Positions 1 through 64,000 of a DNA stretch of 64,000 bases are shown here, one piece after another. The stretch covers positions 1 to 64,000 of the forward strand of contig CAIQCK010000002.1 in NCBI GenBank assembly GCA_903870275.1, given 5' to 3'. The notes beneath the pieces are model-generated. The model saw only the letters and a list, made by a program, of their open reading frames with translations. It was not told where the DNA came from and ran no database searches. This stretch comes from an uncultured bacterium (GTDB taxonomy: Bacteria > Verrucomicrobiota > Verrucomicrobiia > CAIQCK01). Each line of letters begins with the position of its first letter. Positions within the stretch are counted from its first letter, which is position 1. The position numbers were made by a program, and so were the translations under genes.

Positions 1-321
1 AGATACAAAACAACCTGATTGCCGCTTGCCAGAACGTGCGCCTCCTGCTGCGACAGCGCCGAACGCGCCCCGGAGCCGCGATGGTCCAGAAGACTCGGCG
101 CGCTCCGATTTCTTGGAGTGGGCCTCGATGGCTTTTGCGTTGTCGCACCCGCCCAACGGGTCATACATTGGCGGCCAACCGCTTCCCAGCCGCTGGCCGC
201 CGCCATTCCCGCCACTGCCTCTAATCATGCGTTTGGGCAACAGGCCCGCAAGCCGTGGGAAAGGCGATCAAACTAATCCGTCAGCCCCGGCAGGGGCGGC
301 AGATAAACGGCAAAATCATTC
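1..321. other. No confident gene; possible tail of an upstream gene
   Basis: All three forward frames contain open stretches. Two of them enter from the window edge, ending at 224 and 349. None gives a recognisable protein and the three compete with each other, as expected for GC-rich DNA. The last 70 bases hold an inverted-repeat hairpin that belongs with the transposase that follows. I see no promoter or RNA gene. Confidence 0.4.
252..297. repeat. REP-type half-element upstream of the transposase
   Basis: GCCCC (284-288) and GGGGC (293-297) form a 5-bp stem around GGCA. GCCGTGGG at 252-259 repeats one arm of the hairpin found downstream at 827-846. Matching palindromic words on both sides of the transposase gene are the usual layout of REP/RAYT units. 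Confidence 0.55.
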
Positions 322-774
322 ATGGCCCATACATTCACGAATCTGCTGAGCCACATCGTATTCAGCACCAAGAACCGCGAGCCGTGGTTGACCGCCGAGA
401 TAAAACCGCGGTTGTTTTCCTATCTCGGCGGCATCTTTCGTGAAATGGAGTGCAAGGCTCTGTTGGTGAATGGACCGGCTGATCATGTTCACATCGCGAC
501 CTCGTTGCCGGCCCGAATGGCGATGTCGGACATCGTGCGCACGGTCAAAGCAAATTCCTCGGGCTGGGTGCATGAGACCTTTCCGACTGCGGCCGGGTTT
601 GCGTGGCAGACCGGCTACGGCGCCTTCAGCGTGAGCCAGTCGCAACTGGAAGCGGTGCTGGCGTATGTGGCGAAGCAGGAAGAGCATCACCAGCGCGTGA
701 CGTTTCAGGAAGAATACGTAAGCTTCTTGAAGAAGCATAACATCCAATACGACGAGCGGTTTTTATGGGAATGA
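322..774 (+). CDS. REP-associated tyrosine transposase (Y1, IS200-like)
   Basis: This 150-residue protein matches the single-domain Y1 (HUH) transposase family that includes IS200 TnpA and RAYT proteins. The HUH metal site is the HVH in the segment ADHVHIA, near residue 55. The catalytic tyrosine is probably the one in AYVAKQEEHH, near residue 112, the usual helix for this enzyme. Such enzymes cut single-stranded DNA at hairpins through a 5'-phosphotyrosine link. The gene stands alone and is flanked by GC-rich hairpins at 252-297 and 791-900, so a domesticated REP-handling role is more likely than an active insertion sequence. No TnpB partner is present. The length is normal for the family and the frame is intact. 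Confidence 0.88.
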   Translation: MAHTFTNLLSHIVFSTKNREPWLTAEIKPRLFSYLGGIFREMECKALLVNGPADHVHIATSLPARMAMSDIVRTVKANSSGWVHETFPTAAGFAWQTGYGAFSVSQSQLEAVLAYVAKQEEHHQRVTFQEEYVSFLKKHNIQYDERFLWE

Positions 775-1117
775 GGGGGGAACGTCTTTCGCCCCTCCGG
801 GGCTGAATGGTTTTCTTGGTTCCCTTCCCACGGCTGACGCCGTGGGCTATTTTCTTGCCGCCACTCCGTGGCGGTGATTACATCCCGGAAGCGTCCGGGA
901 CAGGAAACGCCAAGCCCGACGCACCCCCGTCCGGCTCAGCACAAATCAAGCCGACCGAATCCGACCAGAATTGGTGCCAGTGAGAATCCAAACGATGAAA
1001 CACAGCCTGTTCCGGCGCGCCAACAAGCTGCCACGTAAAAAGCTTGCTCCGAAAGGAGCCAGGTTTTAGCCTGAACGGTCTTGTTTCAAGAGGTGAACGG
1101 AGATTGTTGTCTGACTC
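775..1117. other. Intergenic region between transposase and lut operon
   Basis: Apart from the REP cluster, this 343-base stretch holds a tetraloop hairpin, GCTCC-GAAA-GGAGC (1046-1059), followed at once by CAGG-N6-CCTG (1060-1073), 45 to 72 bases before the lutA start. I see no clear sigma70 promoter and no coding capacity. Confidence 0.5.
791..900. repeat. Cluster of four REP-type hairpins
   Basis: Four perfect inverted repeats follow the transposase: GCCCC-TCC-GGGGC at 791-803, CCCACGGC-TGAC-GCCGTGGG at 827-846, CCGCCAC-TCC-GTGGCGG at 858-874 and TCCCGGA-AGCG-TCCGGGA at 883-900. Two share a TCC loop, and words from the first two also occur upstream at 252-297. This is the substrate type expected for a RAYT enzyme and also ends the intergenic space before the lut operon. 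Confidence 0.7.
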
Positions 1118-1834
1118 GTGAAGATTTCGCTTTTCATACCGTGTTTCATTGACGCGTGCTATCCGCAGGTCGGGATCAGCATGGCGCAGGTGTTGGAGCG
1201 GCTGGGACATCAGGTGGAGTATCCGGAGGATTTCACCTGCTGCGGCCAGCCCGCGTTCAACTCCGGCTATTGGGACGAGGCGCGCGCGGTGGCCGAAAAG
1301 GTGCTCGCGATGTATCGCAGCGCGGAGATCATCGTCGGCGTCTCCGGCTCCTGCGGCGCGATGATGACGACGTTCTACAAGGAACTGTTCCACGGCACAC
1401 CGCTCGAAGCCGAGGCGAACGCGCACGCGGCCAAGTGCTGGGAGTTCTCCGATTTCCTTGTCACCAAGCTCGGCGTGACCGACGTGGGCGCGAAGTTCCC
1501 GGCGAAGGTGACGTTCCACGACGGCTGCCACGGCCTGCGCGAACTGGGCCTCAAGAAACAGCCGCGCGCGCTGCTCGCGAAGGTGAAGGGGTTGGAACTG
1601 ATCGAGATGGGCGCGGCGGAGAGCTGCTGCGGTTTCGGCGGGACGTTTGCGGTCAAGTTCCCCATGATCTCGACGGCGATGGGCGAGGTGAAGTGCGATT
1701 CCGCCCTCAAGACCAATGCCGATTACATCGTGTCGTGCGACGCCAGTTGCCTGATGCACATCCAGGGCCTGGCGGACCGGCAGAAGAAGCCGTTGCGCAC
1801 GATGCATCTGGCGGAGGTGCTGGCGAAACAATGA
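1118..1834 (+). CDS. lutA: Lactate utilisation protein A (CCG-domain Fe-S subunit)
   Basis: This 238-residue protein has two cysteine-rich CCG domains, with Cys-Cys pairs at residues 41-42 (CCGQPAFN) and 170-171 (CCGFGG). That is the standard LutA/YkgE layout. In known systems LutA works with LutB and LutC to oxidise L-lactate to pyruvate in the cytoplasm. Translation starts at a GTG whose product begins MKISLFIPCF, which matches family N-termini. The stop overlaps the lutB start as ATGA, so the operon is translationally coupled. Tetraloop hairpins lie just upstream. A close paralogue, with its first Cys pair at the same position, sits at 13366-14082. Confidence 0.93.
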   Translation: MKISLFIPCFIDACYPQVGISMAQVLERLGHQVEYPEDFTCCGQPAFNSGYWDEARAVAEKVLAMYRSAEIIVGVSGSCGAMMTTFYKELFHGTPLEAEANAHAAKCWEFSDFLVTKLGVTDVGAKFPAKVTFHDGCHGLRELGLKKQPRALLAKVKGLELIEMGAAESCCGFGGTFAVKFPMISTAMGEVKCDSALKTNADYIVSCDASCLMHIQGLADRQKKPLRTMHLAEVLAKQ

Positions 1835-3228
1835 GCACCGTCGCCCAAACCTTCAAGGAAACCGCCCGGCGGCTCACGCGCGACCTGCGCCACCGCGAGT
1901 TGATCCAGAACGCGCTCGGCAAATACTACGTCGGCCGCGACGAGAAGAAGGCGCGGTTTCAGAACTGGCAGGAGGCGCGCCAGGCTGCCGCCGAGATCAA
2001 GTGGGACGCGGTCAACCACCTCGACAAATATCTCGAAGAGTTCGTCAGCAAGCTGGAGGCGCGCGGCACGAAGGTGTTCTGGGCCAGCACCGGCCAGCAG
2101 GCGTGCGATTACATCGTCGAGGTTGCCAAAAAGCGCAACGTCCGCTCGATCGTCAAGTCGAAGGCGATGACCGGCGAGGAAATCCATCTCGCGCAGGCGC
2201 TGGAAAAATCCGGCGTCGAGGTCGTGGAGACGGATCTGGGCGAATACATCGTCCAATTGCGCGAGGAGCCGCCCTACCACATCGTCTTCCCGGCGATGCA
2301 CCTGACGCGCCACGAGATCAGCGACCTGTTCACTAAAAAACTCGGCACCGCGCCCACCGACAACCCGGAAGAGTTGACAATGATCGCGCGGCGGACGCTG
2401 CGGAAAAAATACTGCGCCGCCGACATGGGCATTTCCGGCGCGAACTTCGCCGTCGCCGAGACCGGCATGATTTCGCTCACGACCAACGAGGGCAACGGCC
2501 GGCTCTCGACCTCGCTGCCGAAGGTCCACGTCGCGGTGATCGGCATCGAGAAGGTGCTGCCCACGCTCGACGACCTCGCGCTGTTCCTGCCGATGCTGGC
2601 GACCGCCGGCGCGGCGCAGGCGGTGAGTTGCTACAACACGTTCATCGGCGGCCCGCGGCAGGACGGCGAGTCGGACGGGCCGGAGGAGTTTCACGTCGTG
2701 CTGCTCGACAACGGCCGCACGCGCCTGCTGGCCGACGCCGAGCAGCGTGACACGCTGCACTGCATCCGTTGCGGCGCGTGCCTGAATGTCTGCCCGATCT
2801 ACAAAAACATCGGCGGCCACACCTACGGGACAACCTACATGGGGCCGATCGGCTCGGTCCTCACGCCGCACCTGCGCGGTTTGAAGGAATGGAAGCATCT
2901 CTCGTTCGCGTCGTCGCTCTGCGGCGCGTGCACCGAAGCCTGCCCGGTGAAGATTGACCTGCATCATCACCTGCTGCAGAACCGCCGCAATGCCATCCGC
3001 TGCGCGTCGCCGTGGTGGGAGAAACTGATTTTCAAGGGCTTCGTGACATTGATGAACCATCCGGCGTTTTACCGCCTCGGCGTCAAGCTCGGCTGGTTCG
3101 GCCAGAAGTTCCACTGGCTCGTCAAGGGCACGCGGCTCGACCCGATGTATGCGTGGACGCAGTCGCGCGAGGCGCCGCCGCTGGCCCTCCACACGTTCAA
3201 GGATTACTGGCGGAGGAAAAAATCGTGA
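1831..3228 (+). CDS. lutB: Lactate utilisation protein B (LUD domain, ferredoxin-type)
   Basis: This 465-residue protein carries an N-terminal LUD domain with the family segments VKSKAMTGEEIHL and GISGANFAVAETG. A C-terminal 4Fe-4S region follows, with C311-x2-C314-x2-C317-x3-C321 and C364-x2-C367-x3-C371. This is the normal LutB/YkgF architecture: the iron-sulfur electron carrier of the lactate oxidation complex. The ATG overlaps the lutA stop, and the stop overlaps the lutC GTG. The coding frame stays open well upstream of this ATG through lutA in another frame, but that extension has no family similarity. Confidence 0.94.
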   Translation: MSTVAQTFKETARRLTRDLRHRELIQNALGKYYVGRDEKKARFQNWQEARQAAAEIKWDAVNHLDKYLEEFVSKLEARGTKVFWASTGQQACDYIVEVAKKRNVRSIVKSKAMTGEEIHLAQALEKSGVEVVETDLGEYIVQLREEPPYHIVFPAMHLTRHEISDLFTKKLGTAPTDNPEELTMIARRTLRKKYCAADMGISGANFAVAETGMISLTTNEGNGRLSTSLPKVHVAVIGIEKVLPTLDDLALFLPMLATAGAAQAVSCYNTFIGGPRQDGESDGPEEFHVVLLDNGRTRLLADAEQRDTLHCIRCGACLNVCPIYKNIGGHTYGTTYMGPIGSVLTPHLRGLKEWKHLSFASSLCGACTEACPVKIDLHHHLLQNRRNAIRCASPWWEKLIFKGFVTLMNHPAFYRLGVKLGWFGQKFHWLVKGTRLDPMYAWTQSREAPPLALHTFKDYWRRKKS

Positions 3229-3914
3229 GCGAGCGCGAACCCATTCTCGGACGCATCCGCGAGGCGCTGCGCGCCGCCGCGCCGAAGCCGGGCCTGCTCT
3301 CCGGTCCGGGCCAGCGCGTGCCGGCACACGAAAAGCGGCCGACAGACTTCAGGCCGTGGCTGCCGGCGGTGGGCGAGAGCTTCGACGAGCGCGCGGCGCT
3401 GTTCGCCAAGAACTCGGCGGAGTTGAAGACCGATTTCCAACTCGTCGCTGACCGTGCCGAACTCCAAACGAAACTCGTCGCGCTGGCGCACGCCGAGGGC
3501 TGGAAGAAGATCGCGACGCACGCCGGCGATCTGACCAATTTCGCCTTCGCTGCGCTCGGCATGCCCGTTGTGCGGACGGACAGCCGCTACGATGTGAACG
3601 AACTTGAATCGTCCGACGCCGGCATCACCGAATGCGACGCGCTCGTGGCGCAGACCGGCTCCGTCGTTGTGACGACGCGCAGCGCCGGCGGCCGCGCGCT
3701 GTCGGTGTTGCCGCCGCATCACGTCGTCCTGGCGCGGCGCGACCAATTGCTTCGCGACCTGCCCGCGGCGTTCGCGGCGCTGAAGCGGCAATACGGCAGC
3801 GATTATCCGAGCATGATGTGCCTCATCACCGGCCCCAGCCGCACGGGCGACATCGAGCGCATCCTCGTCCTCGGCGCGCACGGACCGAAGAAACTGACAA
3901 TCTTCTGCCTCTGA
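3225..3914 (+). CDS. lutC: Lactate utilisation protein C (LUD domain)
   Basis: This 229-residue LUD-domain protein is the third subunit of the L-lactate oxidation system. Family signatures include the central ECDALVAQTGSVV, the VLPPHHVVL strand and the C-terminal ITGPSRTGDIE followed by LGAHGPKK. The GTG start overlaps the lutB stop (GTGA), so lutABC reads as a coupled operon. The length is typical for LutC. Compare the much shorter paralogue at 17557-18048, which keeps only the C-terminal core. Confidence 0.92.
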   Translation: MSEREPILGRIREALRAAAPKPGLLSGPGQRVPAHEKRPTDFRPWLPAVGESFDERAALFAKNSAELKTDFQLVADRAELQTKLVALAHAEGWKKIATHAGDLTNFAFAALGMPVVRTDSRYDVNELESSDAGITECDALVAQTGSVVVTTRSAGGRALSVLPPHHVVLARRDQLLRDLPAAFAALKRQYGSDYPSMMCLITGPSRTGDIERILVLGAHGPKKLTIFCL

Positions 3915-3969
3915 GCAGCGAAGGCCGCGAAACGGCAGGACCGTTGGTTTCGACAGCGCGTTCAGATTT

Positions 3970-4791
3970 ATGGCAGGCCGCGACATCACATTCCACGTTT
4001 TCAAGTGGCTGGCGCTGCTGGCGCTGGTGTGGCTGTTCCTGCGCTGGTTCGAGTGGCGCAGCGTTTTCATTCCCTATCGCGAAATGGACGGCACGCCGGC
4101 GGGATTGAGGTTGGGTTTTGAGGACGTGACCATTGCTGCCGCCGACGGTGTGAAACTCAACGGCTGGTATGTGCCGCGGCCCGGCGCGAAACTCACCGTC
4201 CTCTTCTGCCACGGCAACGCGGGCAACATCGGCAACCGGCTCGAAAAGCTGTTCATCCTGCACGAACTCGGCGTCAACGTTTTCCTCTTTGACTACCGCG
4301 GCTACGGTCGCAGCGAGGGCCGTCCGTCGGAGCAAGGCACCTACAACGACGCGCTCGCCGCTTACGACTGGCTGCGCCGGGAAAAATCGGTTGCGCCGGA
4401 GCAGATCGTCGCGCAGGGCGAGTCGCTCGGTTGTGCCGTGGCTGTGGAACTGGCCCGCCAGCGTCTCGTCGGCGGGCTGGTGTTGGAGAGCGCGTTCGCC
4501 AGCGTGCCGGAAATGGCGCGCGCGGTTTATCCGTGGCTGCCGCTGCATTTGCTCTGCGGCATCCGCTACGATTCGCTCGCGAAGATCGGCGCGGTGAAAG
4601 CGCCGCTGCTGAGCCTGCACAGCCGCGAGGACGACATCGTGCCGTTCAGCCAGGCGAAACGGCTGTTCGCCGCCGCGCCGGGGCCGAAGAAACTGGTGGA
4701 GCTTCGCGGCAGCCACAATGACGGTTTCGCCGTGAGCGAGAAGGTTTATCGCGCGGCGCTGAACGAGTTTTTCCGGTCGCTGGGCGGGTGA
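3970..4791 (+). CDS. Membrane-anchored alpha/beta hydrolase (BEM46/ABHD13-like)
   Basis: This 273-residue protein begins with one hydrophobic anchor (about residues 10-25) and continues as an alpha/beta hydrolase. The oxyanion strand is FCHGNAGNIG, the nucleophile elbow is GESLG, the acid is probably the Asp of SREDDIVP, and the catalytic His is in GSHNDGF. This arrangement matches the BEM46/YfhR group of small serine hydrolases, whose natural substrates are mostly unknown. It lies 55 bases after lutC on the same strand and may be co-transcribed, but nothing ties it to lactate use. It is convergent with the cupin gene. Confidence 0.85.
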   Translation: MAGRDITFHVFKWLALLALVWLFLRWFEWRSVFIPYREMDGTPAGLRLGFEDVTIAAADGVKLNGWYVPRPGAKLTVLFCHGNAGNIGNRLEKLFILHELGVNVFLFDYRGYGRSEGRPSEQGTYNDALAAYDWLRREKSVAPEQIVAQGESLGCAVAVELARQRLVGGLVLESAFASVPEMARAVYPWLPLHLLCGIRYDSLAKIGAVKAPLLSLHSREDDIVPFSQAKRLFAAAPGPKKLVELRGSHNDGFAVSEKVYRAALNEFFRSLGG

Positions 4792-4803
4792 GCGGCGCGA
4801 TCG

Positions 4804-5166
4804 TCACACGGTCATCACCGTGTTGTCGTGCTCGTAAGCCGGCGCGCAACAGCAGAGGAACACCAGCGGCTCATCGCCGGTGTTGATGATGTTGTGCCGC
4901 TGGTTTGCCGGGATGGCGACGGCGTCAAGCGGTCCAACGGCGCGCTCCTCGCCGCCTACGCGCATCCGGGCGCGCCCTTGAAGAATGTAGTAAACCTCAT
5001 CGGTGCCGGTGTGATAGTGTTCCTGTGTCGCGGCGCCGGCTGGCAGAATGGCCTCGGCGAGGCTCAGGTTGCGGATGCAGGAGTTGCGGTAAGCCATCAG
5101 CTCGCGGATTTCCGAGCCGTCCTTGGTGATGAATGGCGTGGTGGCGTTGCGTTGGATGATGTCCAT
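4804..5166 (-). CDS. Cupin-domain protein
   Basis: This 120-residue single-cupin protein has motif 1 with metal ligands in QEHYHTGTDEVYYILQGRARM and motif 2 near IPANQRHNIINTGDEPL. Small cupins of this kind bind a divalent metal and act as sugar isomerases, dioxygenases or sensors, and the exact role cannot be read here. The start chosen is the ATG of MDIIQRN. The frame stays open 35 codons further upstream, but that part looks non-coding and runs into the promoter region of the glycan operon. The gene is convergent with the hydrolase. Confidence 0.85.
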   Translation of the reverse strand: MDIIQRNATTPFITKDGSEIRELMAYRNSCIRNLSLAEAILPAGAATQEHYHTGTDEVYYILQGRARMRVGGEERAVGPLDAVAIPANQRHNIINTGDEPLVFLCCCAPAYEHDNTVMTV

Positions 5167-5300
5167 AAGCGGTCTTTTTCGCGTCGGTTGATTTGCCGGG
5201 CGGACATGATAATGTCTCCCGCCGGAGACGCGAGCAAAGAGTGATGTGGCGCCGCCGTTTGCGCCGCGCAAGCGCGCATGGAAACTGAACGGATTTTAGG

Positions 5301-5329
5301 TTGACAGGAAGCCGGCGATTGCCTTAAAT
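5301..5329 (+). promoter_or_regulatory. Sigma70-type promoter of the glycan export operon
   Basis: TTGACA at 5301-5306 is separated by exactly 17 bases from TTAAAT at 5324-5329. The -35 box is perfect and the -10 box matches 4 of 6 positions. It is the only strong candidate ahead of the exported-protein gene at 5444. The GbsR-type gene has a promoter with the same -10 sequence and the same spacing. Confidence 0.65.
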
Positions 5330-5336
5330 GCGCGGT

Positions 5337-5351
5337 TGTCCACAAAGGACA
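5337..5351. promoter_or_regulatory. Palindrome in the predicted initiation region
   Basis: TGTCC-N5-GGACA is a perfect inverted repeat starting 8 bases after the -10 box at 5324-5329, so it covers the expected transcription start. Its position suits a repressor operator, but no regulator can be assigned. Confidence 0.4.
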
Positions 5352-5443
5352 TGTGATTTGCCGAGAGAGTAATATGCCGCCGAGACGAATGGGCGGCAAA
5401 AATGATCGACAGCCCATCAAATAATGCGGGTAAGGAGAGTCCG

Positions 5444-5995
5444 GTGAACACGTTTCAAACAAATTTCGCAGCGATGAAAACGAAGAGATTGCTGGTTGGC
5501 AGCCTTTGGATCCCGCTGGTGGCGACGCTGATCGCCATGTCGGTGGCCGGACCGATGGCGTGGGCGACGGAGGTGCCGCGGGGATCGGGGGAGTTAAAAG
5601 ACAAACTGAAAACGGCCGAGGGTCAGAATCTGACCGTGGGTCAGATGTTGTCCAAGTTGGCAGCCAGGCTCAATCCGCCCTACACCGGCCACAACGACAC
5701 CGATCTCACAAACTTTTTGGGCAGTCTGAATCCGCCGATCATGCCGGGGGACCTCAACAAGCCGGCGACGGTGGGCGACTTGGTAGTGTTTTTGTGCCGA
5801 CTGAATCACGTCGGGCCGACCGGGGACAACCCGACGCCGCAGGATTACCTGGACGCGCTGAATACCCTTAAATATTCGAACCTTTCACAGTTCTTGGCGT
5901 TAACCACTGACCTCCCAGTCACGCTCAATCTCGGTCTGCGTTCTACTGGTGAGTTGGCAAGCCTTTTTAGCGTACGGACGCAAACAGGTCCTTAG
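5444..5995 (+). CDS. Exported protein with two internal repeats, function unknown
   Basis: This 183-residue protein starts at a GTG with a well-placed AAGGAG (5432-5437). An ATG at 5474 is an alternative. A signal peptide runs to about AWA|TEV. The mature part holds two imperfect repeats of about 37 residues, at 62-98 (TVGQMLSKLAARLN then GHNDTDLTNFLGSLN) and 107-143 (TVGDLVVFLCRLN then GDNPTPQDYLDALN). I do not recognise the family. It is the first gene after a strong promoter and directly precedes an outer-membrane barrel and the Wzc/Wza pair, so a periplasmic or surface role in glycan export is plausible but unproven. Confidence 0.7.
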   Translation: MNTFQTNFAAMKTKRLLVGSLWIPLVATLIAMSVAGPMAWATEVPRGSGELKDKLKTAEGQNLTVGQMLSKLAARLNPPYTGHNDTDLTNFLGSLNPPIMPGDLNKPATVGDLVVFLCRLNHVGPTGDNPTPQDYLDALNTLKYSNLSQFLALTTDLPVTLNLGLRSTGELASLFSVRTQTGP

Positions 5996-6062
5996 TAACT
6001 GCGGCCGGCAAAACAGTGCTTGCCCCGATGGCGATTCAGACAATTCGATAAGGAAAGTGAAT

Positions 6063-7325
6063 ATGATTAACCTGCCGACGAAGCTGGTTGTATTATTCTT
6101 GGGCATGCTGGCAGGCGCAGGCACGGCATGGGCCCAACTCTCGCCCAATTCGGGGCTCACACCCGAACAGCAGATGCAACAAAGCCTGAATGGCGCGGAG
6201 GTGAGACAACGCACCTGGGCCTACGGCGTGACGTTGCGTGAGGGATACGACAGCAACTACACCACGACGCCCTACTCTCACGGCAGCTTTACCTCCACCG
6301 TATCGCCGGACGGCCAGTTTGCGTGGAGCAATCCGGACACCGATCTCGCGATCCACTATACGTATTCCGCCGTGTATTACCAAAGCCGCCCGGGCAGTCA
6401 GGTGGACCAGAGTCACGATTTCAGCTTTAACCTTAACCATGAATTTTCGACGCGTCTGCATGTGAATTTTTATGATGAATTCGTGCCAGGTTTTGAGCCG
6501 GACATTTCCATCGGCACATATCAGCGCAGCGCCGACTACATTCAAAACACCGCCAGACTGGGGGCGACTTACCTTCTCAGCAGCCGGCTGGAAGATTCCG
6601 TGTCCATCAGTCATTATTTCATCCGTTACGATGACAGTTCGAATTTGGCGGCCATCCCCGGGATCCCTGTTTCGACCATTTTGAACCGGCAAATCTTTGA
6701 TTTGAGTGATACGCTCAGGTATCGGCCGGATTCCACGACAGCCATAGGCCTGGCTGTGGGCTTTCAGGACACCTCCTACGAGGGCCAGGACCGTAGCAAT
6801 AACGGCCCTTATTTTAACGTGTCGTATACGCGTAATTTCACTCCGCGCCTGCTGCTGGACGCCAGGGCGGGCGCCGCCATGCAAACCTTTAACGTCATCA
6901 GCGGCGTTCAAATCAACCCGGATGTGAGCACGATGTTGACCTACATGTTGTCATCCCGCGCCAGCCTGAACGCGAGCTTCTCCACTCGCATGCAGCCCAC
7001 GGAGGTGAACTCCTATCTTGAGTCGCAGACGTTTCTGTTCAGCGGCGGCTTTGTGTATCAATTCACACCCAAATTGATGGGATCGGCCAGTGTCACCTAT
7101 TCGCCCTCCATCTACCAAAGCAGCATGATTGACCCGCAAACCGGCACCGGAGTCACCGGCAACCAGGAGGAAGACATGGTCGGCGGATCGTTGATGCTGG
7201 GGTATCAATTCACGGTCCATCTCCGCGGTGAAGTCGGCTATTCGTATACTCACTTTACCTCCGACTTCGCCGGTCGCGGTTTCGACCGGCACATGACTTA
7301 CGTGCAGGCGCGTCTGGGTTTCTAG
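6063..7325 (+). CDS. Outer-membrane beta-barrel protein of the glycan locus
   Basis: This 420-residue protein has a signal peptide (MINLPTKLVVLFLGMLAGAG, cleavage near AWA|QL). A long run of alternating amphipathic strands rich in Tyr, Ser and Thr follows, and the chain ends in phenylalanine (ARLGF), the usual terminal residue of outer-membrane barrels. AAGGA (6050-6054) supports the ATG chosen, although the frame is open back to 5949. It lies between the exported repeat protein and the Wzc-like kinase. Barrels in this position often form or assist the outer-membrane exit of an exopolysaccharide. No enzymatic domain is visible. Confidence 0.8.
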   Translation: MINLPTKLVVLFLGMLAGAGTAWAQLSPNSGLTPEQQMQQSLNGAEVRQRTWAYGVTLREGYDSNYTTTPYSHGSFTSTVSPDGQFAWSNPDTDLAIHYTYSAVYYQSRPGSQVDQSHDFSFNLNHEFSTRLHVNFYDEFVPGFEPDISIGTYQRSADYIQNTARLGATYLLSSRLEDSVSISHYFIRYDDSSNLAAIPGIPVSTILNRQIFDLSDTLRYRPDSTTAIGLAVGFQDTSYEGQDRSNNGPYFNVSYTRNFTPRLLLDARAGAAMQTFNVISGVQINPDVSTMLTYMLSSRASLNASFSTRMQPTEVNSYLESQTFLFSGGFVYQFTPKLMGSASVTYSPSIYQSSMIDPQTGTGVTGNQEEDMVGGSLMLGYQFTVHLRGEVGYSYTHFTSDFAGRGFDRHMTYVQARLGF

Positions 7326-7466
7326 CCTGAGAGCCACCCATCATCTCCCGTCGTTTCTTGCCTTGAAATTCCCTTCGTGCTGCACTAATGAAGAACGGGG
7401 TGTGGTATTGTTATTTAGGGATCAGACTGTAGTTCGTTCCCGATCGCGGCGAAGCTGAGTGTCATT

Positions 7467-9572
7467 ATGCCGGAAGAGACAAAAATACATTTTCTTGATT
7501 ACTGGCGCGTTATCAAACTGCGCAAGGCCATCGTTCTGAGCGTCTTTCTGCTGGTGCTGCTGACGGCGGCGGCGGTGACGTTCTCGCTGCCGCGCATTTA
7601 CTACGCCAACGTGACGATGAAGATCGAACGCGAAAAGATGACGGTCGCGATTTTTGACTCGGCGGGCGGCGGCGGTTACGACCCCATTTTCCAAATGGAT
7701 CAGGTGGAAATCATGCGATCGCAGAAGATCGGCTATCGCGTGGTGGACAAGGAAAACCTGGTGGCCAAGTGGGCCATCGGCGGACCGGAATCCATGGCCA
7801 AGGAGCAGGCATACCAGAACCTCCGCAGTCGTCTCAAAGTCCTGCCCGTGCGCGGCTCCAGCCTGATCGAGCTGGGATTTTTCTCCACTGACCCGGTTGA
7901 AGCCGCGGACCTGTCCAATGCCATGGCGGTCCTCTACCGCGAAAGCCGGCTGGAAGAACCCATCGCGCAGATCGAAGCGGGTCTGGATAAATTGCGCGAA
8001 GAGTATACCACGCAGCAAAAACTGGTGGAGGCCGCGCAGCACAAAGTCAACGAACTCCGCAAAGACGTCGATCTGGACGTGTTGTCCAACCGCGGCGCGC
8101 GGCTCAACGAGGAAACCATCCAGCGCCTTCACGGCGACCGCAGCAACGCCATGATCCAGATGCTGGTGGACAAGACGCGCCTGGACGAAATCATGAAGTT
8201 GACCGACGACGAACTGAAGCACGCTTCGCCGGCGTTCCTCGGAGACCCGACCATTGCCAATCTCCAGGCCGCCCTGCAATCGGCGGAACTCCAGTTGGTC
8301 AAGCTGCTGCAGACCTACGGGCCGGAACACCCCGTGGTGAAGGATGCCGTGGCCACGCAGAAGAAATTGGACGACCAACTCGTCGAAGCCATCAAGGTCA
8401 TGCGCAAAGGGCTGCAAATTTCGTATTTGCAGGATCAGGCCAAGGTGCAGGCGCTGGAGGAGCAACTGCGCTCCGCCCGCGTGACCGGCACCGAAAAGGA
8501 ACGCGAGAAATACATTCCCTTCGACAACGCGCAAAAAGAGCTGGAATTCCAAATAGGCCTGCGCGATTCGATCAAAAGCCGCATCAATCAGGAACAGGTC
8601 AGCATCAAAGTGCCGCGCACGGCCGTGGAGATCATCGATACGGCCCGCCCGCCCACCGCGCCCACCCAACCGAACGTGCCGCTTTACCTGGGTCTGGCCG
8701 CCCTCATCGGCATCGGATTCGGTTTGGTGCTGGCGTTCTTCATCGAATATCTCGACACCAGCGTCAAGACCATCGACGACGTGGAGCGCTACCTCGGACT
8801 GCCGGTGCTGGGCGTAATCCCGCAAAATATCGAGATGCTTTCCACCGTCGGCCAGGATTCGCCGCACGCCGAAGCTTACCGCGTGCTGCGCGCCAACATC
8901 GAGTTCGGCAAGAAAGACCCGCAGGCCAACAGCATCACCGTGGTCAGCGCCGGCGCCGGCGAAGGCAAGACCACCACGCTCTTCAATCTGGCGGTGGTGT
9001 GCGCGCAGAACGGCGACAAGGTTTTGTGCGTGGACTCGGACATGCGGCGGCCGACGCTGCACAAACGATTCGGCCTCTCCAACGACGTTGGCCTGACCGA
9101 CGTGCTCATGAACGACGTCAAAGTGGAGGACTGCATCCAGACCACCAACGTGCCGAACCTCTATTTCCTGCCCAGCGGCAAACTGCCCAAAATCGCCATC
9201 GGCATTCTCAAGTCCCAAAAGATGCGCGATCTGATCCAGGATCTGAAGATGCGTTACGACCTGGTGTTGTTTGACAGCCCGCCGATCATGGGCGTCAGCG
9301 ACGCCAGCGTCCTGGCCAGCGAGGTGGACTTCGCGGTATTGATCATCCAGTATCGCAAATATCCGCGCGCCATGCCCGCCCGCGCCAAACAGGCTGTCGA
9401 AAACGTGGGCGGCCGTTTGATCGGCGTGGTGCTCAACTCCATCGTCATGAGTCATGACGAGAGCTACTACTACTACAACGCCTACTACGATCATTACTCG
9501 CGCTCCGAGGACGCCCACACGGAGGAGTCGGACAAAACGCCGGAGGAGTCGGAAACCAAGGGCACGTATTAA
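7467..9572 (+). CDS. Polysaccharide co-polymerase with tyrosine autokinase domain (Wzc-like)
   Basis: This 701-residue inner-membrane protein has a Wzz-type N-terminus with a transmembrane helix near residues 22-42, a long periplasmic coiled-coil region, and a second helix near 405-430. A cytoplasmic BY-kinase follows with Walker A GAGEGKTT (about 494-501), Walker A' CVDSDMRRP and Walker B LVLFDSPP. The C-terminus has a tyrosine cluster (YYYYNAYYDHY), the autophosphorylation tail of this family, then an acidic, threonine-rich end. Wzc proteins control chain length and export together with Wza. The usual PNPxELL segment after the phosphate loop region is replaced by KLPKIAIGILKS. Confidence 0.92.
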   Translation: MPEETKIHFLDYWRVIKLRKAIVLSVFLLVLLTAAAVTFSLPRIYYANVTMKIEREKMTVAIFDSAGGGGYDPIFQMDQVEIMRSQKIGYRVVDKENLVAKWAIGGPESMAKEQAYQNLRSRLKVLPVRGSSLIELGFFSTDPVEAADLSNAMAVLYRESRLEEPIAQIEAGLDKLREEYTTQQKLVEAAQHKVNELRKDVDLDVLSNRGARLNEETIQRLHGDRSNAMIQMLVDKTRLDEIMKLTDDELKHASPAFLGDPTIANLQAALQSAELQLVKLLQTYGPEHPVVKDAVATQKKLDDQLVEAIKVMRKGLQISYLQDQAKVQALEEQLRSARVTGTEKEREKYIPFDNAQKELEFQIGLRDSIKSRINQEQVSIKVPRTAVEIIDTARPPTAPTQPNVPLYLGLAALIGIGFGLVLAFFIEYLDTSVKTIDDVERYLGLPVLGVIPQNIEMLSTVGQDSPHAEAYRVLRANIEFGKKDPQANSITVVSAGAGEGKTTTLFNLAVVCAQNGDKVLCVDSDMRRPTLHKRFGLSNDVGLTDVLMNDVKVEDCIQTTNVPNLYFLPSGKLPKIAIGILKSQKMRDLIQDLKMRYDLVLFDSPPIMGVSDASVLASEVDFAVLIIQYRKYPRAMPARAKQAVENVGGRLIGVVLNSIVMSHDESYYYYNAYYDHYSRSEDAHTEESDKTPEESETKGTY

Positions 9573-9596
9573 CCTGTCGTGTATTTTCTGTTGACG

Positions 9597-10217
9597 ATGA
9601 ACTTTCGCCAGTCTCTCAAACTGATCAGCCTGCTGGCCCTGGCCATCCTGGCGGCCGGATGGACGGGCTGCTCGTTGTTCCGACCCAAACCCACGGATCC
9701 CAAGGACGTGGGCGCGGTGGGCGCCCCGGAAATCGCGGCGGCAGGCGTGCTGCGCTATAATGATAATCTCATCATCCGCCTCGACACGGCCACGGGGCGC
9801 GAGGAGCATGTCAAGTCGGTTGACGAAAACGGAAGTGTCGAGCTGCCTTTCGTCGGCAAGATCAAGCTGAGCGGTTTGACGATCACCCAGGCGCAGGAGG
9901 CCATCCGCACCCTCTATGTGCCGCGCTACTACAGCTACCTGACGGTCACCATCGTGTTGCAAACCCAGCGCTATATCTACCTGAGCGGCGAGTTGAGAGG
10001 CCAGGGAGGAGCCATGCCTTACCGCGACGATTTGACTGTTTACCGGGCGATCCAAGCGGCGGGTGGTCTTGGCGAGTTTGCCAAGAAACGCGAGGTTGTC
10101 CTCACGCGTAACGGCAAACGGATCATCGTGGACTGCGTGGAAATCGAGAAGCATCCGGAATTGGACATTCCGATTTTGCCGGGTGACAACATCATGGTCC
10201 CGAAGTCGAGTTTTTAG
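9597..10217 (+). CDS. Short polysaccharide export lipoprotein (Wza-like)
   Basis: This 206-residue protein has a lipoprotein-type signal with the acceptor at Cys25 (WTGC; the Trp at -3 is unusual). A polysaccharide-export domain follows (YNDNLIIRLDTATG and VDENGSVELPFVGKIKLSG), then a single SLBB-like domain (YIYLSGELRG to VYRAIQAAGGL). E. coli Wza is much longer and has more domains, so this is a minimal version. Members form the outer-membrane pore for Wzy-type polysaccharides. The ATG at 9597 is preferred over a GTG at 9579 because it starts the signal peptide directly. It follows wzc by 24 bases. Confidence 0.88.
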   Translation: MNFRQSLKLISLLALAILAAGWTGCSLFRPKPTDPKDVGAVGAPEIAAAGVLRYNDNLIIRLDTATGREEHVKSVDENGSVELPFVGKIKLSGLTITQAQEAIRTLYVPRYYSYLTVTIVLQTQRYIYLSGELRGQGGAMPYRDDLTVYRAIQAAGGLGEFAKKREVVLTRNGKRIIVDCVEIEKHPELDIPILPGDNIMVPKSSF

Positions 10218-10262
10218 GCTTCTTTCGCGCCTCATTGTTGGCGGCGCGCAGTCGCGCCTTCT

Positions 10263-12284
10263 ATGTCTTCTTCGACCGAACGACATCATCATCGCCGCCG
10301 TTCGCGCGACGAGGTCAGCACGGCTCCTGGCTGGCGCGGGGTCGTGGAACAATGGGGCGAACGCGGCGTTTTCTATCTCCTCTGCCTGATGCTGATCTCC
10401 GCGCCGCTGGCTCTGGGCGCGGTCCGGCCGTGGTCCCGCGATCCGCTGGAGTGGCTGACGATGGCGGCGCTGCTCTGCTGGGCGGCGCGAGTGGCCGCGG
10501 CCACGAAAACCGCCTGGATTCGTACGCCGTTGGATTGGCCGTTGCTGGGGGGCGCAGTTTATGTGGTGGCGCGTTACGCCGCTTCACCCGTCGAATGGAT
10601 CTCCCGGCAGGAGATGCTGTTGGTGTTGATGTATGTCTCCGTTTATTTTCTGGTGACCCAGCATTTTTTCCGGCGGCGCCGGCAGAACGCGCTGCTCTGG
10701 GTGTTGGTGGCGGTGGCTGTCGGCATCACGGCCTACGGCTTGATCAGCCGACTGCGTGGCGTCCAGATGGTGTGGTGGTTTCCGTATGAGGACAGTTTGC
10801 AGCGTGTGCGCGGGACGTATTTCTGCCCGGATCACTTCGCCGGCTACCTCGAATTGACGCTGGCGGTGGCGATGGCGCATTTGCTCTGGTCCGGGCGGGG
10901 GGCCGCGCAACGCATTGTGCTGGCCTACGCCGCGTCCGTCATGATCGTCGGCATCGTGTTTTCGGGATCGCGTGGCGGCTACATCAGCGCCGGTGCAATG
11001 ATCCTTTTCCTGCTGGCGGCCGTGGCGCGTGGCGTGACGCGGCGCTGGTGGCCTGCACTGGTGGTCGTGCTGGTGGGTGTGTTGGGTGGTGTTTGGGGCA
11101 TCTACGGTATTGAACCGTTGCACGCGCGTTTTTTCAGTCCCTACTACCCGGGCGTGATTTCCGGTGATCGAAGCCGGTTGTGGATGTGTCAGGCGGCGTG
11201 GCAGATGACGCTGGATCATCCGTGGTTCGGTGTCGGACCGTTCCTTTTCAACTCGTTTTACGGCCGCTATCGGGATCCGGTGGATCAAGCCATCCCGGAA
11301 TACGTTCACAGCGATCACCTGCAGGCGCTTTGCGATTATGGCGTTGCGGGCTTCGCCCTCATGGGGCTGCTGGTCGGCGCCTTTCTTGTGGCAACGTGGC
11401 GGATTCACCGGCGCTGGCGTCGGTGCGGCGTCGCGGAACCTTCGGGCTGGCACTGGCCTTTTTGGCTCGACCTCGACCGCGCGGGCCGGCCGGCGTGGTT
11501 GCTGGCGGGCGCGTCGGCCGTCGTGGCCTATCTGTTGCACTCGGTGGTGGATTTCAACCTTCACATCAGCGCCAATGCATTGACGCTCACCGTCATCCTG
11601 GCCATGGGAATGCTCGCTGGCCACTCGCGCCGCCTCACGGAGAATCTTCCGGACAGACTAAAACCGCTGTCTGTCGTGATCCAACCGGTGGATTTGGGAT
11701 TCTATTCCCGCTGGATTCTCGCCGCGCTCCTCGTGATGTTCGTGGCCGCCGAGGGGGCGCTGGCCGTGCCGAACGCGGTTTCCTCTTTCTGGCAATTGCT
11801 GGGGGAGAAACGGTATGCGAAGGCGCAGTTCGCCGCCGCCCACGCCGCGGCCGAACGCGCATGGGCATGGGACCCGCGCAACTACCAGGCAGCCTTGTTG
11901 CTTGGCGACGTGATCTCGTGCGAGGCGCGGTTTTCCTCGAACAACAACACTGCGTTGGCCGAACAGGCGTTGCAATGGTATCGGCGCGCCGAAAAGCTGA
12001 ATCCGTTGGAGGCCGAACCAGTGTCGCGGCAGGCGCTGATGCTGGAGTATTTGAGCCGGTGGAAAGCCGCGGAGGAGAGACACCAGCACGCGCTCACGAT
12101 GGACCCCAACTACCACGTGTATTACGAGCGGCTGGGCTTGTTTCACTCCTCCCGCGGAGAAGCGGAAAAAGCCGTGACCGAACTCCAAGCCGCACTCATC
12201 TTCAATTGCACAACGCCGTCTGAACGGGCTTTCTTGCTAAGCACGATCCAAAGGCTGACATCGCCCGGCGCGCCCCGCCGGTGA
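10263..12284 (+). CDS. O-antigen ligase/polymerase family protein with C-terminal TPRs
   Basis: This 673-residue protein has about ten or more predicted membrane helices and the large periplasmic loop typical of the Wzy/WaaL superfamily. The loop includes the segment SGDRSRLWMCQAAWQMTLDHPWFGVGP. After the last helix (about residue 490) comes a soluble tail with TPR-like helices (AERAWAWDPRNYQAALLLGD, then QALQWYRRAEKLNPLEAEP). Members either polymerise repeat units or transfer glycans to an acceptor, and sequence alone does not separate these. It follows wza closely and probably belongs to the same operon. Confidence 0.85.
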   Translation: MSSSTERHHHRRRSRDEVSTAPGWRGVVEQWGERGVFYLLCLMLISAPLALGAVRPWSRDPLEWLTMAALLCWAARVAAATKTAWIRTPLDWPLLGGAVYVVARYAASPVEWISRQEMLLVLMYVSVYFLVTQHFFRRRRQNALLWVLVAVAVGITAYGLISRLRGVQMVWWFPYEDSLQRVRGTYFCPDHFAGYLELTLAVAMAHLLWSGRGAAQRIVLAYAASVMIVGIVFSGSRGGYISAGAMILFLLAAVARGVTRRWWPALVVVLVGVLGGVWGIYGIEPLHARFFSPYYPGVISGDRSRLWMCQAAWQMTLDHPWFGVGPFLFNSFYGRYRDPVDQAIPEYVHSDHLQALCDYGVAGFALMGLLVGAFLVATWRIHRRWRRCGVAEPSGWHWPFWLDLDRAGRPAWLLAGASAVVAYLLHSVVDFNLHISANALTLTVILAMGMLAGHSRRLTENLPDRLKPLSVVIQPVDLGFYSRWILAALLVMFVAAEGALAVPNAVSSFWQLLGEKRYAKAQFAAAHAAAERAWAWDPRNYQAALLLGDVISCEARFSSNNNTALAEQALQWYRRAEKLNPLEAEPVSRQALMLEYLSRWKAAEERHQHALTMDPNYHVYYERLGLFHSSRGEAEKAVTELQAALIFNCTTPSERAFLLSTIQRLTSPGAPRR

Positions 12285-12324
12285 GAACACCCCCGCGCCG
12301 GGGCGGAGGCAAAACGCACACGCC

Positions 12325-13287
12325 ATGAACCACAGTTTCTGGTCTGACAAACGCGTGTTGGTGACCGGCGGCGCCGGTTTTCTCGGCAGCCACCTCGTGG
12401 ACCGGTTGCGCGCTGCGGCTGGATGCCATGTCGCAGTCGTGCGCCAAAAACAATTCGACCTCACGCGGATGGACGATTGCCGGCGATGTCTCGCCGCGCA
12501 CCGGCCCGGCATCATCCTCCACGCGGCGGCGACCCACGGAGGCGTCCCCGTTTATCAACTCCAGCCGGGCCGCGTCTTCTACGAAAACCTGCTCATGGGC
12601 GCGCAGCTTATGGAGGCCGCGCGCGAGACCGGCGTGGCGAAGTTTGTCGGCATCGGCACTGCTTGCAGTTATCCCGGCCGCCTCGTTGGCAAACTCAACG
12701 AGCGCGATTTCTGGGGCGAACTGCCGCATGAGTCCGTCCTCGAATATGGCCTGGCGAAGCGCATGATGGCCGCCCAAGGCGTCGCTTACAAAAAACAATA
12801 CGGATTCCATTCCATCCATCTGGCCCTGAGCAACCTCTACGGCCCGCGCGATGAATTCGATCCCGCCTTCAGCCACGTCGTCGCCGCGCTCATCCGCAGG
12901 TTCGTCGAAGCCCGGCGCGCCGGCCAGCCGGCCGTCGAGGCGTGGGGCACGGGCCAACCGGTCCGCGAATTTCTTTACGTCGAAGACGGCGCCGATGCCA
13001 TTCTGCTCGCCGCCGAGCGATACGACGACACGGCACCGCTCAACATCGGCACCGGCGTCGGCACCAGCATCCGCGAACTGACCGAACTGGTTCGGGAGCT
13101 CAGCGGCTACCGGGGCGAGATCGTTTGGGACACCAGCAAACCCGACGGCCAGATGAAAAAACTGCTCGATGTCTCGCGCCTGAAATCGCTCCTTGGATGG
13201 CAGGCGCCGACGCCTCTGCGGGTCGGCCTCGCAACCACCATCCACTGGCATGAAGCCAGCCTGGCGACGGCGAACGCGCGAGCGTAA
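12325..13287 (+). CDS. NAD-dependent sugar epimerase/reductase (GDP-L-fucose synthase-like)
   Basis: This 320-residue extended SDR protein has the Rossmann motif GGAGFLG near residue 15 and the catalytic pair Tyr141 and Lys145 (YGLAK). The residues used by GDP-fucose synthase are also present: Cys114 in ACSYPG and His184 in SHVV, next to GPRDEFDP. These resemble Fcl/WcaG, which makes GDP-L-fucose from GDP-4-keto-6-deoxymannose. No GDP-mannose 4,6-dehydratase is seen in the window, so the true substrate is uncertain. It lies 40 bases after the O-antigen ligase gene on the same strand. Confidence 0.82.
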   Translation: MNHSFWSDKRVLVTGGAGFLGSHLVDRLRAAAGCHVAVVRQKQFDLTRMDDCRRCLAAHRPGIILHAAATHGGVPVYQLQPGRVFYENLLMGAQLMEAARETGVAKFVGIGTACSYPGRLVGKLNERDFWGELPHESVLEYGLAKRMMAAQGVAYKKQYGFHSIHLALSNLYGPRDEFDPAFSHVVAALIRRFVEARRAGQPAVEAWGTGQPVREFLYVEDGADAILLAAERYDDTAPLNIGTGVGTSIRELTELVRELSGYRGEIVWDTSKPDGQMKKLLDVSRLKSLLGWQAPTPLRVGLATTIHWHEASLATANARA

Positions 13288-13365
13288 CGAATGGAAGTCG
13301 CTGCACGGCGTCATCACCGAGCCGGCAACATTGACCGCCGTGCCGCCCTCCACTAAAGTCGCCGT

Positions 13366-14082
13366 GTGCAGATAGGACTTTTTATACCCTGCCTCGTGGA
13401 CCAGTATTTCCCACAGGCAGGACTGGCGGTGGCACGGATCTTGAAACGTTTGGGCCACCACGTTGAATATCCCGCGGAGCAGACCTGTTGCGGCCAGCCG
13501 GCATTCAATGCCGGCCTGCGCGCCGAGGCGGCCGCGCTGGCGAAGCGGTTCGTGCGGATTTTCGACCGTTTCGACGCCGTCGTCGCGCCGAGCGGCTCCT
13601 GCGTCGCGATGGTTCGCAATTTTTATCCGGAACTGCTCGGCGACGGCCGCGGCCCGGCGCGCGTCCCGCTCGCCGGGCGCACGTTCGAGTTCAGCGAGTT
13701 TCTTGTGGACCGGTTGAACGTCACCGACCTCGGCGCCGCGTTCAACGAGCGGGTGACGTATCACGATTCCTGCCACCTGCTGCGCGAATTGCGGGTCCAG
13801 GAGCAGCCGCGCCGTTTGCTGCGCGCGGTGAAAGGGCTGGAGCTTGTCGAGTTGAACGACGGCCCGGCCTGCTGCGGTTTCGGCGGCGTCTTCAGCGTGA
13901 AGTTTCCGGAGGTCTCCACCGTCATGGCCGAGGACAAGGTGGCGGCGATCGAACGGACGGGCGCGCGCTATGTCGTCGCGGGCGACGGCGGCTGCCTGAT
14001 GCACATCGGCGGGATGCTGACGCGGCGCGGCTCCAAAGTGCGGCCCCTCCATCTCGCCGAACTGCTCGGAGGTGTCGCATGA
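13366..14082 (+). CDS. lutA: Second LutA-type CCG-domain Fe-S protein
   Basis: This 238-residue paralogue of the protein at 1118-1834 has the same length and near-identical motif spacing, with Cys pairs at residues 41-42 (CCGQPAFNAG) and 169-170 (CCGFGG). The GTG start gives VQIGLFIPCLVDQYFPQ, which aligns with the first copy. The stop overlaps the next lutB-like gene as ATGA. It is embedded between a fucose-synthase-like gene and a glycosyltransferase, in a polysaccharide locus and away from its own lutC. It probably serves electron transfer with the neighbouring LutB, but the substrate need not be lactate. Confidence 0.9.
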   Translation: MQIGLFIPCLVDQYFPQAGLAVARILKRLGHHVEYPAEQTCCGQPAFNAGLRAEAAALAKRFVRIFDRFDAVVAPSGSCVAMVRNFYPELLGDGRGPARVPLAGRTFEFSEFLVDRLNVTDLGAAFNERVTYHDSCHLLRELRVQEQPRRLLRAVKGLELVELNDGPACCGFGGVFSVKFPEVSTVMAEDKVAAIERTGARYVVAGDGGCLMHIGGMLTRRGSKVRPLHLAELLGGVA

Positions 14083-15461
14083 TGCCGCTTCCCGCGCTCG
14101 ACTCCCAACGGCGTGCGACGCTCGGCCGCGCGTTGAATCTCGCGTTGGACAAACGCCGTCAGTCGGTCGCCCAGTTCCCCGACTGGGAGGCCATGCGCCA
14201 GCGGGCGCACGACATCCGCGCCGGCGCGGTCGAACGGCTCGATGAATATCTCGACCAATTCGAGCGCGCGGCCACGGCCAACGGCATCCGCGTTGTGCGT
14301 GTGGCGACGGCGGAAGAGGCGTGCCGCTACGTTGCGGCGATCGCCAAACGCCTCGGCGTCACCACCGCCGTCAAGGCGAAGTCCATGGTGACGGAGGAGA
14401 TTCATCTCAACCACGCGCTCGAGGCCGAAGGCATTCGGGCGATGGAGACCGATCTCGGCGAATACATCGCGCAGCTTTGCGGCCAGCCGCCGTTTCATCT
14501 GACCGCGCCGATTGTGCATCTGTCGCGCGACGAGGTCGGCCGCATTTTGGCGGACAAACTCGGCGTGCCGTTCACCAACGATCCGACGCGGCTCACGCTC
14601 ATCGCCCGCGACGTGATGCGGCGGGAATTCCTGACGGCGCGGCTCGGCATCAGCGGCGCGAACTTCTGTGTGGCCGAAAGCGGCAGCCTCATGCTCGTGA
14701 CCAACGAAGGCAACGGCCGGATGTGCACGACGCTGCCGGCGAAGGACGGGCCGCGCGTCCACGTCGCGATCACCGGCATCGAGAAGGTCGTCCCTACGCT
14801 GAAGGACGCAGCACACCTGCTGCGACTGCTGGCGCGCAGCGGCTCCGGGATGCGGCTGACGGCTTACACGACGTTGATCAACGGCCCGCGCAAGCGCGCC
14901 GGCGGCGATGAAAGCACTGGACCGGATGAAGTCCACGTGTTGCTGTTGGACAACGGCCGGCGCTCGATGCTCCGCGATCCGCATTTGCGAGAGGCGCTTT
15001 ACTGCATCCGATGCGGCGCGTGCTCCAACGTCTGTCCGGTGTATCACCGCGCCGGCGGCCACGCTTACCAGTCAGTTTACAACGGCCCGATCGGTTCCGT
15101 CTGGTCGCCCGCGCTGTGGAACACGGAGCGGGCGGCGACGCTGCCGTTCGCCAGCTCGCTGTGCGGCGCGTGCGCGGACATCTGTCCGGTGAAAATTGAC
15201 ATTCATCACGCGCTGCTCTGGCAACGGAAGCTGGCGGCGGACCGCGGCCGTGTGCCGCTCTGGCAACGGCTGGCGTGGCGGGCGTGGCGCATCGGGATGA
15301 GTTGGCCCGCGCTTTACCGCTTCGGGAGCGCTGCCGCGCGGAAACTGGTCGGGCCGGCGGTGTTGAACCGGCTGGCCAAACCGTGGACCGCCACGCGCGA
15401 TTTGCCGCCGCTGGCGGCGAAAACATTCCGCGAGTTGTGGAAGGAGCATCCGGCCGAATGA
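14079..15461 (+). CDS. lutB: Second LutB-type LUD/ferredoxin protein
   Basis: This 460-residue paralogue of LutB has an LUD domain (VKAKSMVTEEIHLNHALE and GISGANFCVAESG) and ferredoxin-type cysteines at C309, C312, C315, C319 and C362, C365, C369. Two adjacent ATG codons are possible starts, and the first overlaps the lutA stop. Its own stop overlaps the start of the following GT2 gene as ATGA, which is unexpected for a metabolic gene and makes it part of the glycan operon. All key cysteines of the first copy are kept, so it looks functional. Confidence 0.9.
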   Translation: MMPLPALDSQRRATLGRALNLALDKRRQSVAQFPDWEAMRQRAHDIRAGAVERLDEYLDQFERAATANGIRVVRVATAEEACRYVAAIAKRLGVTTAVKAKSMVTEEIHLNHALEAEGIRAMETDLGEYIAQLCGQPPFHLTAPIVHLSRDEVGRILADKLGVPFTNDPTRLTLIARDVMRREFLTARLGISGANFCVAESGSLMLVTNEGNGRMCTTLPAKDGPRVHVAITGIEKVVPTLKDAAHLLRLLARSGSGMRLTAYTTLINGPRKRAGGDESTGPDEVHVLLLDNGRRSMLRDPHLREALYCIRCGACSNVCPVYHRAGGHAYQSVYNGPIGSVWSPALWNTERAATLPFASSLCGACADICPVKIDIHHALLWQRKLAADRGRVPLWQRLAWRAWRIGMSWPALYRFGSAAARKLVGPAVLNRLAKPWTATRDLPPLAAKTFRELWKEHPAE

Positions 15462-16516
15462 GTCCGCCGCTGGTTTCCATTTGCGTGCCGAATCTCAACA
15501 TGCGTCCGTTCCTGGAGGAACGGATGGAAACGCTGCTGGCGCAGACGGTCATGGATTGGGAGATGATCATCTCCGACAATTATTCCGATGACGGTTCGTG
15601 GGAATTTTTCCAGAAGTTCAAGGGCGATCCCCGCATCACGATGTTCCAGCGGCTGCGCGCCGGCATGTATGCGAATTGGAACGAGTGCTTGAAGGTGGCC
15701 AGGGGCCGCTACATCTACTTCGCGACCAGTGACGACACGGCCAGCCCGGCCTTGCTGGAACGGTTGCTGGCGCCCTTGGAGCGTCTGCCGGACATTCAGG
15801 TGGCGGTGTGCGATTTTCAGCGGATTGGGGTGGACGGCCGGAAACTGGACGATGACGTGCGACTGGCGGAGGTGCAGGGTTTTCTCGGAGAATGGCTCCA
15901 TGTCCCATCCATCCGAAACGGGCGGGCGGAGTTTTTGATTCAAGCGTCCCTTGGCACGACGTGGCATACGATGACCAGCGTGTTGTTTCGGAGGGAGTTG
16001 CTCGGCAGAACCGGACTGTTTAGGACGGACTGCGGGTCTTACGCGGATTCCGACTGGAGCTTGCGGGCACAGTTGGCGTCCGACACGGCGTATGTGCCGG
16101 GCCGGCTGGCGACGTGGCGGTTTTACGAAGGACAGGGCACGCCGCACGTGCTGACGCCTCGAGGCGCGCGGATTCTACTGGGTTGTCTGGAAACGGTGCT
16201 CCGGGATCCACGCGCTGGCATTCCGGAGGCGTGGAAGCAAATACCGGACTGGGAGAGGGAAATCACAGCCTCCCGGCGTGCCGAATATCTGGCAAGTTTT
16301 TGGCTGTGGCGCCGGGCTGCGCTGGAAAGCCCGCGACGTTTCGCCGCAGGCGTGTGGGAAGCGTCGCAGCGGGAACCGGGCTTGCTTCTCAGGCAAATGG
16401 CGCGCGGGTTTGCGTGGTCGGAAGATTTTGGCATCAACCTGCCTCAGCGCGCGGCGACGGTGCTCAAACTTTTCGGCGCGCTGTGGCCGCCTCGCGGGGT
16501 TGAAGGCGGTTGGTGA
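15458..16516 (+). CDS. Glycosyltransferase family 2
   Basis: This 352-residue GT-A type enzyme has an N-terminal VSICVPNLNMRPFLEERM, the nucleotide-binding DNYSDDGS, and the DXD-like TSDDTASP near residue 90. A downstream segment, GSYADSDWSLRAQL, plays the usual acceptor/base role. GT2 enzymes transfer a sugar from a nucleotide donor on the cytoplasmic face. Its ATG lies inside the stop of the second lutB (ATGA), so its translation is coupled to lactate-type genes. The C-terminal 100 residues are basic and probably membrane-associated. Confidence 0.85.
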   Translation: MSPPLVSICVPNLNMRPFLEERMETLLAQTVMDWEMIISDNYSDDGSWEFFQKFKGDPRITMFQRLRAGMYANWNECLKVARGRYIYFATSDDTASPALLERLLAPLERLPDIQVAVCDFQRIGVDGRKLDDDVRLAEVQGFLGEWLHVPSIRNGRAEFLIQASLGTTWHTMTSVLFRRELLGRTGLFRTDCGSYADSDWSLRAQLASDTAYVPGRLATWRFYEGQGTPHVLTPRGARILLGCLETVLRDPRAGIPEAWKQIPDWEREITASRRAEYLASFWLWRRAALESPRRFAAGVWEASQREPGLLLRQMARGFAWSEDFGINLPQRAATVLKLFGALWPPRGVEGGW

Positions 16517-16530
16517 TTGCGGGTGAAATC

Positions 16531-17304
16531 TTAAACCGCCTTGTTGTCGCCAGCCCACGGCAGGTAGGCAACGATGTCGTCAGGGCCGAAATGGATCATG
16601 TATCCTTGAGACACAAGCAGTTCCAGACAGGCATTGCAGTCGGCCAGTGACAAATGCAGATGCTCTAGGTTGATGAGCGTCGGTCGAAAACGCCGGAAAT
16701 CCACCATCTTCAGAATTTCAAAGTCATACCCTTCAGCATCAATCTGCAAGAGATCGATGCGTTGAACATGGTGCGCTTCCAGAAGCTCCCCGAGAGGAAT
16801 GGCCTGGACTGTTTCCTCCAGGATCAGATCGGGAATGGAAGCGCCTCCAGGCACATGCTTGGCAATATGATCGGCGTTGAACGACGCAATGCCTGAGGGA
16901 TCATGCGGGTAAAGGTGAGCGTATTGGGGGTTCAGTTTATACAGCGTCTTCGAACCTCTTTCAGATGCGATCGCCACGTTTTCGAGGCGAATCTGGCCCA
17001 TCTGCCGGTAGGCCTCTTTCAGCCTCTCGAAAGCGGCCGTCTGCGGTTCGATCAACAACCCCGGCAGCTTATATTGCCGGACGATTTCGTAGATCGGGTC
17101 GCCGGCACCTCCTTCGTTGGCTCCGACCTGAACAAAAAAGAATTCGCCGCGCGGCCGCAGTATCAGGTCGAGAAGCACCCGAATATGAGGCGTGAACACG
17201 CGATCGGGGTTTTGTTTCAGGATGTCCAGGGGTTTGCGGACTTCATAGCCGTAGCGTTCCAGCATGGAAACCATTGTCCGGCGGATCAGGGTGCGCAACT
17301 TCAT
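16531..17304 (-). CDS. FkbM family methyltransferase
   Basis: This 257-residue SAM-dependent methyltransferase has motif I FVQVGANEGG near residue 60 and the FkbM signature LLQIDAEGYDFEILK near 195. FkbM enzymes O-methylate sugars or small molecules and are common in glycan loci. The ATG of MKLRTLIRRT is chosen, as the open frame continues 74 codons further but without similarity. It is oriented against its neighbours and interrupts the lut paralogue set between lutB and lutC. Confidence 0.85.
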   Translation of the reverse strand: MKLRTLIRRTMVSMLERYGYEVRKPLDILKQNPDRVFTPHIRVLLDLILRPRGEFFFVQVGANEGGAGDPIYEIVRQYKLPGLLIEPQTAAFERLKEAYRQMGQIRLENVAIASERGSKTLYKLNPQYAHLYPHDPSGIASFNADHIAKHVPGGASIPDLILEETVQAIPLGELLEAHHVQRIDLLQIDAEGYDFEILKMVDFRRFRPTLINLEHLHLSLADCNACLELLVSQGYMIHFGPDDIVAYLPWAGDNKAV

Positions 17305-17556
17305 GGCATGAGGTTCTTTTTTTTGGGCAACGATAATACAACGATCATGCCGCCTGCAGCGGTCATTTGCGGAAACAATCTGTGACATCCAGCGCATCGC
17401 GACAAGACAATATTGCGGGCGGGGCTGCCGTTTCATTCCCTCTTGCGTTGCGCCGCCGCTGTCTTTAGGTTCGTGCCGCGCAAAGTGTTGGCGAAGCCGC
17501 CGTCCTCCCCGCGAGTGATGCCGCAAGGTTTTTGCCGACCGGTTGCGCGTGTCAGC

Positions 17557-18048
17557 ATGAATGCGTTACGCGAACAATTTGAGCAACGCCTGGTCCAGGC
17601 GGGCGGGTGTGTCGTGACTCCCGGCGATCTCGACGCGCTGCTGGTCGGCAAGGTTTTCGTGTCGGCTCACCCGATGTGCCGGCCGTGGGCGGGGCGCGCG
17701 ACGTGCCAGGACCCGCGCGAGGCGGAGGTGGCGCTGACCGGATGCGACGCGCTGATTGCGGAGACGGGCACAGTGGCGGTTCTCAGCGGGCCGGTCGAAA
17801 CCCGGCTCAGCACGCTGACGGCGCCGACGCACGTGGTAGTGGGTCGCGAGGCTCAACTGGCGCCGGACATGGAAACGGTATTCGACCGGTTTGCTGATCG
17901 GCTGCGGCCGGGCGTGTCGCCGGCGAGTTTAATGTTCATCACCGGGCCGAGCCGGACCACGGACATCGAGAAGACGCTGGTGCTGGGTGTCCACGGCCCG
18001 AAGAAACTGGCGGTGGTATTTGTCGGGGACGATGGCCGCGCGGTTTGA
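17557..18048 (+). CDS. lutC: Short LutC-type LUD domain protein
   Basis: This 163-residue protein keeps the C-terminal LUD core of LutC: GCDALIAETGTVAVLSG, THVVVGREAQL, ITGPSRTTDIEKTL and LGVHGPKK. It lacks about 65 residues found at the N-terminus of the copy at 3225-3914. The ATG start is the first that gives sensible sequence; a weaker open stretch continues upstream to 17413. It is separated from the second lutA-lutB pair by a glycosyltransferase and an opposing methyltransferase gene, which suggests insertion of glycan genes into an older lutABC block. Confidence 0.85.
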   Translation: MNALREQFEQRLVQAGGCVVTPGDLDALLVGKVFVSAHPMCRPWAGRATCQDPREAEVALTGCDALIAETGTVAVLSGPVETRLSTLTAPTHVVVGREAQLAPDMETVFDRFADRLRPGVSPASLMFITGPSRTTDIEKTLVLGVHGPKKLAVVFVGDDGRAV

Positions 18049-18071
18049 GGACCGCCGCTTTCTATTGAGCC

Positions 18072-18977
18072 ATGCTCACGAACGGCACAGCCAAACCCAA
18101 CGAGGCGCACGCCTTCTTGATCAGCCTGCGGCCGTGGGAATGGACAAAGAACTTGGTCGTTTTCACAGGGCTGATGTTCGCTTACCGGTTTCGCGATCCG
18201 ACGGCGGTGGCGGGCGCGCTGGTGGCCTTCGCTGCGTTCTGTGGATTGTCGGGGATGGCGTATGTGATCAACGATATTTACGACCGGCCCCAAGACCAAC
18301 AGCATCCTCAAAAACGGCTCCGACCGATCGCGAGCGGGAAGTTGGGTGGCCGGGCGGCAGCGGCCGGATTGGCGGCGGTCGGAGCGGCGGTGGGGATGGC
18401 GTGCGCGTGGCTAGGATGGATGTTTGCGGCTTGGGCTGTGGCGTATTTGTTGTTGAACGCAGCGTATTCGAAATGGTTGAAGCACGTCGTTTTTCTCGAC
18501 GTGGTTTGCGTGGCCGTCTGCTTCCTGATCCGCGTCTTTGCAGGTTGCGAGGCGGTAGCGACGCCGGCGAGCGGTTATGCCGTCGCGTGCGTGTTTTCGG
18601 TGGCATTGTTGCTGGGCGCGGGCAAGCGCCGCGCGGAACTGCTGATGCACGGTGAGGACTCGGCGCAGCACCGGTCGGTGTTCGATCATTACACGGAATG
18701 GATGCTCGACGGCATTTTGGCCGTGACTGCGGTGGCAACGCTGGCGAGCTACGTGGTGTTTGTCATGAGCCGCAAGCATCCGCCGGCGATGATGTACACG
18801 GCGGCGTTGGTGGTGGCGGCCGTGGGGCGCTATCTGTGGTTGCTGTACAAGGGCCGTGGAGCGGATCAGCCGGCGCGGTTGTTGTGGAGCGACGCCCCGC
18901 TGTTGCTGACGTGCGCGGTCTGGGTAATGACAACCGTCGCGATCCTGTGGACCGCCGGCTCCGGGGCACTACGCTGA
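18072..18977 (+). CDS. UbiA-family prenyltransferase, decaprenyl-phosphate phosphoribosyltransferase-like
   Basis: This 301-residue membrane protein has about eight or nine helices and the first Asp-rich site NDIYDRPQDQQHPQKRLRP (about residues 70-88). The HPxKRxRPxAxG extension is typical of the DPPR synthase branch of UbiA, which transfers phosphoribose to a polyprenyl phosphate. The start follows the short lutC by 23 bases. In this context it may load a furanose-type residue onto a lipid carrier for glycan assembly, which is inference. Confidence 0.85.
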   Translation: MLTNGTAKPNEAHAFLISLRPWEWTKNLVVFTGLMFAYRFRDPTAVAGALVAFAAFCGLSGMAYVINDIYDRPQDQQHPQKRLRPIASGKLGGRAAAAGLAAVGAAVGMACAWLGWMFAAWAVAYLLLNAAYSKWLKHVVFLDVVCVAVCFLIRVFAGCEAVATPASGYAVACVFSVALLLGAGKRRAELLMHGEDSAQHRSVFDHYTEWMLDGILAVTAVATLASYVVFVMSRKHPPAMMYTAALVVAAVGRYLWLLYKGRGADQPARLLWSDAPLLLTCAVWVMTTVAILWTAGSGALR

Positions 18978-19001
18978 CGCTGGTTTGGCGGAGATAAAAA
19001 C

Positions 19002-19030
19002 TTGCCAAAGGGAGAACTCCGTTGTTAAAT
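19002..19030 (+). promoter_or_regulatory. Sigma70-type promoter of the GbsR/MarR gene
   Basis: TTGCCA at 19002-19007 and TTAAAT at 19025-19030 are 17 bases apart. The -35 box matches 5 of 6 and the -10 box 4 of 6 consensus bases. The palindrome at 19033-19050 follows directly, just ahead of the start codon at 19054. Confidence 0.6.
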
Positions 19031-19032
19031 AC

Positions 19033-19050
19033 GTTCAGTTTACACTGAAC
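19033..19050. promoter_or_regulatory. Probable autoregulatory operator
   Basis: GTTCAGT-TTAC-ACTGAAC is a perfect 7-bp inverted repeat that begins 3 bases after the -10 box and ends 3 bases before the GbsR/MarR gene. MarR-type proteins bind short palindromes of this size, and the location would block transcription initiation. Confidence 0.6.
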
Positions 19051-19053
19051 GCT

Positions 19054-19578
19054 ATGAATTCTCTTGCCAAGCAGGTGGAGTCGCCCGAATTGGCCGCGGC
19101 CTGCCTCCGATTCATCGAATCGGGCGGACACACGACTCAATCGTTCGGACTGGGACAAGTGCTGGGGCAGGTGTTCGCGCTGCTTTATCTCAGCCCGAAA
19201 CCATTGTGTCTGGACGAGATTGTCGAGGAGCTCGACGTGAGCAAAGCCAGCGTGAGCACGACCGTGCGGCAGCTCGAAGAGTGGTCGGCCGTTCATCACG
19301 TCTGGGTCAAAGGCGACCGGCGGGATTTCTACGAGGCGGAGACGGACTTCAAAGCGATGCTCCGGCATGGCGTGCTGGCGCCGTTGCGCAAGAAGATGGA
19401 TACCGCGGTGGTCCGTATCGAGCACGTTGAGGAGTCGTTGCACAAGGCGCTGGAAAAAACGAACCCCGAGCAGCGTGCGCAGGCCAGAATCGTAGCCGAG
19501 CGGCTGCAACGGGCGCGGAAGTTTCACGCAAAAATCAACGCACTGCTGAATAATCCCTGGCTGGACCGATTGTTGTAG
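19054..19578 (+). CDS. GbsR/MarR family transcriptional regulator
   Basis: This 174-residue protein has a winged helix-turn-helix with the recognition region CLDEIVEELDVSKASVSTTVRQLEEW near residues 52-76. A coiled-coil C-terminus follows (VVRIEHVEESLHKALEKTN). It matches the GbsR-like MarR group. The start is the ATG immediately after the palindrome; the frame is open back to 18985 but that part contains the promoter. It sits between the UbiA gene and the ABC exporter operon and probably controls itself and possibly parts of the glycan locus. Confidence 0.85.
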   Translation: MNSLAKQVESPELAAACLRFIESGGHTTQSFGLGQVLGQVFALLYLSPKPLCLDEIVEELDVSKASVSTTVRQLEEWSAVHHVWVKGDRRDFYEAETDFKAMLRHGVLAPLRKKMDTAVVRIEHVEESLHKALEKTNPEQRAQARIVAERLQRARKFHAKINALLNNPWLDRLL

Positions 19579-19630
19579 GCGCATCGTCAAAGCGCGGCCC
19601 ATCCAGCGACCGCGACGAAAACAAACATGA

Positions 19631-19694
19631 CCTTCGGATTGGCGAAGGACAAAGCAGACGGGCATCCCGGCGCTTTTCGGATGCACCCGAAGGG
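19631..19694 (+). promoter_or_regulatory. Competing hairpins in the wzm/wzt leader
   Basis: CCTTCG-N6-CGAAGG (19631-19648) and a second hairpin with core TTCGG-N6-CCGAA (19676-19691, extendable with G-U pairs to 19673-19694) are each self-complementary. CCTTCGG at 19631-19637 is also perfectly complementary to CCGAAGG at 19687-19693, so the two hairpins and the long-range pairing exclude one another. Confidence 0.4.
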
Positions 19695-19704
19695 CGGTAG
19701 CTTG
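19688..19704 (+). promoter_or_regulatory. JUMPstart/ops-like element before the ABC exporter operon
   Basis: GGCGGTAGCTTG (19693-19704) fits the E. coli ops consensus GGCGGTAGnnTn. The 17 bases from 19688 match 14 positions of the 3' end of the JUMPstart sequence as I remember it. It lies 72 bases upstream of wzm, in the leader of a polysaccharide export operon, which is where ops sites recruit RfaH (a NusG paralogue) in enterobacteria. Confidence 0.5.
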
Positions 19705-19708
19705 TTTA

Positions 19709-19768
19709 GAAACCAGAAGCCAGAGTCAGAGACTGGTTTCCGGTCTCTGACCTCCGATTTCTGACCTC
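19709..19768. repeat. Inverted and direct repeats directly before wzm
   Basis: GAAACCAG/CTGGTTTC (19709-19716 and 19733-19740) and GTCAGAGAC/GTCTCTGAC (19725-19733 and 19743-19751) are perfect inverted repeats that overlap. TCTGACCTC occurs twice as a direct repeat (19746-19754 and 19760-19768). The stretch ends 8 bases before the wzm start codon. Confidence 0.5.
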
Positions 19769-19776
19769 TGTCGCCT

Positions 19777-20595
19777 GTGACTATCACCGTTATATCCGCC
19801 GACCGCCGCGAACGATGGCTCCAGTTCCTGAAGGACCTGTGGGACTACCGCGAATTGTTTCAGACCTTTTTGATGCGCGACATCAAGGTGCGTTACAAGC
19901 AAACCGTTCTCGGTGTCCTGTGGGTCATCCTCCAGCCGTTGTTCATGAGCGGCGCTTTCGCGATGATCTTCGGCGGCATCGTGCGCATGCCGACGGACGG
20001 GTTGCCTTACACGCTGTTTTACCTCGGCGCGCTGGTGCCGTGGACCACTTTTTCGTCGGCGCTCTCGGCGTCGGCGCTCAGCATGGAGGCCAACGCGCAT
20101 CTCATCAGCAAAATCTATTTTCCCCGTCTGGTGGCGCCCGGCGCGGTGGTCTGCACCTCGCTCGTGGATTTCGGCATCGGCTGGGTCTTGCTCAACGGTT
20201 TCGCTTTGTGGCAAGGGCACTGGCACTGGATGCTGATCGCCATCACCCCGCTGTTGCTGGGCATTCAGATCCTGACAGTTCTGGGCGCGGGCCTGGTACT
20301 GGCAGCGCTCCACGCCCAATACCGCGATGTCAAACACCTCATTGTTTTTCTGGCGCAACTCTGGATGCTGGCAACGCCGGTGATCTACCCGGCGTCGGCC
20401 GTCCCAGTGTGGGCGAGGGACTGGCTGTTCCTCAATCCGATGGCGGGCGTGGTGACCGCCTACCGGGCGGCGTTGCAGAACGCGCCGGTGGACTGGCTGC
20501 AGATGGGCCTGAGCCTGGCGGTGGCTTTGTCGTCTGCGATTTTTGGCGTGTGGTTTTTCCGCCGCCGCGAGACGTATCTTGTGGATATCCTGTGA
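19777..20595 (+). CDS. wzm: ABC polysaccharide exporter, permease
   Basis: This 272-residue ABC-2 permease has a cytoplasmic N-terminal amphipathic stretch (YRELFQTFLMRDIKVRYKQTVLG, the usual start of KpsM/Wzm/TagG) and six membrane helices. It forms the membrane channel that exports completed, lipid-linked polysaccharide. Translation begins at GTG, and the stop overlaps the ATPase gene start (GTGA). A 198-base leader with an ops-like element and hairpins precedes it. Confidence 0.9.
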   Translation: MTITVISADRRERWLQFLKDLWDYRELFQTFLMRDIKVRYKQTVLGVLWVILQPLFMSGAFAMIFGGIVRMPTDGLPYTLFYLGALVPWTTFSSALSASALSMEANAHLISKIYFPRLVAPGAVVCTSLVDFGIGWVLLNGFALWQGHWHWMLIAITPLLLGIQILTVLGAGLVLAALHAQYRDVKHLIVFLAQLWMLATPVIYPASAVPVWARDWLFLNPMAGVVTAYRAALQNAPVDWLQMGLSLAVALSSAIFGVWFFRRRETYLVDIL

Positions 20596-21920
20596 GCGCT
20601 CCCGCCATCCAAATCGAAAATCTCGGCAAACGCTATCGCTACGGCGGTGTGGCGGCTCTGAACACCAGCCTGCGAGCCGACGTCACCGACTGGGTGAAGG
20701 GAATGTTCCACAAGAACAAGCACCCGTCGGCCGTTGTTTCACCGCACCACGAATCGTTTCACGAAATCCATGAACGCCACGTGGCCGCAGACCCAACCTA
20801 TTTTTGGGCGCTCAAGGACATCAACCTGGACATCCAGCAGGGCGAAGTGGTCGGCATCATCGGCCGCAACGGCGCGGGCAAGAGCACGCTGCTGAAAATC
20901 CTCTCGCGCATCACGCCGCCGACCACGGGGCGCGTCACCTACCGCGGCCGGATCGCGAGTTTGCTGGAGGTGGGCACCGGATTCCATCGCGAGTTGACCG
21001 GCCGCGAGAACATTTTTCTCAACGGCTCGATCCTCGGCATGACCCGACGGGAGATCGCGCGGAAATTCGATGAGATCGTGGCGTTTGCCGAGGTGGAGAA
21101 ATTCATGGACACGCCGGTGAAATTCTACTCCAGCGGCATGTATGTGCGGCTGGCTTTTGCCGTCGCGGCGCATTTGCAACCTGAGATTTTGATTGTGGAC
21201 GAAGTGCTGGCGGTCGGCGACATCGGCTTTCAAAAGAAGTGCATCGGAAAAATGGAAAGTGTCGCCCGGGAAGGTAGGACGGTCCTGTTGGTCAGTCACA
21301 GCATGGGCACGGTCAAAGCCCTGTGCTCCAAGGCCATCTTGCTCGATCACGGCACCGTGAAAGCGAGCGGCTCGCCGGATGAGGTGGTGGCAGAATACTT
21401 GAAAGAGCATGAAGCGGATGCGGCCGAAAGAGTGATCCGGGACGAGGATCATCGGAACGCGGTGACAAAGATGCGGCTGAAAAGAGTGCGGTTGTTGCAC
21501 GGAGCGCAGAATCGCTTTGCCGTTTATTGGCAACAACCGATCGCCGTGGCGCTGGAGGTCGAGGTGCTCGAGCGTATTGAACGAGTGACGTTTGGCGCAC
21601 AAATTCTGACGATGGACGGCACTCCTGTGTTTACGGTGCATCACGATGACGACGTGTCGCAGCCGCACTGGACGTTGGAACCGGGCGTATATCGCCTTGA
21701 GTTTACCCTGCAAAACCCTCTTCGCCCGGGTCTGTATCAACTTGAAATGGGCGCCGATCAGGAACATCTGATGATGACGGGTTTTTGTAGCGTCAGGGTT
21801 GCGACGCTCGAAGTCCTGGATCACACGGAACACGGCTTGACGCCTGTGGCGTTCAAAACCGGGGTCATCAATGGCGCATCCGCTTGGAAACAACCGGAGC
21901 GGTTGGAAGGCGGCAAGTGA
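20592..21920 (+). CDS. wzt: ABC polysaccharide exporter, ATPase with C-terminal Wzt domain
   Basis: This 442-residue protein has Walker A GRNGAGKS at residues 91-98, signature YSSGMYVRLAF, Walker B EILIVDEVLAVGD and the switch His in LLVSHS. A segment of about 50 residues sits between the first strand and the Walker A core, a feature of Wzt-type ATPases. After residue 280 comes a beta-rich Wzt C-terminal domain (VALEVEVLERIERVTFG to YQLEMGADQEH). In E. coli O8/O9a this domain recognises the modified end of the O-antigen. A capped glycan is therefore likely, and several methyltransferases nearby could make the cap. Confidence 0.92.
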   Translation: MSAPAIQIENLGKRYRYGGVAALNTSLRADVTDWVKGMFHKNKHPSAVVSPHHESFHEIHERHVAADPTYFWALKDINLDIQQGEVVGIIGRNGAGKSTLLKILSRITPPTTGRVTYRGRIASLLEVGTGFHRELTGRENIFLNGSILGMTRREIARKFDEIVAFAEVEKFMDTPVKFYSSGMYVRLAFAVAAHLQPEILIVDEVLAVGDIGFQKKCIGKMESVAREGRTVLLVSHSMGTVKALCSKAILLDHGTVKASGSPDEVVAEYLKEHEADAAERVIRDEDHRNAVTKMRLKRVRLLHGAQNRFAVYWQQPIAVALEVEVLERIERVTFGAQILTMDGTPVFTVHHDDDVSQPHWTLEPGVYRLEFTLQNPLRPGLYQLEMGADQEHLMMTGFCSVRVATLEVLDHTEHGLTPVAFKTGVINGASAWKQPERLEGGK

Positions 21921-22004
21921 CCGCAACGCTCGAAAAACCAGGACGCGCTTACACTGGCGCGGAAAACATCCTGACCGCACAATAGCTGAACGGAACGCTT
22001 AAGT

Positions 22005-23825
22005 ATGCGAGTCCTGCTTGTTGCTCCAACTCACAACTATAAATTCCAGTATCCGTCTTTTCTGTCGAATACTGATTTTCCCGTGGGTTTCGCCTATCTT
22101 GCATCCGCCCTTCGGCGTGCGGGCCACGACGTTTTTGGTCTCAATCCAAACAACATGCCTGGCTATGCTTCCGCACACGAGATGCTGCAATCCAAGCTGT
22201 CCGGTGCGATCAAGGAACATCAACCTCAGGTCATTGGCGTGGGCGGCCTTTGCACGGATTTCGCTTTCCTCAAAGATGCCATCCAGATCATTCGAACCAC
22301 AGTTCCAGATGTTCCAATAGTATGCGGTGGGGGGATCATCAATAACGATGCACCGTTTGCTTTCGAAACCCTGCGACCGGATTTCTGCGTCATTGGCGAG
22401 GGTGAAGAGGTGTTGGTCCAACTGACCGACATGCTGGCCAGTGGCAGGCGCGATTATGACACAATTCCCAATCTGGGATATTGGAAAGGGACGGCTCCAC
22501 AGTTCACGCGACAGGATTTTAGATACGGCGATCTCGATAGCCGTCCGTTTCCGGACTACGAGCCGTTTGGCATCAACGACATGCTCGACCATTACGGTCT
22601 GGCCGCGCGATACCTTTACCGTTACACGAGAACCGATCCTCGTCCCATGACGCTGGTGACGGCTCGAAGCTGTCCGTTCCGATGCACGTTTTGCGTGCAC
22701 CAAAGAGGACCCAAATACAGGGCCAGATCTATTGAGAATATCATTCAAGAGATCACGGTTATGTATGATCGTTATCACTTCAACATCCTTATCATTTTGG
22801 ATGAACTCTTTGCCGTGAACAGGAGGCGACTGCGGGAGTTTTGCGCCGCGCTGATGGAGCGGCGCAAAGCTTTGGGGTGGGACTTTGACTGGTTTTTTCA
22901 GACGCACGCCAGCGCATCTTTGCAAACAGAAGACATGAAGATGGCCAGAGAGGCCGGCTGCTACTGTTTTAGTTACGGTCTTGAGAGCGCCAGCCCTTCG
23001 GTTCTGGCCAGTATGAACAAGCGGACCAAACTCCCCCAGATTGTCGAGGCAATCGAAAGGGCGCACGCCGCGAAGATTGGCTTCGGCGGCAATTTTATCT
23101 TCGGCGACAGTGCTGAAACCACGACAACCGTTGCTGAGACGATGGAGTTCTTGACGAAGCACTTGCTGGACGATCACATATACTTTGACAGCATTCAGCC
23201 CTATCCGGGCAGCCAGTTGTTCGACTCTTGCCTGCAAAACAAAATTATCCGGGACAAGCTGGATTTCTACGAACATATTCATCAGCAGTGGTATAACACG
23301 AGCGCGGTATCGGATGAGGTGTGGTATCCCTGGTTGGCAAAGTTGAATGGCGTCGCATGGACGTTTCCCTGGGTGAGGTCGGTGAATGCCTTCAGTTCAG
23401 CCGAGGAACCGGAGGCGGCCCGGAACACGTTTGCGGCATATACCGGGCAGAAGTTGTATGAGGTGCAGGCCAGGTGTCCCCACTGTGACGGAGAAGCCCG
23501 CTACCGCGAATTGCTTCGCGAACAGGACGGAAATCCATCCATCTCGGAAGGCCAGAAACCATCGGGGCGGTTGTTTGAGCGCGCGGCGCGGCTCCTGAGC
23601 AAAATCGCGACAGTATATTGTCGCGAACACAAACATCTGCTGAAGTATTTCAAGAACAAGATATCCATCATATTGGAGAGACAACGTGTCGTTTCTCTCC
23701 TGGATCGCATCAAGGGACGCGGGACAATTGCCGCATTGTCTTTCATCACAGGTTGTCCGCATTGCAACAAGCGGTTCAGGATCAACATAACAAACCCGCC
23801 TGCGACGTTGAGCCGGTCACCGTGA
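22005..23825 (+). CDS. B12-binding-domain radical SAM protein with C-terminal zinc-knuckle pairs
   Basis: This 606-residue protein starts with a cobalamin-binding-like Rossmann domain (residues 1-150, VGFAYLASALRRAGHDVFG and GVGGLCTDF). A radical SAM core follows, with CPFRCTFC at 223-230. The C-terminal part has two CPHC pairs, at 491-494 and 584-587, that look like zinc-binding knuckles. Relatives methylate or rearrange unactivated carbons, often in natural-product or lipid pathways. The reaction here is unknown. It follows wzt by 84 bases in a glycan locus, so a sugar or lipid-carrier modification is possible. Confidence 0.85.
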   Translation: MRVLLVAPTHNYKFQYPSFLSNTDFPVGFAYLASALRRAGHDVFGLNPNNMPGYASAHEMLQSKLSGAIKEHQPQVIGVGGLCTDFAFLKDAIQIIRTTVPDVPIVCGGGIINNDAPFAFETLRPDFCVIGEGEEVLVQLTDMLASGRRDYDTIPNLGYWKGTAPQFTRQDFRYGDLDSRPFPDYEPFGINDMLDHYGLAARYLYRYTRTDPRPMTLVTARSCPFRCTFCVHQRGPKYRARSIENIIQEITVMYDRYHFNILIILDELFAVNRRRLREFCAALMERRKALGWDFDWFFQTHASASLQTEDMKMAREAGCYCFSYGLESASPSVLASMNKRTKLPQIVEAIERAHAAKIGFGGNFIFGDSAETTTTVAETMEFLTKHLLDDHIYFDSIQPYPGSQLFDSCLQNKIIRDKLDFYEHIHQQWYNTSAVSDEVWYPWLAKLNGVAWTFPWVRSVNAFSSAEEPEAARNTFAAYTGQKLYEVQARCPHCDGEARYRELLREQDGNPSISEGQKPSGRLFERAARLLSKIATVYCREHKHLLKYFKNKISIILERQRVVSLLDRIKGRGTIAALSFITGCPHCNKRFRINITNPPATLSRSP

Positions 23826-23972
23826 CTATGGGATGTGATTTGCCAGTGATCGAAAGTTCTTGCCATGTTCCAGCCGGGAAACGGCGGTTTCTGCCAGGGA
23901 ACAAACAGTTTCCGTGTCCGAGGATGTTCCACGTGGACTTCCAATCGTGTGGCGGATAAACCCGAAAAGTGC

Positions 23973-24896
23973 ATGAACGAAAACCTGAAAGAAAAGATCA
24001 AGCGCGGATTGCAGAGCTACCTGCCGCGACTGTGGAAGACTTACTGTGTTTTGAGGACGCCCGGCGCAATCAAAAAGACTCGGTGGATCCAAGAGAGGTT
24101 GGAAAAGGCACGTTTTCGCCGGTGCATCAAAGAGGGGAAACCTTATTTCGGTCCGATCATGGCTGCCCGGCAGGGGGCGCCGGTTCGCCACGCTTATATG
24201 CGGGCTCTAGTGAAACAGGAATGCGCCCGGATCGGAGATCGTCCTTATCGAATCTTGGAAATTGGATCGTGGGCCGGCGGCTCCGCCATCACGTGGGCTG
24301 GCGCAATCCAATCCTTCAACATGGGGCGGGGTTGCGTGGTATGTGTAGATCCTTGGGAGCGTTACCTGGGCAATCTCGTTTGTCGTGCTGAGGTCTATCG
24401 AGCGATGCACGAGGCGTTGAAGAGCGGTGATATCTTCAACTTGTTTCTGCATAACATCCGCTTTTCCGGATTTCACTCGCTCGTCAAGGTTATGAGAGGT
24501 CAATCCGGCGACATCCTTCCATTGCTCAAACCGGAGACAATGGATCTTGTCTTTGTAGATGGGGCGCACGATTACGCGAGTGTCGCGGCGGATTTAAAAA
24601 ACGCGTCGTCGCTGGTTTGCGAAGGCGGAATCCTGTGTGGCGACGACCTTGAGCTTCAGCTTTCTGTGATTAATGCGCATCACGCGAAGGACAACGCCGC
24701 CATTGATTATGTTCGCGACCCAAACACCGGTGGATGGTTTCATCCGGGTGTTACGCTCGCTGTGGCGGAGTCATTCGGCGAGGTTTCCGCATGGGAAGGT
24801 TTTTGGGCGGTGAGAAAAACCGGGCGGAGTTGGGTAAAAGTCGTCGCTGAGAAACTCGACCGGGAAGATATTCGGGTGCCGCCGCACTTGGGTTAA
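23973..24896 (+). CDS. Class I SAM-dependent methyltransferase
   Basis: This 307-residue protein has motif I RILEIGSWAGGSA near residue 93, an acidic loop CVDPWE, and the motif FVDGAHDYASVAADL followed by GGILCGDD. This pattern matches the Methyltransf_24 type often seen in glycan and natural-product clusters. The chosen ATG starts MNENLKEKIKRG; the frame is open 36 codons further upstream without similarity. The basic N-terminal 60 residues may contact membrane or glycan. Confidence 0.8.
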   Translation: MNENLKEKIKRGLQSYLPRLWKTYCVLRTPGAIKKTRWIQERLEKARFRRCIKEGKPYFGPIMAARQGAPVRHAYMRALVKQECARIGDRPYRILEIGSWAGGSAITWAGAIQSFNMGRGCVVCVDPWERYLGNLVCRAEVYRAMHEALKSGDIFNLFLHNIRFSGFHSLVKVMRGQSGDILPLLKPETMDLVFVDGAHDYASVAADLKNASSLVCEGGILCGDDLELQLSVINAHHAKDNAAIDYVRDPNTGGWFHPGVTLAVAESFGEVSAWEGFWAVRKTGRSWVKVVAEKLDREDIRVPPHLG

Positions 24897-24928
24897 GCTA
24901 CGCGGTCCGACTTGACGAATCGTTCCCT

Positions 24929-26008
24929 ATGCGATGTCCAAACCTGTCGGAACTGCCTCCGCCGCCTCCGGGAACGAGCGGCTGGCCGTGGACGGAGGAA
25001 ACGCCGCCGTTGCCGGCCGCGATGCCCGATGGCCGGCCATGGCCGAAATTCAGCATCGTCACGCCCAACTACAACTTCGACAAGTTTCTGGAAAAAAACA
25101 TCCGCTCCATTCTTTTGCAGGGTTACCCCGATCTTGAATACATCGTCGTTGACGGCGGTTCGACGGACGCCAGTGTTGCGATCATCCGCAAATATGAGAA
25201 ATGGCTCGCGCGCTGGATCAGCGAACGGGACTCCGGCTCGGAGCAAGCCATCAACAAGGGTTTCCAATGGTCCACCGGCGAATTGCTGGCCTGGCTTGGC
25301 TCGGATGACATTTACCTTCCTGGCGCGTTGGGCATGGCCGCGCAAGAAATGAGCCGGCGGCCGGATTGCTGTGTGATCAACGGCGATGCTTGCGTTCACA
25401 ACGATCGTGGAGAAGTGCTGACGGTGATCCAGCCGGGTGAAGTGACGCGGGACCGGCTTGTGAGATTCTGGACCCGGCCTCCGTATTTCGCCATACCGCC
25501 GGCGGTGGCGGTGTTCTTCCGCCGCTGCGTCGTGAAGGAAGTTGGCTGGATGAACGAGAACATCCGTCTGGTTTCGGATTATGAGTGGTGGTTGCGGATG
25601 ATTCAGAAGTTTCCATTCCACTACGTGCCGAATGCGCTCGCGGCATGTTGCGTGCATCCGGCTTCCAAGACCGTTTCGTTCGAAAGCGACCGGGATGCTG
25701 AAATGACCGCCGCCAGCCAGCAATACTGGGGCAGTCCAACCGAATGGCGGTTTTGGAGGATGTGGGCGGAGTGCCGGGTTTATTGGACAAGGATTGGGTT
25801 TCTTCGATTAAAAAGCGCCTGGTTGTCGGCGGCTTACAATGCGTTCGCCGCGGGCCGGCGCGCGCATTGTTTAGGGTGGTTGTTGGCAGCGTTTATCCGG
25901 TCGCCCGCCTACACGATCCATGGCGGCGGCGCCGGCTTGGCGTTGCGGACGGTGGTGGGCGAGGAGCGTGAGCGGAAGTTGAAGCGATGGTTGCGGTGGC
26001 GGCAATGA
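24929..26008 (+). CDS. Glycosyltransferase family 2
   Basis: This 359-residue enzyme has a proline-rich N-terminal tail of about 38 residues, then FSIVTPNYNFDKFLEKNIRS, VVDGGSTDAS, and the paired motifs ISERDSGSEQAINKG and WLGSDD, the metal-binding site of this GT2 group. The ED-type acceptor motif is SDYEWWLRM. It lies 32 bases after the methyltransferase gene and probably adds one sugar on the cytoplasmic face. Confidence 0.88.
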   Translation: MRCPNLSELPPPPPGTSGWPWTEETPPLPAAMPDGRPWPKFSIVTPNYNFDKFLEKNIRSILLQGYPDLEYIVVDGGSTDASVAIIRKYEKWLARWISERDSGSEQAINKGFQWSTGELLAWLGSDDIYLPGALGMAAQEMSRRPDCCVINGDACVHNDRGEVLTVIQPGEVTRDRLVRFWTRPPYFAIPPAVAVFFRRCVVKEVGWMNENIRLVSDYEWWLRMIQKFPFHYVPNALAACCVHPASKTVSFESDRDAEMTAASQQYWGSPTEWRFWRMWAECRVYWTRIGFLRLKSAWLSAAYNAFAAGRRAHCLGWLLAAFIRSPAYTIHGGGAGLALRTVVGEERERKLKRWLRWRQ

Positions 26009-26199
26009 CCGAGATGCGTTGGGACCGAGATGCGGCAGGTGTTCCGCGGATTTGCCTGGTCAGAAAATGTTCGGTGAATTCCGTTGAGCACGCAAACGGA
26101 TTGATCCGAACGCCCGGCGTCGCGTGGCCGCCGCATTGCATGCCCGGCTAAAGTTTCGCCGGGCCCCTGGCAACAATCGGACAAAAAGAGGGAAAGCTT

Positions 26200-27275
<1,076 letters not shown>

Positions 27276-27279
<4 letters not shown>

Positions 27280-28247
27280 GTTTTGCCAGCCAATGCGCCC
27301 TGGTGACGGGAGCGGCGGGTTTCGTCGGCAGCCACGTGGTGGACCGGCTGCTGGCGGAAGGCGTGGCCGTGACTGGCTACGACAACTTCAGCACGGGGCA
27401 GGAGAAATTCCTGCAGCACCTTCGCGGCAACCCGCGCTTCCGGCTGGTGCGCGGCGATATTCTCGACGAGGCGTCGCTGCAAGCGGCGATGACGGGCGCG
27501 GATTTCGTGTTTCATCTGGCTGCCAACGCCGACGTGCGCAGCGGTCAGGCCAACCCGCGGATTGATCTGGAGCAGAACACCGTCGGCACGCACCGCGTGC
27601 TGGAGGCGATGCGGAAGACGGGCGCGCGCCGCATCGCGTTCACCAGTTCGGCCACCGTCTATGGCGAGCCGGAGATATTCCCGACGCCGGAAGATTGCCC
27701 GCTGATCCAGACCTCCACCTACGGCGCGTCGAAGGCGGCGGCAGAGCAGTTCATCGAGGCGTATGCCGAGTTTTATGATTTTCGCGTGTGGATTTTCCGG
27801 TTCGTGTCGTTTCTCGGCGAGCGATATCCGCACGGCGTGGTGTTTGATTTTTTGAAAAAGCTGCGGGCGAATCCGCAGGAGATGGAGATTCTCGGCGACG
27901 GCACGCAGCGCAAGAGCTACCTCCACGTCGAAGACGCGCTGAACGGCTTCTTCACGGCGATCGCGAAAGCCGACGGCGCGAAAAACATTTTCAACGTCGG
28001 CAATGACGAATACCTCGACGTGGTGCGTGTGGCCGGCATCGTCTGCGAATGCGCGGGACTGAGCGGCGTGCGGTATCGTTTCACCGGCGGCGTTCGCGGT
28101 TGGAAAGGCGACTCGCCGTTTGTGCATCTGGACACGGCAAGGCTTCAGAAGCTCGGATGGCGGCCGCGCGTGACGATCCCCGATGCGATCCGGCGGACGG
28201 TGGCGTATTTGCAGGCCAACCCCTGGTTGCTGGAGGCGCGCACATAA
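27276..28247 (+). CDS. NAD-dependent epimerase/dehydratase (UDP-glucose 4-epimerase-like)
   Basis: This 323-residue extended SDR protein has [12 protein letters not shown] at the N-terminus, the serine of [11 protein letters not shown] and the catalytic pair in [16 protein letters not shown] and a C-terminal [14 protein letters not shown] are typical of UDP-hexose epimerases. It is coupled to the preceding epimerase by ATGA overlap. The two together suggest a committed route to a particular nucleotide sugar. Confidence 0.87.
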
Positions 28248-28248
28248 C

Positions 28249-29361
28249 GTGAAGCTGCCGTCCGTCCCGCGCCTTCGCATCCAGTTCGTGCTGCCGTTCA
28301 CCGGCCTCACGGGCGGCAACAAGTGCGTGCTGGAATACGCCAATCGTTTGAAGGCGCGCGGCCACGACGTGTGGCTGATTCATGATTATCCGGACATTCC
28401 GTTCTGGAAACCGCGCGGCTTCGCGCTGACCAAGTTGCGCGACTGGGGCGCGTGGTCGTGGGTGAACTGGTTCGACGTGCGAGTGCCGGTGGTGCGTTGT
28501 CCGGGCCTGGAGGCGGGTTACGTGCCGGACGCGGACGCGGTGCTGGCAACGTATTATCGCGCCGTGCCGGTTGTCGCGAAACTGCCGCCGGGCAAGGGCC
28601 GGCAGTTCAATCTCATCCAGGCTTACGAGACGGACTGGATCGAGGAGAAGGAATTCTGCGATTCCACCTACCGGATGCCGCCGAGGCACATCGTCAACGC
28701 CTCGTGGGTTGGCCGCCTCATGTGGGAGAAATTCCGTCAACCGTCGGTGAAAGTGATTCCGGCCACCAGTTACGAGCAATTCGAGCTGCGGCCGGGGCGC
28801 GTGTTTCGCACTCCGACGCGATGCCTGATGCAATATCACACGCTGCCGGTCAAAGGCGTGGCGGACGGCATCCGCGCGTTCGAGATGGCGGCGCGCGCGG
28901 TGCCGGGTTTGACGCTGACGCTGTTCGGCACACGTTCGACGGGCTTGCAAACGCCGCACCGTGTCGCCGGCATGGTGCCGGAGCCGAAAATGGCGGACCT
29001 TTACTACGACCACGACATTTTCATCTGGCCGAGCCATCGCGAAGGTCTCGGCACGCCCTGCCTGGAGGCCATGGCGTGCCAGTGCGCCGTCGTGACGACC
29101 GACAACGGCGGCAGCGAGGAGTTTGCGTTTCACGAGCGGACGGCGCTGGTGTCGCCGCCAAAGGATGTGGAGGCCCTGGCGACGAATATTGTGCGATTGG
29201 CAAAGGACGCGGCATTGCGGCGGCAGCTGGCAGAGACCGGCTGTGCATGGGTCCGGCAACACATCACGTGGGACCTCGCGTGCGCCGGGCTGGAGCGATG
29301 CTTCACGGATGACTCGCTGTGGAAGGGGCCGAATTCGGCAACCGGCGTGGAGGCGGCATGA
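28249..29361 (+). CDS. Glycosyltransferase family 4
   Basis: This 370-residue GT-B enzyme has N-terminal FTGLTGGNKCVLEYAN, the usual glycine-rich acceptor-side loop. The C-terminal donor site EGLGTPCLEAMACQCAVVTTDNGGSEEF includes the E-x7-E type pair. The GTG start follows the epimerase stop directly, and its own stop overlaps the next gene. GT4 enzymes retain anomeric configuration using nucleotide sugars. Confidence 0.88.
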   Translation: MKLPSVPRLRIQFVLPFTGLTGGNKCVLEYANRLKARGHDVWLIHDYPDIPFWKPRGFALTKLRDWGAWSWVNWFDVRVPVVRCPGLEAGYVPDADAVLATYYRAVPVVAKLPPGKGRQFNLIQAYETDWIEEKEFCDSTYRMPPRHIVNASWVGRLMWEKFRQPSVKVIPATSYEQFELRPGRVFRTPTRCLMQYHTLPVKGVADGIRAFEMAARAVPGLTLTLFGTRSTGLQTPHRVAGMVPEPKMADLYYDHDIFIWPSHREGLGTPCLEAMACQCAVVTTDNGGSEEFAFHERTALVSPPKDVEALATNIVRLAKDAALRRQLAETGCAWVRQHITWDLACAGLERCFTDDSLWKGPNSATGVEAA

Positions 29362-30983
29362 ACAATTCCCGGTTCCGCAACGCGCTGCTGGTTCTCTACG
29401 TCCTTGTCGGTGTGGCGTGGAGCGTCTCGATTCCGACTTTTGAGGCAGGGGACGAGCCGGCGCACCTGGAGCACGTGCGGTTTATCGCGAAAGAAAAACG
29501 ACTGGCAGTGATTTTGCCGCCACCGCACAAGCCGGTTGGAGAAGGGTTTCAGCCGCCCCTTTATTACGCCGCGCTGGCGGCGGTTCGCCAAGCGTTTTTT
29601 GGAACCAACGAGACGCCTTCGATCCAATTGCGGCCGGATTGGAAAAATGACGATCGGGGGTGCAGCGCGGTCTGGTATCAGCACCACGAAGAAGAACGGT
29701 TTCCATTTGCCGGCATCGCGCACGAAGTGCATCTCTTGCGTCTTTGCTCGGTGTTTATCGGGTTGATCGCGCTTTGGTTTTTGCACCAGTCGCTGGTGAC
29801 GGTGTTTCCCGACACCAGCGTGGTGCCTTGTGTGGCGCTGGCGTGGGCGGCATTCCTGCCCGGCTTCACGTTCATTACGGCGGTGTTAAGCAACGATGGT
29901 CTGGCTACGGCGCTGAGTGCCGTCGCCATGGCGCAAGCGGTCAGAATGGTTCAGGGCGGCCGGCCGCTTCGGGAGTGGGCGTGGCTTGGCGGCGTGGCGG
30001 GTTTGGGGGTGCTGGGAAAACTAACCACCGTTCCCATCAGCGCGGGCTTGTGTCTGGCGTTGCTCTGGTATGAACGGCGGAATTGGCGGCGTGGCGTGGC
30101 GTGTGGTGGATGTTTCGCCGCAGGCCTGCTGGCCGTCAGCGGGTGGTGGTTTGCGCGAAACTGGATTCTTTACCATGACCCGATAGGATGGAATGTCGCA
30201 GTGATGGTTAATCCGTGGACCGTGTTGCCTCCGGGCTACTGGAGTGGAGAGCGGGTGTTGAAGGACGCGCATGTTTGCTTCTCCAGTTATTGGGGGGTGT
30301 TTGGTTACTTGAGCGTTTCGATGAACCATTGGATCTATCGCGCCTTGTATGGGGTAACACTGTTGGGGCTGCTTTGTGCGGGCTGGTGGATTCGACGCGA
30401 ATGGCGTCATTGGCCCGACTCGACCCGGCGGGGTGTGATGGTCATGCTGGCTGCGATGGCAGTCGGCATCGTCACGTTGATATGCCAATGCGCCAGAAAT
30501 CGGTTGGCACAAGGCCGGTATTTGTTCCCCGGATATCCTGCTCATGCCTTGGTGGTGGCGATGGCGGCGGTGTGTCTGGGCCATGTGTTTATGCGACGGC
30601 CGGTATGGGTGGCGCGGCTGGCGTGTTGTCTGGCCGGCGGATTGGGCGCCGTGCTTGTGTTGTTCCGCGGGCCATTGCTGGCCGCAACAGCGAACGGGGT
30701 CAGGCAGTGGTTCAACTGGAAACCACGGACGATGACGATCGAGTTCTATTTGAATCAAGGCCGTTGGCTATACGAGACAGGAACCGGAATCGCGCTGGGC
30801 GTCGCGTTGGCGGCCGGCGTCCTGTGGGCGTGGCAAGCGCGCCGGGCGCGCGAAAACGGCGAGGAGGCGGTTGCGCGATGGTGGCAAGAGCGACGGTTCG
30901 GCTTGGCGATGGGCTGGGGTTTGTTGATGGCGGGCCTCAACATTTTCTGTTTGGTGAAATATCTCCTGCCGGCCTACCGGTAG
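29358..30983 (+). CDS. Integral membrane GT-C-like protein (GT39/PMT-related)
   Basis: This 541-residue protein has about eleven hydrophobic helices. The first external loop carries the acidic motif EAGDEPAHLEH, and then GEGFQPPLYYAAL, both characteristic of lipid-linked-sugar-using GT-C enzymes (GT39/ArnT type). Such proteins add a sugar from a polyprenyl phosphate on the periplasmic side. It overlaps the GT4 gene by ATGA. No soluble C-terminal domain is seen. Acceptor and donor are unknown. Confidence 0.75.
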   Translation: MNNSRFRNALLVLYVLVGVAWSVSIPTFEAGDEPAHLEHVRFIAKEKRLAVILPPPHKPVGEGFQPPLYYAALAAVRQAFFGTNETPSIQLRPDWKNDDRGCSAVWYQHHEEERFPFAGIAHEVHLLRLCSVFIGLIALWFLHQSLVTVFPDTSVVPCVALAWAAFLPGFTFITAVLSNDGLATALSAVAMAQAVRMVQGGRPLREWAWLGGVAGLGVLGKLTTVPISAGLCLALLWYERRNWRRGVACGGCFAAGLLAVSGWWFARNWILYHDPIGWNVAVMVNPWTVLPPGYWSGERVLKDAHVCFSSYWGVFGYLSVSMNHWIYRALYGVTLLGLLCAGWWIRREWRHWPDSTRRGVMVMLAAMAVGIVTLICQCARNRLAQGRYLFPGYPAHALVVAMAAVCLGHVFMRRPVWVARLACCLAGGLGAVLVLFRGPLLAATANGVRQWFNWKPRTMTIEFYLNQGRWLYETGTGIALGVALAAGVLWAWQARRARENGEEAVARWWQERRFGLAMGWGLLMAGLNIFCLVKYLLPAYR

Positions 30984-31015
30984 GGGATGAACGGCGCGGG
31001 GGCTTGCAAAGCGCT

Positions 31016-31579
31016 TCAGGGGCGACGAGCAACCAGCAGATTATTCAGTCCGAATTCGAAAGTGCGGTGGGTGACTTCTTCAAACTCCATTGTTTTCACC
31101 AACTGAACCCAATGGTTTGCAGATTTTCTTGGCTGGTGCTTGTCCGCCTCCGTAGCCCGGCTGACCATGTGCAACGCCATAAGCACATCAAGCAGCGGAT
31201 CCACCAGCGCGCTTGGCCAAGTCACAATCAGCGATCCGCCGGGAACCAGAATTCGGTGTGCCTCCTGAAAAACAACCCTGGGATTCTCCAGATGCTCCAG
31301 CACGGCGAGGAGGGTGACATGATCAAAGCAGGCATTTCCGAACGGGAAACCCGCACGAATGTCCCCTTGAACAAAATGAACGCCAGGGAGTTTGACCGTG
31401 ACTTCCTGCCAGTCCAAACCCACCCGGAATCGCGCGAGCATCTGGATGTCTCTCAGAAAGAGGGCTTCCACCCCACAGCCCACATCGCACACCCGGCTGT
31501 TGGGAGTGATGTGCCGTTCGGCGGCTCGATGCCTCATGCGGGCCACCCATCGGTCGAAAGCCGTGTAATGCGGTTTCAT
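31016..31579 (-). CDS. Class I SAM-dependent methyltransferase (Methyltransf_11-like)
   Basis: This 187-residue protein has motif I VCDVGCGVEA near residue 28, GLDWQEV, the ALLE-type region TLLAVLEHLENP and RILVPGGSLIVTWPS. The ATG of MKPHYTAFDR has AAGGAAAG ahead of it, so the 24 codons open further upstream are left out. It lies 19 bases after the GT2 gene on the minus strand and forms a two-gene unit with it. Confidence 0.82.
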   Translation of the reverse strand: MKPHYTAFDRWVARMRHRAAERHITPNSRVCDVGCGVEALFLRDIQMLARFRVGLDWQEVTVKLPGVHFVQGDIRAGFPFGNACFDHVTLLAVLEHLENPRVVFQEAHRILVPGGSLIVTWPSALVDPLLDVLMALHMVSRATEADKHQPRKSANHWVQLVKTMEFEEVTHRTFEFGLNNLLVARRP

Positions 31580-31598
31580 CGGGGCTTTCCTTGAGAGT

Positions 31599-32360
31599 TC
31601 AGTCGTCCAGGATGCGCAGCCGAAACAGCGTCCAGATGGAAACCCAACCATCCCTCACGCGGATTTTCTTGCCTTCGGCAATGCTGCGCGGGTTGTAGCG
31701 GATGGGGACTTCGTGAATGATATAGCCGCGCTTGCGCAGCTTGGCGGTGACTTCGGGACAGAACTCGAACCGTTTACAACTCAGCGGAAGGCTGCAGATC
31801 ACTTCGCGCCGGAATGCCTTGTAGGCCGTGGCTTCGTCCGTGATGTTGGCGTGATACAGGACGTTGGCCAGAAACCGCAACAGCATGTTTCCGAACCAGT
31901 ATCGCCAAATCATTGGTGACTCCGGCTGGTAAATGAAACGCGACCCGTAAACCACGGAGACCTGCGGATCGGAAAATTTCCCGATGATCTTCAGGTAATC
32001 GTTCACGTCGTACTCCATGTCGCCATCCTGGATGGCCACAATGTCGCCGGTAACGTATTTGAGGCCAACGCGCACGGCGGTGCCTTTGCCAAAATTCAAT
32101 TGGGACAGGTGAATGACCACTTCCGGGTCGCCTGCAAACTGTTTCAACAACAGCGGCGTTGAGTCGTAAGAGCCGTCATCCACGACAATGATTTCCTTTT
32201 CGAGGGGAAGCTTTCTGAGGCGCTGGATGACCTCTAGGACGTTTCGTTCTTCATTATAAACCGGCACGATGAAAGAGACCTTCGGCCGGGCAGCACCCGC
32301 GGCCGGAGTTGCCATGGATGGTCTGTTGTCAGCCTTCGGTGATTCGCTGCTGGTCTGCAT
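31599..32360 (-). CDS. Glycosyltransferase family 2, polyprenyl-phosphate sugar synthase-like
   Basis: This 253-residue GT2 protein has KVSFIVPVYNEERNVLEVI, IVVDDGSYDSTP, the metal motif QDGDMEYD and a conserved NFGKGTAVRVGL. These features resemble dolichol-phosphate-mannose synthases and bacterial homologues that charge a polyprenyl phosphate. It lacks the C-terminal membrane helices of some relatives. It could supply the lipid-linked donor for the GT-C proteins in this locus. It is divergent from the GT2 at 32477. Confidence 0.85.
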   Translation of the reverse strand: MQTSSESPKADNRPSMATPAAGAARPKVSFIVPVYNEERNVLEVIQRLRKLPLEKEIIVVDDGSYDSTPLLLKQFAGDPEVVIHLSQLNFGKGTAVRVGLKYVTGDIVAIQDGDMEYDVNDYLKIIGKFSDPQVSVVYGSRFIYQPESPMIWRYWFGNMLLRFLANVLYHANITDEATAYKAFRREVICSLPLSCKRFEFCPEVTAKLRKRGYIIHEVPIRYNPRSIAEGKKIRVRDGWVSIWTLFRLRILDD

Positions 32361-32476
32361 CTTTCAATTCGCCATGCTCTGCCGGCCCGATTTGCATTGT
32401 CGGGCGCACCCGGGAAAAACGCCCACGGGTGTTTGATGTTACCTTTGCTGCCTGCTCTTGTCCATCTTTGGCGCGT

Positions 32477-33475
32477 ATGAAACCCATCGCCAGTGTCATC
32501 ATTCCGAATTGGAACGGCCGCGAATGGCTCGACCGCTGCCTGCGGTCGCTGCTGGCGCAGACGTTGCAACCGGTCGAGATCCTCGTAGTGGACAACGGCT
32601 CCACAGACGGCTCGGCGGAATGGGTGGTCGAAGCGTTTCCCGCCGTCCGCGTGCTGCGGCAGCCGGAAAATCTCGGCTTCGCTCGAGCGACGAACATCGG
32701 CATCCAGGCATCGGGCGGCGAGTTTATCGTCTTCTTCAACAACGACGCCCGGGCGGAACCTGACTGGCTGGAACGGTGCGTGAAGGCAATGGGCAATGAT
32801 GCCGCCATCGCTTCGGCGGCGTGCCGGACGCTCGATGACCACGACCCGGCGCGGATCTATTCTTTGGGCGACGGCTTTCTGCCCAATGGCGACGGCATGA
32901 ATATCGCGCGCGGCATGCGCTATCGGTCGGACCTGCCGATGCCGCGGTGGGTGTTCGGTCCGTCGGGTTGTACGGCAGTTTACCGGCGCGCCGCGCTGGA
33001 GAAAGTGGGCTTGCTCGACGAAGACTACGTTTCCTTTCACGAAGACGTGGACCTCAACTGGCGGCTGCTGCTGGCGGGCTACAAATGCCTTTATGTCCCG
33101 GAGGCGGTTGCCTACCATGTGGGTTACGCGACGGGCCGGAAGGTCAACGACCGTATCGCGTTCCTGAGCGGGCGCAACCGTCTGCTGGTACTGTTCAAGA
33201 ACCTGCCGGGAAGTTTATGGTTGCGGTTTGCGATCCCTCTGGCGCTCCGTCAGGCGCAAATGCTCTGGTGGGCGGTCAAAGGCAACGCGGAGATGCGGGT
33301 GCGGTGCCGCGGCGCGCTGGCGTCGCTGCGGTATCTGCCTCGCGAGTGGCGCAAGCGGCGCGCGGCCAACCGGCTGAGGCGGCTCGGCGCGGCGGAAGTG
33401 GCGGCGTTCATACAAACTCATGCTGTATTGCAGCGACAATTGAACGCTTTGATAAATCGGGAATGCGAGCATTGA
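32477..33475 (+). CDS. Glycosyltransferase family 2 (rhamnosyltransferase-like)
   Basis: This 332-residue GT2 enzyme has VIIPNWNGREWLDRCL, VVDNGSTDGS, NLGFARATNIG and FFNNDARAEP. The FGPSG segment and the ED motif HEDVDLNWRL match the WbbL-like rhamnosyltransferase group. The C-terminal part is basic and helical. The ATG at 32477 gives the standard N-terminus; the frame is open back to 32309 without meaning. It is divergent from the preceding GT2 pair. Confidence 0.88.
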   Translation: MKPIASVIIPNWNGREWLDRCLRSLLAQTLQPVEILVVDNGSTDGSAEWVVEAFPAVRVLRQPENLGFARATNIGIQASGGEFIVFFNNDARAEPDWLERCVKAMGNDAAIASAACRTLDDHDPARIYSLGDGFLPNGDGMNIARGMRYRSDLPMPRWVFGPSGCTAVYRRAALEKVGLLDEDYVSFHEDVDLNWRLLLAGYKCLYVPEAVAYHVGYATGRKVNDRIAFLSGRNRLLVLFKNLPGSLWLRFAIPLALRQAQMLWWAVKGNAEMRVRCRGALASLRYLPREWRKRRAANRLRRLGAAEVAAFIQTHAVLQRQLNALINRECEH

Positions 33476-33500
33476 GATTGATAAAGGCTTTCTTCAGCCG

Positions 33501-34481
33501 ATGATAAAGTTTCATTCTTTCTACAGTTTTTGCCGGTATTATGTCCTTCGAGAAGCACGATCTGCCCTTCGGCATTACTTTGCGCTGTCTGGCAAAGTTC
33601 CCACGGGCAGTTCCGCAAAATTCGCAATCTTCCGCCATTTGACGGATTTATTGCGCTGTCAGGTCGCAGACCAAAGTTCGCCCTTTTACGCTTTTTATAA
33701 TTACTGCCAGACGGACCGGGTGGTGCGTCAACATGGCCATCAACCGCGTCGCATTTTGGAACTGGGGCCGGGTTCCAATGTCGGGACATTGTTTTGCTTT
33801 GTGGCCGGTGGCGCTGAGCGCGCAGTGGGGGTGGACATTCAGCCGATGGAGCGGCCCCCGGAGTTCTACCGAATCTTGAAGGATTATTTGGCCTGTGTGG
33901 AGGCTTCTCAATGGTGGTGGCGTCCTTCTTATCCCTGTGCGTGGGAAGATATTGATTCCCAGACTCTGCAAGAACGGGTGGAGTATTTCGCCCCGGTATC
34001 CGCGCACGATCTGCCTTTCACCGAGGGTGAATTCGATCTGGTTTACAGCAATGCGGCGATGGAGCATTTCGACCGGCCCCGGGATGTGGTGCGGCAAATT
34101 CACCGCGTGCTGTCTCCCGGCGGTCTTACGATTCACCACATTGACCTCAGTTCGCATGGGTTTGGTGACGGGCATTTGAGCCATCTGCTTTTGGGCCGCG
34201 AGGAGTATGACTGCATGGCACAGAAGTATGGTGATGGCCGGGGTATTGACCAACGCCTGCAGGGCAAGTGGAAAGGAGTGGTCTACTTGAACCGTTTACG
34301 GGCTCCTGATTGGAAGCAACTCTTTCTTGAAGCGGGTATGAATGTGTTAAGTCTTGATGTGCTTGGCAAGCTGGATCCCGCCACCATCGATCCGCTTAAA
34401 CTTGCAGAGCCTTTTTGCAATCGCAGCAGGGAAGAACTGGCGCCCGAAATAATCAGGGTGGTGGCTCAGAAACCAAGGTGA
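33501..34481 (+). CDS. Class I SAM-dependent methyltransferase
   Basis: This 326-residue protein has an N-terminal basic region, motif I RILELGPGSNVGTL near residue 85, VDIQPME, FDLVYSNAAMEHFDRP and VLSPGGLTIHHIDLSSHG. The late His/Asp-rich part is typical of larger glycan methyltransferases. Its stop overlaps the GTG of the epimerase remnant. Base composition is somewhat lower in GC than in its neighbours. Confidence 0.8.
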   Translation: MIKFHSFYSFCRYYVLREARSALRHYFALSGKVPTGSSAKFAIFRHLTDLLRCQVADQSSPFYAFYNYCQTDRVVRQHGHQPRRILELGPGSNVGTLFCFVAGGAERAVGVDIQPMERPPEFYRILKDYLACVEASQWWWRPSYPCAWEDIDSQTLQERVEYFAPVSAHDLPFTEGEFDLVYSNAAMEHFDRPRDVVRQIHRVLSPGGLTIHHIDLSSHGFGDGHLSHLLLGREEYDCMAQKYGDGRGIDQRLQGKWKGVVYLNRLRAPDWKQLFLEAGMNVLSLDVLGKLDPATIDPLKLAEPFCNRSREELAPEIIRVVAQKPR

Positions 34482-34657
34482 GTGAGAAACTTCCGATCAC
34501 CGGCGGCGCCGTCTTCATCGGCTCGTTTCTCGCGGATAAGCTGGCGATTGACTTCAACGAGGGGATGCGTGAGTTGATCAAATGGTCGCGCCGGGCTAAA
34601 GCCATGGACAAGTTCGAGGAAGCGGCGCGCGAATTGACGAAACGCGGGCCGGCCTGA
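34478..34657 (+). pseudogene. Internally deleted NAD-dependent epimerase remnant
   Basis: This 59-codon frame joins an SDR N-terminus (KLPITGGAVFIGSFLADKLA) directly to what looks like an epimerase C-terminal tail (EGMRELIKWSRRAKAMDKFEEAARELTKRG). The centre, including the catalytic tyrosine region, is missing, so an in-frame deletion of about 250 codons is the simplest explanation. GTG overlaps the preceding stop. The product cannot be an active epimerase. Confidence 0.6.
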
Positions 34658-34858
34658 AATCCGCAGTCTTCCCGCGGGGGGGGATCCTATTGAGTGACAA
34701 GAGCGGCGGCAGCTTTGCGCAGATCAACTTGCCCAATCGAAACTACCCCGGTGACTGTTTCTTACGGGTGGCCACTTCTGGACCACAGCCGAATCACGCT
34801 GCAGTTTCTTCACCCGACGCGACGCCACGATGCCGGTCGTGGCGGTGTGCATCAAGGT

Positions 34859-35539
34859 CTAGCTCTTGTAAACGGCCAGGACCGTCCCTTCGATTGTGGC
34901 GAGCTTGTAGGTCTTGGCAAAGTCAGCCAGAGCTTCCGCCACCCCGTTGTATCCCAACAACCAGCCTGAATTGGAATAATCGTGCCAGACGATCATGCCC
35001 TTGGGGGCAAGGAGGCTGAAGGCGAGTTCGGAATCCCTGCGCACCGAAGATTCCAAGTGTTCGCCGTCAACGAAAATGAAATCAAACGGAGGTTCTGCGC
35101 GCAAGCGCTCGAGGTCCTGGTGTATGTCGATCAATCGCATGTCAATGCGGCTGGCCAAAGGGCTCTTGCGCAGGTTCTCGTGCGCCGCGGGATTGATATC
35201 GTAGGTCACAATAGTGGCGTTTGGATGGTTCAACGCCAGAATGGCGGTGGTCGTGCCCCGGCCGGTTCCGATCTCGAGAATGCGCCGGGGGTGGAGGCTC
35301 GCCGCAAGGAAGCACAAGGGAACCACATCGTTGTAAGGCGAATCGCTTTGGGTAAGGTGTAATTGCTGGAGGGTAATTTGAAGGCCCGATTCACGCAGCA
35401 GGGAGGATAGCGGAACAACCGGCAGGGTGAGCCGGTGCGGCTTGATCCAGCAGGCGACAATCATCTCGGTCAGCGGGTGTGTCAGGATTTTGCGTTTGAT
35501 GCCCGTGTTCAGGCGGATATGGCGAAGAAGGTCTCTCAT
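34859..35539 (-). CDS. Class I SAM-dependent methyltransferase (Methyltransf_24-like)
   Basis: This 226-residue protein has motif I RILEIGTGRGTTTAI near residue 88, TYDINPAA, FDFIFVDGEHLESSV and KGMIVWHDY, the same plan as the protein at 23973-24896. The ATG of MRDLLRHIRL is taken as start; the frame is open 44 codons further with no similarity. It faces the epimerase remnant across a 201-base gap that holds nothing I recognise. Confidence 0.82.
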   Translation of the reverse strand: MRDLLRHIRLNTGIKRKILTHPLTEMIVACWIKPHRLTLPVVPLSSLLRESGLQITLQQLHLTQSDSPYNDVVPLCFLAASLHPRRILEIGTGRGTTTAILALNHPNATIVTYDINPAAHENLRKSPLASRIDMRLIDIHQDLERLRAEPPFDFIFVDGEHLESSVRRDSELAFSLLAPKGMIVWHDYSNSGWLLGYNGVAEALADFAKTYKLATIEGTVLAVYKS

Positions 35540-35674
35540 GTTCACAGTTTCTTTACCTCGATCATAAAGCTGCCGGGCCGGAAATAAAGACTCCAATTGA
35601 TACCCGGCTTCAAGCCATGCGCAAGGCCTTTTCCCCGACAAGCGGACGTCGCAGGCCGACGACTCGGGCAAAAA

Positions 35675-37348
35675 TCATTTTTCAAAACGATAGACACGCC
35701 ATTCCACCAGCGACAGTTCCCGCATGAACAGCGCACGCTTGTGCGCCGGATTCATGCCGAGATAGTCTGGCAGCTTGAAACCGGCGCCTGCCACGAGGCC
35801 AAAAACGGGCGCATCGGGATACGAACTCCAAAGCCGGCGATCATAGCGAAAACACTCCATCAGCTTCAACCGGTCCTTCAGTTGACTCAATGCGGCGGTG
35901 TGAAAAGACTCCGGCAGCCACATCGCGGCCGAGCGCGGCGTTTCCGGTTCGCGGACATACACCAGGAAGCAATCGCCGGCTTGTGGTTCGGGCCGCGGAA
36001 ACTTGTTGTAATTGATTTGGGCTAAATCTTCGCGCCCAAAGAACAGCCGCATATAAATCATCATTTCATCGAACATGAAAACCGACTCCGCCGGCACGTT
36101 CATAAACAATTTCGCGTTGGCTGGAGCCGTTTGGGAAACGCTTTGGACAGTTTGAAACGCCGCGCAATCAAAATCGTGGCGAAAGACCAGGTAATTATAG
36201 TTTCGAATTGCTGTAATGACCGGCAGGATTGCCAGATTCACAACAATGAGCCCGCGGAGCAGTTTTTTGCCGCGTTGCCGGGCTGAAGCCGATGCTTGCT
36301 TGGTTTCGTTGAAAAAGCCCCACAAGGTCAATCCGACGAACATGGCCAAGCCGGGAACCCCGGTACCAAGGTATCTGGCGATGGGGTGTTTCCACGGCAG
36401 CATGATGGCGAGCGTTGCGCCAAACCAGCAAAGGCCCGCGAACGACCATCCATCTATCGCCTCCAGAGGTTGGCGCATTCGCAACCGTGTCAGCATTCTC
36501 CAGGCGAACAATGCCAGTGCAATGACGGCAAGAAACTGGAAACCATTCCACACGACATCAGCATATTTGAAGGCTGTGGCCAACATGACGAGGGGAGAGG
36601 TTGAATAATCGGAGGTGTAGACGCCCCCCGAAATGGATTTGATGCCGGCGATGCCGCGCAAAAGAAACCACGCCGCCACCGTTGCCAGCTGCGCGGCCAG
36701 ATAAGCGCCCGTCAAAACCCGGTTGCGGCGGGCGAGCAGGTCACCCGCGCCAACCCAACACGCGGCAAACAGCCCCAAACCCAGCCCGGTAAATGCCATG
36801 CTGGTTTCTTTTACGAAATAAGCCGGGGCCAGCGTCGCCGCAGCCATGGCGAAGGTCAGCCAGCGCCAACCCGTGCGCTCCGGCGGTTCGTCCAGGGAGC
36901 GGACAAAAAACCACATGGAAACCACGGCGAAAACCGTTGGATAATCGAGACGGAACCAATTCTCGACATTGGGCGAGAACAAAGTGAACAGCATGGCGAC
37001 CAGCCATGCGGCACGGGTGGAATCTACGACCCGGCGGGTGATCGAGAACAAAAGTTGAGCCGTTCCCAACATGACCAGCAAATGGATGAGGTGATATCTC
37101 GTGCAGGAAAAACCGCAGAGAAAATACTCGCCAAATCGCAAGAGGCCATAAGCCGGTCGGAAAAGTCCCGATGCGGAAGTATGGAATATGAACTGACCGT
37201 GGGCGACGTGCTGGCGCCATTGCACCATTTGGTTCAAGTCATTGCCATCATCAATGGGGGACCAGTGATTATCCCAGATCGCGCCGGCGTAAAAAATGAA
37301 GCCAATCAGGACAAGCGACAGCCGAAGCCAGAGCTCGCGATGTTTCAT
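35675..37348 (-). CDS. Integral membrane GT-C-like protein
   Basis: This 557-residue protein has around ten hydrophobic helices. The first periplasmic loop contains NHWSPIDDGNDLNQM, with the acidic residues expected in lipid-linked-sugar GT-C enzymes. A soluble periplasmic domain fills the last 150 residues (CAAFQTVQSVSQ to the end). Its ATG overlaps the stop of the O-antigen ligase-like gene. Assignment to GT39 is tentative. Confidence 0.65.
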   Translation of the reverse strand: MKHRELWLRLSLVLIGFIFYAGAIWDNHWSPIDDGNDLNQMVQWRQHVAHGQFIFHTSASGLFRPAYGLLRFGEYFLCGFSCTRYHLIHLLVMLGTAQLLFSITRRVVDSTRAAWLVAMLFTLFSPNVENWFRLDYPTVFAVVSMWFFVRSLDEPPERTGWRWLTFAMAAATLAPAYFVKETSMAFTGLGLGLFAACWVGAGDLLARRNRVLTGAYLAAQLATVAAWFLLRGIAGIKSISGGVYTSDYSTSPLVMLATAFKYADVVWNGFQFLAVIALALFAWRMLTRLRMRQPLEAIDGWSFAGLCWFGATLAIMLPWKHPIARYLGTGVPGLAMFVGLTLWGFFNETKQASASARQRGKKLLRGLIVVNLAILPVITAIRNYNYLVFRHDFDCAAFQTVQSVSQTAPANAKLFMNVPAESVFMFDEMMIYMRLFFGREDLAQINYNKFPRPEPQAGDCFLVYVREPETPRSAAMWLPESFHTAALSQLKDRLKLMECFRYDRRLWSSYPDAPVFGLVAGAGFKLPDYLGMNPAHKRALFMRELSLVEWRVYRFEK

Positions 37349-39000
37349 GGCTCCTGGCGGCGCGAAAGAAGCGGAGAGGGGATGGAGCGGAGGCGGGCGG
37401 ACTCGCGCGGAAAGTCGCGGTGCTTGGTTGCCGTCGCGCGAATGACAGGCGGTGCCTGGTCTTCGGTCAACCAGAGCCTAGAGAGGGCTGTGCCCAGGGC
37501 CATTTGCACCCACAAGGTTGCCGTGAAGGACGCGGCAATGGCGTGAATATGGCTCGCAAAGGTGATCAGCATGAGGATCATGATCACGGAACGATGCAAT
37601 TCATTGCGGCTCGCTTTCAAAAAACGGAAGGTTTGACGGTAGAAGGAAAAGACGACGCCTCCGTATAACAAAAGACCCACCAGTCCCATTTTGGACCACA
37701 TCACGATATACTGGTCGTGGGGGCCCGTCCGGATGATGGCGTCCGTCAAACCGAAATACCACTCGTAATAACCGCCCCATCCCTGGCCGATCAACACCCA
37801 GAAAGGATTGGAGAAAATCTTGTCCATTTCCCATTTGTAGCTGTATAAGCGCCAGTATCCCGTGGGGTCTTCCGTGGGGTGGATAAGTCCTGTAAACCCT
37901 CTTTCAAGAGCTGGCACGAGCGTGTGGTGGAAGACCGGGTCCATCAGGAACACGAAACCAAAGAACCCCACAATAACCACCAGCCCCAACGCGAATGCCT
38001 TCACAAAATGACGGCGCGTGATCCACAGCAAAAAAGGGAAGGTGGCCAGCATGGCCGCTATGGGAGACCGGACGGTATCGTACAACCCAAGGGCGATGGT
38101 CAGCATCAACGCCACTGTTGCCAGCACGCGGTATTGCATCAAGAACAGGATCACCGCTGCCGCTGCCGCTGCCACGAGCACCGCCAGCCAAGTACCTAAC
38201 TCGCCCAGCAGGCCCCAGGCGAGAGCCATCGCCCCCACCACGACCACGGTAACGATGGCCACGCTAAAAGCCATCGGCGACAGCCCCCGCTGAATGTGGT
38301 CGCGACCCAACAGGATGCCGAGGACCACGGCCAACTGGTCGGCATAAAAGTGAAGGGGATGGCCGCCGCCAAAACGCGGTGTGAAACCAAATTGACAAAA
38401 CCGGCCCCACATGACAATAGCCGTGATCACACAAATCCATTTCAACCATTTCATGACCGATTCCGTTTGCCCCGCCCGGGTGACGTAATGGATCGTCGCA
38501 AAGTACATGATGATATAGAGAAAATCGCGGCCTTCGCCGAAGGCCGAATAACCATAGGAAAAGACACCCCGGATCACACAAATCCACGTCCACACGTATA
38601 AGGCGATCATCCAACGATCGGTTGTCGTATAGATGTGGGTCTGGCGCATGCAACCCCGGAAAAACTCCAGCACCATGAACGCGCCGATGAACAGATCACC
38701 TTTGTAAACCAACGCACTGCCCATGCTCATCATGGTTTCACCGCGGACAAAACTGTCCAGCCAGATCGAAAGTCCCACGAAAAGCATCAGACCCAGATAG
38801 GGCCAAGTCAGAACCCCCACGACCGCCAGCAAGCCAAGGCTTGCATACCACGCCGTCTGCCATTGACTCGTGACTTGCGAGGCAAACTGGTAGGAATACA
38901 CTACCACAACGGCGAAAATCAGCAGATACAAGAACAACCGCGGGTTGTATTCCAACCCCTGGACGACCTGGCCGTAATAATAGGAACGTTGCGACTTCAT
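37345..39000 (-). CDS. O-antigen ligase/polymerase-like membrane protein
   Basis: This 551-residue protein has about twelve helices and the Wzy/WaaL loop segment YWRLYSYKWEMDKIFSNPFWVLIGQGWGGYYEW between late helices, followed by GPHDQYIVMWSKMGLVG. It is the second protein of this superfamily in the window. It lacks the TPR tail of the first. A possible attenuator-like structure lies in its leader at 39023-39083. It overlaps the following GT-C gene by ATGA. Confidence 0.8.
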   Translation of the reverse strand: MKSQRSYYYGQVVQGLEYNPRLFLYLLIFAVVVVYSYQFASQVTSQWQTAWYASLGLLAVVGVLTWPYLGLMLFVGLSIWLDSFVRGETMMSMGSALVYKGDLFIGAFMVLEFFRGCMRQTHIYTTTDRWMIALYVWTWICVIRGVFSYGYSAFGEGRDFLYIIMYFATIHYVTRAGQTESVMKWLKWICVITAIVMWGRFCQFGFTPRFGGGHPLHFYADQLAVVLGILLGRDHIQRGLSPMAFSVAIVTVVVVGAMALAWGLLGELGTWLAVLVAAAAAAVILFLMQYRVLATVALMLTIALGLYDTVRSPIAAMLATFPFLLWITRRHFVKAFALGLVVIVGFFGFVFLMDPVFHHTLVPALERGFTGLIHPTEDPTGYWRLYSYKWEMDKIFSNPFWVLIGQGWGGYYEWYFGLTDAIIRTGPHDQYIVMWSKMGLVGLLLYGGVVFSFYRQTFRFLKASRNELHRSVIMILMLITFASHIHAIAASFTATLWVQMALGTALSRLWLTEDQAPPVIRATATKHRDFPRESARLRSIPSPLLSRRQEP

Positions 39001-39022
39001 ACTTCGATTGGCTGCTTAGTCC

Positions 39023-39083
39023 AAAAACCGAGGTTGACCGCTAGCCGGCGTCCTTGCCGACTCAACCCCGATTTTTGCATCGG
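39023..39083 (-). terminator. Bidirectional terminator-like stem with overlapping hairpin
   Basis: CGAGGTTGA (39029-39037) pairs with TCAACCCCG (39062-39070), with one wobble in minus-strand RNA. The stem extends through AAAAA/TTTTT runs at 39023-39027 and 39072-39076, so a T-run follows it on either strand. An inner CGGC-N6-GCCG lies at 39046-39059, and CCGAT-N6-ATCGG (39068-39083) overlaps one arm. On the minus strand it precedes the ligase-like start codon by about 20 bases. Confidence 0.5.
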
Positions 39084-39263
39084 ACTAGTAGCATCGTCGA
39101 AAACACGCTCGGATTCAATCGTGGAATTCGACGGGCTTGGATAAATTTCCCGCCGGGCGGCATCCTCCATGCCGCGGGCAGCATGCAGATCACGCCGAGA
39201 CAGTCGCGATACCATGAAGCGTCTCTTGCTCACCTGTCACGGCGACGCGCGGCGTAGAAATTT

Positions 39264-40874
39264 TCAGAGAGAAATGTCATCCTCGACTTGGTCGGTATAA
39301 TCGGCAGGCGGAGCCGTCTTGTGCTGGTCCATCCAGGACGGAAGCTCCTGCGCGTCATGGATGTCTCCGCACAGAATGGCGAGTAAAAGGTCGTGGGTGA
39401 TGATCGTGCAGAAGGGGCTGGAATACACCTGGCTGGCAGAGGCGCCGACGGGTTTCAGGATGAAAGGAATACGATGGTCCAGCTTCCCATCGAGCCGGCG
39501 GGCTTCCCGCCACCAATGATCGGCGCTGATCAACACCCATGTGTTGCTCCAGACACCAGATGCTTCCATCGCCCGCCGCAATTCGCCCAGGGTTCGGTCG
39601 GCCAGCGCAAGGTTGTCGAGATAACCGGTGGCCTGCCGGGTTCCGCAAAGGGTCAACTGGCCGGTGTCCCGGCGATAGATGGCCGGCGCGTGGGGCGGGA
39701 ACAGGTGCAACAACACCAAGCCGTATCGGGGATCAGCGACCAGTGGCCGGGAACTCTCAAGACCGAAACGGTAGAGGTCCACGAAATCGGTGAGAAAAAT
39801 CGGGAACATGGAGCGGATTTGCAAACTCATGCTGCCCCAGAACGTCGGCGCGCGCGTCCTGGAAAAGGACGGGTTTGGATACCAGTCGGAGTAGTTTAAC
39901 GCGGCGCCAAGAATCCGCGAATACGGGTGATGCCAGCCCACCAAGGCGGTGTTGAACCCCAACTCGCGCGCGCGAGAAAATACATTCGGCAACCGGCTCC
40001 AGCCGATTTCCTGGCCGTTGGCTAAACTGAGGATCAATTCGTCGCGGCCAGCGGTTCGAGTGTCATCCACAAGCCGGCCCGTGATCAACGCCGGCATGGA
40101 TATTCGAGTGCAGAAGCTGGGCGGATAAGCATTGATCGCCGCAAACGATTCCCGTCGGAGTCGGTCCAGTTCCGGCAACTGCAACCCCGGCGGACGCTGT
40201 CGGAAAGCCACGCGCTGGTCCATTTCGTCGAAGATAATCCAGACCACCCGCCGTGGCGGAACCGGCTTGAACATGGGCGGCGCGGACGGCAATGCCTCAA
40301 CGAGCGGCGCCCGCTCCACGGACAGGAACATCAAACCAGCTTTGGTCAAAGTGACCACGGCTAATGGGAAACAGAAAGCCACGATGATTTTGGCCAGACG
40401 CGCCGTCAGCCGGTGCCAGCGCAAAACCGCCGCGAACGCGACGGCAATGACGATGTAGATCATCCACGGGTGCTTCAGAAGGGGCAGGAGCCGGAGCAAA
40501 TAAGACCGGTGAACCATATGCAACCGCAGAAATTCGAACGGAACCAGCAGCGTGGCGCACAAGGCGATATCGCCGACGAAATGCACCCGCCAGTCGGAAG
40601 AACGCCGCACCAAGAGAGCGCCACACCAGAAAAGAAGCGCGAACAACGCGATGTTTGCCGTCAGCGCGATCAGATGCGACGCCGTTATGGCATGCTTGAA
40701 ATAATAGCCGGGTGTGGCGTCATCCAGCAAACAATGCCACGCGTTGCCGAAGCAGAGGTTGGCGAGGGAAAGGGCCACCAAGGCATCCTTGATCTTATCG
40801 CGCACCGGGTGCGTTTGCGCATCGAGCACGCGCACGGCGCGGGATCGCCATCGCCTCTTGGGGATATCGCTCAA
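39264..40874 (-). CDS. Membrane-anchored sulfatase-like hydrolase/transferase
   Basis: This 536-residue protein has about four or five N-terminal helices (to residue 185), then an alkaline-phosphatase-superfamily domain. Metal-site segments are WIIFDEMDQRV, SADHWWREA and DHRIPFIL. A Ser/Thr-rich stretch, PSFCTRISMPALITGR, occupies the nucleophile region. Such proteins hydrolyse or transfer phosphate or sulfate groups; phosphoethanolamine or phosphoglycerol transfer to a glycan is possible. The start overlaps the preceding methyltransferase stop (ATGA). Confidence 0.8.
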   Translation of the reverse strand: MSDIPKRRWRSRAVRVLDAQTHPVRDKIKDALVALSLANLCFGNAWHCLLDDATPGYYFKHAITASHLIALTANIALFALLFWCGALLVRRSSDWRVHFVGDIALCATLLVPFEFLRLHMVHRSYLLRLLPLLKHPWMIYIVIAVAFAAVLRWHRLTARLAKIIVAFCFPLAVVTLTKAGLMFLSVERAPLVEALPSAPPMFKPVPPRRVVWIIFDEMDQRVAFRQRPPGLQLPELDRLRRESFAAINAYPPSFCTRISMPALITGRLVDDTRTAGRDELILSLANGQEIGWSRLPNVFSRARELGFNTALVGWHHPYSRILGAALNYSDWYPNPSFSRTRAPTFWGSMSLQIRSMFPIFLTDFVDLYRFGLESSRPLVADPRYGLVLLHLFPPHAPAIYRRDTGQLTLCGTRQATGYLDNLALADRTLGELRRAMEASGVWSNTWVLISADHWWREARRLDGKLDHRIPFILKPVGASASQVYSSPFCTIITHDLLLAILCGDIHDAQELPSWMDQHKTAPPADYTDQVEDDISL

Positions 40875-42361
40875 CGGACCGCGCCTTTCTTGCGAAGCAG
40901 GTAAAGCCAGCGGTGCGTACCGATCAAATGCGCCGTCCGCACGACATCAAAGTGCGGCTGGCAGGCTGCCTCGAACGCGGCGTGGCTCAGGTCCGCGTGG
41001 AGATGGCCCCGCCCGCGCGCCAGCCGGCGAAACATCGCGTCCTCCGGCATGACAAACTCCACGACCGCCAGATCGGTCGTCAGATGCGCGGTGAGATTTA
41101 TGATTTCCTCCAGTGGAATCCGCTCCGTCACCAGGAGGTGATGGAGCGCCGCCAGCATGAAAACGCAATCAAATGCGCCGGTGGCGCGCGCCAGAAACGC
41201 CGGGCATTCGCGGTTGCGCCACCCCAACGCCGCACTGGGCCGCGCCAAGTCCACGACCAGCGGCAGGATGTTCAGTTTGCTGTCCCGCGCCCGCCGCCAG
41301 ACCGCGCCCACGCACGACGGGTCATAATCCATCGCCACCACTTCCGCACCAGCCTCCGCGGCCATCGCGCTGAAGTGGCCGGTGTTGGCGCCGATGTCCA
41401 GCACGCGCTTGGGCTTGAACTCGCCGAGCACGCCGAGCACGAATTCCTCTTTGGCGGCGAATGACTCCCCGTCATAGCTGTGCGTAGCCATGTAGTTCGA
41501 CCACGCGGAGCCCTCGCGCGCTTTGGGATTGAGCGATTCCAGCGTCCGCCGCAACCGCTTCAGCAGCGACTCCACGATGAACCGCGCCTTCTCCGGATCG
41601 TCCAGTGCGCGGCTTTGATACATCGCGTCGCTCTGCCGCTCCGCCCTCCCCGACAGCCACGTCGGCAGACTCACCAACGACAACACTGGCGGCAACAGTT
41701 TCTCCAGCGGCCCGCACATGCGATAGACCTCCTGCGGCCCCAAACCGTCCCGGTGCGTCGTGAACAGGTCGGCCAGCCGGACGCCCCGGCGCCGGTTCAC
41801 CAGCAGCGGCAGCAAGAACGTGCGCACAAACTGCGCATAGGGCAGCCACACCGGATCGCCCGCGGTCCGCCGCTCGAACGACAGCACATCCACGAACACC
41901 GGCTGGCAGCCTCGAAACAAAATGTTGTAAGGCGTGGCGTCTTTCAGGCCGAAACTTTCCGCCATCGCCGCCTCCGCCAAGTCGAGTGTCAGCCGGCCCG
42001 CTTCAAACAACATCTCCGGCGTCCACTCGTAGGGATAGCTGGGAAACCACAGGCGCTCATGTTCAAACACCCGGCCCGTCGCCATGCGCGCGGCCATTGC
42101 CGGCGGAACTTTCTCCCGCCAGCGGGCTAGGCCGGCTTCGTCCGGTTTGCAGGTGGCAATCAACCGGCCGGCGGCGACAGATTTCCGGGCGCAATCGGAT
42201 TCAAGAAACGCCTCCAAATCCGCCACGCTCTCCGCCGCGACAAAGCGCAGGATTCTGTCTTCCAGCACACAACAAAATCCCGCGGGATCACGGAAGGAAC
42301 TGGTGGGGTTTGCTGTCACTGGCTGCCGACGACCTTTTTGGGGGAATTGAAAGCGAAACAC
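40871..42361 (-). CDS. Fusion of a kinase-like N-terminal domain and a SAM methyltransferase
   Basis: This 496-residue protein has a C-terminal class I methyltransferase with motif I VLDIGANTGHF at about 320-330 and MDYDPSCVG. The N-terminal 290 residues contain LKDATPYNILFRG (Asp141, Asn146) followed by VFVDVLSFE (Asp158). These recall the catalytic-loop Asp/Asn and metal Asp of kinase-like folds, but the Gly-rich loop and Lys are not obvious. The GTG at 42361 or a GTG at 42319 may start it. It is followed by the sulfatase-like gene with overlap. Confidence 0.75.
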   Translation of the reverse strand: MFRFQFPQKGRRQPVTANPTSSFRDPAGFCCVLEDRILRFVAAESVADLEAFLESDCARKSVAAGRLIATCKPDEAGLARWREKVPPAMAARMATGRVFEHERLWFPSYPYEWTPEMLFEAGRLTLDLAEAAMAESFGLKDATPYNILFRGCQPVFVDVLSFERRTAGDPVWLPYAQFVRTFLLPLLVNRRRGVRLADLFTTHRDGLGPQEVYRMCGPLEKLLPPVLSLVSLPTWLSGRAERQSDAMYQSRALDDPEKARFIVESLLKRLRRTLESLNPKAREGSAWSNYMATHSYDGESFAAKEEFVLGVLGEFKPKRVLDIGANTGHFSAMAAEAGAEVVAMDYDPSCVGAVWRRARDSKLNILPLVVDLARPSAALGWRNRECPAFLARATGAFDCVFMLAALHHLLVTERIPLEEIINLTAHLTTDLAVVEFVMPEDAMFRRLARGRGHLHADLSHAAFEAACQPHFDVVRTAHLIGTHRWLYLLRKKGAVR

Positions 42362-42362
42362 G

Positions 42363-42572
42363 TCATGACCGGCCGCGGCGCAGGAGCTTTCGCGCCATTT
42401 TCTTCAAAAAATCCCGGCTCTTCTTCAGATAAAAAACCAAACCGACAACTGCCGCCACCAGCAATTGCCAAGCCAGCAATCCAGAACCAGGATCCACATA
42501 TCCGACGACTCTAATGGCCGCAATCAATGTTCTTTCATCATTCCCACGCGTCGTCTGGAAAGATGCTCGCAT
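42363..42572 (-). CDS. Small membrane protein with DPGSG motif
   Basis: This 69-residue protein has GYVDPGSGLLAWQLL, one membrane helix (LLVAAVVGLVFYL) and a basic tail (KKSRDFLKKMARKLLRR). Very similar short proteins sit in many bacterial polysaccharide loci and have no assigned function. It ends 1 base before the start of the methyltransferase fusion, so the two are likely co-expressed. An AT-rich stretch upstream (42580-42630) may hold the promoter. Confidence 0.65.
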   Translation of the reverse strand: MRASFQTTRGNDERTLIAAIRVVGYVDPGSGLLAWQLLVAAVVGLVFYLKKSRDFLKKMARKLLRRGRS

Positions 42573-42771
42573 CCACTGACATCATCAATAACCTAAAAGT
42601 ATCATTAAAAAAATACACCCTCACGCAGGGCCCGTTTATGCAACAATCAACCCTTGGGGTGCTTTCGCGAACAACACTCTGACGACGAAAAAATTACATT
42701 TATTCGGGACGATTTCTGACCGCAGAGTCCATCTCGCCAGGTTTCTCACGGTTCTGCAACGCAGGGACCGT

Positions 42772-43950
42772 TCACAAACGGGCTTTGTCCGCCAAAACGG
42801 TCTGGTAGATGGCCACGGTTTGTTTGGCGACCTCGGCCGGGTGCCAGTGATGGCGGGCCTTGTCGCGAGCGGCCGTGCCGAAACGCGCGCGTCGCGCATC
42901 GTCCGCGAGCAGCGGCTCGATCGCTTGAGCGAGCGCGTTGGGATCGGCGGGCGGCGTCAGCAAACCCGTAACCCCCTCGTCCACCAGTTGGGGCAACGCG
43001 GCGACACGGCTGGCCACAACGGGGCGGCCCACAGCCATCGCTTCAGCGGCCACGTTGCAGAACATCTCCTCCAACGACGGCACCACGATCACACTGGCGC
43101 GCGCCATTTCCCGGGCCACGTTCTCCGGCCGTAGAAAACCGAGGAACTCCACGGCGTCGGTCAAGCCGTTCACCTCGACCTGTTGCTTGACGGCAGAGAA
43201 ACAAGCTTCGGCGCCCCGTCCGGGAACACCGCCGATGGCAAGCTTCACCGCCGGCCGGCGCTCGCGCACGCGGGTCACGGCGTCCACGAGATACTCCAGC
43301 CCTTTGCGCTTCTCGATGACGCCGACGAAAAACAGCCGGTCGGTTTCCGGCTCGCCGATGGTTTGGAAAAACACCGGGGCCACCGCGTTCGGCACTTCGT
43401 AGATTTGCGCGTGGGGCGCCACGGGCCGCAACCCTTCGGTTCCGTAGGCGCTCATGCCAATGAGGTGACGCGCGCGGCGGATGCACCACCGCTCGACCGC
43501 CAGCGTGATCCGCCCGCGTGAGAACCTGGGAGGCGGCAATGTCTCCGCAATCTTGAACTGCAAACATTGCATCGTCATCACGCACGGGTGGCCCGACGTC
43601 AGTCCTGCCAAACCGTAACAGTCCTCCGTGCCGAAGGCGTGCACGATATCGGGCGCAATGGCATCCAAAGCGCGCTTCAAGCGCCGCCGGTCGAATTGAA
43701 ACAACGTCGCGGCCCGGAGCCGCCTCGGGCAACGTACGAAATGAAGCGTGACACCGTCCTTCTTGACAGCCATGTCGCGGTCTATTTCGTCGGTTTGCGT
43801 CACTACGTGCACTTCATGGCCGCCCAACTCAGCCAGCCCGCGCACGAGGTTCATCACCCAACTGGTGGGATGCCGTTGCGGGTCGGGCCGGTAGCCCGGC
43901 TGCCCCTCGAGCGCCCACGTCGCATAATGGGCCAAAATGGCGATTCTCAT
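42772..43950 (-). CDS. Glycosyltransferase family 4
   Basis: This 392-residue GT-B enzyme starts MRIAILAHYATWALEG and has the donor-site motif SLEEMFCNVAAEAMAVGRPVVAS near residue 290. VGVIEKRKGLEYLVDAV marks the start of the C-terminal Rossmann domain. The ATG overlaps the stop of the upstream GT2 (ATGA); 45 further codons open upstream lie inside that gene and are ignored. Confidence 0.88.
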   Translation of the reverse strand: MRIAILAHYATWALEGQPGYRPDPQRHPTSWVMNLVRGLAELGGHEVHVVTQTDEIDRDMAVKKDGVTLHFVRCPRRLRAATLFQFDRRRLKRALDAIAPDIVHAFGTEDCYGLAGLTSGHPCVMTMQCLQFKIAETLPPPRFSRGRITLAVERWCIRRARHLIGMSAYGTEGLRPVAPHAQIYEVPNAVAPVFFQTIGEPETDRLFFVGVIEKRKGLEYLVDAVTRVRERRPAVKLAIGGVPGRGAEACFSAVKQQVEVNGLTDAVEFLGFLRPENVAREMARASVIVVPSLEEMFCNVAAEAMAVGRPVVASRVAALPQLVDEGVTGLLTPPADPNALAQAIEPLLADDARRARFGTAARDKARHHWHPAEVAKQTVAIYQTVLADKARL

Positions 43951-44963
43951 GACTGGCTGCTCCGGCATGCGGCTTCTCCGCCGTTCTGAACCGGCCGCTC
44001 CGCCATCCGGGCGCGGTAGCGGGCGATTCTCTCGCGGTCCATGCGCCCGGCGCGAAGCGTTTGCGGCAGCGCCACAATGTTCCAACCGATGGCTGCCAAC
44101 GCGAGCACGGCGTTGACCGGCAGGCTGGCCGGCCGGTAGCGTCGCAACGTATAGTCACCTTCCCAATTCAGCCGCAGCCACGGATTGCAGGCGCGATTGA
44201 GCACCGTGACTACAGCCCGCAGTCCCGCAGCCATGCCCCGTTGTTTCACGCTGAACCGCAGCAGGCTGCGCATTTGAAAATAGGCCCGCCGCAAACCAAG
44301 CCGACTTGTCGAAGCCTCGCCCAGATGCCACACCGGCACGTTCAATTCCGCCAAGCGCCAACCGGCACCGAGCGCCCGGGCCTCAAGGTCCAACTCGTCG
44401 AAATAAAATTCGTACCCCTCATCAAACAACCCGACTCCCCGAAACAGCTCGCTGTCGCAAAACATGGCGCAGCCCATGATATTCTCCGTTTCGTGCCAGT
44501 CCGGCGGGGGCGATTGGCGGCAGGCGTTTTCAAACGCCTGCCGCGTGCGCTCTTCCTCGAACAGCCGGAAGCCAACGATGCCGTGCGCCGGATACGCGCC
44601 GGCAAATTCCACCGCGCGGCGGATCCAGTTCGGATGCGGCTCGATGTCGTTGTTGGCCAGCACGACGTAACGGTGCCCTTTCTCCAGCGCGTGACGGATG
44701 CCGACGTTGTTGCCGCCGGCCCAGGCCAGATTCCTGGGCGACCGCAGCAAGGTGATTTGCGGCCAGCGCGCCTGCAGCCAGCCGCACGAGTCATCCGTCG
44801 AGGCGTTGTCCACCACGACGACCTCCAGCGGCTGGTAGTCGGTCTTGACCAGAGACGGCAAGAACCGCTCCAGCAACGCGCGGCCGTTGTAATTGAGAAC
44901 GACCAGACAGACGGAGGGCGGACTCGCGGCGGATCGAGGTTCCAGATTGGCTGGGCGTGTCAT
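43947..44963 (-). CDS. Glycosyltransferase family 2 (rhamnosyltransferase-like)
   Basis: This 338-residue GT2 enzyme has LVVLNYNGRALLERFLPSL, VVVDNASTDDS, NLAWAGGNNVG, LANNDIEPHPN and the ED-type YFDELDLEARAL. The C-terminal basic region (LRRAYFQMRSLLRFSVKQRG) probably contacts the membrane. It is coupled to the GT4 gene and is the first gene of this pair. Confidence 0.88.
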   Translation of the reverse strand: MTRPANLEPRSAASPPSVCLVVLNYNGRALLERFLPSLVKTDYQPLEVVVVDNASTDDSCGWLQARWPQITLLRSPRNLAWAGGNNVGIRHALEKGHRYVVLANNDIEPHPNWIRRAVEFAGAYPAHGIVGFRLFEEERTRQAFENACRQSPPPDWHETENIMGCAMFCDSELFRGVGLFDEGYEFYFDELDLEARALGAGWRLAELNVPVWHLGEASTSRLGLRRAYFQMRSLLRFSVKQRGMAAGLRAVVTVLNRACNPWLRLNWEGDYTLRRYRPASLPVNAVLALAAIGWNIVALPQTLRAGRMDRERIARYRARMAERPVQNGGEAACRSSQS

Positions 44964-45168
44964 TCAAATGACAACTCTAAGGGCGGTCGAGATACGGAGC
45001 AAGTGCAGAGAGGCAAGATGCATGATGCGACGGCCTCCAACCCATGGTCATCCAGCCGATGCCACCGGCGGTGTTCCCGCGTGAGCCAGACAAACGATTA
45101 CCAGCGCCGGCGGTTGATTTGCGCCGCGGACCGTTCCCACCTATATCCTCCACAAGAGAACCGGGACA

Positions 45169-46869
45169 TCAGTGTTCGCGCAGCTTTGCCTGCAAATCGG
45201 GCGAAACATAAACATAGGCGCCACGGCCTTTGCTGTTTGCCCATTGCGCCACCGGAGTGCCCAATTCATGATTGGGTGACGCTTCACGCCACAAAACCAC
45301 ACCACCCGTTTTCGCAAACTCGGCAGCGATGCTCTGCACGCCGAATATCGTAAGCCCTCGCACAAAGCGAATGTCATAACGCGGCGCCAACACGTTGGGC
45401 CGTCCCCCTAATAAAAACCAGCCGCGTCGGTTGCCGCGCTCGGAAATCATTCCCCCTTCCGAAAATGCCCTCACGGGATCGCCAGGGGGCAAGCCGGATT
45501 TCCGCAGCCCGTATTGTAATTTCAGGTCCCATGCCTCGTGACTGGCCACCTCGTTCCACAAATAATCAGCAGCCTCCGCTGTAGGCAATGGATCGCGCAA
45601 CGCGCTGTTTATAGACATATAAAGCCTGGTGCCTGCGGGGACGTGGCGCTCAATCCATTCTGTGGATCCATCCGGAACATAGGAGAACCGGTTTTCAGCA
45701 ATCAATCGAATCGTTTGCACCAGAGGCAGCAGCAAACACACTGCGACCCCTACCGCTGCGACGCGCACACTTTGCCGGCATAAGAAACGAAGACTATAAC
45801 CCGCTGCCACGAACAACACCACGATGGCCGCAGTTTGATGGCGCAAATAGGGCGCGCCCCCCTTGAACATGCTCACCAACAATATCAACACATAGCCGGC
45901 CAGGAGGAAGTACTGTAAGCGCTCGCCACGCCGAGCCATGCATAGGCCTGCCACCCACAACAGAACCACCGGAATCAAACCCTGATTCCAGAGCGTTTCC
46001 AGCCACGTTGAGGCCATGGTCGGCCCCATGAACCGCACCATCAACACCGTGCGCACATTCTCGATTAGACTGGTCGCCAGCCATGGCGCCACCACCAGCG
46101 CCACCACCAGCGCCGCCAAACTTACCCGTGCCAACGCCATGAGCGACCGACCGGTCCCCAACCGCACCCAAAACATCCACCACACCAACGGCAGCAGAGT
46201 CAACGACTCCAACCGGGAACTGATGGCCAGTCCCAAGAACAACGCCGTCCAAAAACAGCAACGGTTTTTGTCCTGCATTGCAGCAGCACATAGTGCCAGC
46301 ATCCCAAACGACCAGCCAAACGCGTAAGGCCGGGCCGATCCCGCCAACTCCACGAACAATGGCAACACGGCCATCAATCCTCCCACCAAAACACCTCCGG
46401 CCAACCCCGACTGACGAAGGCCCAACACAAACCCACCGACCACGGCTGCCGTGGAGGCGATTAGCAACATGCCCAGTATAAACCAACGCAGGCTGCTCAA
46501 GTCCCGGTAGGTGTCGAACAAAGCATGGTTGATCGCAACGTAAGGCCGCAGGATCAGTGGCACGCGCCATTCTTCCGTGGAAGGCACCAGCAAATATCTT
46601 GCGGAAAGACTCGCACCCCATATCCAGCTCATCCATATCAAGGGCCCGGCCGGCGCCACCTTATAGCCCGGCGTCAGCCCCTCCAACAATTGCAATCCTC
46701 CTTGCAGATAACCGGCTTCATCTATGTCCCGCACTTCGTAGCGATGCGGAAAGTTCCATAATTGGAGCCCCATAGAGGTGACAACCAACAAGCACAAGGC
46801 AATTATCATAACCCGTCGATTGGTCGGGCCGGCTGTCAGTGATTTTGAATCCGGGTCAACAACAAACAT
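45169..46869 (-). CDS. Integral membrane GT-C-like protein (GT39/ArnT-type)
   Basis: This 566-residue protein has about ten helices. The first loop motif, RDIDEAGYLQGGLQLLEG, has the paired acidic residues of lipid-linked-sugar GT-C enzymes, and GSARPYAFGW lies in a later loop. A C-terminal periplasmic domain of about 150 residues follows. It is flanked by gaps of 205 and 179 bases with no recognised elements. The sugar and acceptor are unknown. Confidence 0.72.
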   Translation of the reverse strand: MFVVDPDSKSLTAGPTNRRVMIIALCLLVVTSMGLQLWNFPHRYEVRDIDEAGYLQGGLQLLEGLTPGYKVAPAGPLIWMSWIWGASLSARYLLVPSTEEWRVPLILRPYVAINHALFDTYRDLSSLRWFILGMLLIASTAAVVGGFVLGLRQSGLAGGVLVGGLMAVLPLFVELAGSARPYAFGWSFGMLALCAAAMQDKNRCCFWTALFLGLAISSRLESLTLLPLVWWMFWVRLGTGRSLMALARVSLAALVVALVVAPWLATSLIENVRTVLMVRFMGPTMASTWLETLWNQGLIPVVLLWVAGLCMARRGERLQYFLLAGYVLILLVSMFKGGAPYLRHQTAAIVVLFVAAGYSLRFLCRQSVRVAAVGVAVCLLLPLVQTIRLIAENRFSYVPDGSTEWIERHVPAGTRLYMSINSALRDPLPTAEAADYLWNEVASHEAWDLKLQYGLRKSGLPPGDPVRAFSEGGMISERGNRRGWFLLGGRPNVLAPRYDIRFVRGLTIFGVQSIAAEFAKTGGVVLWREASPNHELGTPVAQWANSKGRGAYVYVSPDLQAKLREH

Positions 46870-47048
46870 TTGTCCATCCTCAGATGTCTTATTTCACTTC
46901 TGACAACATCCTGTATCTTTCCACGACCAACTCTTAACGCTTGCGCTGTTCATCTCCGCGAACGCAGGCCAACAACTGAACGGCCAAAGGCAAAACGAAG
47001 ATAAAACTCAACTCACAATCATGAGCTGACTCACACCGTCCCGGCATC

Positions 47049-48503
47049 TCAATTCTCCTCCAAATACTCATCTTCTTCGTTCACGGACCAGGGATCATTC
47101 GCCTCGCCTAACAGATTACGAGCCGCCAGCAAGCCGGACAACAATGCGTGATCTTGGTTGTTATATTTATACATCCCGCCGCGGCCGATCATGTTCACAT
47201 TAGTCAATTTGCGGACGTAGTCACGAACGATGTCGAAACTGGGATTATAGCCGACATAGTAGGTGGGGTAGGCATTCTTCTCCCGCACCACGAAGCCGCC
47301 CGCCACACTGCCCTGTTGTATTAGTCCCATCCGGTGCAATTCATCAGTCGCCAGTTGGATCAGGTCTTTGTCCGCCATTTTCCAAATGGGGTCGATGCGG
47401 AAACAGAAATATTCGGCTGCCAGCCCATGTGCGTTCTTGGCCGGCACCATCTCCTTGCTGAAGTTTGCGTAGTTGGTCAGCCGCGCCATCTGCATTTCCG
47501 GCGCATGAACATAAATCCAGTTGTCCGGAAACGGGTTGTTGCCAAAGTGAAGCAGATTGACGGTAATGTGGTCACGATACCGAAGTCGTGCCGCCGCCTC
47601 CCGCACTTCTTGCGGCGCCGGCGGTGTGAGCTTCTCCACAAACTCCGTTATCGGCAAACTCGATAAAACATGGTCGCCAGCCTCCACGGTAAACGTCCGC
47701 TGATCCGAACACCGGAGCGCCGTCAGCCGCATTCCGTCGCGTTCGATCTGTTCCACCGTTGTATTCAGACATATCTTGCCGCCGCCCGCGCAGATAAGCT
47801 CGGCCATTTTCTCGTAGAGCATTCCAGCGCCTCGGCGCGGATAGAGAAAGTGATCCGCCAGGGTTCGGATGTTGCCGCGGTTGCCGATGAACGCGGCTCT
47901 CACCACTTTCCAGAGATTCAATCCGCGGATGCGCTGCGCGGCCCACTCGGCGCCAATCTGAGAGCAGGGGATGCCCCACACTTTTTCAGTATAGGTCTTA
48001 AAGAAAGTCTCATACAGCCGGCGGCCAAAATGAAACGTAATCCATTCCTCGAAAGACTCGGCTTCGCGGTTGCGATAAAACAACCTGGCGAAAACATAGC
48101 TGCAAAATGCCGCCAGGGAACGCCAAACTCCAAGGCCTATCAAAGCGTTTGTCGCTTTGAGCGGATAATAAAAGAAACGTTTTTGGCAGTAAATGCGCGT
48201 CAAGCGCGGCACTTCAAGCAAATCCGTGCCCAGCACATCGCGCCACACCTGGTTGATAGTGTTGTTCTTTGTAAAAAATCGATGCGGGCCCACATCGAAA
48301 CGAAATCCTTCAAATTGGTGTGTTCGGGCCAATCCACCCACGATCTCGTTTTGGTCCAGTATCGTGCAGCGCACTTGGCGCCGGGTCAGTTCGTGACCGG
48401 CCCCAAGTCCAGCGGGACCCGCACCCAAAATAAAAACATGAAACAGCCTCTCTGCTTTCTTGTTGGTTGTTGCTGTCATCTGTAAAGGATTAGGTTCGTC
48501 CAT
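47049..48503 (-). CDS. FAD-dependent amine-oxidase-fold oxidoreductase of the glycan locus
   Basis: This 484-residue protein has the dinucleotide-binding motif FILGAGPAGLGAG, then GGLARTHQFEGFRFDVGPHRFF, which resembles UDP-galactopyranose mutase and protoporphyrinogen-oxidase relatives. The C-terminal GRGGMYKYNNQDHALLSG completes the FAD site. The ATG at 48503 is preferred; the frame is open 21 codons further, and another ATG lies at 48479. Relatives are frequent in polysaccharide loci, but the reaction is not established. Confidence 0.78.
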   Translation of the reverse strand: MDEPNPLQMTATTNKKAERLFHVFILGAGPAGLGAGHELTRRQVRCTILDQNEIVGGLARTHQFEGFRFDVGPHRFFTKNNTINQVWRDVLGTDLLEVPRLTRIYCQKRFFYYPLKATNALIGLGVWRSLAAFCSYVFARLFYRNREAESFEEWITFHFGRRLYETFFKTYTEKVWGIPCSQIGAEWAAQRIRGLNLWKVVRAAFIGNRGNIRTLADHFLYPRRGAGMLYEKMAELICAGGGKICLNTTVEQIERDGMRLTALRCSDQRTFTVEAGDHVLSSLPITEFVEKLTPPAPQEVREAAARLRYRDHITVNLLHFGNNPFPDNWIYVHAPEMQMARLTNYANFSKEMVPAKNAHGLAAEYFCFRIDPIWKMADKDLIQLATDELHRMGLIQQGSVAGGFVVREKNAYPTYYVGYNPSFDIVRDYVRKLTNVNMIGRGGMYKYNNQDHALLSGLLAARNLLGEANDPWSVNEEDEYLEEN

Positions 48504-48562
48504 CACGCCCGACTCTATAAAACAACTCGATTGCCAAACGCCAGCGCAAAGCACACCAAGAC

Positions 48563-51031
48563 TCAACGTGGCAGTGGGCGACCAAGCTGATTTGCTCTGT
48601 CCAACATGAGCACAACGCCCGCGCCGGGCGGCAACTCCAGCGGAAACGTCGTGGAAACCTCCGTCGTCTCGCGCGGCAGCGGACTGGCGCCGCCATCGAC
48701 GCTGAGGTTCAACACGCGGCCGAAGTGGTCGTTGGCAATGACCACCGTTTTCACCGGCGCGTAAGGTGAGAGATTGATCGCGACGGCGAAGGACGTCCGC
48801 GGGTTCTCCGTTGGCCGCCAGTCGAGGTAAAGGTTGCGCTCCGGCGACTCAATCTCGCGCTTGACGCGGTCGTGAAGTTTCCATGGCCAGTAGTCGCGAA
48901 GTTGTTTCACGTCGTCGAACGGCGCCAACGACACGACGATCTCGCCGCGGCCATATTTCGTCCGGATCGCCAGCGGTTCGCCCGCGTCGTCGGAGGCCAT
49001 GACAACGCAACCCGATTTCAACCGCGACGCATCCACGTGCCACACCGCGGGAGGGGCATCCGGCCTGTCCGCCATGGGAATGGAGATGCCCCTTGTTTCC
49101 CCTCCCTTACCCTGCCGCGCTTCATCCACGCCGAATACCTCCCACATCAGCCGCGCCAGCCGCCGGCCCCAGGGATCGAACAATCCCGGCAGTTCCGAAC
49201 AGAGCAGCGTGCCGCCGTTCTCCACCCATGACAGCAGCGCGTCCTGCAACCCGCCCGGCAAATGCGTCGCGCCGCCGAGCGCCAGCACGTTGTAATCGCC
49301 GAGCGCCTTGGGATAATCGCGGATCATCTCCTCGCAGATCACTGCCGGCTGCCAGCCGCCGCCCCAAAAGTTCTCGAAGAACCAGCTCTCCTGCCGTTCC
49401 GCCGCCGCGTTCATCAGCCGCGACGAAGCGGAACAGACCACGCCGAGCTTCGGGCCGGCGGGCCGCGTCACCGCGAACACCGGCCACAACCGCTTGATCT
49501 GGCGCGCCGTCTCTTCCAACACCGGCGTCGCCTCCGGCACGCTGACGCCGTCCTTGCCGGCGGCCAGTTGCAGCCAGAGATTGCGCGTCGCGACGTTGTC
49601 GAGCCAGCGCGCGGCCGGCCCGTGCAGCCAGCGGCCTTCCGGCGCGCTCCAGTCAAACGAATCCGCCCAGAGCCGCCGGTTGATTTGTTTTGCGAGCGTT
49701 GAAGCCAGCGCCCGCGTCTCGCCGCCACCGGGAAATTCGCGCGAGTCGCCGCCGCCATCGGTCAGCGAGTAATGCGAGCAGCCGGCCGTGCGCTGAATGG
49801 AATAGTAATCGAGCGGCCGTGCGCGCCACGCTTCGCCGGCCAGCCGGTCCAGCCGCAGCAGCAGATAGGCGCGCGGCGCGCCGCGGCGGGCCGCCTGCAT
49901 CGTCTCGTGCAGCGTCCGTGTAACCGACTCCTGCCAGAACGTGACGGCGTCGCGCCACGTGGCGGTTTGCCCGGCGTCGGGCCAGACAACGTCGTCGAAT
50001 TGTTTCAACTTCGCGTTCCACCGGCCATTCAGGTCGCCGACGGTGGCATAGGTGTTCGTCAGCCAACCGTGAAATGCTGTCAGCTTCAGCAATGAGACGC
50101 TGGCGACCGGCGGCACCGACACGGAGAACGCAATACCGACCAGGTTCGTCTGGCTCTTCAGCGCCGCGGCTTGCGATTCGATGCCGCGTGTGAAGTTGGT
50201 GCGCGCCCGGGAATCGAACAACACGTCGTCGCCCAGCGGCAACGTGAGCCGCGCGAACAGGTTGGTGCCGACGGCGATGCGGAACCTGGGAACGATCAGA
50301 TTTTGCGGAAAAAACTGGCCGAAGCTGACGCGAAGTTCCGGCGGCGGCGGCAGAACCGGGCGCGCCGCGGTTTCGGCGGGCGTCGCCGCGGACGGCGCGC
50401 CCGTCAGGAGCTGGACATCGGCGAGATAGAACCGCGCTTGGCGCGCGTCGCCGCCGTCAACCCCGCGAGGCTGGTCGAGGCCGATGGCCAGTGACTGAAG
50501 CTGCGAGAGGTCGAGCGGGCCGGCTTTGGAAAGATCCAGGTCGAATTCGTTCCACCCCGGCGCGCCGAACGGGAGCGGTTGCGCGGCGACGAAGCGATGA
50601 CCGGCCCGGTCGGTGAGCGCCAGGTCGAGCGGCGTCTCGAACGCTTCCTCGGCGACCGTGCACAGACGCAGCGTGGCGAAGCCGGTCCAGTTGGTGCGCG
50701 TCAGCGCCAGGGTCGCCCAGCGCGGGCCGTCGCCGCTCAACGGCAGCGTCATGCGCAACGCGATGGCGGATTTGCCGCCAACGGAAACGAACGCCGCGCC
50801 GCCGACGCGCACGCGGCCGGTGCCGCTCCAATTCTGCGCCTTCGCGGCTTCGTCGAGAACGACTGTTTGCGCGGAGGCGGAGAAAGCGACGAGGAAAAGC
50901 CACAGGTGAACACGGATAAACACGGATAACAATGACTTGGCTGAACGACGCGGAAGCGGGCGGCCAGTTACGATCCGATTCGGATGTGACTTCAGACGAG
51001 CCCAAAACGATCCGTGTCCGTCCGTGTTCAT
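48563..51031 (-). CDS. Secreted protein with beta-galactosidase-like segments
   Basis: This 822-residue protein has a signal-type hydrophobic stretch (VHLWLFLVAFSASA) at residues 41-54. A beta-sandwich-like carbohydrate-binding region follows to about 210. The central part includes AFHGWLTNTYATVGDLNGRWNAK, which resembles GH42/agarase TIM-barrel entry loops, and the C-terminus resembles a trimerisation domain (GGTLLCSELPG then YGRGEIVVSLAP). No catalytic acid pair could be fixed. The first 36 residues are encoded within a 29-base inverted repeat unit, so TTG at 50932 or GTG at 50923 may be the real start. Confidence 0.6.
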   Translation of the reverse strand: MNTDGHGSFWARLKSHPNRIVTGRPLPRRSAKSLLSVFIRVHLWLFLVAFSASAQTVVLDEAAKAQNWSGTGRVRVGGAAFVSVGGKSAIALRMTLPLSGDGPRWATLALTRTNWTGFATLRLCTVAEEAFETPLDLALTDRAGHRFVAAQPLPFGAPGWNEFDLDLSKAGPLDLSQLQSLAIGLDQPRGVDGGDARQARFYLADVQLLTGAPSAATPAETAARPVLPPPPELRVSFGQFFPQNLIVPRFRIAVGTNLFARLTLPLGDDVLFDSRARTNFTRGIESQAAALKSQTNLVGIAFSVSVPPVASVSLLKLTAFHGWLTNTYATVGDLNGRWNAKLKQFDDVVWPDAGQTATWRDAVTFWQESVTRTLHETMQAARRGAPRAYLLLRLDRLAGEAWRARPLDYYSIQRTAGCSHYSLTDGGGDSREFPGGGETRALASTLAKQINRRLWADSFDWSAPEGRWLHGPAARWLDNVATRNLWLQLAAGKDGVSVPEATPVLEETARQIKRLWPVFAVTRPAGPKLGVVCSASSRLMNAAAERQESWFFENFWGGGWQPAVICEEMIRDYPKALGDYNVLALGGATHLPGGLQDALLSWVENGGTLLCSELPGLFDPWGRRLARLMWEVFGVDEARQGKGGETRGISIPMADRPDAPPAVWHVDASRLKSGCVVMASDDAGEPLAIRTKYGRGEIVVSLAPFDDVKQLRDYWPWKLHDRVKREIESPERNLYLDWRPTENPRTSFAVAINLSPYAPVKTVVIANDHFGRVLNLSVDGGASPLPRETTEVSTTFPLELPPGAGVVLMLDRANQLGRPLPR

Positions 51032-51038
51032 CCGTGGC
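50899..51038. repeat. Inverted repeat around the N-terminus of the secreted protein
   Basis: The 29-base arms at 50899-50927 and about 51010-51038 match at 24 positions in inverted orientation, with inner repeats of the type AACACGGA. The arms enclose about 80 bases. The whole looks like a small non-autonomous repeat unit placed between the response regulator and this gene. Confidence 0.55.
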
Positions 51039-51058
51039 TTCGATCCGCCGGCGCGCGC

Positions 51059-52513
<1,455 letters not shown>

Positions 52514-52543
52514 GACCGGGTTGCGTTCGTGCCTTATGGTGAA

Positions 52544-52558
52544 GCGGCTTTCAGCCGC
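52544..52558. promoter_or_regulatory. Palindrome in the divergent promoter region
   Basis: GCGGCT-N3-AGCCGC is a perfect inverted repeat in the 115-base gap between the response regulator and the M50 peptidase gene. It could be a regulator site or a transcript hairpin; no -24/-12 sigma54 promoter was recognised. Confidence 0.35.
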
Positions 52559-52628
52559 CCATCGGGGCGGTTGAAATCTAAGAGTCGCGCGAACCGAAGT
52601 AAAACGAATTTATGGAAGCAGCTAATTG

Positions 52629-53747
52629 ATGAAATGGTCGCTGACCATCGCCAAAGTGTTCGGCATCCGGATACGGGTGCACTTCACGTTTTTGCTGTTG
52701 CTGCTCTTGGTGGAAGGCGAATGGTCGGAGGCGGGCTGGGTCGCGGCGGCGTGGAGCGCCATATTTATCGTGGCCACTTTTACCTGCGTGGCACTGCACG
52801 AACTGGGCCACAGCTTGGTGGCGCAACGGTTCGGCGTGAAGGTAAGTTCCATCACGTTGTTGCCCATCGGCGGCGTGGCGGCCTTGCGCTCGATCCCGCA
52901 GAAGCCGGCGCACGAGATCGCCATCACTGTGGCCGGCCCCTTGGTGAACGTCGTGATTTTCGCCGTTCTTTACGCGGTCGCGGTTTGGGTGCCGTTTAAG
53001 GTGCCGTATTATCCCGGATTGATGTTGACGCCCGGCCTGCCGACGAGTTGGGCGGAACTGATCGGCGTTATGTTGTTGGTCAACAAATTGATGATCGCGT
53101 TCAACCTAATCCCCGCCTACCCGATGGACGGCGGCCGCCTGTTCCGCGCGTCGCTGGCGTGCTGGCTGCCGTATCCGAGGGCGACGGCCATTGCGGCGAC
53201 CCTGGGAAGGACGATCTCGATTGGATTCGTGGTGTATGGTTTGTATCAAGGCCTGATTCTTCTCTGCGTCATCGGTGTGATCATTTTCTTTGCCGCCGGC
53301 GCGGAGGAAAAAACGGTGCGGGTGCACAGCGCGTTGCAGGACGTGGGCGTCGGAACCATCATGACGCCGGTGTTTGTCACCGTCGGACCGGACGACGCGG
53401 CGAGCGACTGCAAGCCGTGGATTTTCCAACGCGGCCAGGACGATTTCCCGGTGATGGCGGACGGCTACCTCGTCGGCCTGTTGACGCGCGAAGCAGTGTT
53501 GGAGGCGGCGCGGCAGGCGGGCGGCGCGGCGCGCGCGGCGGATTTGATGACGAAAGATTTCCCCTGCACGCGGCCGGACGCGCCGGTGTCGGCGGTGCAT
53601 GACGCGATGCTCGCCGCCGGGCAGCGCACGGTTCCGGTGATGGAAGACGGCCGGCTTGTCGGGCTGCTGACGCTCGACAACATCAGCCGGTATTTTACCG
53701 TCCATCCAGCGGGAGTCGGAAAGACGCGCACAGGCACCGCCGCGTAG
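52629..53747 (+). CDS. Site-2-protease-like M50 metallopeptidase with two CBS domains
   Basis: This 372-residue membrane protein has the zinc motif His57-Glu-Leu-Gly-His61 (HELGH) and the third ligand Asp167 in NLIPAYPMDGGR. About six helices end near residue 225. Two CBS-type domains follow (VGTIMTPVFVTVGPDD and AADLMTKDFPCTRPDAPVS), which usually sense adenine nucleotides. This is the S2P group III layout of SpoIVFB-like proteases. Substrates are unknown; transmembrane anti-sigma factors are typical targets. A TTG sits one codon before the chosen ATG. Confidence 0.92.
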   Translation: MKWSLTIAKVFGIRIRVHFTFLLLLLLVEGEWSEAGWVAAAWSAIFIVATFTCVALHELGHSLVAQRFGVKVSSITLLPIGGVAALRSIPQKPAHEIAITVAGPLVNVVIFAVLYAVAVWVPFKVPYYPGLMLTPGLPTSWAELIGVMLLVNKLMIAFNLIPAYPMDGGRLFRASLACWLPYPRATAIAATLGRTISIGFVVYGLYQGLILLCVIGVIIFFAAGAEEKTVRVHSALQDVGVGTIMTPVFVTVGPDDAASDCKPWIFQRGQDDFPVMADGYLVGLLTREAVLEAARQAGGAARAADLMTKDFPCTRPDAPVSAVHDAMLAAGQRTVPVMEDGRLVGLLTLDNISRYFTVHPAGVGKTRTGTAA

Positions 53748-53802
53748 GCTGCCGCGCGGACTTGACTTTGCGGCGGCTTGCCGCAACGCTCCGCCCATTC
53801 CT

Positions 53803-54771
53803 ATGAAACGAATCGGCGTTTATACCAGCGGGGGCGATGCGCCGGGCATGAATGCCTGCATCCGCGCCATCGTCCGCACAGCCATCACCCGCGGTCTCGA
53901 AGTCACCGGCATCGAGCATGGTTACGCCGGGATGATCGCGGGATCGTTCCTCCCGATGAACCTGCGCTCGGTCTCGAACATCATCCAGCGCGGCGGCACG
54001 ATCCTGAAAAGCTCGCGTTGCCCGGAGTTCATGACGCGGGAGGGCAAGGCGAAGGCGGCGGCGAACCTGCGCGCGGCGGGCGTGGACGGCGTCATCGGCA
54101 TCGGCGGCAACGGCACCTCCGAGGGCGCGCACAACCTCTGGCTCCAGGAGCGCCTGCCGGTCCTCATCTGCGCCTCGACGATTGACAACGATCTCTATGG
54201 CTCCGACTACACGATTGGGTTCGACACGGCGACGAACACGGCGTTGGAGGCGATTGACCGACTGCGCGACACGGCGGCGTCGCACGACCGCACGTCGTTC
54301 GTGGAGGTGATGGGCCGCAACAACGGTTACCTCGCGCTCTACGCGGGACTGGCCGGCGGCGCGGAGGAAATCATCATTCCCGAAGTGCCCACGGACGTGC
54401 CGGCGCTTTGCGAGCGGCTGGCCGGGATGCGCGCGCGCGGCAAGACCAGCAGCATCGTCGTGATGGCCGAGGGGCAGGTGTCCGGCGGCATTTTCCCACT
54501 GGCGGAGGAGGTCCGCAAGCGCACCGGCCTCGATGTGCGTGTGACGGTGTTGGGCCACACGCAACGCGGCGGGTCGCCGGTCGCGCGCGACCGCGTCATG
54601 GCCAGCCGCATGGGATGGGCGGCGGTGGAGGCGATGCAGGCGGGCGAAACGGACAAACTGGTCGGCATCATCAACGGCCAGCCTCACCTGACGCCCCTCG
54701 AAGAAGCCTACACGAAGAAAAAGCCGATTGATCAGAAGTTGATGGACCTCGCCTACATCCTGGCGAGGTGA
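53803..54771 (+). CDS. pfkA: 6-phosphofructokinase with altered donor-site residues
   Basis: This 322-residue enzyme has the N-terminal GGDAPGMNACIR, the catalytic TIDND (Asp128) and the substrate segment EVMGRNNGYLAL, all typical of PfkA, which phosphorylates fructose 6-phosphate in glycolysis. The GGDGS motif that binds Mg-ATP in E. coli is GGNGT here (Asn103 for Asp). The residue before TIDND, Gly in ATP enzymes and Lys in pyrophosphate enzymes, is Ser (ICASTIDND). The phosphoryl donor is therefore uncertain. Length is normal. Confidence 0.9.
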   Translation: MKRIGVYTSGGDAPGMNACIRAIVRTAITRGLEVTGIEHGYAGMIAGSFLPMNLRSVSNIIQRGGTILKSSRCPEFMTREGKAKAAANLRAAGVDGVIGIGGNGTSEGAHNLWLQERLPVLICASTIDNDLYGSDYTIGFDTATNTALEAIDRLRDTAASHDRTSFVEVMGRNNGYLALYAGLAGGAEEIIIPEVPTDVPALCERLAGMRARGKTSSIVVMAEGQVSGGIFPLAEEVRKRTGLDVRVTVLGHTQRGGSPVARDRVMASRMGWAAVEAMQAGETDKLVGIINGQPHLTPLEEAYTKKKPIDQKLMDLAYILAR

Positions 54772-54773
54772 TG

Positions 54774-54809
54774 AAAAAAAATCCCCCGGTTTGCCGGTAA
54801 AGACCGGGG
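54774..54809 (-). terminator. Terminator-like hairpin on the minus strand
   Basis: CCCCGGT (54784-54790) and ACCGGGG (54803-54809) form a strong stem around 12 bases. A run of A at 54774-54781 becomes a U-run after the stem only in minus-strand transcripts. It lies between two plus-strand genes, so its use is unclear. Confidence 0.35.
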
Positions 54810-54818
54810 CTTCAAACA

Positions 54819-57227
54819 ATGAAACCTTTTGTGCTGCTCGCCATTCTGCCGTCGCTGCTGCTGGCCGCCGAACTGCCCGAACCGGTCGTGCCCGCGGGCG
54901 TCGGCATCAACATCCACTTCACGCGCGGCCGCGAGGCCGACCTCGACCTCATCGCGGCGGCGGGGTTCAAGTTCATCCGCATGGACTTTGGCTGGGCCGG
55001 CATCGAGCGCAAGAAAGGCGAATACGACTGGTCCGCTTACGACGAGTTGACGGCGAATCTGGAGAAACGCGGCCTGCGTGCGATCTATATCTTTGATTAC
55101 TCCAACGCGCTCTATGAGGAGACGTTTACCGCCACCGACCGGCACACGAAGCGCGAGCAGAAGGAAGTGGCCTCGCCACAGCATCCGGAGAGCGTTGCGG
55201 CGTTCGCGCGCTGGGCCGGCGTGGCGGCGAAACATTTTCGCGGGCGTCACATTGTCTGGGAAATCTGGAACGAGCCAAACATCAGTTTCTGGAAACCGAA
55301 GCCGGACGTGACGCAATACACCGCCCTGGCGCTGGCGACGTGCCGCGCCGTGCGCGGTGCCGATCCGCAGGCGACGATCATCGCGCCGGGGTCGTCGGAG
55401 TTTCCGTGGACGTTCTTCGAGCCGCTGTTCGCGTCGGGCATCCTGAGGTATCTCGACGCGGTCAGCGTGCATCCGTATCGGCCCTACAGCCAGCCGCCGG
55501 AGAGCGCCGCCGCCGATTATCAGCGGCTGCGCGGCCTCATCGCAAAATACGCGCCCGCCGGCAAACGGGACCTGCCGGTCATCAGCGGCGAATGGGGCTA
55601 CGCCAGCCACGACAAGGGCGTCCCGCTGGACACGCAGGCGGCGTTCATCGCCCGCCAGCAACTCGCCAACCTCCTCAACGGCGTGCCGCTCTCGATCTGG
55701 TATGACTGGAAAAACGACGGCACCGATCCCGGCTACAACGAGCACAACTTCGGCGTCGTGGATCACCAGTTGAAACCGAAGCCCAGCTACGTCGCCGCGC
55801 AGACGATGACGCGCGAACTGGCCGGCTACCGCGTTGCGCGGCGGCTCTGCCCGTCCGGCGCGACGGACGACGACTTCATCCTGCTCTGCGAGAACGCCGC
55901 GGGCGACCACAAGCTCGCGGCATGGACACTCGGCGAACCGCACGCCGTCGCGCTCGACCTCGAACTGGCGGGCGCGGATCACGTCACAGCGGTGAACGGC
56001 GACGGCGGCGGCTATACACCGCGATTCGGCGGCAACCAACTCACGCTCGATCTCGGACCGTTGCCGAAATACATCACGCTGCGCCAACGCACGGTCGCGC
56101 TCACGATGGCGGCGGCGTGGTCGGCGGCGGCAAAGTCCGGCGTGCTCGTCACGGCCGGAAAGGCCGGCGGTGTGCAGGTGCGCGTGACGCTGCGCAATCC
56201 CTATCCCGAACCGTTGCGCGTGGCGCTGGCCGTGGAGGGACCGGACGGTGCGTGGCCCAAGCCGCTGACCGTGGCGCTGCCGCCGATGCGGACGGTGACG
56301 CGGGATTTACGTGGCACGCTTCACCGGCGCGACGCCGCTTCAGCCGTCGTCACCGTGCAGACGGAGTTCCAGCGGGAGACCGGCGCGGAAAACTGGACGA
56401 CGTTCGCGCGCTCTTCGGAGCACGTGCCGCTTGTCATCGCCAACCCGCTGGCGTTGACGCTCGCGCCGGTGGCCGGCGGGGTGCGTCTGCAAATCCAGAA
56501 TCCATCGCTGGCCGCGTTCGCCGGCATCGCCGTCGCGGGCGTATCCACAAACAAGGTTTCGATCCGCGCCGGCCAGCGCGAAGCCGACTTTGTGTTGCAC
56601 GACGGCGCGACAGGCGTCCAACCCAACTCCCCTCTTCCCTCTCCCATCGCCCAACCGCTGGGCGCGCAGTTGCGCGACAACGCCGGCAACGTTGTGGCGG
56701 AGATTGCGCCGCAGACCTATCGCCGTGTCGAGGCGGTGGCGTTCCGCGCGGCGGCCGACGGCGACGCGCAGGTCGCCGCCACCGCGAGCATCGCCATCGC
56801 CGACGCGCCGGGCGGCAAGGCCGCGCCGTCGCCGAAGGCGTTCCGGCTCGACTACAACTTCGGCGAAGGCTGGCGGTTTGTCCGCTGCGTGCCGGATGTC
56901 CCCAAGCCGCTCGCGCTCCCGGCCAAACCGCAGGCGCTCGGCGTGTGGGTCTTTGGCAACGCCTCCAGCTGCTCCCTGCACCTGCGCATCCGCGACGACA
57001 GCGGACAGACGTTCCAGTTCGGCGGCCCGAAGATCGAGTGGACCGGCTGGCGATGGGTCACGTTCGATCTGAGCAACCTGCGCCGGGCCGGTCACTGGGG
57101 CGGCGGCGACGACGGCGTCATTCACGGCGCGCTGCATTGGGACTGCCCGCTGCTGCTCGACGGCATCCATCAGAAAACCTCCGGCACCATCTGGTTCGCG
57201 GGATTGACGATGATCAACGCGGAGTGA
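54819..57227 (+). CDS. Secreted glycosidase of clan GH-A (GH5/GH39-like)
   Basis: This 802-residue protein has a signal peptide (MKPFVLLAILPSLLLA) and an N-terminal TIM barrel. The acid/base is Glu152 in VWEIWNEPN and the nucleophile is probably Glu258 in VISGEWGYAS. Both follow the clan GH-A pattern. The second half (after about residue 370) is beta-rich and includes a carbohydrate-binding-like end (SSCSLHLRIRDDSGQTFQFG to the C-terminus). It probably degrades an external or self-made polysaccharide in the periplasm or outside. Confidence 0.85.
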   Translation: MKPFVLLAILPSLLLAAELPEPVVPAGVGINIHFTRGREADLDLIAAAGFKFIRMDFGWAGIERKKGEYDWSAYDELTANLEKRGLRAIYIFDYSNALYEETFTATDRHTKREQKEVASPQHPESVAAFARWAGVAAKHFRGRHIVWEIWNEPNISFWKPKPDVTQYTALALATCRAVRGADPQATIIAPGSSEFPWTFFEPLFASGILRYLDAVSVHPYRPYSQPPESAAADYQRLRGLIAKYAPAGKRDLPVISGEWGYASHDKGVPLDTQAAFIARQQLANLLNGVPLSIWYDWKNDGTDPGYNEHNFGVVDHQLKPKPSYVAAQTMTRELAGYRVARRLCPSGATDDDFILLCENAAGDHKLAAWTLGEPHAVALDLELAGADHVTAVNGDGGGYTPRFGGNQLTLDLGPLPKYITLRQRTVALTMAAAWSAAAKSGVLVTAGKAGGVQVRVTLRNPYPEPLRVALAVEGPDGAWPKPLTVALPPMRTVTRDLRGTLHRRDAASAVVTVQTEFQRETGAENWTTFARSSEHVPLVIANPLALTLAPVAGGVRLQIQNPSLAAFAGIAVAGVSTNKVSIRAGQREADFVLHDGATGVQPNSPLPSPIAQPLGAQLRDNAGNVVAEIAPQTYRRVEAVAFRAAADGDAQVAATASIAIADAPGGKAAPSPKAFRLDYNFGEGWRFVRCVPDVPKPLALPAKPQALGVWVFGNASSCSLHLRIRDDSGQTFQFGGPKIEWTGWRWVTFDLSNLRRAGHWGGGDDGVIHGALHWDCPLLLDGIHQKTSGTIWFAGLTMINAE

Positions 57228-57485
57228 TCGGTTGTCTTGCCAATAACTCCGCATTCCCGGCGTCGAAACGCGTAACTTGTTTTGAAAACCGCCGTGCGTT
57301 GACTATTTTCCGGCAGGATGTAGGCTAAGCGAAGCGCTGGCGCCTTCGATCCATTCATAAGCATCGGTGCGGCCAAAGTCCGGGAATTGGATTCCGAAAG
57401 AAGAGCGAGAGAGGACTCCACTCCCGTGACAGAAGGGCAGCGTTCGGCTGAGGAGTTCAGGATATAAGACCAGAAGGAATGGTGG

Positions 57486-58892
57486 ATGAATAGTGCTGTC
57501 ATCAAGAACGCAAAATCCCTGTCGTGGGTGGCACGGTGTTGCTTGTTCTGCGGCCTTGCATGGGCCGTTCAAACCGGATGGTCGGCCGACCAGAAACCCC
57601 AGGCGACATTGACGGGCGATGACGTGTCCGTCCTCAAGGGGGAAAAACGAGAACCGAGGCCGCTGCCTTTTGCCACGACGCCCAATTTTGAAGCGGCCGA
57701 GCGAGGGGACCCAGAGGCGCAATTCAACCTCGGCATGTGCTACGAGGAAGGCAAAGGGGTGTCCAGGAATTACGCGGAAGCGGTCAAATGGTTACGCAAG
57801 GCGGCGGAACACGGGAACGCTGCCGCCCAGTGCCAGCTCGGAATCTGTTACTTCGTGGGCGAAGGCGTGGTCGAGAACGCCGCGGAAGCGGCCCAGTGGT
57901 ATCGCAAGGCGGCGGAGCAACGACATGCGGCGGGGCAATTCAACCTTGGATGTTGTTATGCCAACGGCAAAGGGGTGGCCAAAGATGCTGCCGAGGCGGT
58001 GACATGGTATCGCAGAGCCGCCGAACAAGGGTTTGCGAAAGCCCAATACAACCTGGGCGTTTGCCATGAATACGGCTATGGCGCGACCCTGGACCGGGCC
58101 GCCGCCGTGGCGTGGTATCGCAAGGCGGCGGAGCAAGGGCTGGCCACGGCTCAACGCAATCTCGGCCTTTGTTATGAACAAGGCAGCGGTGTGACCCGGG
58201 ACGTGGTGGAGGCTTACAAGTGGCTGAGTCTGGCCGCTGCGCAGGGAAATGCAGCCGCCAAACAACGCCGTGCGGAACTGGAACGAAAAATGACCCTGGA
58301 TCAGATTGCGGAAGCGCAGCGATTGCCCGAGAGCCTCTCTTTGGTTCCGTGGTCAGAGGAACCCCCGATCACGAATTCATCGGCGGCCCTGGAACTCACC
58401 CTTGAAACACCCAAAAACGTTTTCAGGACCTCGGAGGGAGTTTCATTCGTCGTCAACTTCTATAACCATACCTCCACCAATCTGCTTCTCAATGGCGGGG
58501 CATTGCTGGGCAATGGCGCCCAGATTTGGAGCTGTCTGGAAGCGGAACTCAAAAGTGAAAGCGGCCAGCGGATACCCATGACGCTGGGCCTGGGAGTTCC
58601 CGTGGCGGGCCGGATTTATTTCCTCGGCGTGCCGTTGCGCGCCGGAAGCAGCTACAAACTATTTGTGGGTGCGCGCGATTATTTCGCAGGCGCCGGGGGA
58701 GTTTTGAGGGCTGGCAAGTATGAGCTTCGTTGTATTTATCACGGGCGGCAGTCTCCCTACCGCGATTCGACGCAGATGCCCGCTTGTTGGGAGGGCAAAG
58801 TGCAATCGAACATTTTGAAAATCAAAGTGCTGCGCTCGCACGTCACGGGTCTGCCCAGCTTCTTTTCCCATATGTGGGATGTCATACGCTGA
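57486..58892 (+). CDS. Exported Sel1-repeat protein
   Basis: This 468-residue protein has a hydrophobic leader (WVARCCLFCGLAWAVQTG) and five or more Sel1-type repeats between about residues 60 and 260. They have the pattern A-x-WYRKAAEQG and AQxNLGxCYxxG. The last 180 residues form a separate beta-rich domain (ALELTLETPKNVFRTSEGVSFVVNFYNHTSTN). Sel1 repeats mediate protein-protein contacts. A 258-base gap before it holds no clear promoter. It is convergent with the zinc-ribbon gene. Confidence 0.82.
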   Translation: MNSAVIKNAKSLSWVARCCLFCGLAWAVQTGWSADQKPQATLTGDDVSVLKGEKREPRPLPFATTPNFEAAERGDPEAQFNLGMCYEEGKGVSRNYAEAVKWLRKAAEHGNAAAQCQLGICYFVGEGVVENAAEAAQWYRKAAEQRHAAGQFNLGCCYANGKGVAKDAAEAVTWYRRAAEQGFAKAQYNLGVCHEYGYGATLDRAAAVAWYRKAAEQGLATAQRNLGLCYEQGSGVTRDVVEAYKWLSLAAAQGNAAAKQRRAELERKMTLDQIAEAQRLPESLSLVPWSEEPPITNSSAALELTLETPKNVFRTSEGVSFVVNFYNHTSTNLLLNGGALLGNGAQIWSCLEAELKSESGQRIPMTLGLGVPVAGRIYFLGVPLRAGSSYKLFVGARDYFAGAGGVLRAGKYELRCIYHGRQSPYRDSTQMPACWEGKVQSNILKIKVLRSHVTGLPSFFSHMWDVIR

Positions 58893-58923
58893 CATCCTCC
58901 CGCGTTGCCTTGAGTGCCGGGAT

Positions 58924-59214
58924 TCAGGCTGGGGGAGGCGGAGATTGAATGTCGCTTGCCGCAGGGTCGGGCGTGATTGGCGGTTTCGGCCGCATCCTGA
59001 ACGAGCAAACAGGAGACGCAGATGCCGCCCTTGGTGTCCGGCGGACCTCTTGCCCGGCCTTTGTGTCCACAATGACGGGTGGCAGGGGTGGCGACGCGGC
59101 GGGGATGACAATGGCGCGTTGGCAAGCAGGACAGGATATCTCCTGCCCCCCATTTTCATCCGCACAGGCGAGATGCTGACCACAATGGGGACATGGAAAG
59201 TGGATGTCACTCAT
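58924..59214 (-). CDS. Small zinc-ribbon protein
   Basis: This 96-residue protein has two knuckles, CPHC and CPAC, in the first 35 residues (MSDIHFPCPHCGQHLACADE then GQEISCPACQRAIVIP). A proline-rich, low-complexity tail follows. It resembles short zinc-ribbon domains found in Verrucomicrobiota and Planctomycetes proteins, whose function is unknown. The ATG at 59214 is chosen over one six codons upstream because it starts the ribbon. It is divergent from the RDD gene. Confidence 0.65.
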   Translation of the reverse strand: MSDIHFPCPHCGQHLACADENGGQEISCPACQRAIVIPAASPPLPPVIVDTKAGQEVRRTPRAASASPVCSFRMRPKPPITPDPAASDIQSPPPPA

Positions 59215-59384
59215 GGCGAATCCTTCTCCCAAACCCCCGCCCTTTTACGCCTGTGCTCCGGTACCCGTCAAGCTCCAAAAACAGCTCACGGCCGGGCGAA
59301 ACAGCGTCGGCTCACTGATCGGAAAAACCCGTTCATGCCGCCGCACTTCCCATTTCCCAGGTGGTTTGGTATGCTTACAGGTTG

Positions 59385-60215
59385 ATGACACCGTTGAACA
59401 ATGTCCATCCTCTGGCATTTCACGAGACGGTGGAAACGCCGGAACAAGTGCAGTTGCACCTGGAGTTGGCGGGATTGGGCACGCGCTCCATGGCGTTCCT
59501 GCTGGATGCGTTGATTCGCTACGGCCTGCTGGTAAGCATATTAGTGGCGGTCTGGCTGCTCGGTGTTGTGACGCTTTCCAACTTCAAGGCGCCGGGCGGG
59601 AAAACCTTGATCGTCCTTCTCGTCCTTCTCTTGTTTACGGTGGAGTGGGTGTATTTTGCGATGTTCGAGTGGCTCTGGAATGGGCAGACGCCCGGCAAAC
59701 GGGCTATTCGCATCCGTGTGCTCAAGGATGGCGGTGGCTCCATTTCGTTTCTCGATGCGGCACTGCGCAACCTCCTGCGGCCGGTGGACAGCACGGGACC
59801 CATGTGCGCCATCGGCATGTTCTTCATTTTCTTCAACTCCCGTCACAAGCGCCCGGGTGATCTGGTTGCCAAAACCATCGTGGTGCGCGAACGCAAGATC
59901 AACATGGCGCAAATCCTGCCGCCGTCGTCGGAAAACCCGTCCGCGCCCCAAACCAGCCGGTTCGCGTCCCTGATCCAGCACATCACGTTGAGCACCGCGG
60001 AACATGACATGATCAACCGCTATCTCCATCGCCGGCAGCAGCTCGATCCCGGTGCGCGCCAACGCGTGTGCCATCAGATCGCCAGCGTGATCCTGGGCAA
60101 GGTCCGCGGCGGGCCGGATGAAGCCCGGTTCGATCTGCCGGCAGAACCTGACTACGACCAATTCCTTGAAGACTTGTTGGCGCACCACGCCGGCAATTCG
60201 GACCGGCCACAATGA
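59385..60215 (+). CDS. RDD-family membrane protein
   Basis: This 276-residue protein has an N-terminal RDD domain (ELAGLGTRSMAFLLDALIRYG, WNGQTPGKRAIRIRV and HKRPGDLVAKTIVV) with three hydrophobic helices. A hydrophilic C-terminal extension of about 100 residues follows. Its stop overlaps the start of the SpoIIM-like gene. RDD proteins may act in transport or membrane organisation, and their role is unsettled. Confidence 0.88.
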   Translation: MTPLNNVHPLAFHETVETPEQVQLHLELAGLGTRSMAFLLDALIRYGLLVSILVAVWLLGVVTLSNFKAPGGKTLIVLLVLLLFTVEWVYFAMFEWLWNGQTPGKRAIRIRVLKDGGGSISFLDAALRNLLRPVDSTGPMCAIGMFFIFFNSRHKRPGDLVAKTIVVRERKINMAQILPPSSENPSAPQTSRFASLIQHITLSTAEHDMINRYLHRRQQLDPGARQRVCHQIASVILGKVRGGPDEARFDLPAEPDYDQFLEDLLAHHAGNSDRPQ

Positions 60216-61192
60216 CCCTGGCTCAATTTGTCCAACCCCGGCGGGAACGATGGGATCAATTGACCGCGCTGTTGCAGCGCATCGAGACGCAAAAACTGCG
60301 ATCCCTTGGCCGCGCTGAACTGAAACGGCTCGGTCAACTATATCGCTCACTGACGAGTGATCTGGCCCAAGCCCAGACGAATTTTCCGCACTCAGATCTC
60401 GCGGTGGCGCTCAACCAACTGGCCGGCCGCGCGCATCCGCACGTGCATCGAAGCCGATCGTTGACCAGCCGCTCCGTCTGGGAGTTTTTCCGCGCCGACC
60501 TGCCCCGGACGTTCCGACAGCACCTTCACGTCTTCAATCTCGCCGCACTGATTTTCCTGGCAAGCGCAGCTTTGGCGGGCGTGGCGACCCTGATCAATGA
60601 GAACGCCGCCGCGATAATCCTCTCGCCGCCGCTCATGGAATCCATTCATCGCCGGGAGATGTGGACCGAACACATTTTCAACGTCATGCCGTCTTCGGTC
60701 ATGTCCACGTTTATCATGACCAACAACATCTCCGTCTCTTTCATGACCTTTGCGATGGGACTGACGTTTGGAATCGGAACCTGTTACCTGCTGGCGTTGA
60801 ACGGCCTGATGCTCGGTTGCGTCATGGCGCTCTGTTTCCAGTACGGCATGCTGGGACCCCTGCTTGAATTTGTCACGGCGCACGGCGTGCTCGAGATTTC
60901 CGTCATCGTCGTCGCCGGCATGGCCGGATTGCTGGTCGGCAGCGCGCTGGTAAACCCTAGCGATTACACCCGGCGCGATTCGCTGGCGATGCGGGGCAAG
61001 GACGGCGTCAAGCTGGTCCTGGGCACGGCACCGATGCTGGTGATCGCCGGGTTGATCGAAGGATATGTCTCTCCACAGCCGGCGATTCCCGTGGCGGTGA
61101 AAATGACCCTGGGGCTGACGCTCGGCATTGTGTTCTACCTTTACCTGCTCTTCGCCGGACGAGGCACGATCAAAGCAACCCGCGACGTTTGA
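60212..61192 (+). CDS. Stage II sporulation protein M (SpoIIM) family membrane protein
   Basis: This 326-residue protein has a cytoplasmic N-terminus of about 105 residues, then five or six helices with AEHIFN-like segment WTEHIFNVMPSSV and NNISVSFMTFAMGLTFGIGT, the SpoIIM family core. It overlaps the RDD gene by four bases. Outside sporulating bacteria this protein is usually encoded with RDD, MoxR and DUF58 proteins. Its 3' end overlaps the convergent DUF58 gene by 23 bases. Confidence 0.9.
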   Translation: MTLAQFVQPRRERWDQLTALLQRIETQKLRSLGRAELKRLGQLYRSLTSDLAQAQTNFPHSDLAVALNQLAGRAHPHVHRSRSLTSRSVWEFFRADLPRTFRQHLHVFNLAALIFLASAALAGVATLINENAAAIILSPPLMESIHRREMWTEHIFNVMPSSVMSTFIMTNNISVSFMTFAMGLTFGIGTCYLLALNGLMLGCVMALCFQYGMLGPLLEFVTAHGVLEISVIVVAGMAGLLVGSALVNPSDYTRRDSLAMRGKDGVKLVLGTAPMLVIAGLIEGYVSPQPAIPVAVKMTLGLTLGIVFYLYLLFAGRGTIKATRDV

Positions 61193-62477
61193 TTCCCACG
61201 TAACGGTTGATGGTCGCCGTGGTGAGCATGTTGGCGGGGACGTTGACGGTCAGCGCGCCCTGCCGCTCCAGCAACCGCTGGGCTGACCGGTGATCTTCCC
61301 ATAGTTCCATGGCTGCCACCAACTCGAACGCTTGCGCGGTTCCCACCGGGACCGCCCGTTGCGCGGCGATCAGATCGGAATCGCTGATCGTCACGCACAA
61401 GGGCAGATGGCGCGGCACCAGATACAGCATGCTGGAAATCAGCGACTTGGACGCTTCGGCGTCCACCAAGTCGGTGAAACAAACCACCAATGACCGGCGC
61501 GCGTTTTTACGGGTCAAGTGAGCGAACGCAAGCGCGTAGTCGGATTCCAGCCGGACGGATTGCACGGAGTGAAACACGTTCACGATGTGTCCCAAATGTT
61601 CGCGGCCCTTGTCGGGCGGCAGGTAGGCCAGAATCCGATTCGCGAACAGCAACACCCCGACAAGATCTCCTTTGTTGAGCGCCACCTGCGCGAGCATCAC
61701 GGCCGCATTCGTGGCGTAGTCCAGCTTGCTGAAATCGCCAACCTTCGCTCCCATCAACCGGCCTGCATCAATCGCAATCAGCAGCCGTTGATTGCGTTCC
61801 GCCTCAAATTGGCGGCTCACCAGACGGTTCCTTTTGGCGGAAGCCTTCCAATCAATCCAGCGGTAATCATCATCCGGCACATACTCGCGCAGCGACTCGA
61901 ACTCCGTCCCTTCTCCCAAAAGGCGTGAAGGTTTCAACCCCTGTTGGAGCATGGACGCGTGCGCCAGCGCCAGTTCGACCTGTGACAACTGTTTCACGTT
62001 CGGATAAACGTGGACGACCAGCGGGGTTTTCACGCGAATCTGCCTGCGTGCCAGGCCGAGGACGCCATCGAGACGAAGAAACACGTCTCCAAAAGAGAAC
62101 TCGCCCCTCATCGTTGGCCGGACCGAGTAGGTATGCTGGGCGACGCCGGCACGGGGAAGGTGCGCCCTGACTTCGCGGCCCGCCTCTTGAAAGACCGGCG
62201 GCGGAGAATCCTTGACCCTCAACCGCAACGGGCGCGAGGAGAGGTTGCGAATCTGGACCGTGACGTTCTCCCGCACACCCAACGAGAGGATGTGACCGCA
62301 CGTCCGGTCCACTTGAATTCCCTGGCGTGGAATCGTGAAGTAATCGCAACCCGCCAACAAAAGCAGGACGGCGTCGTAGCCAAGCGCCAGCGGCAACAGG
62401 TCGGGGACAAACCCGGCCAACACCACGGGCACGAATCCGAGGGCCAGCAAATACAGAAAGCGCGCGGTGAAAATCAT
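61170..62477 (-). CDS. DUF58 domain protein
   Basis: This 435-residue protein has two N-terminal helices (LYLLALGFVPVVLAGFVP and LALGYDAVLLLLAGCDY) and a DUF58 core with GEGTEFESLREYVPDDDYRWIDWKASAK. A vWA-like region follows, LLIAIDAGRLMG, with a partial metal-site motif. It is placed one base after moxR and works with MoxR ATPases in known gene sets, probably in assembly or regulation of membrane protein complexes. Confidence 0.92.
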   Translation of the reverse strand: MIFTARFLYLLALGFVPVVLAGFVPDLLPLALGYDAVLLLLAGCDYFTIPRQGIQVDRTCGHILSLGVRENVTVQIRNLSSRPLRLRVKDSPPPVFQEAGREVRAHLPRAGVAQHTYSVRPTMRGEFSFGDVFLRLDGVLGLARRQIRVKTPLVVHVYPNVKQLSQVELALAHASMLQQGLKPSRLLGEGTEFESLREYVPDDDYRWIDWKASAKRNRLVSRQFEAERNQRLLIAIDAGRLMGAKVGDFSKLDYATNAAVMLAQVALNKGDLVGVLLFANRILAYLPPDKGREHLGHIVNVFHSVQSVRLESDYALAFAHLTRKNARRSLVVCFTDLVDAEASKSLISSMLYLVPRHLPLCVTISDSDLIAAQRAVPVGTAQAFELVAAMELWEDHRSAQRLLERQGALTVNVPANMLTTATINRYVGIKRRGLL

Positions 62478-62478
62478 T

Positions 62479-63438
62479 TCAGCGCGGGACCGGGACTTCG
62501 CCGAGCACGTGCGCGATCACCTGATCAGGCGTATGCCCCTCGATCTCGGCCTCGGGTTTGACGATCAACCGATGACGCAGAACCGGGACGGCCAGTTCCT
62601 TGATGTCATCCGGGGTGACGAAGTCGCGACCGCGCAGCGCGGCGAGCACTTTGCCGGCCTGCAACAGGGCGAGAGAGGCGCGGGGACTGGCCCCCAAGGT
62701 CACCCGCGGGGACGTACGGGTGGCATGGGTAATCCGCACGATATACGAAACGATTTCTTCTTTGACGACAATCGCTTCCGCCGCGCGCCGGGTGGCGTTG
62801 ATCGCTTCCGCATCGAGCACGTGCCGCAGGCCCAGCCTTTCGAACGAATCCGGCTTCATTCCGGCATGATACCGGCGGAGAATTTCACGTTCTTCCTCAT
62901 CACTCGGATATCGGACCACGATTTTCATCATGAAGCGGTCCACCTGCGCTTCTGGCAACGGGAATGTGCCTTCGTATTCGATCGGGTTTTGCGTGGCCAT
63001 GACGAAAAAGTTGGCCGGCAGGATGCGCGGAACGCCATCCACCGTGACCTGCCGTTCCTCCATCGCTTCGAGCAGCGCGGCTTGTGTCTTTGGCGGCGTG
63101 CGATTGATTTCGTCCGCCAGCAACACGTCGGTGAATATCGGCCCCGGCATGAAGTGAAACTGGCGCGACTGCATATCGAACACATTCGTGCCGAGGATGT
63201 CCGAGGGCATGAGATCGGGGGTGAACTGCACGCGCTTGAAATTGGAACCCAGCGTGTGCGCCAGCGCCTTGGCGAGCAGCGTCTTCGCCAGACCGGGCAC
63301 GCCTTCCAGCAGCAAATGGCCTCCGGCAAAAAACGCGACCAGCGCCTGCTCCATCACCGCGCGCTGGCCGACGACGGCCTTTTGCAGTTCGTTCAGGAGT
63401 TGATCGAAGGAATTCGTAATCGGTTCGTTGGTTGGCAT
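62479..63438 (-). CDS. MoxR family AAA+ ATPase
   Basis: This 319-residue protein has Walker A GVPGLAKT at residues 46-53, Walker B VLLADEINRTPP, sensor 1 MATQNPIEYEGT and the C-terminal lid. These are chaperone-like ATPases that prepare metal or membrane-bound targets together with DUF58/vWA proteins. The ATG shares one base with the stop of the upstream DUF4350 gene (TAATG). The frame remains open 118 codons further upstream but runs through that gene. Confidence 0.94.
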   Translation of the reverse strand: MPTNEPITNSFDQLLNELQKAVVGQRAVMEQALVAFFAGGHLLLEGVPGLAKTLLAKALAHTLGSNFKRVQFTPDLMPSDILGTNVFDMQSRQFHFMPGPIFTDVLLADEINRTPPKTQAALLEAMEERQVTVDGVPRILPANFFVMATQNPIEYEGTFPLPEAQVDRFMMKIVVRYPSDEEEREILRRYHAGMKPDSFERLGLRHVLDAEAINATRRAAEAIVVKEEIVSYIVRITHATRTSPRVTLGASPRASLALLQAGKVLAALRGRDFVTPDDIKELAVPVLRHRLIVKPEAEIEGHTPDQVIAHVLGEVPVPR

Positions 63439-64000
63439 TACAGGTGGCTCCTCAGTTGTTGTATTTGTCTGGCCAGCAAAACGAACTGCCGGCGGGTAAG
63501 CTGGCGCGATTCCAGCCGCTGCTCGCACTCCCCGGCCAGTTGCTCCCAGGCAAGCCGGAGTTCTTTCGTCGTTCCAAGCGCCGAGCGGATCTCCAGCGCC
63601 GACGCGTCGGAACGCAACCCGTATCGTTCCGTCAGGAAGCGGCGCAGATGCCGGTAAAGATAATCGAGCGCATCCAGTTGTGTCGAAGCGCGCGCATACA
63701 GGTCGCCCAGCGACACAGTGTATTCCATCACGGACCGGCGCGTGTCGCGCACCAGCGGGATCGGCTCGCCAAACCGGCGGGCGCTGGAACAAATCAGCAA
63801 GCCGACCACCAGAACCAGTTGCAGGCCCGCGACCTTGACCATCGGCAGCGAAAGGAAGTCCCCCAGGGCAAACTCCTGGGAGTAGCCGTGATGATATTCA
63901 TCAAAGAAAACGGTTCCGCCGGCGGGCAGGCGCGACAGAATGTTGAGTATCAGGACGAGATTGTCCTCACGCCCACAGTATTCATTGTTGATGAACGAGG
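63438..64000 (-). CDS. DUF4350 domain protein, start beyond the window
   Basis: The last 187 codons are present, reading into the window edge from 63998. The visible part includes INNEYCGREDNLVLILN, the motif VFFDEYHHGYSQE, one membrane helix (VAGLQLVLVVGLLICSS) and a cytoplasmic helical tail. The FDEYHHG sequence is characteristic of DUF4350 proteins, which accompany MoxR and DUF58. The N-terminus is outside the window, so an ATG at 63842 is not its real start. Confidence 0.85.
   Translation of the reverse strand, partial: SFINNEYCGREDNLVLILNILSRLPAGGTVFFDEYHHGYSQEFALGDFLSLPMVKVAGLQLVLVVGLLICSSARRFGEPIPLVRDTRRSVMEYTVSLGDLYARASTQLDALDYLYRHLRRFLTERYGLRSDASALEIRSALGTTKELRLAWEQLAGECEQRLESRQLTRRQFVLLARQIQQLRSHL

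Follow-up and report, generated by a model that had tools for sequence, protein, structure and literature searches.

The wzm/wzt locus and its leader

The window, by which we mean the whole 64,000-nt stretch of DNA that was analysed (its genome is referred to as G000), carries a polysaccharide export locus on its forward strand. A GbsR/MarR-like regulator gene with weak MarR_2 and CudC matches (19054..19578, +) lies directly upstream of the leader of this locus. The first exporter gene is wzm (19777..20595, +; Pfam ABC2_membrane), which encodes an ABC-2 transporter permease and for which no obvious Shine-Dalgarno sequence was found when the leader sequence was inspected; it is followed by wzt (20592..21920, +; Pfam ABC_tran and Wzt_C), encoding an ABC transporter ATPase with a Wzt C-terminal domain, and by genes for a B12/radical-SAM protein, a methyltransferase, a GT2, two epimerases, a GT4 and a DUF2142 membrane protein (22005..30983, +). 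It is plausible that wzm, wzt and these seven further same-strand genes, up to position 30983, form one glycan-export operon of roughly 11 kb, of which wzm would be the first gene, co-transcription being inferred from strand and spacing only; a promoter scan of the window leader recognised none. Elsewhere in the window, an FkbM-type methyltransferase gene (16531-17526, -) lies on the opposite strand within the upstream polysaccharide region, and an Acido-Lenti-1 RNA (RF01687) was found at 827-873 with 41.9 bits, which is above its gathering score.

The leader contains the ops-like 12-mer GGCGGTAGCTTG (19693-19704, +), with T at loop position 6, and the distance from this 12-mer to the GTG of wzm at 19777 is 72 bases. 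The site meets the ops core, having the loop G4 G5 T6 A7, the C3:G8 pair and the T11 G12 pause dinucleotide, and it also meets the leader criterion for ops, since it precedes wzm/wzt and the seven further same-strand glycan genes. The first-pass annotation had reported an ops consensus match at 19688-19704 (CGAAGGGCGGTAGCTTG) in the leader of a polysaccharide export operon, and this observation was confirmed; on a recount, 14 of the 17 bases were identical to the 3' end of JUMPstart. The accompanying argument that such a match would be rare by chance had to be amended: it counted nine fixed bases, and the consensus searched, GGCGGTAGNNTG, has 10. This consensus matched once in the window in comparison to 0.12 matches expected, and across the whole 7.13-Mb genome it matched 9 times in comparison to 45 times for the reversed control; the bare 12-mer is thus not enriched and proves nothing alone. 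The window copy was nevertheless judged to be real and above chance, because a 25-base block that contains it is conserved in related genomes.

Between the element and wzm lies an inverted repeat (19713..19776, +) with a strong fold, which derives from a dispersed TCTGACCTCTGAC-type sequence with partial matches around the genome, and it occupies the place of the RfaH-like gene found in the relatives G001 and G006 (cf. L036, L121). The TCTGACCTCTGAC-type repeat was seen in direct and inverted order at many places in the genome, including the window copy and contigs C119, C41, C71, C59 and others. In G002, repeats of the same type stand on either side of a four-helix-bundle-type (S23-like) gene that has been inserted between ops and wzm, and a remnant of a four-helix-bundle-type gene is kept at this place in G003; the gene type was recognised by eye in both genomes, without a family search.

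Conservation of the leader and linkage to RfaH-like genes

The leader was compared with the orthologous loci of the three other genomes of the genus (G001-G003). The 25-base block GATGCACCCGAAGGGCGGTAGCTTG (19680..19704, +), which consists of the ops-like element and a 5' extension, was identical at 23-24 of its 25 positions (24/25 in both G002 and G003). In the same genomes the spacer between the two conserved blocks of the leader had decayed to 11-14/29 identity and the first spacer to 25-29/55, and a neighbouring coding gene showed 76% identity between G000 and G003. When the 25-mer GATGCACCYGAAGGGCGGYAGCTTG was searched with up to 3 mismatches, exactly one copy was found in each of the four genomes of the genus and in G006, which belongs to a different genus, in comparison to 0 control matches in these five genomes, and each of these copies lay in the leader of an orthologous wzm/wzt operon. 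Conservation in related exporter leaders, whose absence was to have refuted the first-pass annotation, was thus observed directly, and in further families and phyla the element was also found in physical linkage with RfaH-like genes; the proposed search for the same 12-mer before other glycan operons was negative, the extended element being single-copy per genome.

The second conserved block, CATGACCTTCGGATTGGCGAAGGAC (19626..19650, +), also given as CATGACCTTCGGATTGRCGAAGGAC, is 22-24/25 identical in G001-G003. This block, palindromic in the genus, has CCTTCG and CGAAGG as the arms of an inverted repeat located about 45 nt ahead of ops, and in some relatives a stem-loop can be drawn. The block could possibly be an RNA hairpin or an operator of the adjacent GbsR/MarR-like regulator, and its role is not established. 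No second copy of the leader was found elsewhere in the genome, only fragments of dispersed repeats.

The gene order around the element was also retained outside the genus. The GbsR/MarR-like gene is syntenic upstream of the element in all loci of family f1 and most loci of family f5, and the order GbsR-like gene, ops, RfaH-like gene (where present), wzm and wzt was found in two families, the second of which is f5, while a genome of a third family, G015, has ops followed by an RfaH-like gene, wzm and wzt. The RfaH-like NusG paralogue starts 7 bases after ops in G001 and 15 bases after it in G006, and precedes wzm/wzt. A cis rfaH gene is absent from the wzm/wzt locus in G000, G002 and G003, and G002 keeps the element regardless; in G010, as in the window genome, ops stands before wzm/wzt and rfaH is located on another contig. 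A verrucomicrobial-type locus with GbsR, ops and rfaH was also seen in a MAG labelled Chloroflexi (L129, JACAEP010000324.1), whose RfaH-like protein is 68% identical to that of G001, reflecting either misbinning or transfer.

By scanning named GTDB genomes with an alignment of RfaH-like proteins, we gathered 80 loci from Verrucomicrobiota (including Opitutaceae), Nitrospirota, Nitrospinota, Acidobacteriota and Deltaproteobacteria/Binatia MAGs. At 38 of the 80 loci the sense strand carries the pattern GGCGG[CT]AGC no more than 300 bases from the RfaH-like gene, and at 1 locus the antisense strand does, in comparison to 1 and 0 for the reversed control; the 12-mer form is found at 30 loci in the sense and 0 in the antisense direction. 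Linkage and orientation are direct observations. The element is located upstream of the RfaH-like gene in Verrucomicrobiota, while in Nitrospira it is mostly 150-250 bases downstream of it, ahead of the next operon. No such element was seen at about half of the RfaH-like loci, namely those that are most distant. As an independent check, a locus from another family that was found by the DNA pattern alone (G324) has an RfaH-like gene about 190 nt beyond the element. Within Verrucomicrobiota a relaxed pattern was present in only 10 of 388 genomes, barely above control, and the system is thus restricted to some lineages. The proposal of RfaH-like antitermination in this phylum is accordingly supported by paralogues, conservation and linkage, with function inferred, but its scope was too broad.

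RfaH-like paralogues and the association of base 6 with residue 73

An RfaH-type NusG paralogue, whose presence in the genome had been put forward as a check, was found in two full-length versions, along with decayed copies. The two proteins, C73:413-910 and C31, score higher with the RfaH model TIGR01955 than with a NusG model; for the RfaH-like proteins the scores are 91-105 bits for TIGR01955 and 40-50 bits for TIGR00922, the best sequence matches are to RfaH ahead of NusG, and the RfaH models also score above those of UpxY or LoaP. With 91 and 104.9 bits, the curated TIGR01955 equivalog cut-off of 144.5 bits was not reached, and the proteins are therefore named RfaH-like and not RfaH. The stand-alone paralogue C73:413-910 has R at residue 73, and the window element has T6. 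Decayed or partial copies of this gene were observed at C73:35175-35387 and C30:3318-3805, with 94% DNA identity over 226 bases and 87% over 512 bases, respectively, which suggests that it was duplicated recently or is mobile. The other paralogue, C31:392-955 (L001/L039), is RfaH/UpxY-like and heads an exopolysaccharide locus of sugar-transferase, oxidoreductase and acyltransferase genes, with a counterpart kept in G001-G003; a two-mismatch scan saw no ops-like site beside it. Rho is present in the window genome. A search of the draft assembly gave no core nusG, and this is taken as an assembly gap; weak matches fitting nusG were found in G001-G003.

Of the ops-contacting residues K10, H20 and R73 of E. 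coli RfaH, position 10 is mostly K or R among the RfaH-like proteins, and H20 is largely replaced. Of the residues tied to the autoinhibited alpha-helical C-terminal domain (E48-R138, I93, F130), I93, F130 and R138 are mostly kept, with V130 in the C73 protein of the window genome, and E48 is not. The AF2 model of the RfaH-like protein of G001 had a mean pLDDT of 85.6, and its best PDB matches were E. coli RfaH with ops DNA, ahead of NusG. The C-terminal domain of this model is mixed alpha/beta, in part helix, and since this domain is predicted to be mixed and E48 is not kept, autoinhibition and fold switching are left unresolved. According to a 2026 preprint, there are cis-encoded RfaH homologues that are monomorphic and do not depend on ops (PMC13015549), which is a caution for the cis-encoded cases here.

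Over 45 sites the motif is tGCACCGGAATGGCGG[C/T]AGC[T/C]TG. Ops positions 1-5 and 7-9 (G1 G2 C3 G4 G5 A7 G8 C9) and one C of the extension are invariant, position 6 (C in 29 sites), the only base of the loop to vary, and position 10 are variable, and T11 and G12 are kept in 40/45 and 42/45 sites, respectively. The invariance of positions 1-9 is partly by construction, as these were demanded by the search pattern, while the extension, T11 and G12 were not demanded. The constraint observed is position-specific, and the positions invariant in the relatives coincide with those on which pausing and RfaH binding depend in E. coli ops (PMC5995543). In the complex from E. coli, a pocket made up of H20, R23, Q24 and R73 takes up the flipped T6, and specific reading is limited to G5 and T6 (PMC5995543).

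Base 6 was observed to be associated with aligned residue 73, which is R in T6 loci and N, T or P in most C6 loci: T6 pairs with R/K at this residue in 15 of 16 cases and C6 in 5 of 28, the other C6 cases having N, T, P, Q or H (Fisher p 9e-7, uncorrected for relatedness). On a tree built without the base-6 and residue-73 columns, there are at least 7 changes of base 6, and the independent contrasts on supported branches were in the expected direction in 3/3 cases and in the opposite direction in 0; being only 3, they cannot reach significance. The exception to the pairing is G003, whose element has T6 though no R73-type RfaH was found in its draft assembly.

Interpretation and comparison with known systems

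Our preferred reading, to which we assign a probability of about 0.83, is that the window element is an ops-type loading site for an RfaH-like factor acting on the roughly 11-kb glycan-export operon; pausing, hairpin formation, binding and antitermination, and likewise which paralogue acts here, are inferred, with no experiment and no expression data behind them. RNA polymerase transcribing the wzm/wzt leader would pause at the consensus pause within GGCGGYAGCNTG, and the exposed non-template strand could then fold into a small C3:G8 hairpin with the loop G-G-Y-A. An RfaH-like specialised NusG paralogue would read this loop, board the polymerase and carry it through the long operon against Rho/NusG-dependent polarity. 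In most relatives this putative factor is encoded beside the element. With the cis copy absent in the window genome, the likeliest candidate would be the stand-alone paralogue C73:413-910, which is favoured because its R73 fits T at position 6, its role as the acting paralogue being an inference.

It could be argued instead that the element is a relic, which served a cis RfaH-like gene such as still exists in G001 and G006 and has gone unused in the window genome since that gene is absent. The lack of cis rfaH in G000, G002 and G003, where a repeat or a four-helix-bundle gene fills its place, and the lack of an R73-type paralogue in G003 agree with this account, but the block is 24/25 identical to G002 and G003 next to a spacer of about half identity, the trans paralogue of G000 is intact and has a residue 73 that fits T6, and G010 is a second case of ops, wzm and wzt with rfaH on another contig; we thus hold a relic to be unlikely. 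We give considerably less credence to the possibility that the conserved leader blocks bind the adjacent GbsR/MarR-like regulator as an operator or attenuator unrelated to RfaH. Although the gene of the regulator immediately precedes the leader in every f1 locus and in most f5 loci and block 19626-19650 is palindromic, the ops block is orientation-specific and not palindromic, its constrained bases match RfaH and pause requirements, and it adjoins RfaH-like genes in G015, Opitutaceae and Nitrospirota loci in which no GbsR-like match was found; an operator may still explain block 19626-19650.

The evidence on base usage bears on a further alternative, namely that a conserved elemental pause without any dedicated loader coordinates translation start or folding, and that the linkage to rfaH merely reflects shared glycan operons. 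Pausing alone could be selected in a leader, and G1 G2 and T11 G12 fit the consensus pause, but the centre G4-G8, which the consensus pause leaves variable (PMC5995543), is in the form G4 G5 Y6 A7 G8 the most constrained part of the element, and base 6 varies together with residue 73 in the linked protein, so that this alternative is scarcely credible. As far as sequence can tell, the element and its factor behave like ops/RfaH by every test available.

Similar to the E. coli RfaH/ops system (GGCGGTAGCNTG), the loading site proposed here has the 12-base core, is placed within the leader of a long operon for polysaccharide export, has a consensus pause and the potential for a C3:G8 hairpin, and is linked to NusG paralogues that match RfaH best. 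The key differences are that it is found in other phyla, that the paralogue is usually encoded beside the element and usually has a single target, that C6 is commoner than T6, that a 5' extension, GCACCGGAAT, is conserved, and that H20 and E48 are not. Like JUMPstart RNA (Rfam RF01707, gammaproteobacterial), the leader belongs to a polysaccharide operon and ends in GGGCGGTAGCNTG, but membership of this family was rejected, as the window site scored 21.2 bits in comparison to the 35-bit gathering score, 16 related loci had no matches at the gathering score with relatives in three phyla falling short, and no upstream stem-loop is shared. A stem-loop 5' of ops can be drawn in some single relatives' sequences, but a consensus fold of 27 leaders gave only the ops hairpin itself and no covarying upstream stem, and a shared RNA stem-loop was likewise rejected.

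UpxY in Bacteroides, TaA in Myxococcus and LoaP in Bacillus are also NusG paralogues encoded within the polysaccharide or other long operon that they are thought to control. The recruitment of such cis-encoded paralogues has been described as largely unknown (PMC7593976, PMC7819879), whereas here an ops-like DNA site was identified beside the paralogue gene. According to a survey from 2020, RfaH is largely confined to Proteobacteria, the details of recruitment are known for no member other than the E. coli protein, and the residues that contact ops arose late in the evolution of RfaH (PMC7593976); our search, which left out subscription journals, found no literature on ops outside Proteobacteria. 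Since at least two phyla keep the signal beside RfaH-like genes, the control system, so far detailed only for E. coli and its relatives, appears far more widespread, and the ops-like sites would have gone unseen because the E. coli consensus misses their commoner form, in which position 6 is C and not T. If the preferred reading is true, the sites in Verrucomicrobiota and Nitrospirota extend ops/RfaH across phyla, supply a recruitment site for cis-encoded NusG paralogues, and suggest a testable one-base/one-residue specificity rule. Whether ops/RfaH is in general an old or widely transferred cross-phylum system and not a late gammaproteobacterial invention, with cis-encoded RfaH-like factors also recruited by ops-type DNA hairpins and with base 6 and residue 73 as a co-evolving specificity pair that separates coexisting factors, is a proposal that we consider evenly balanced.
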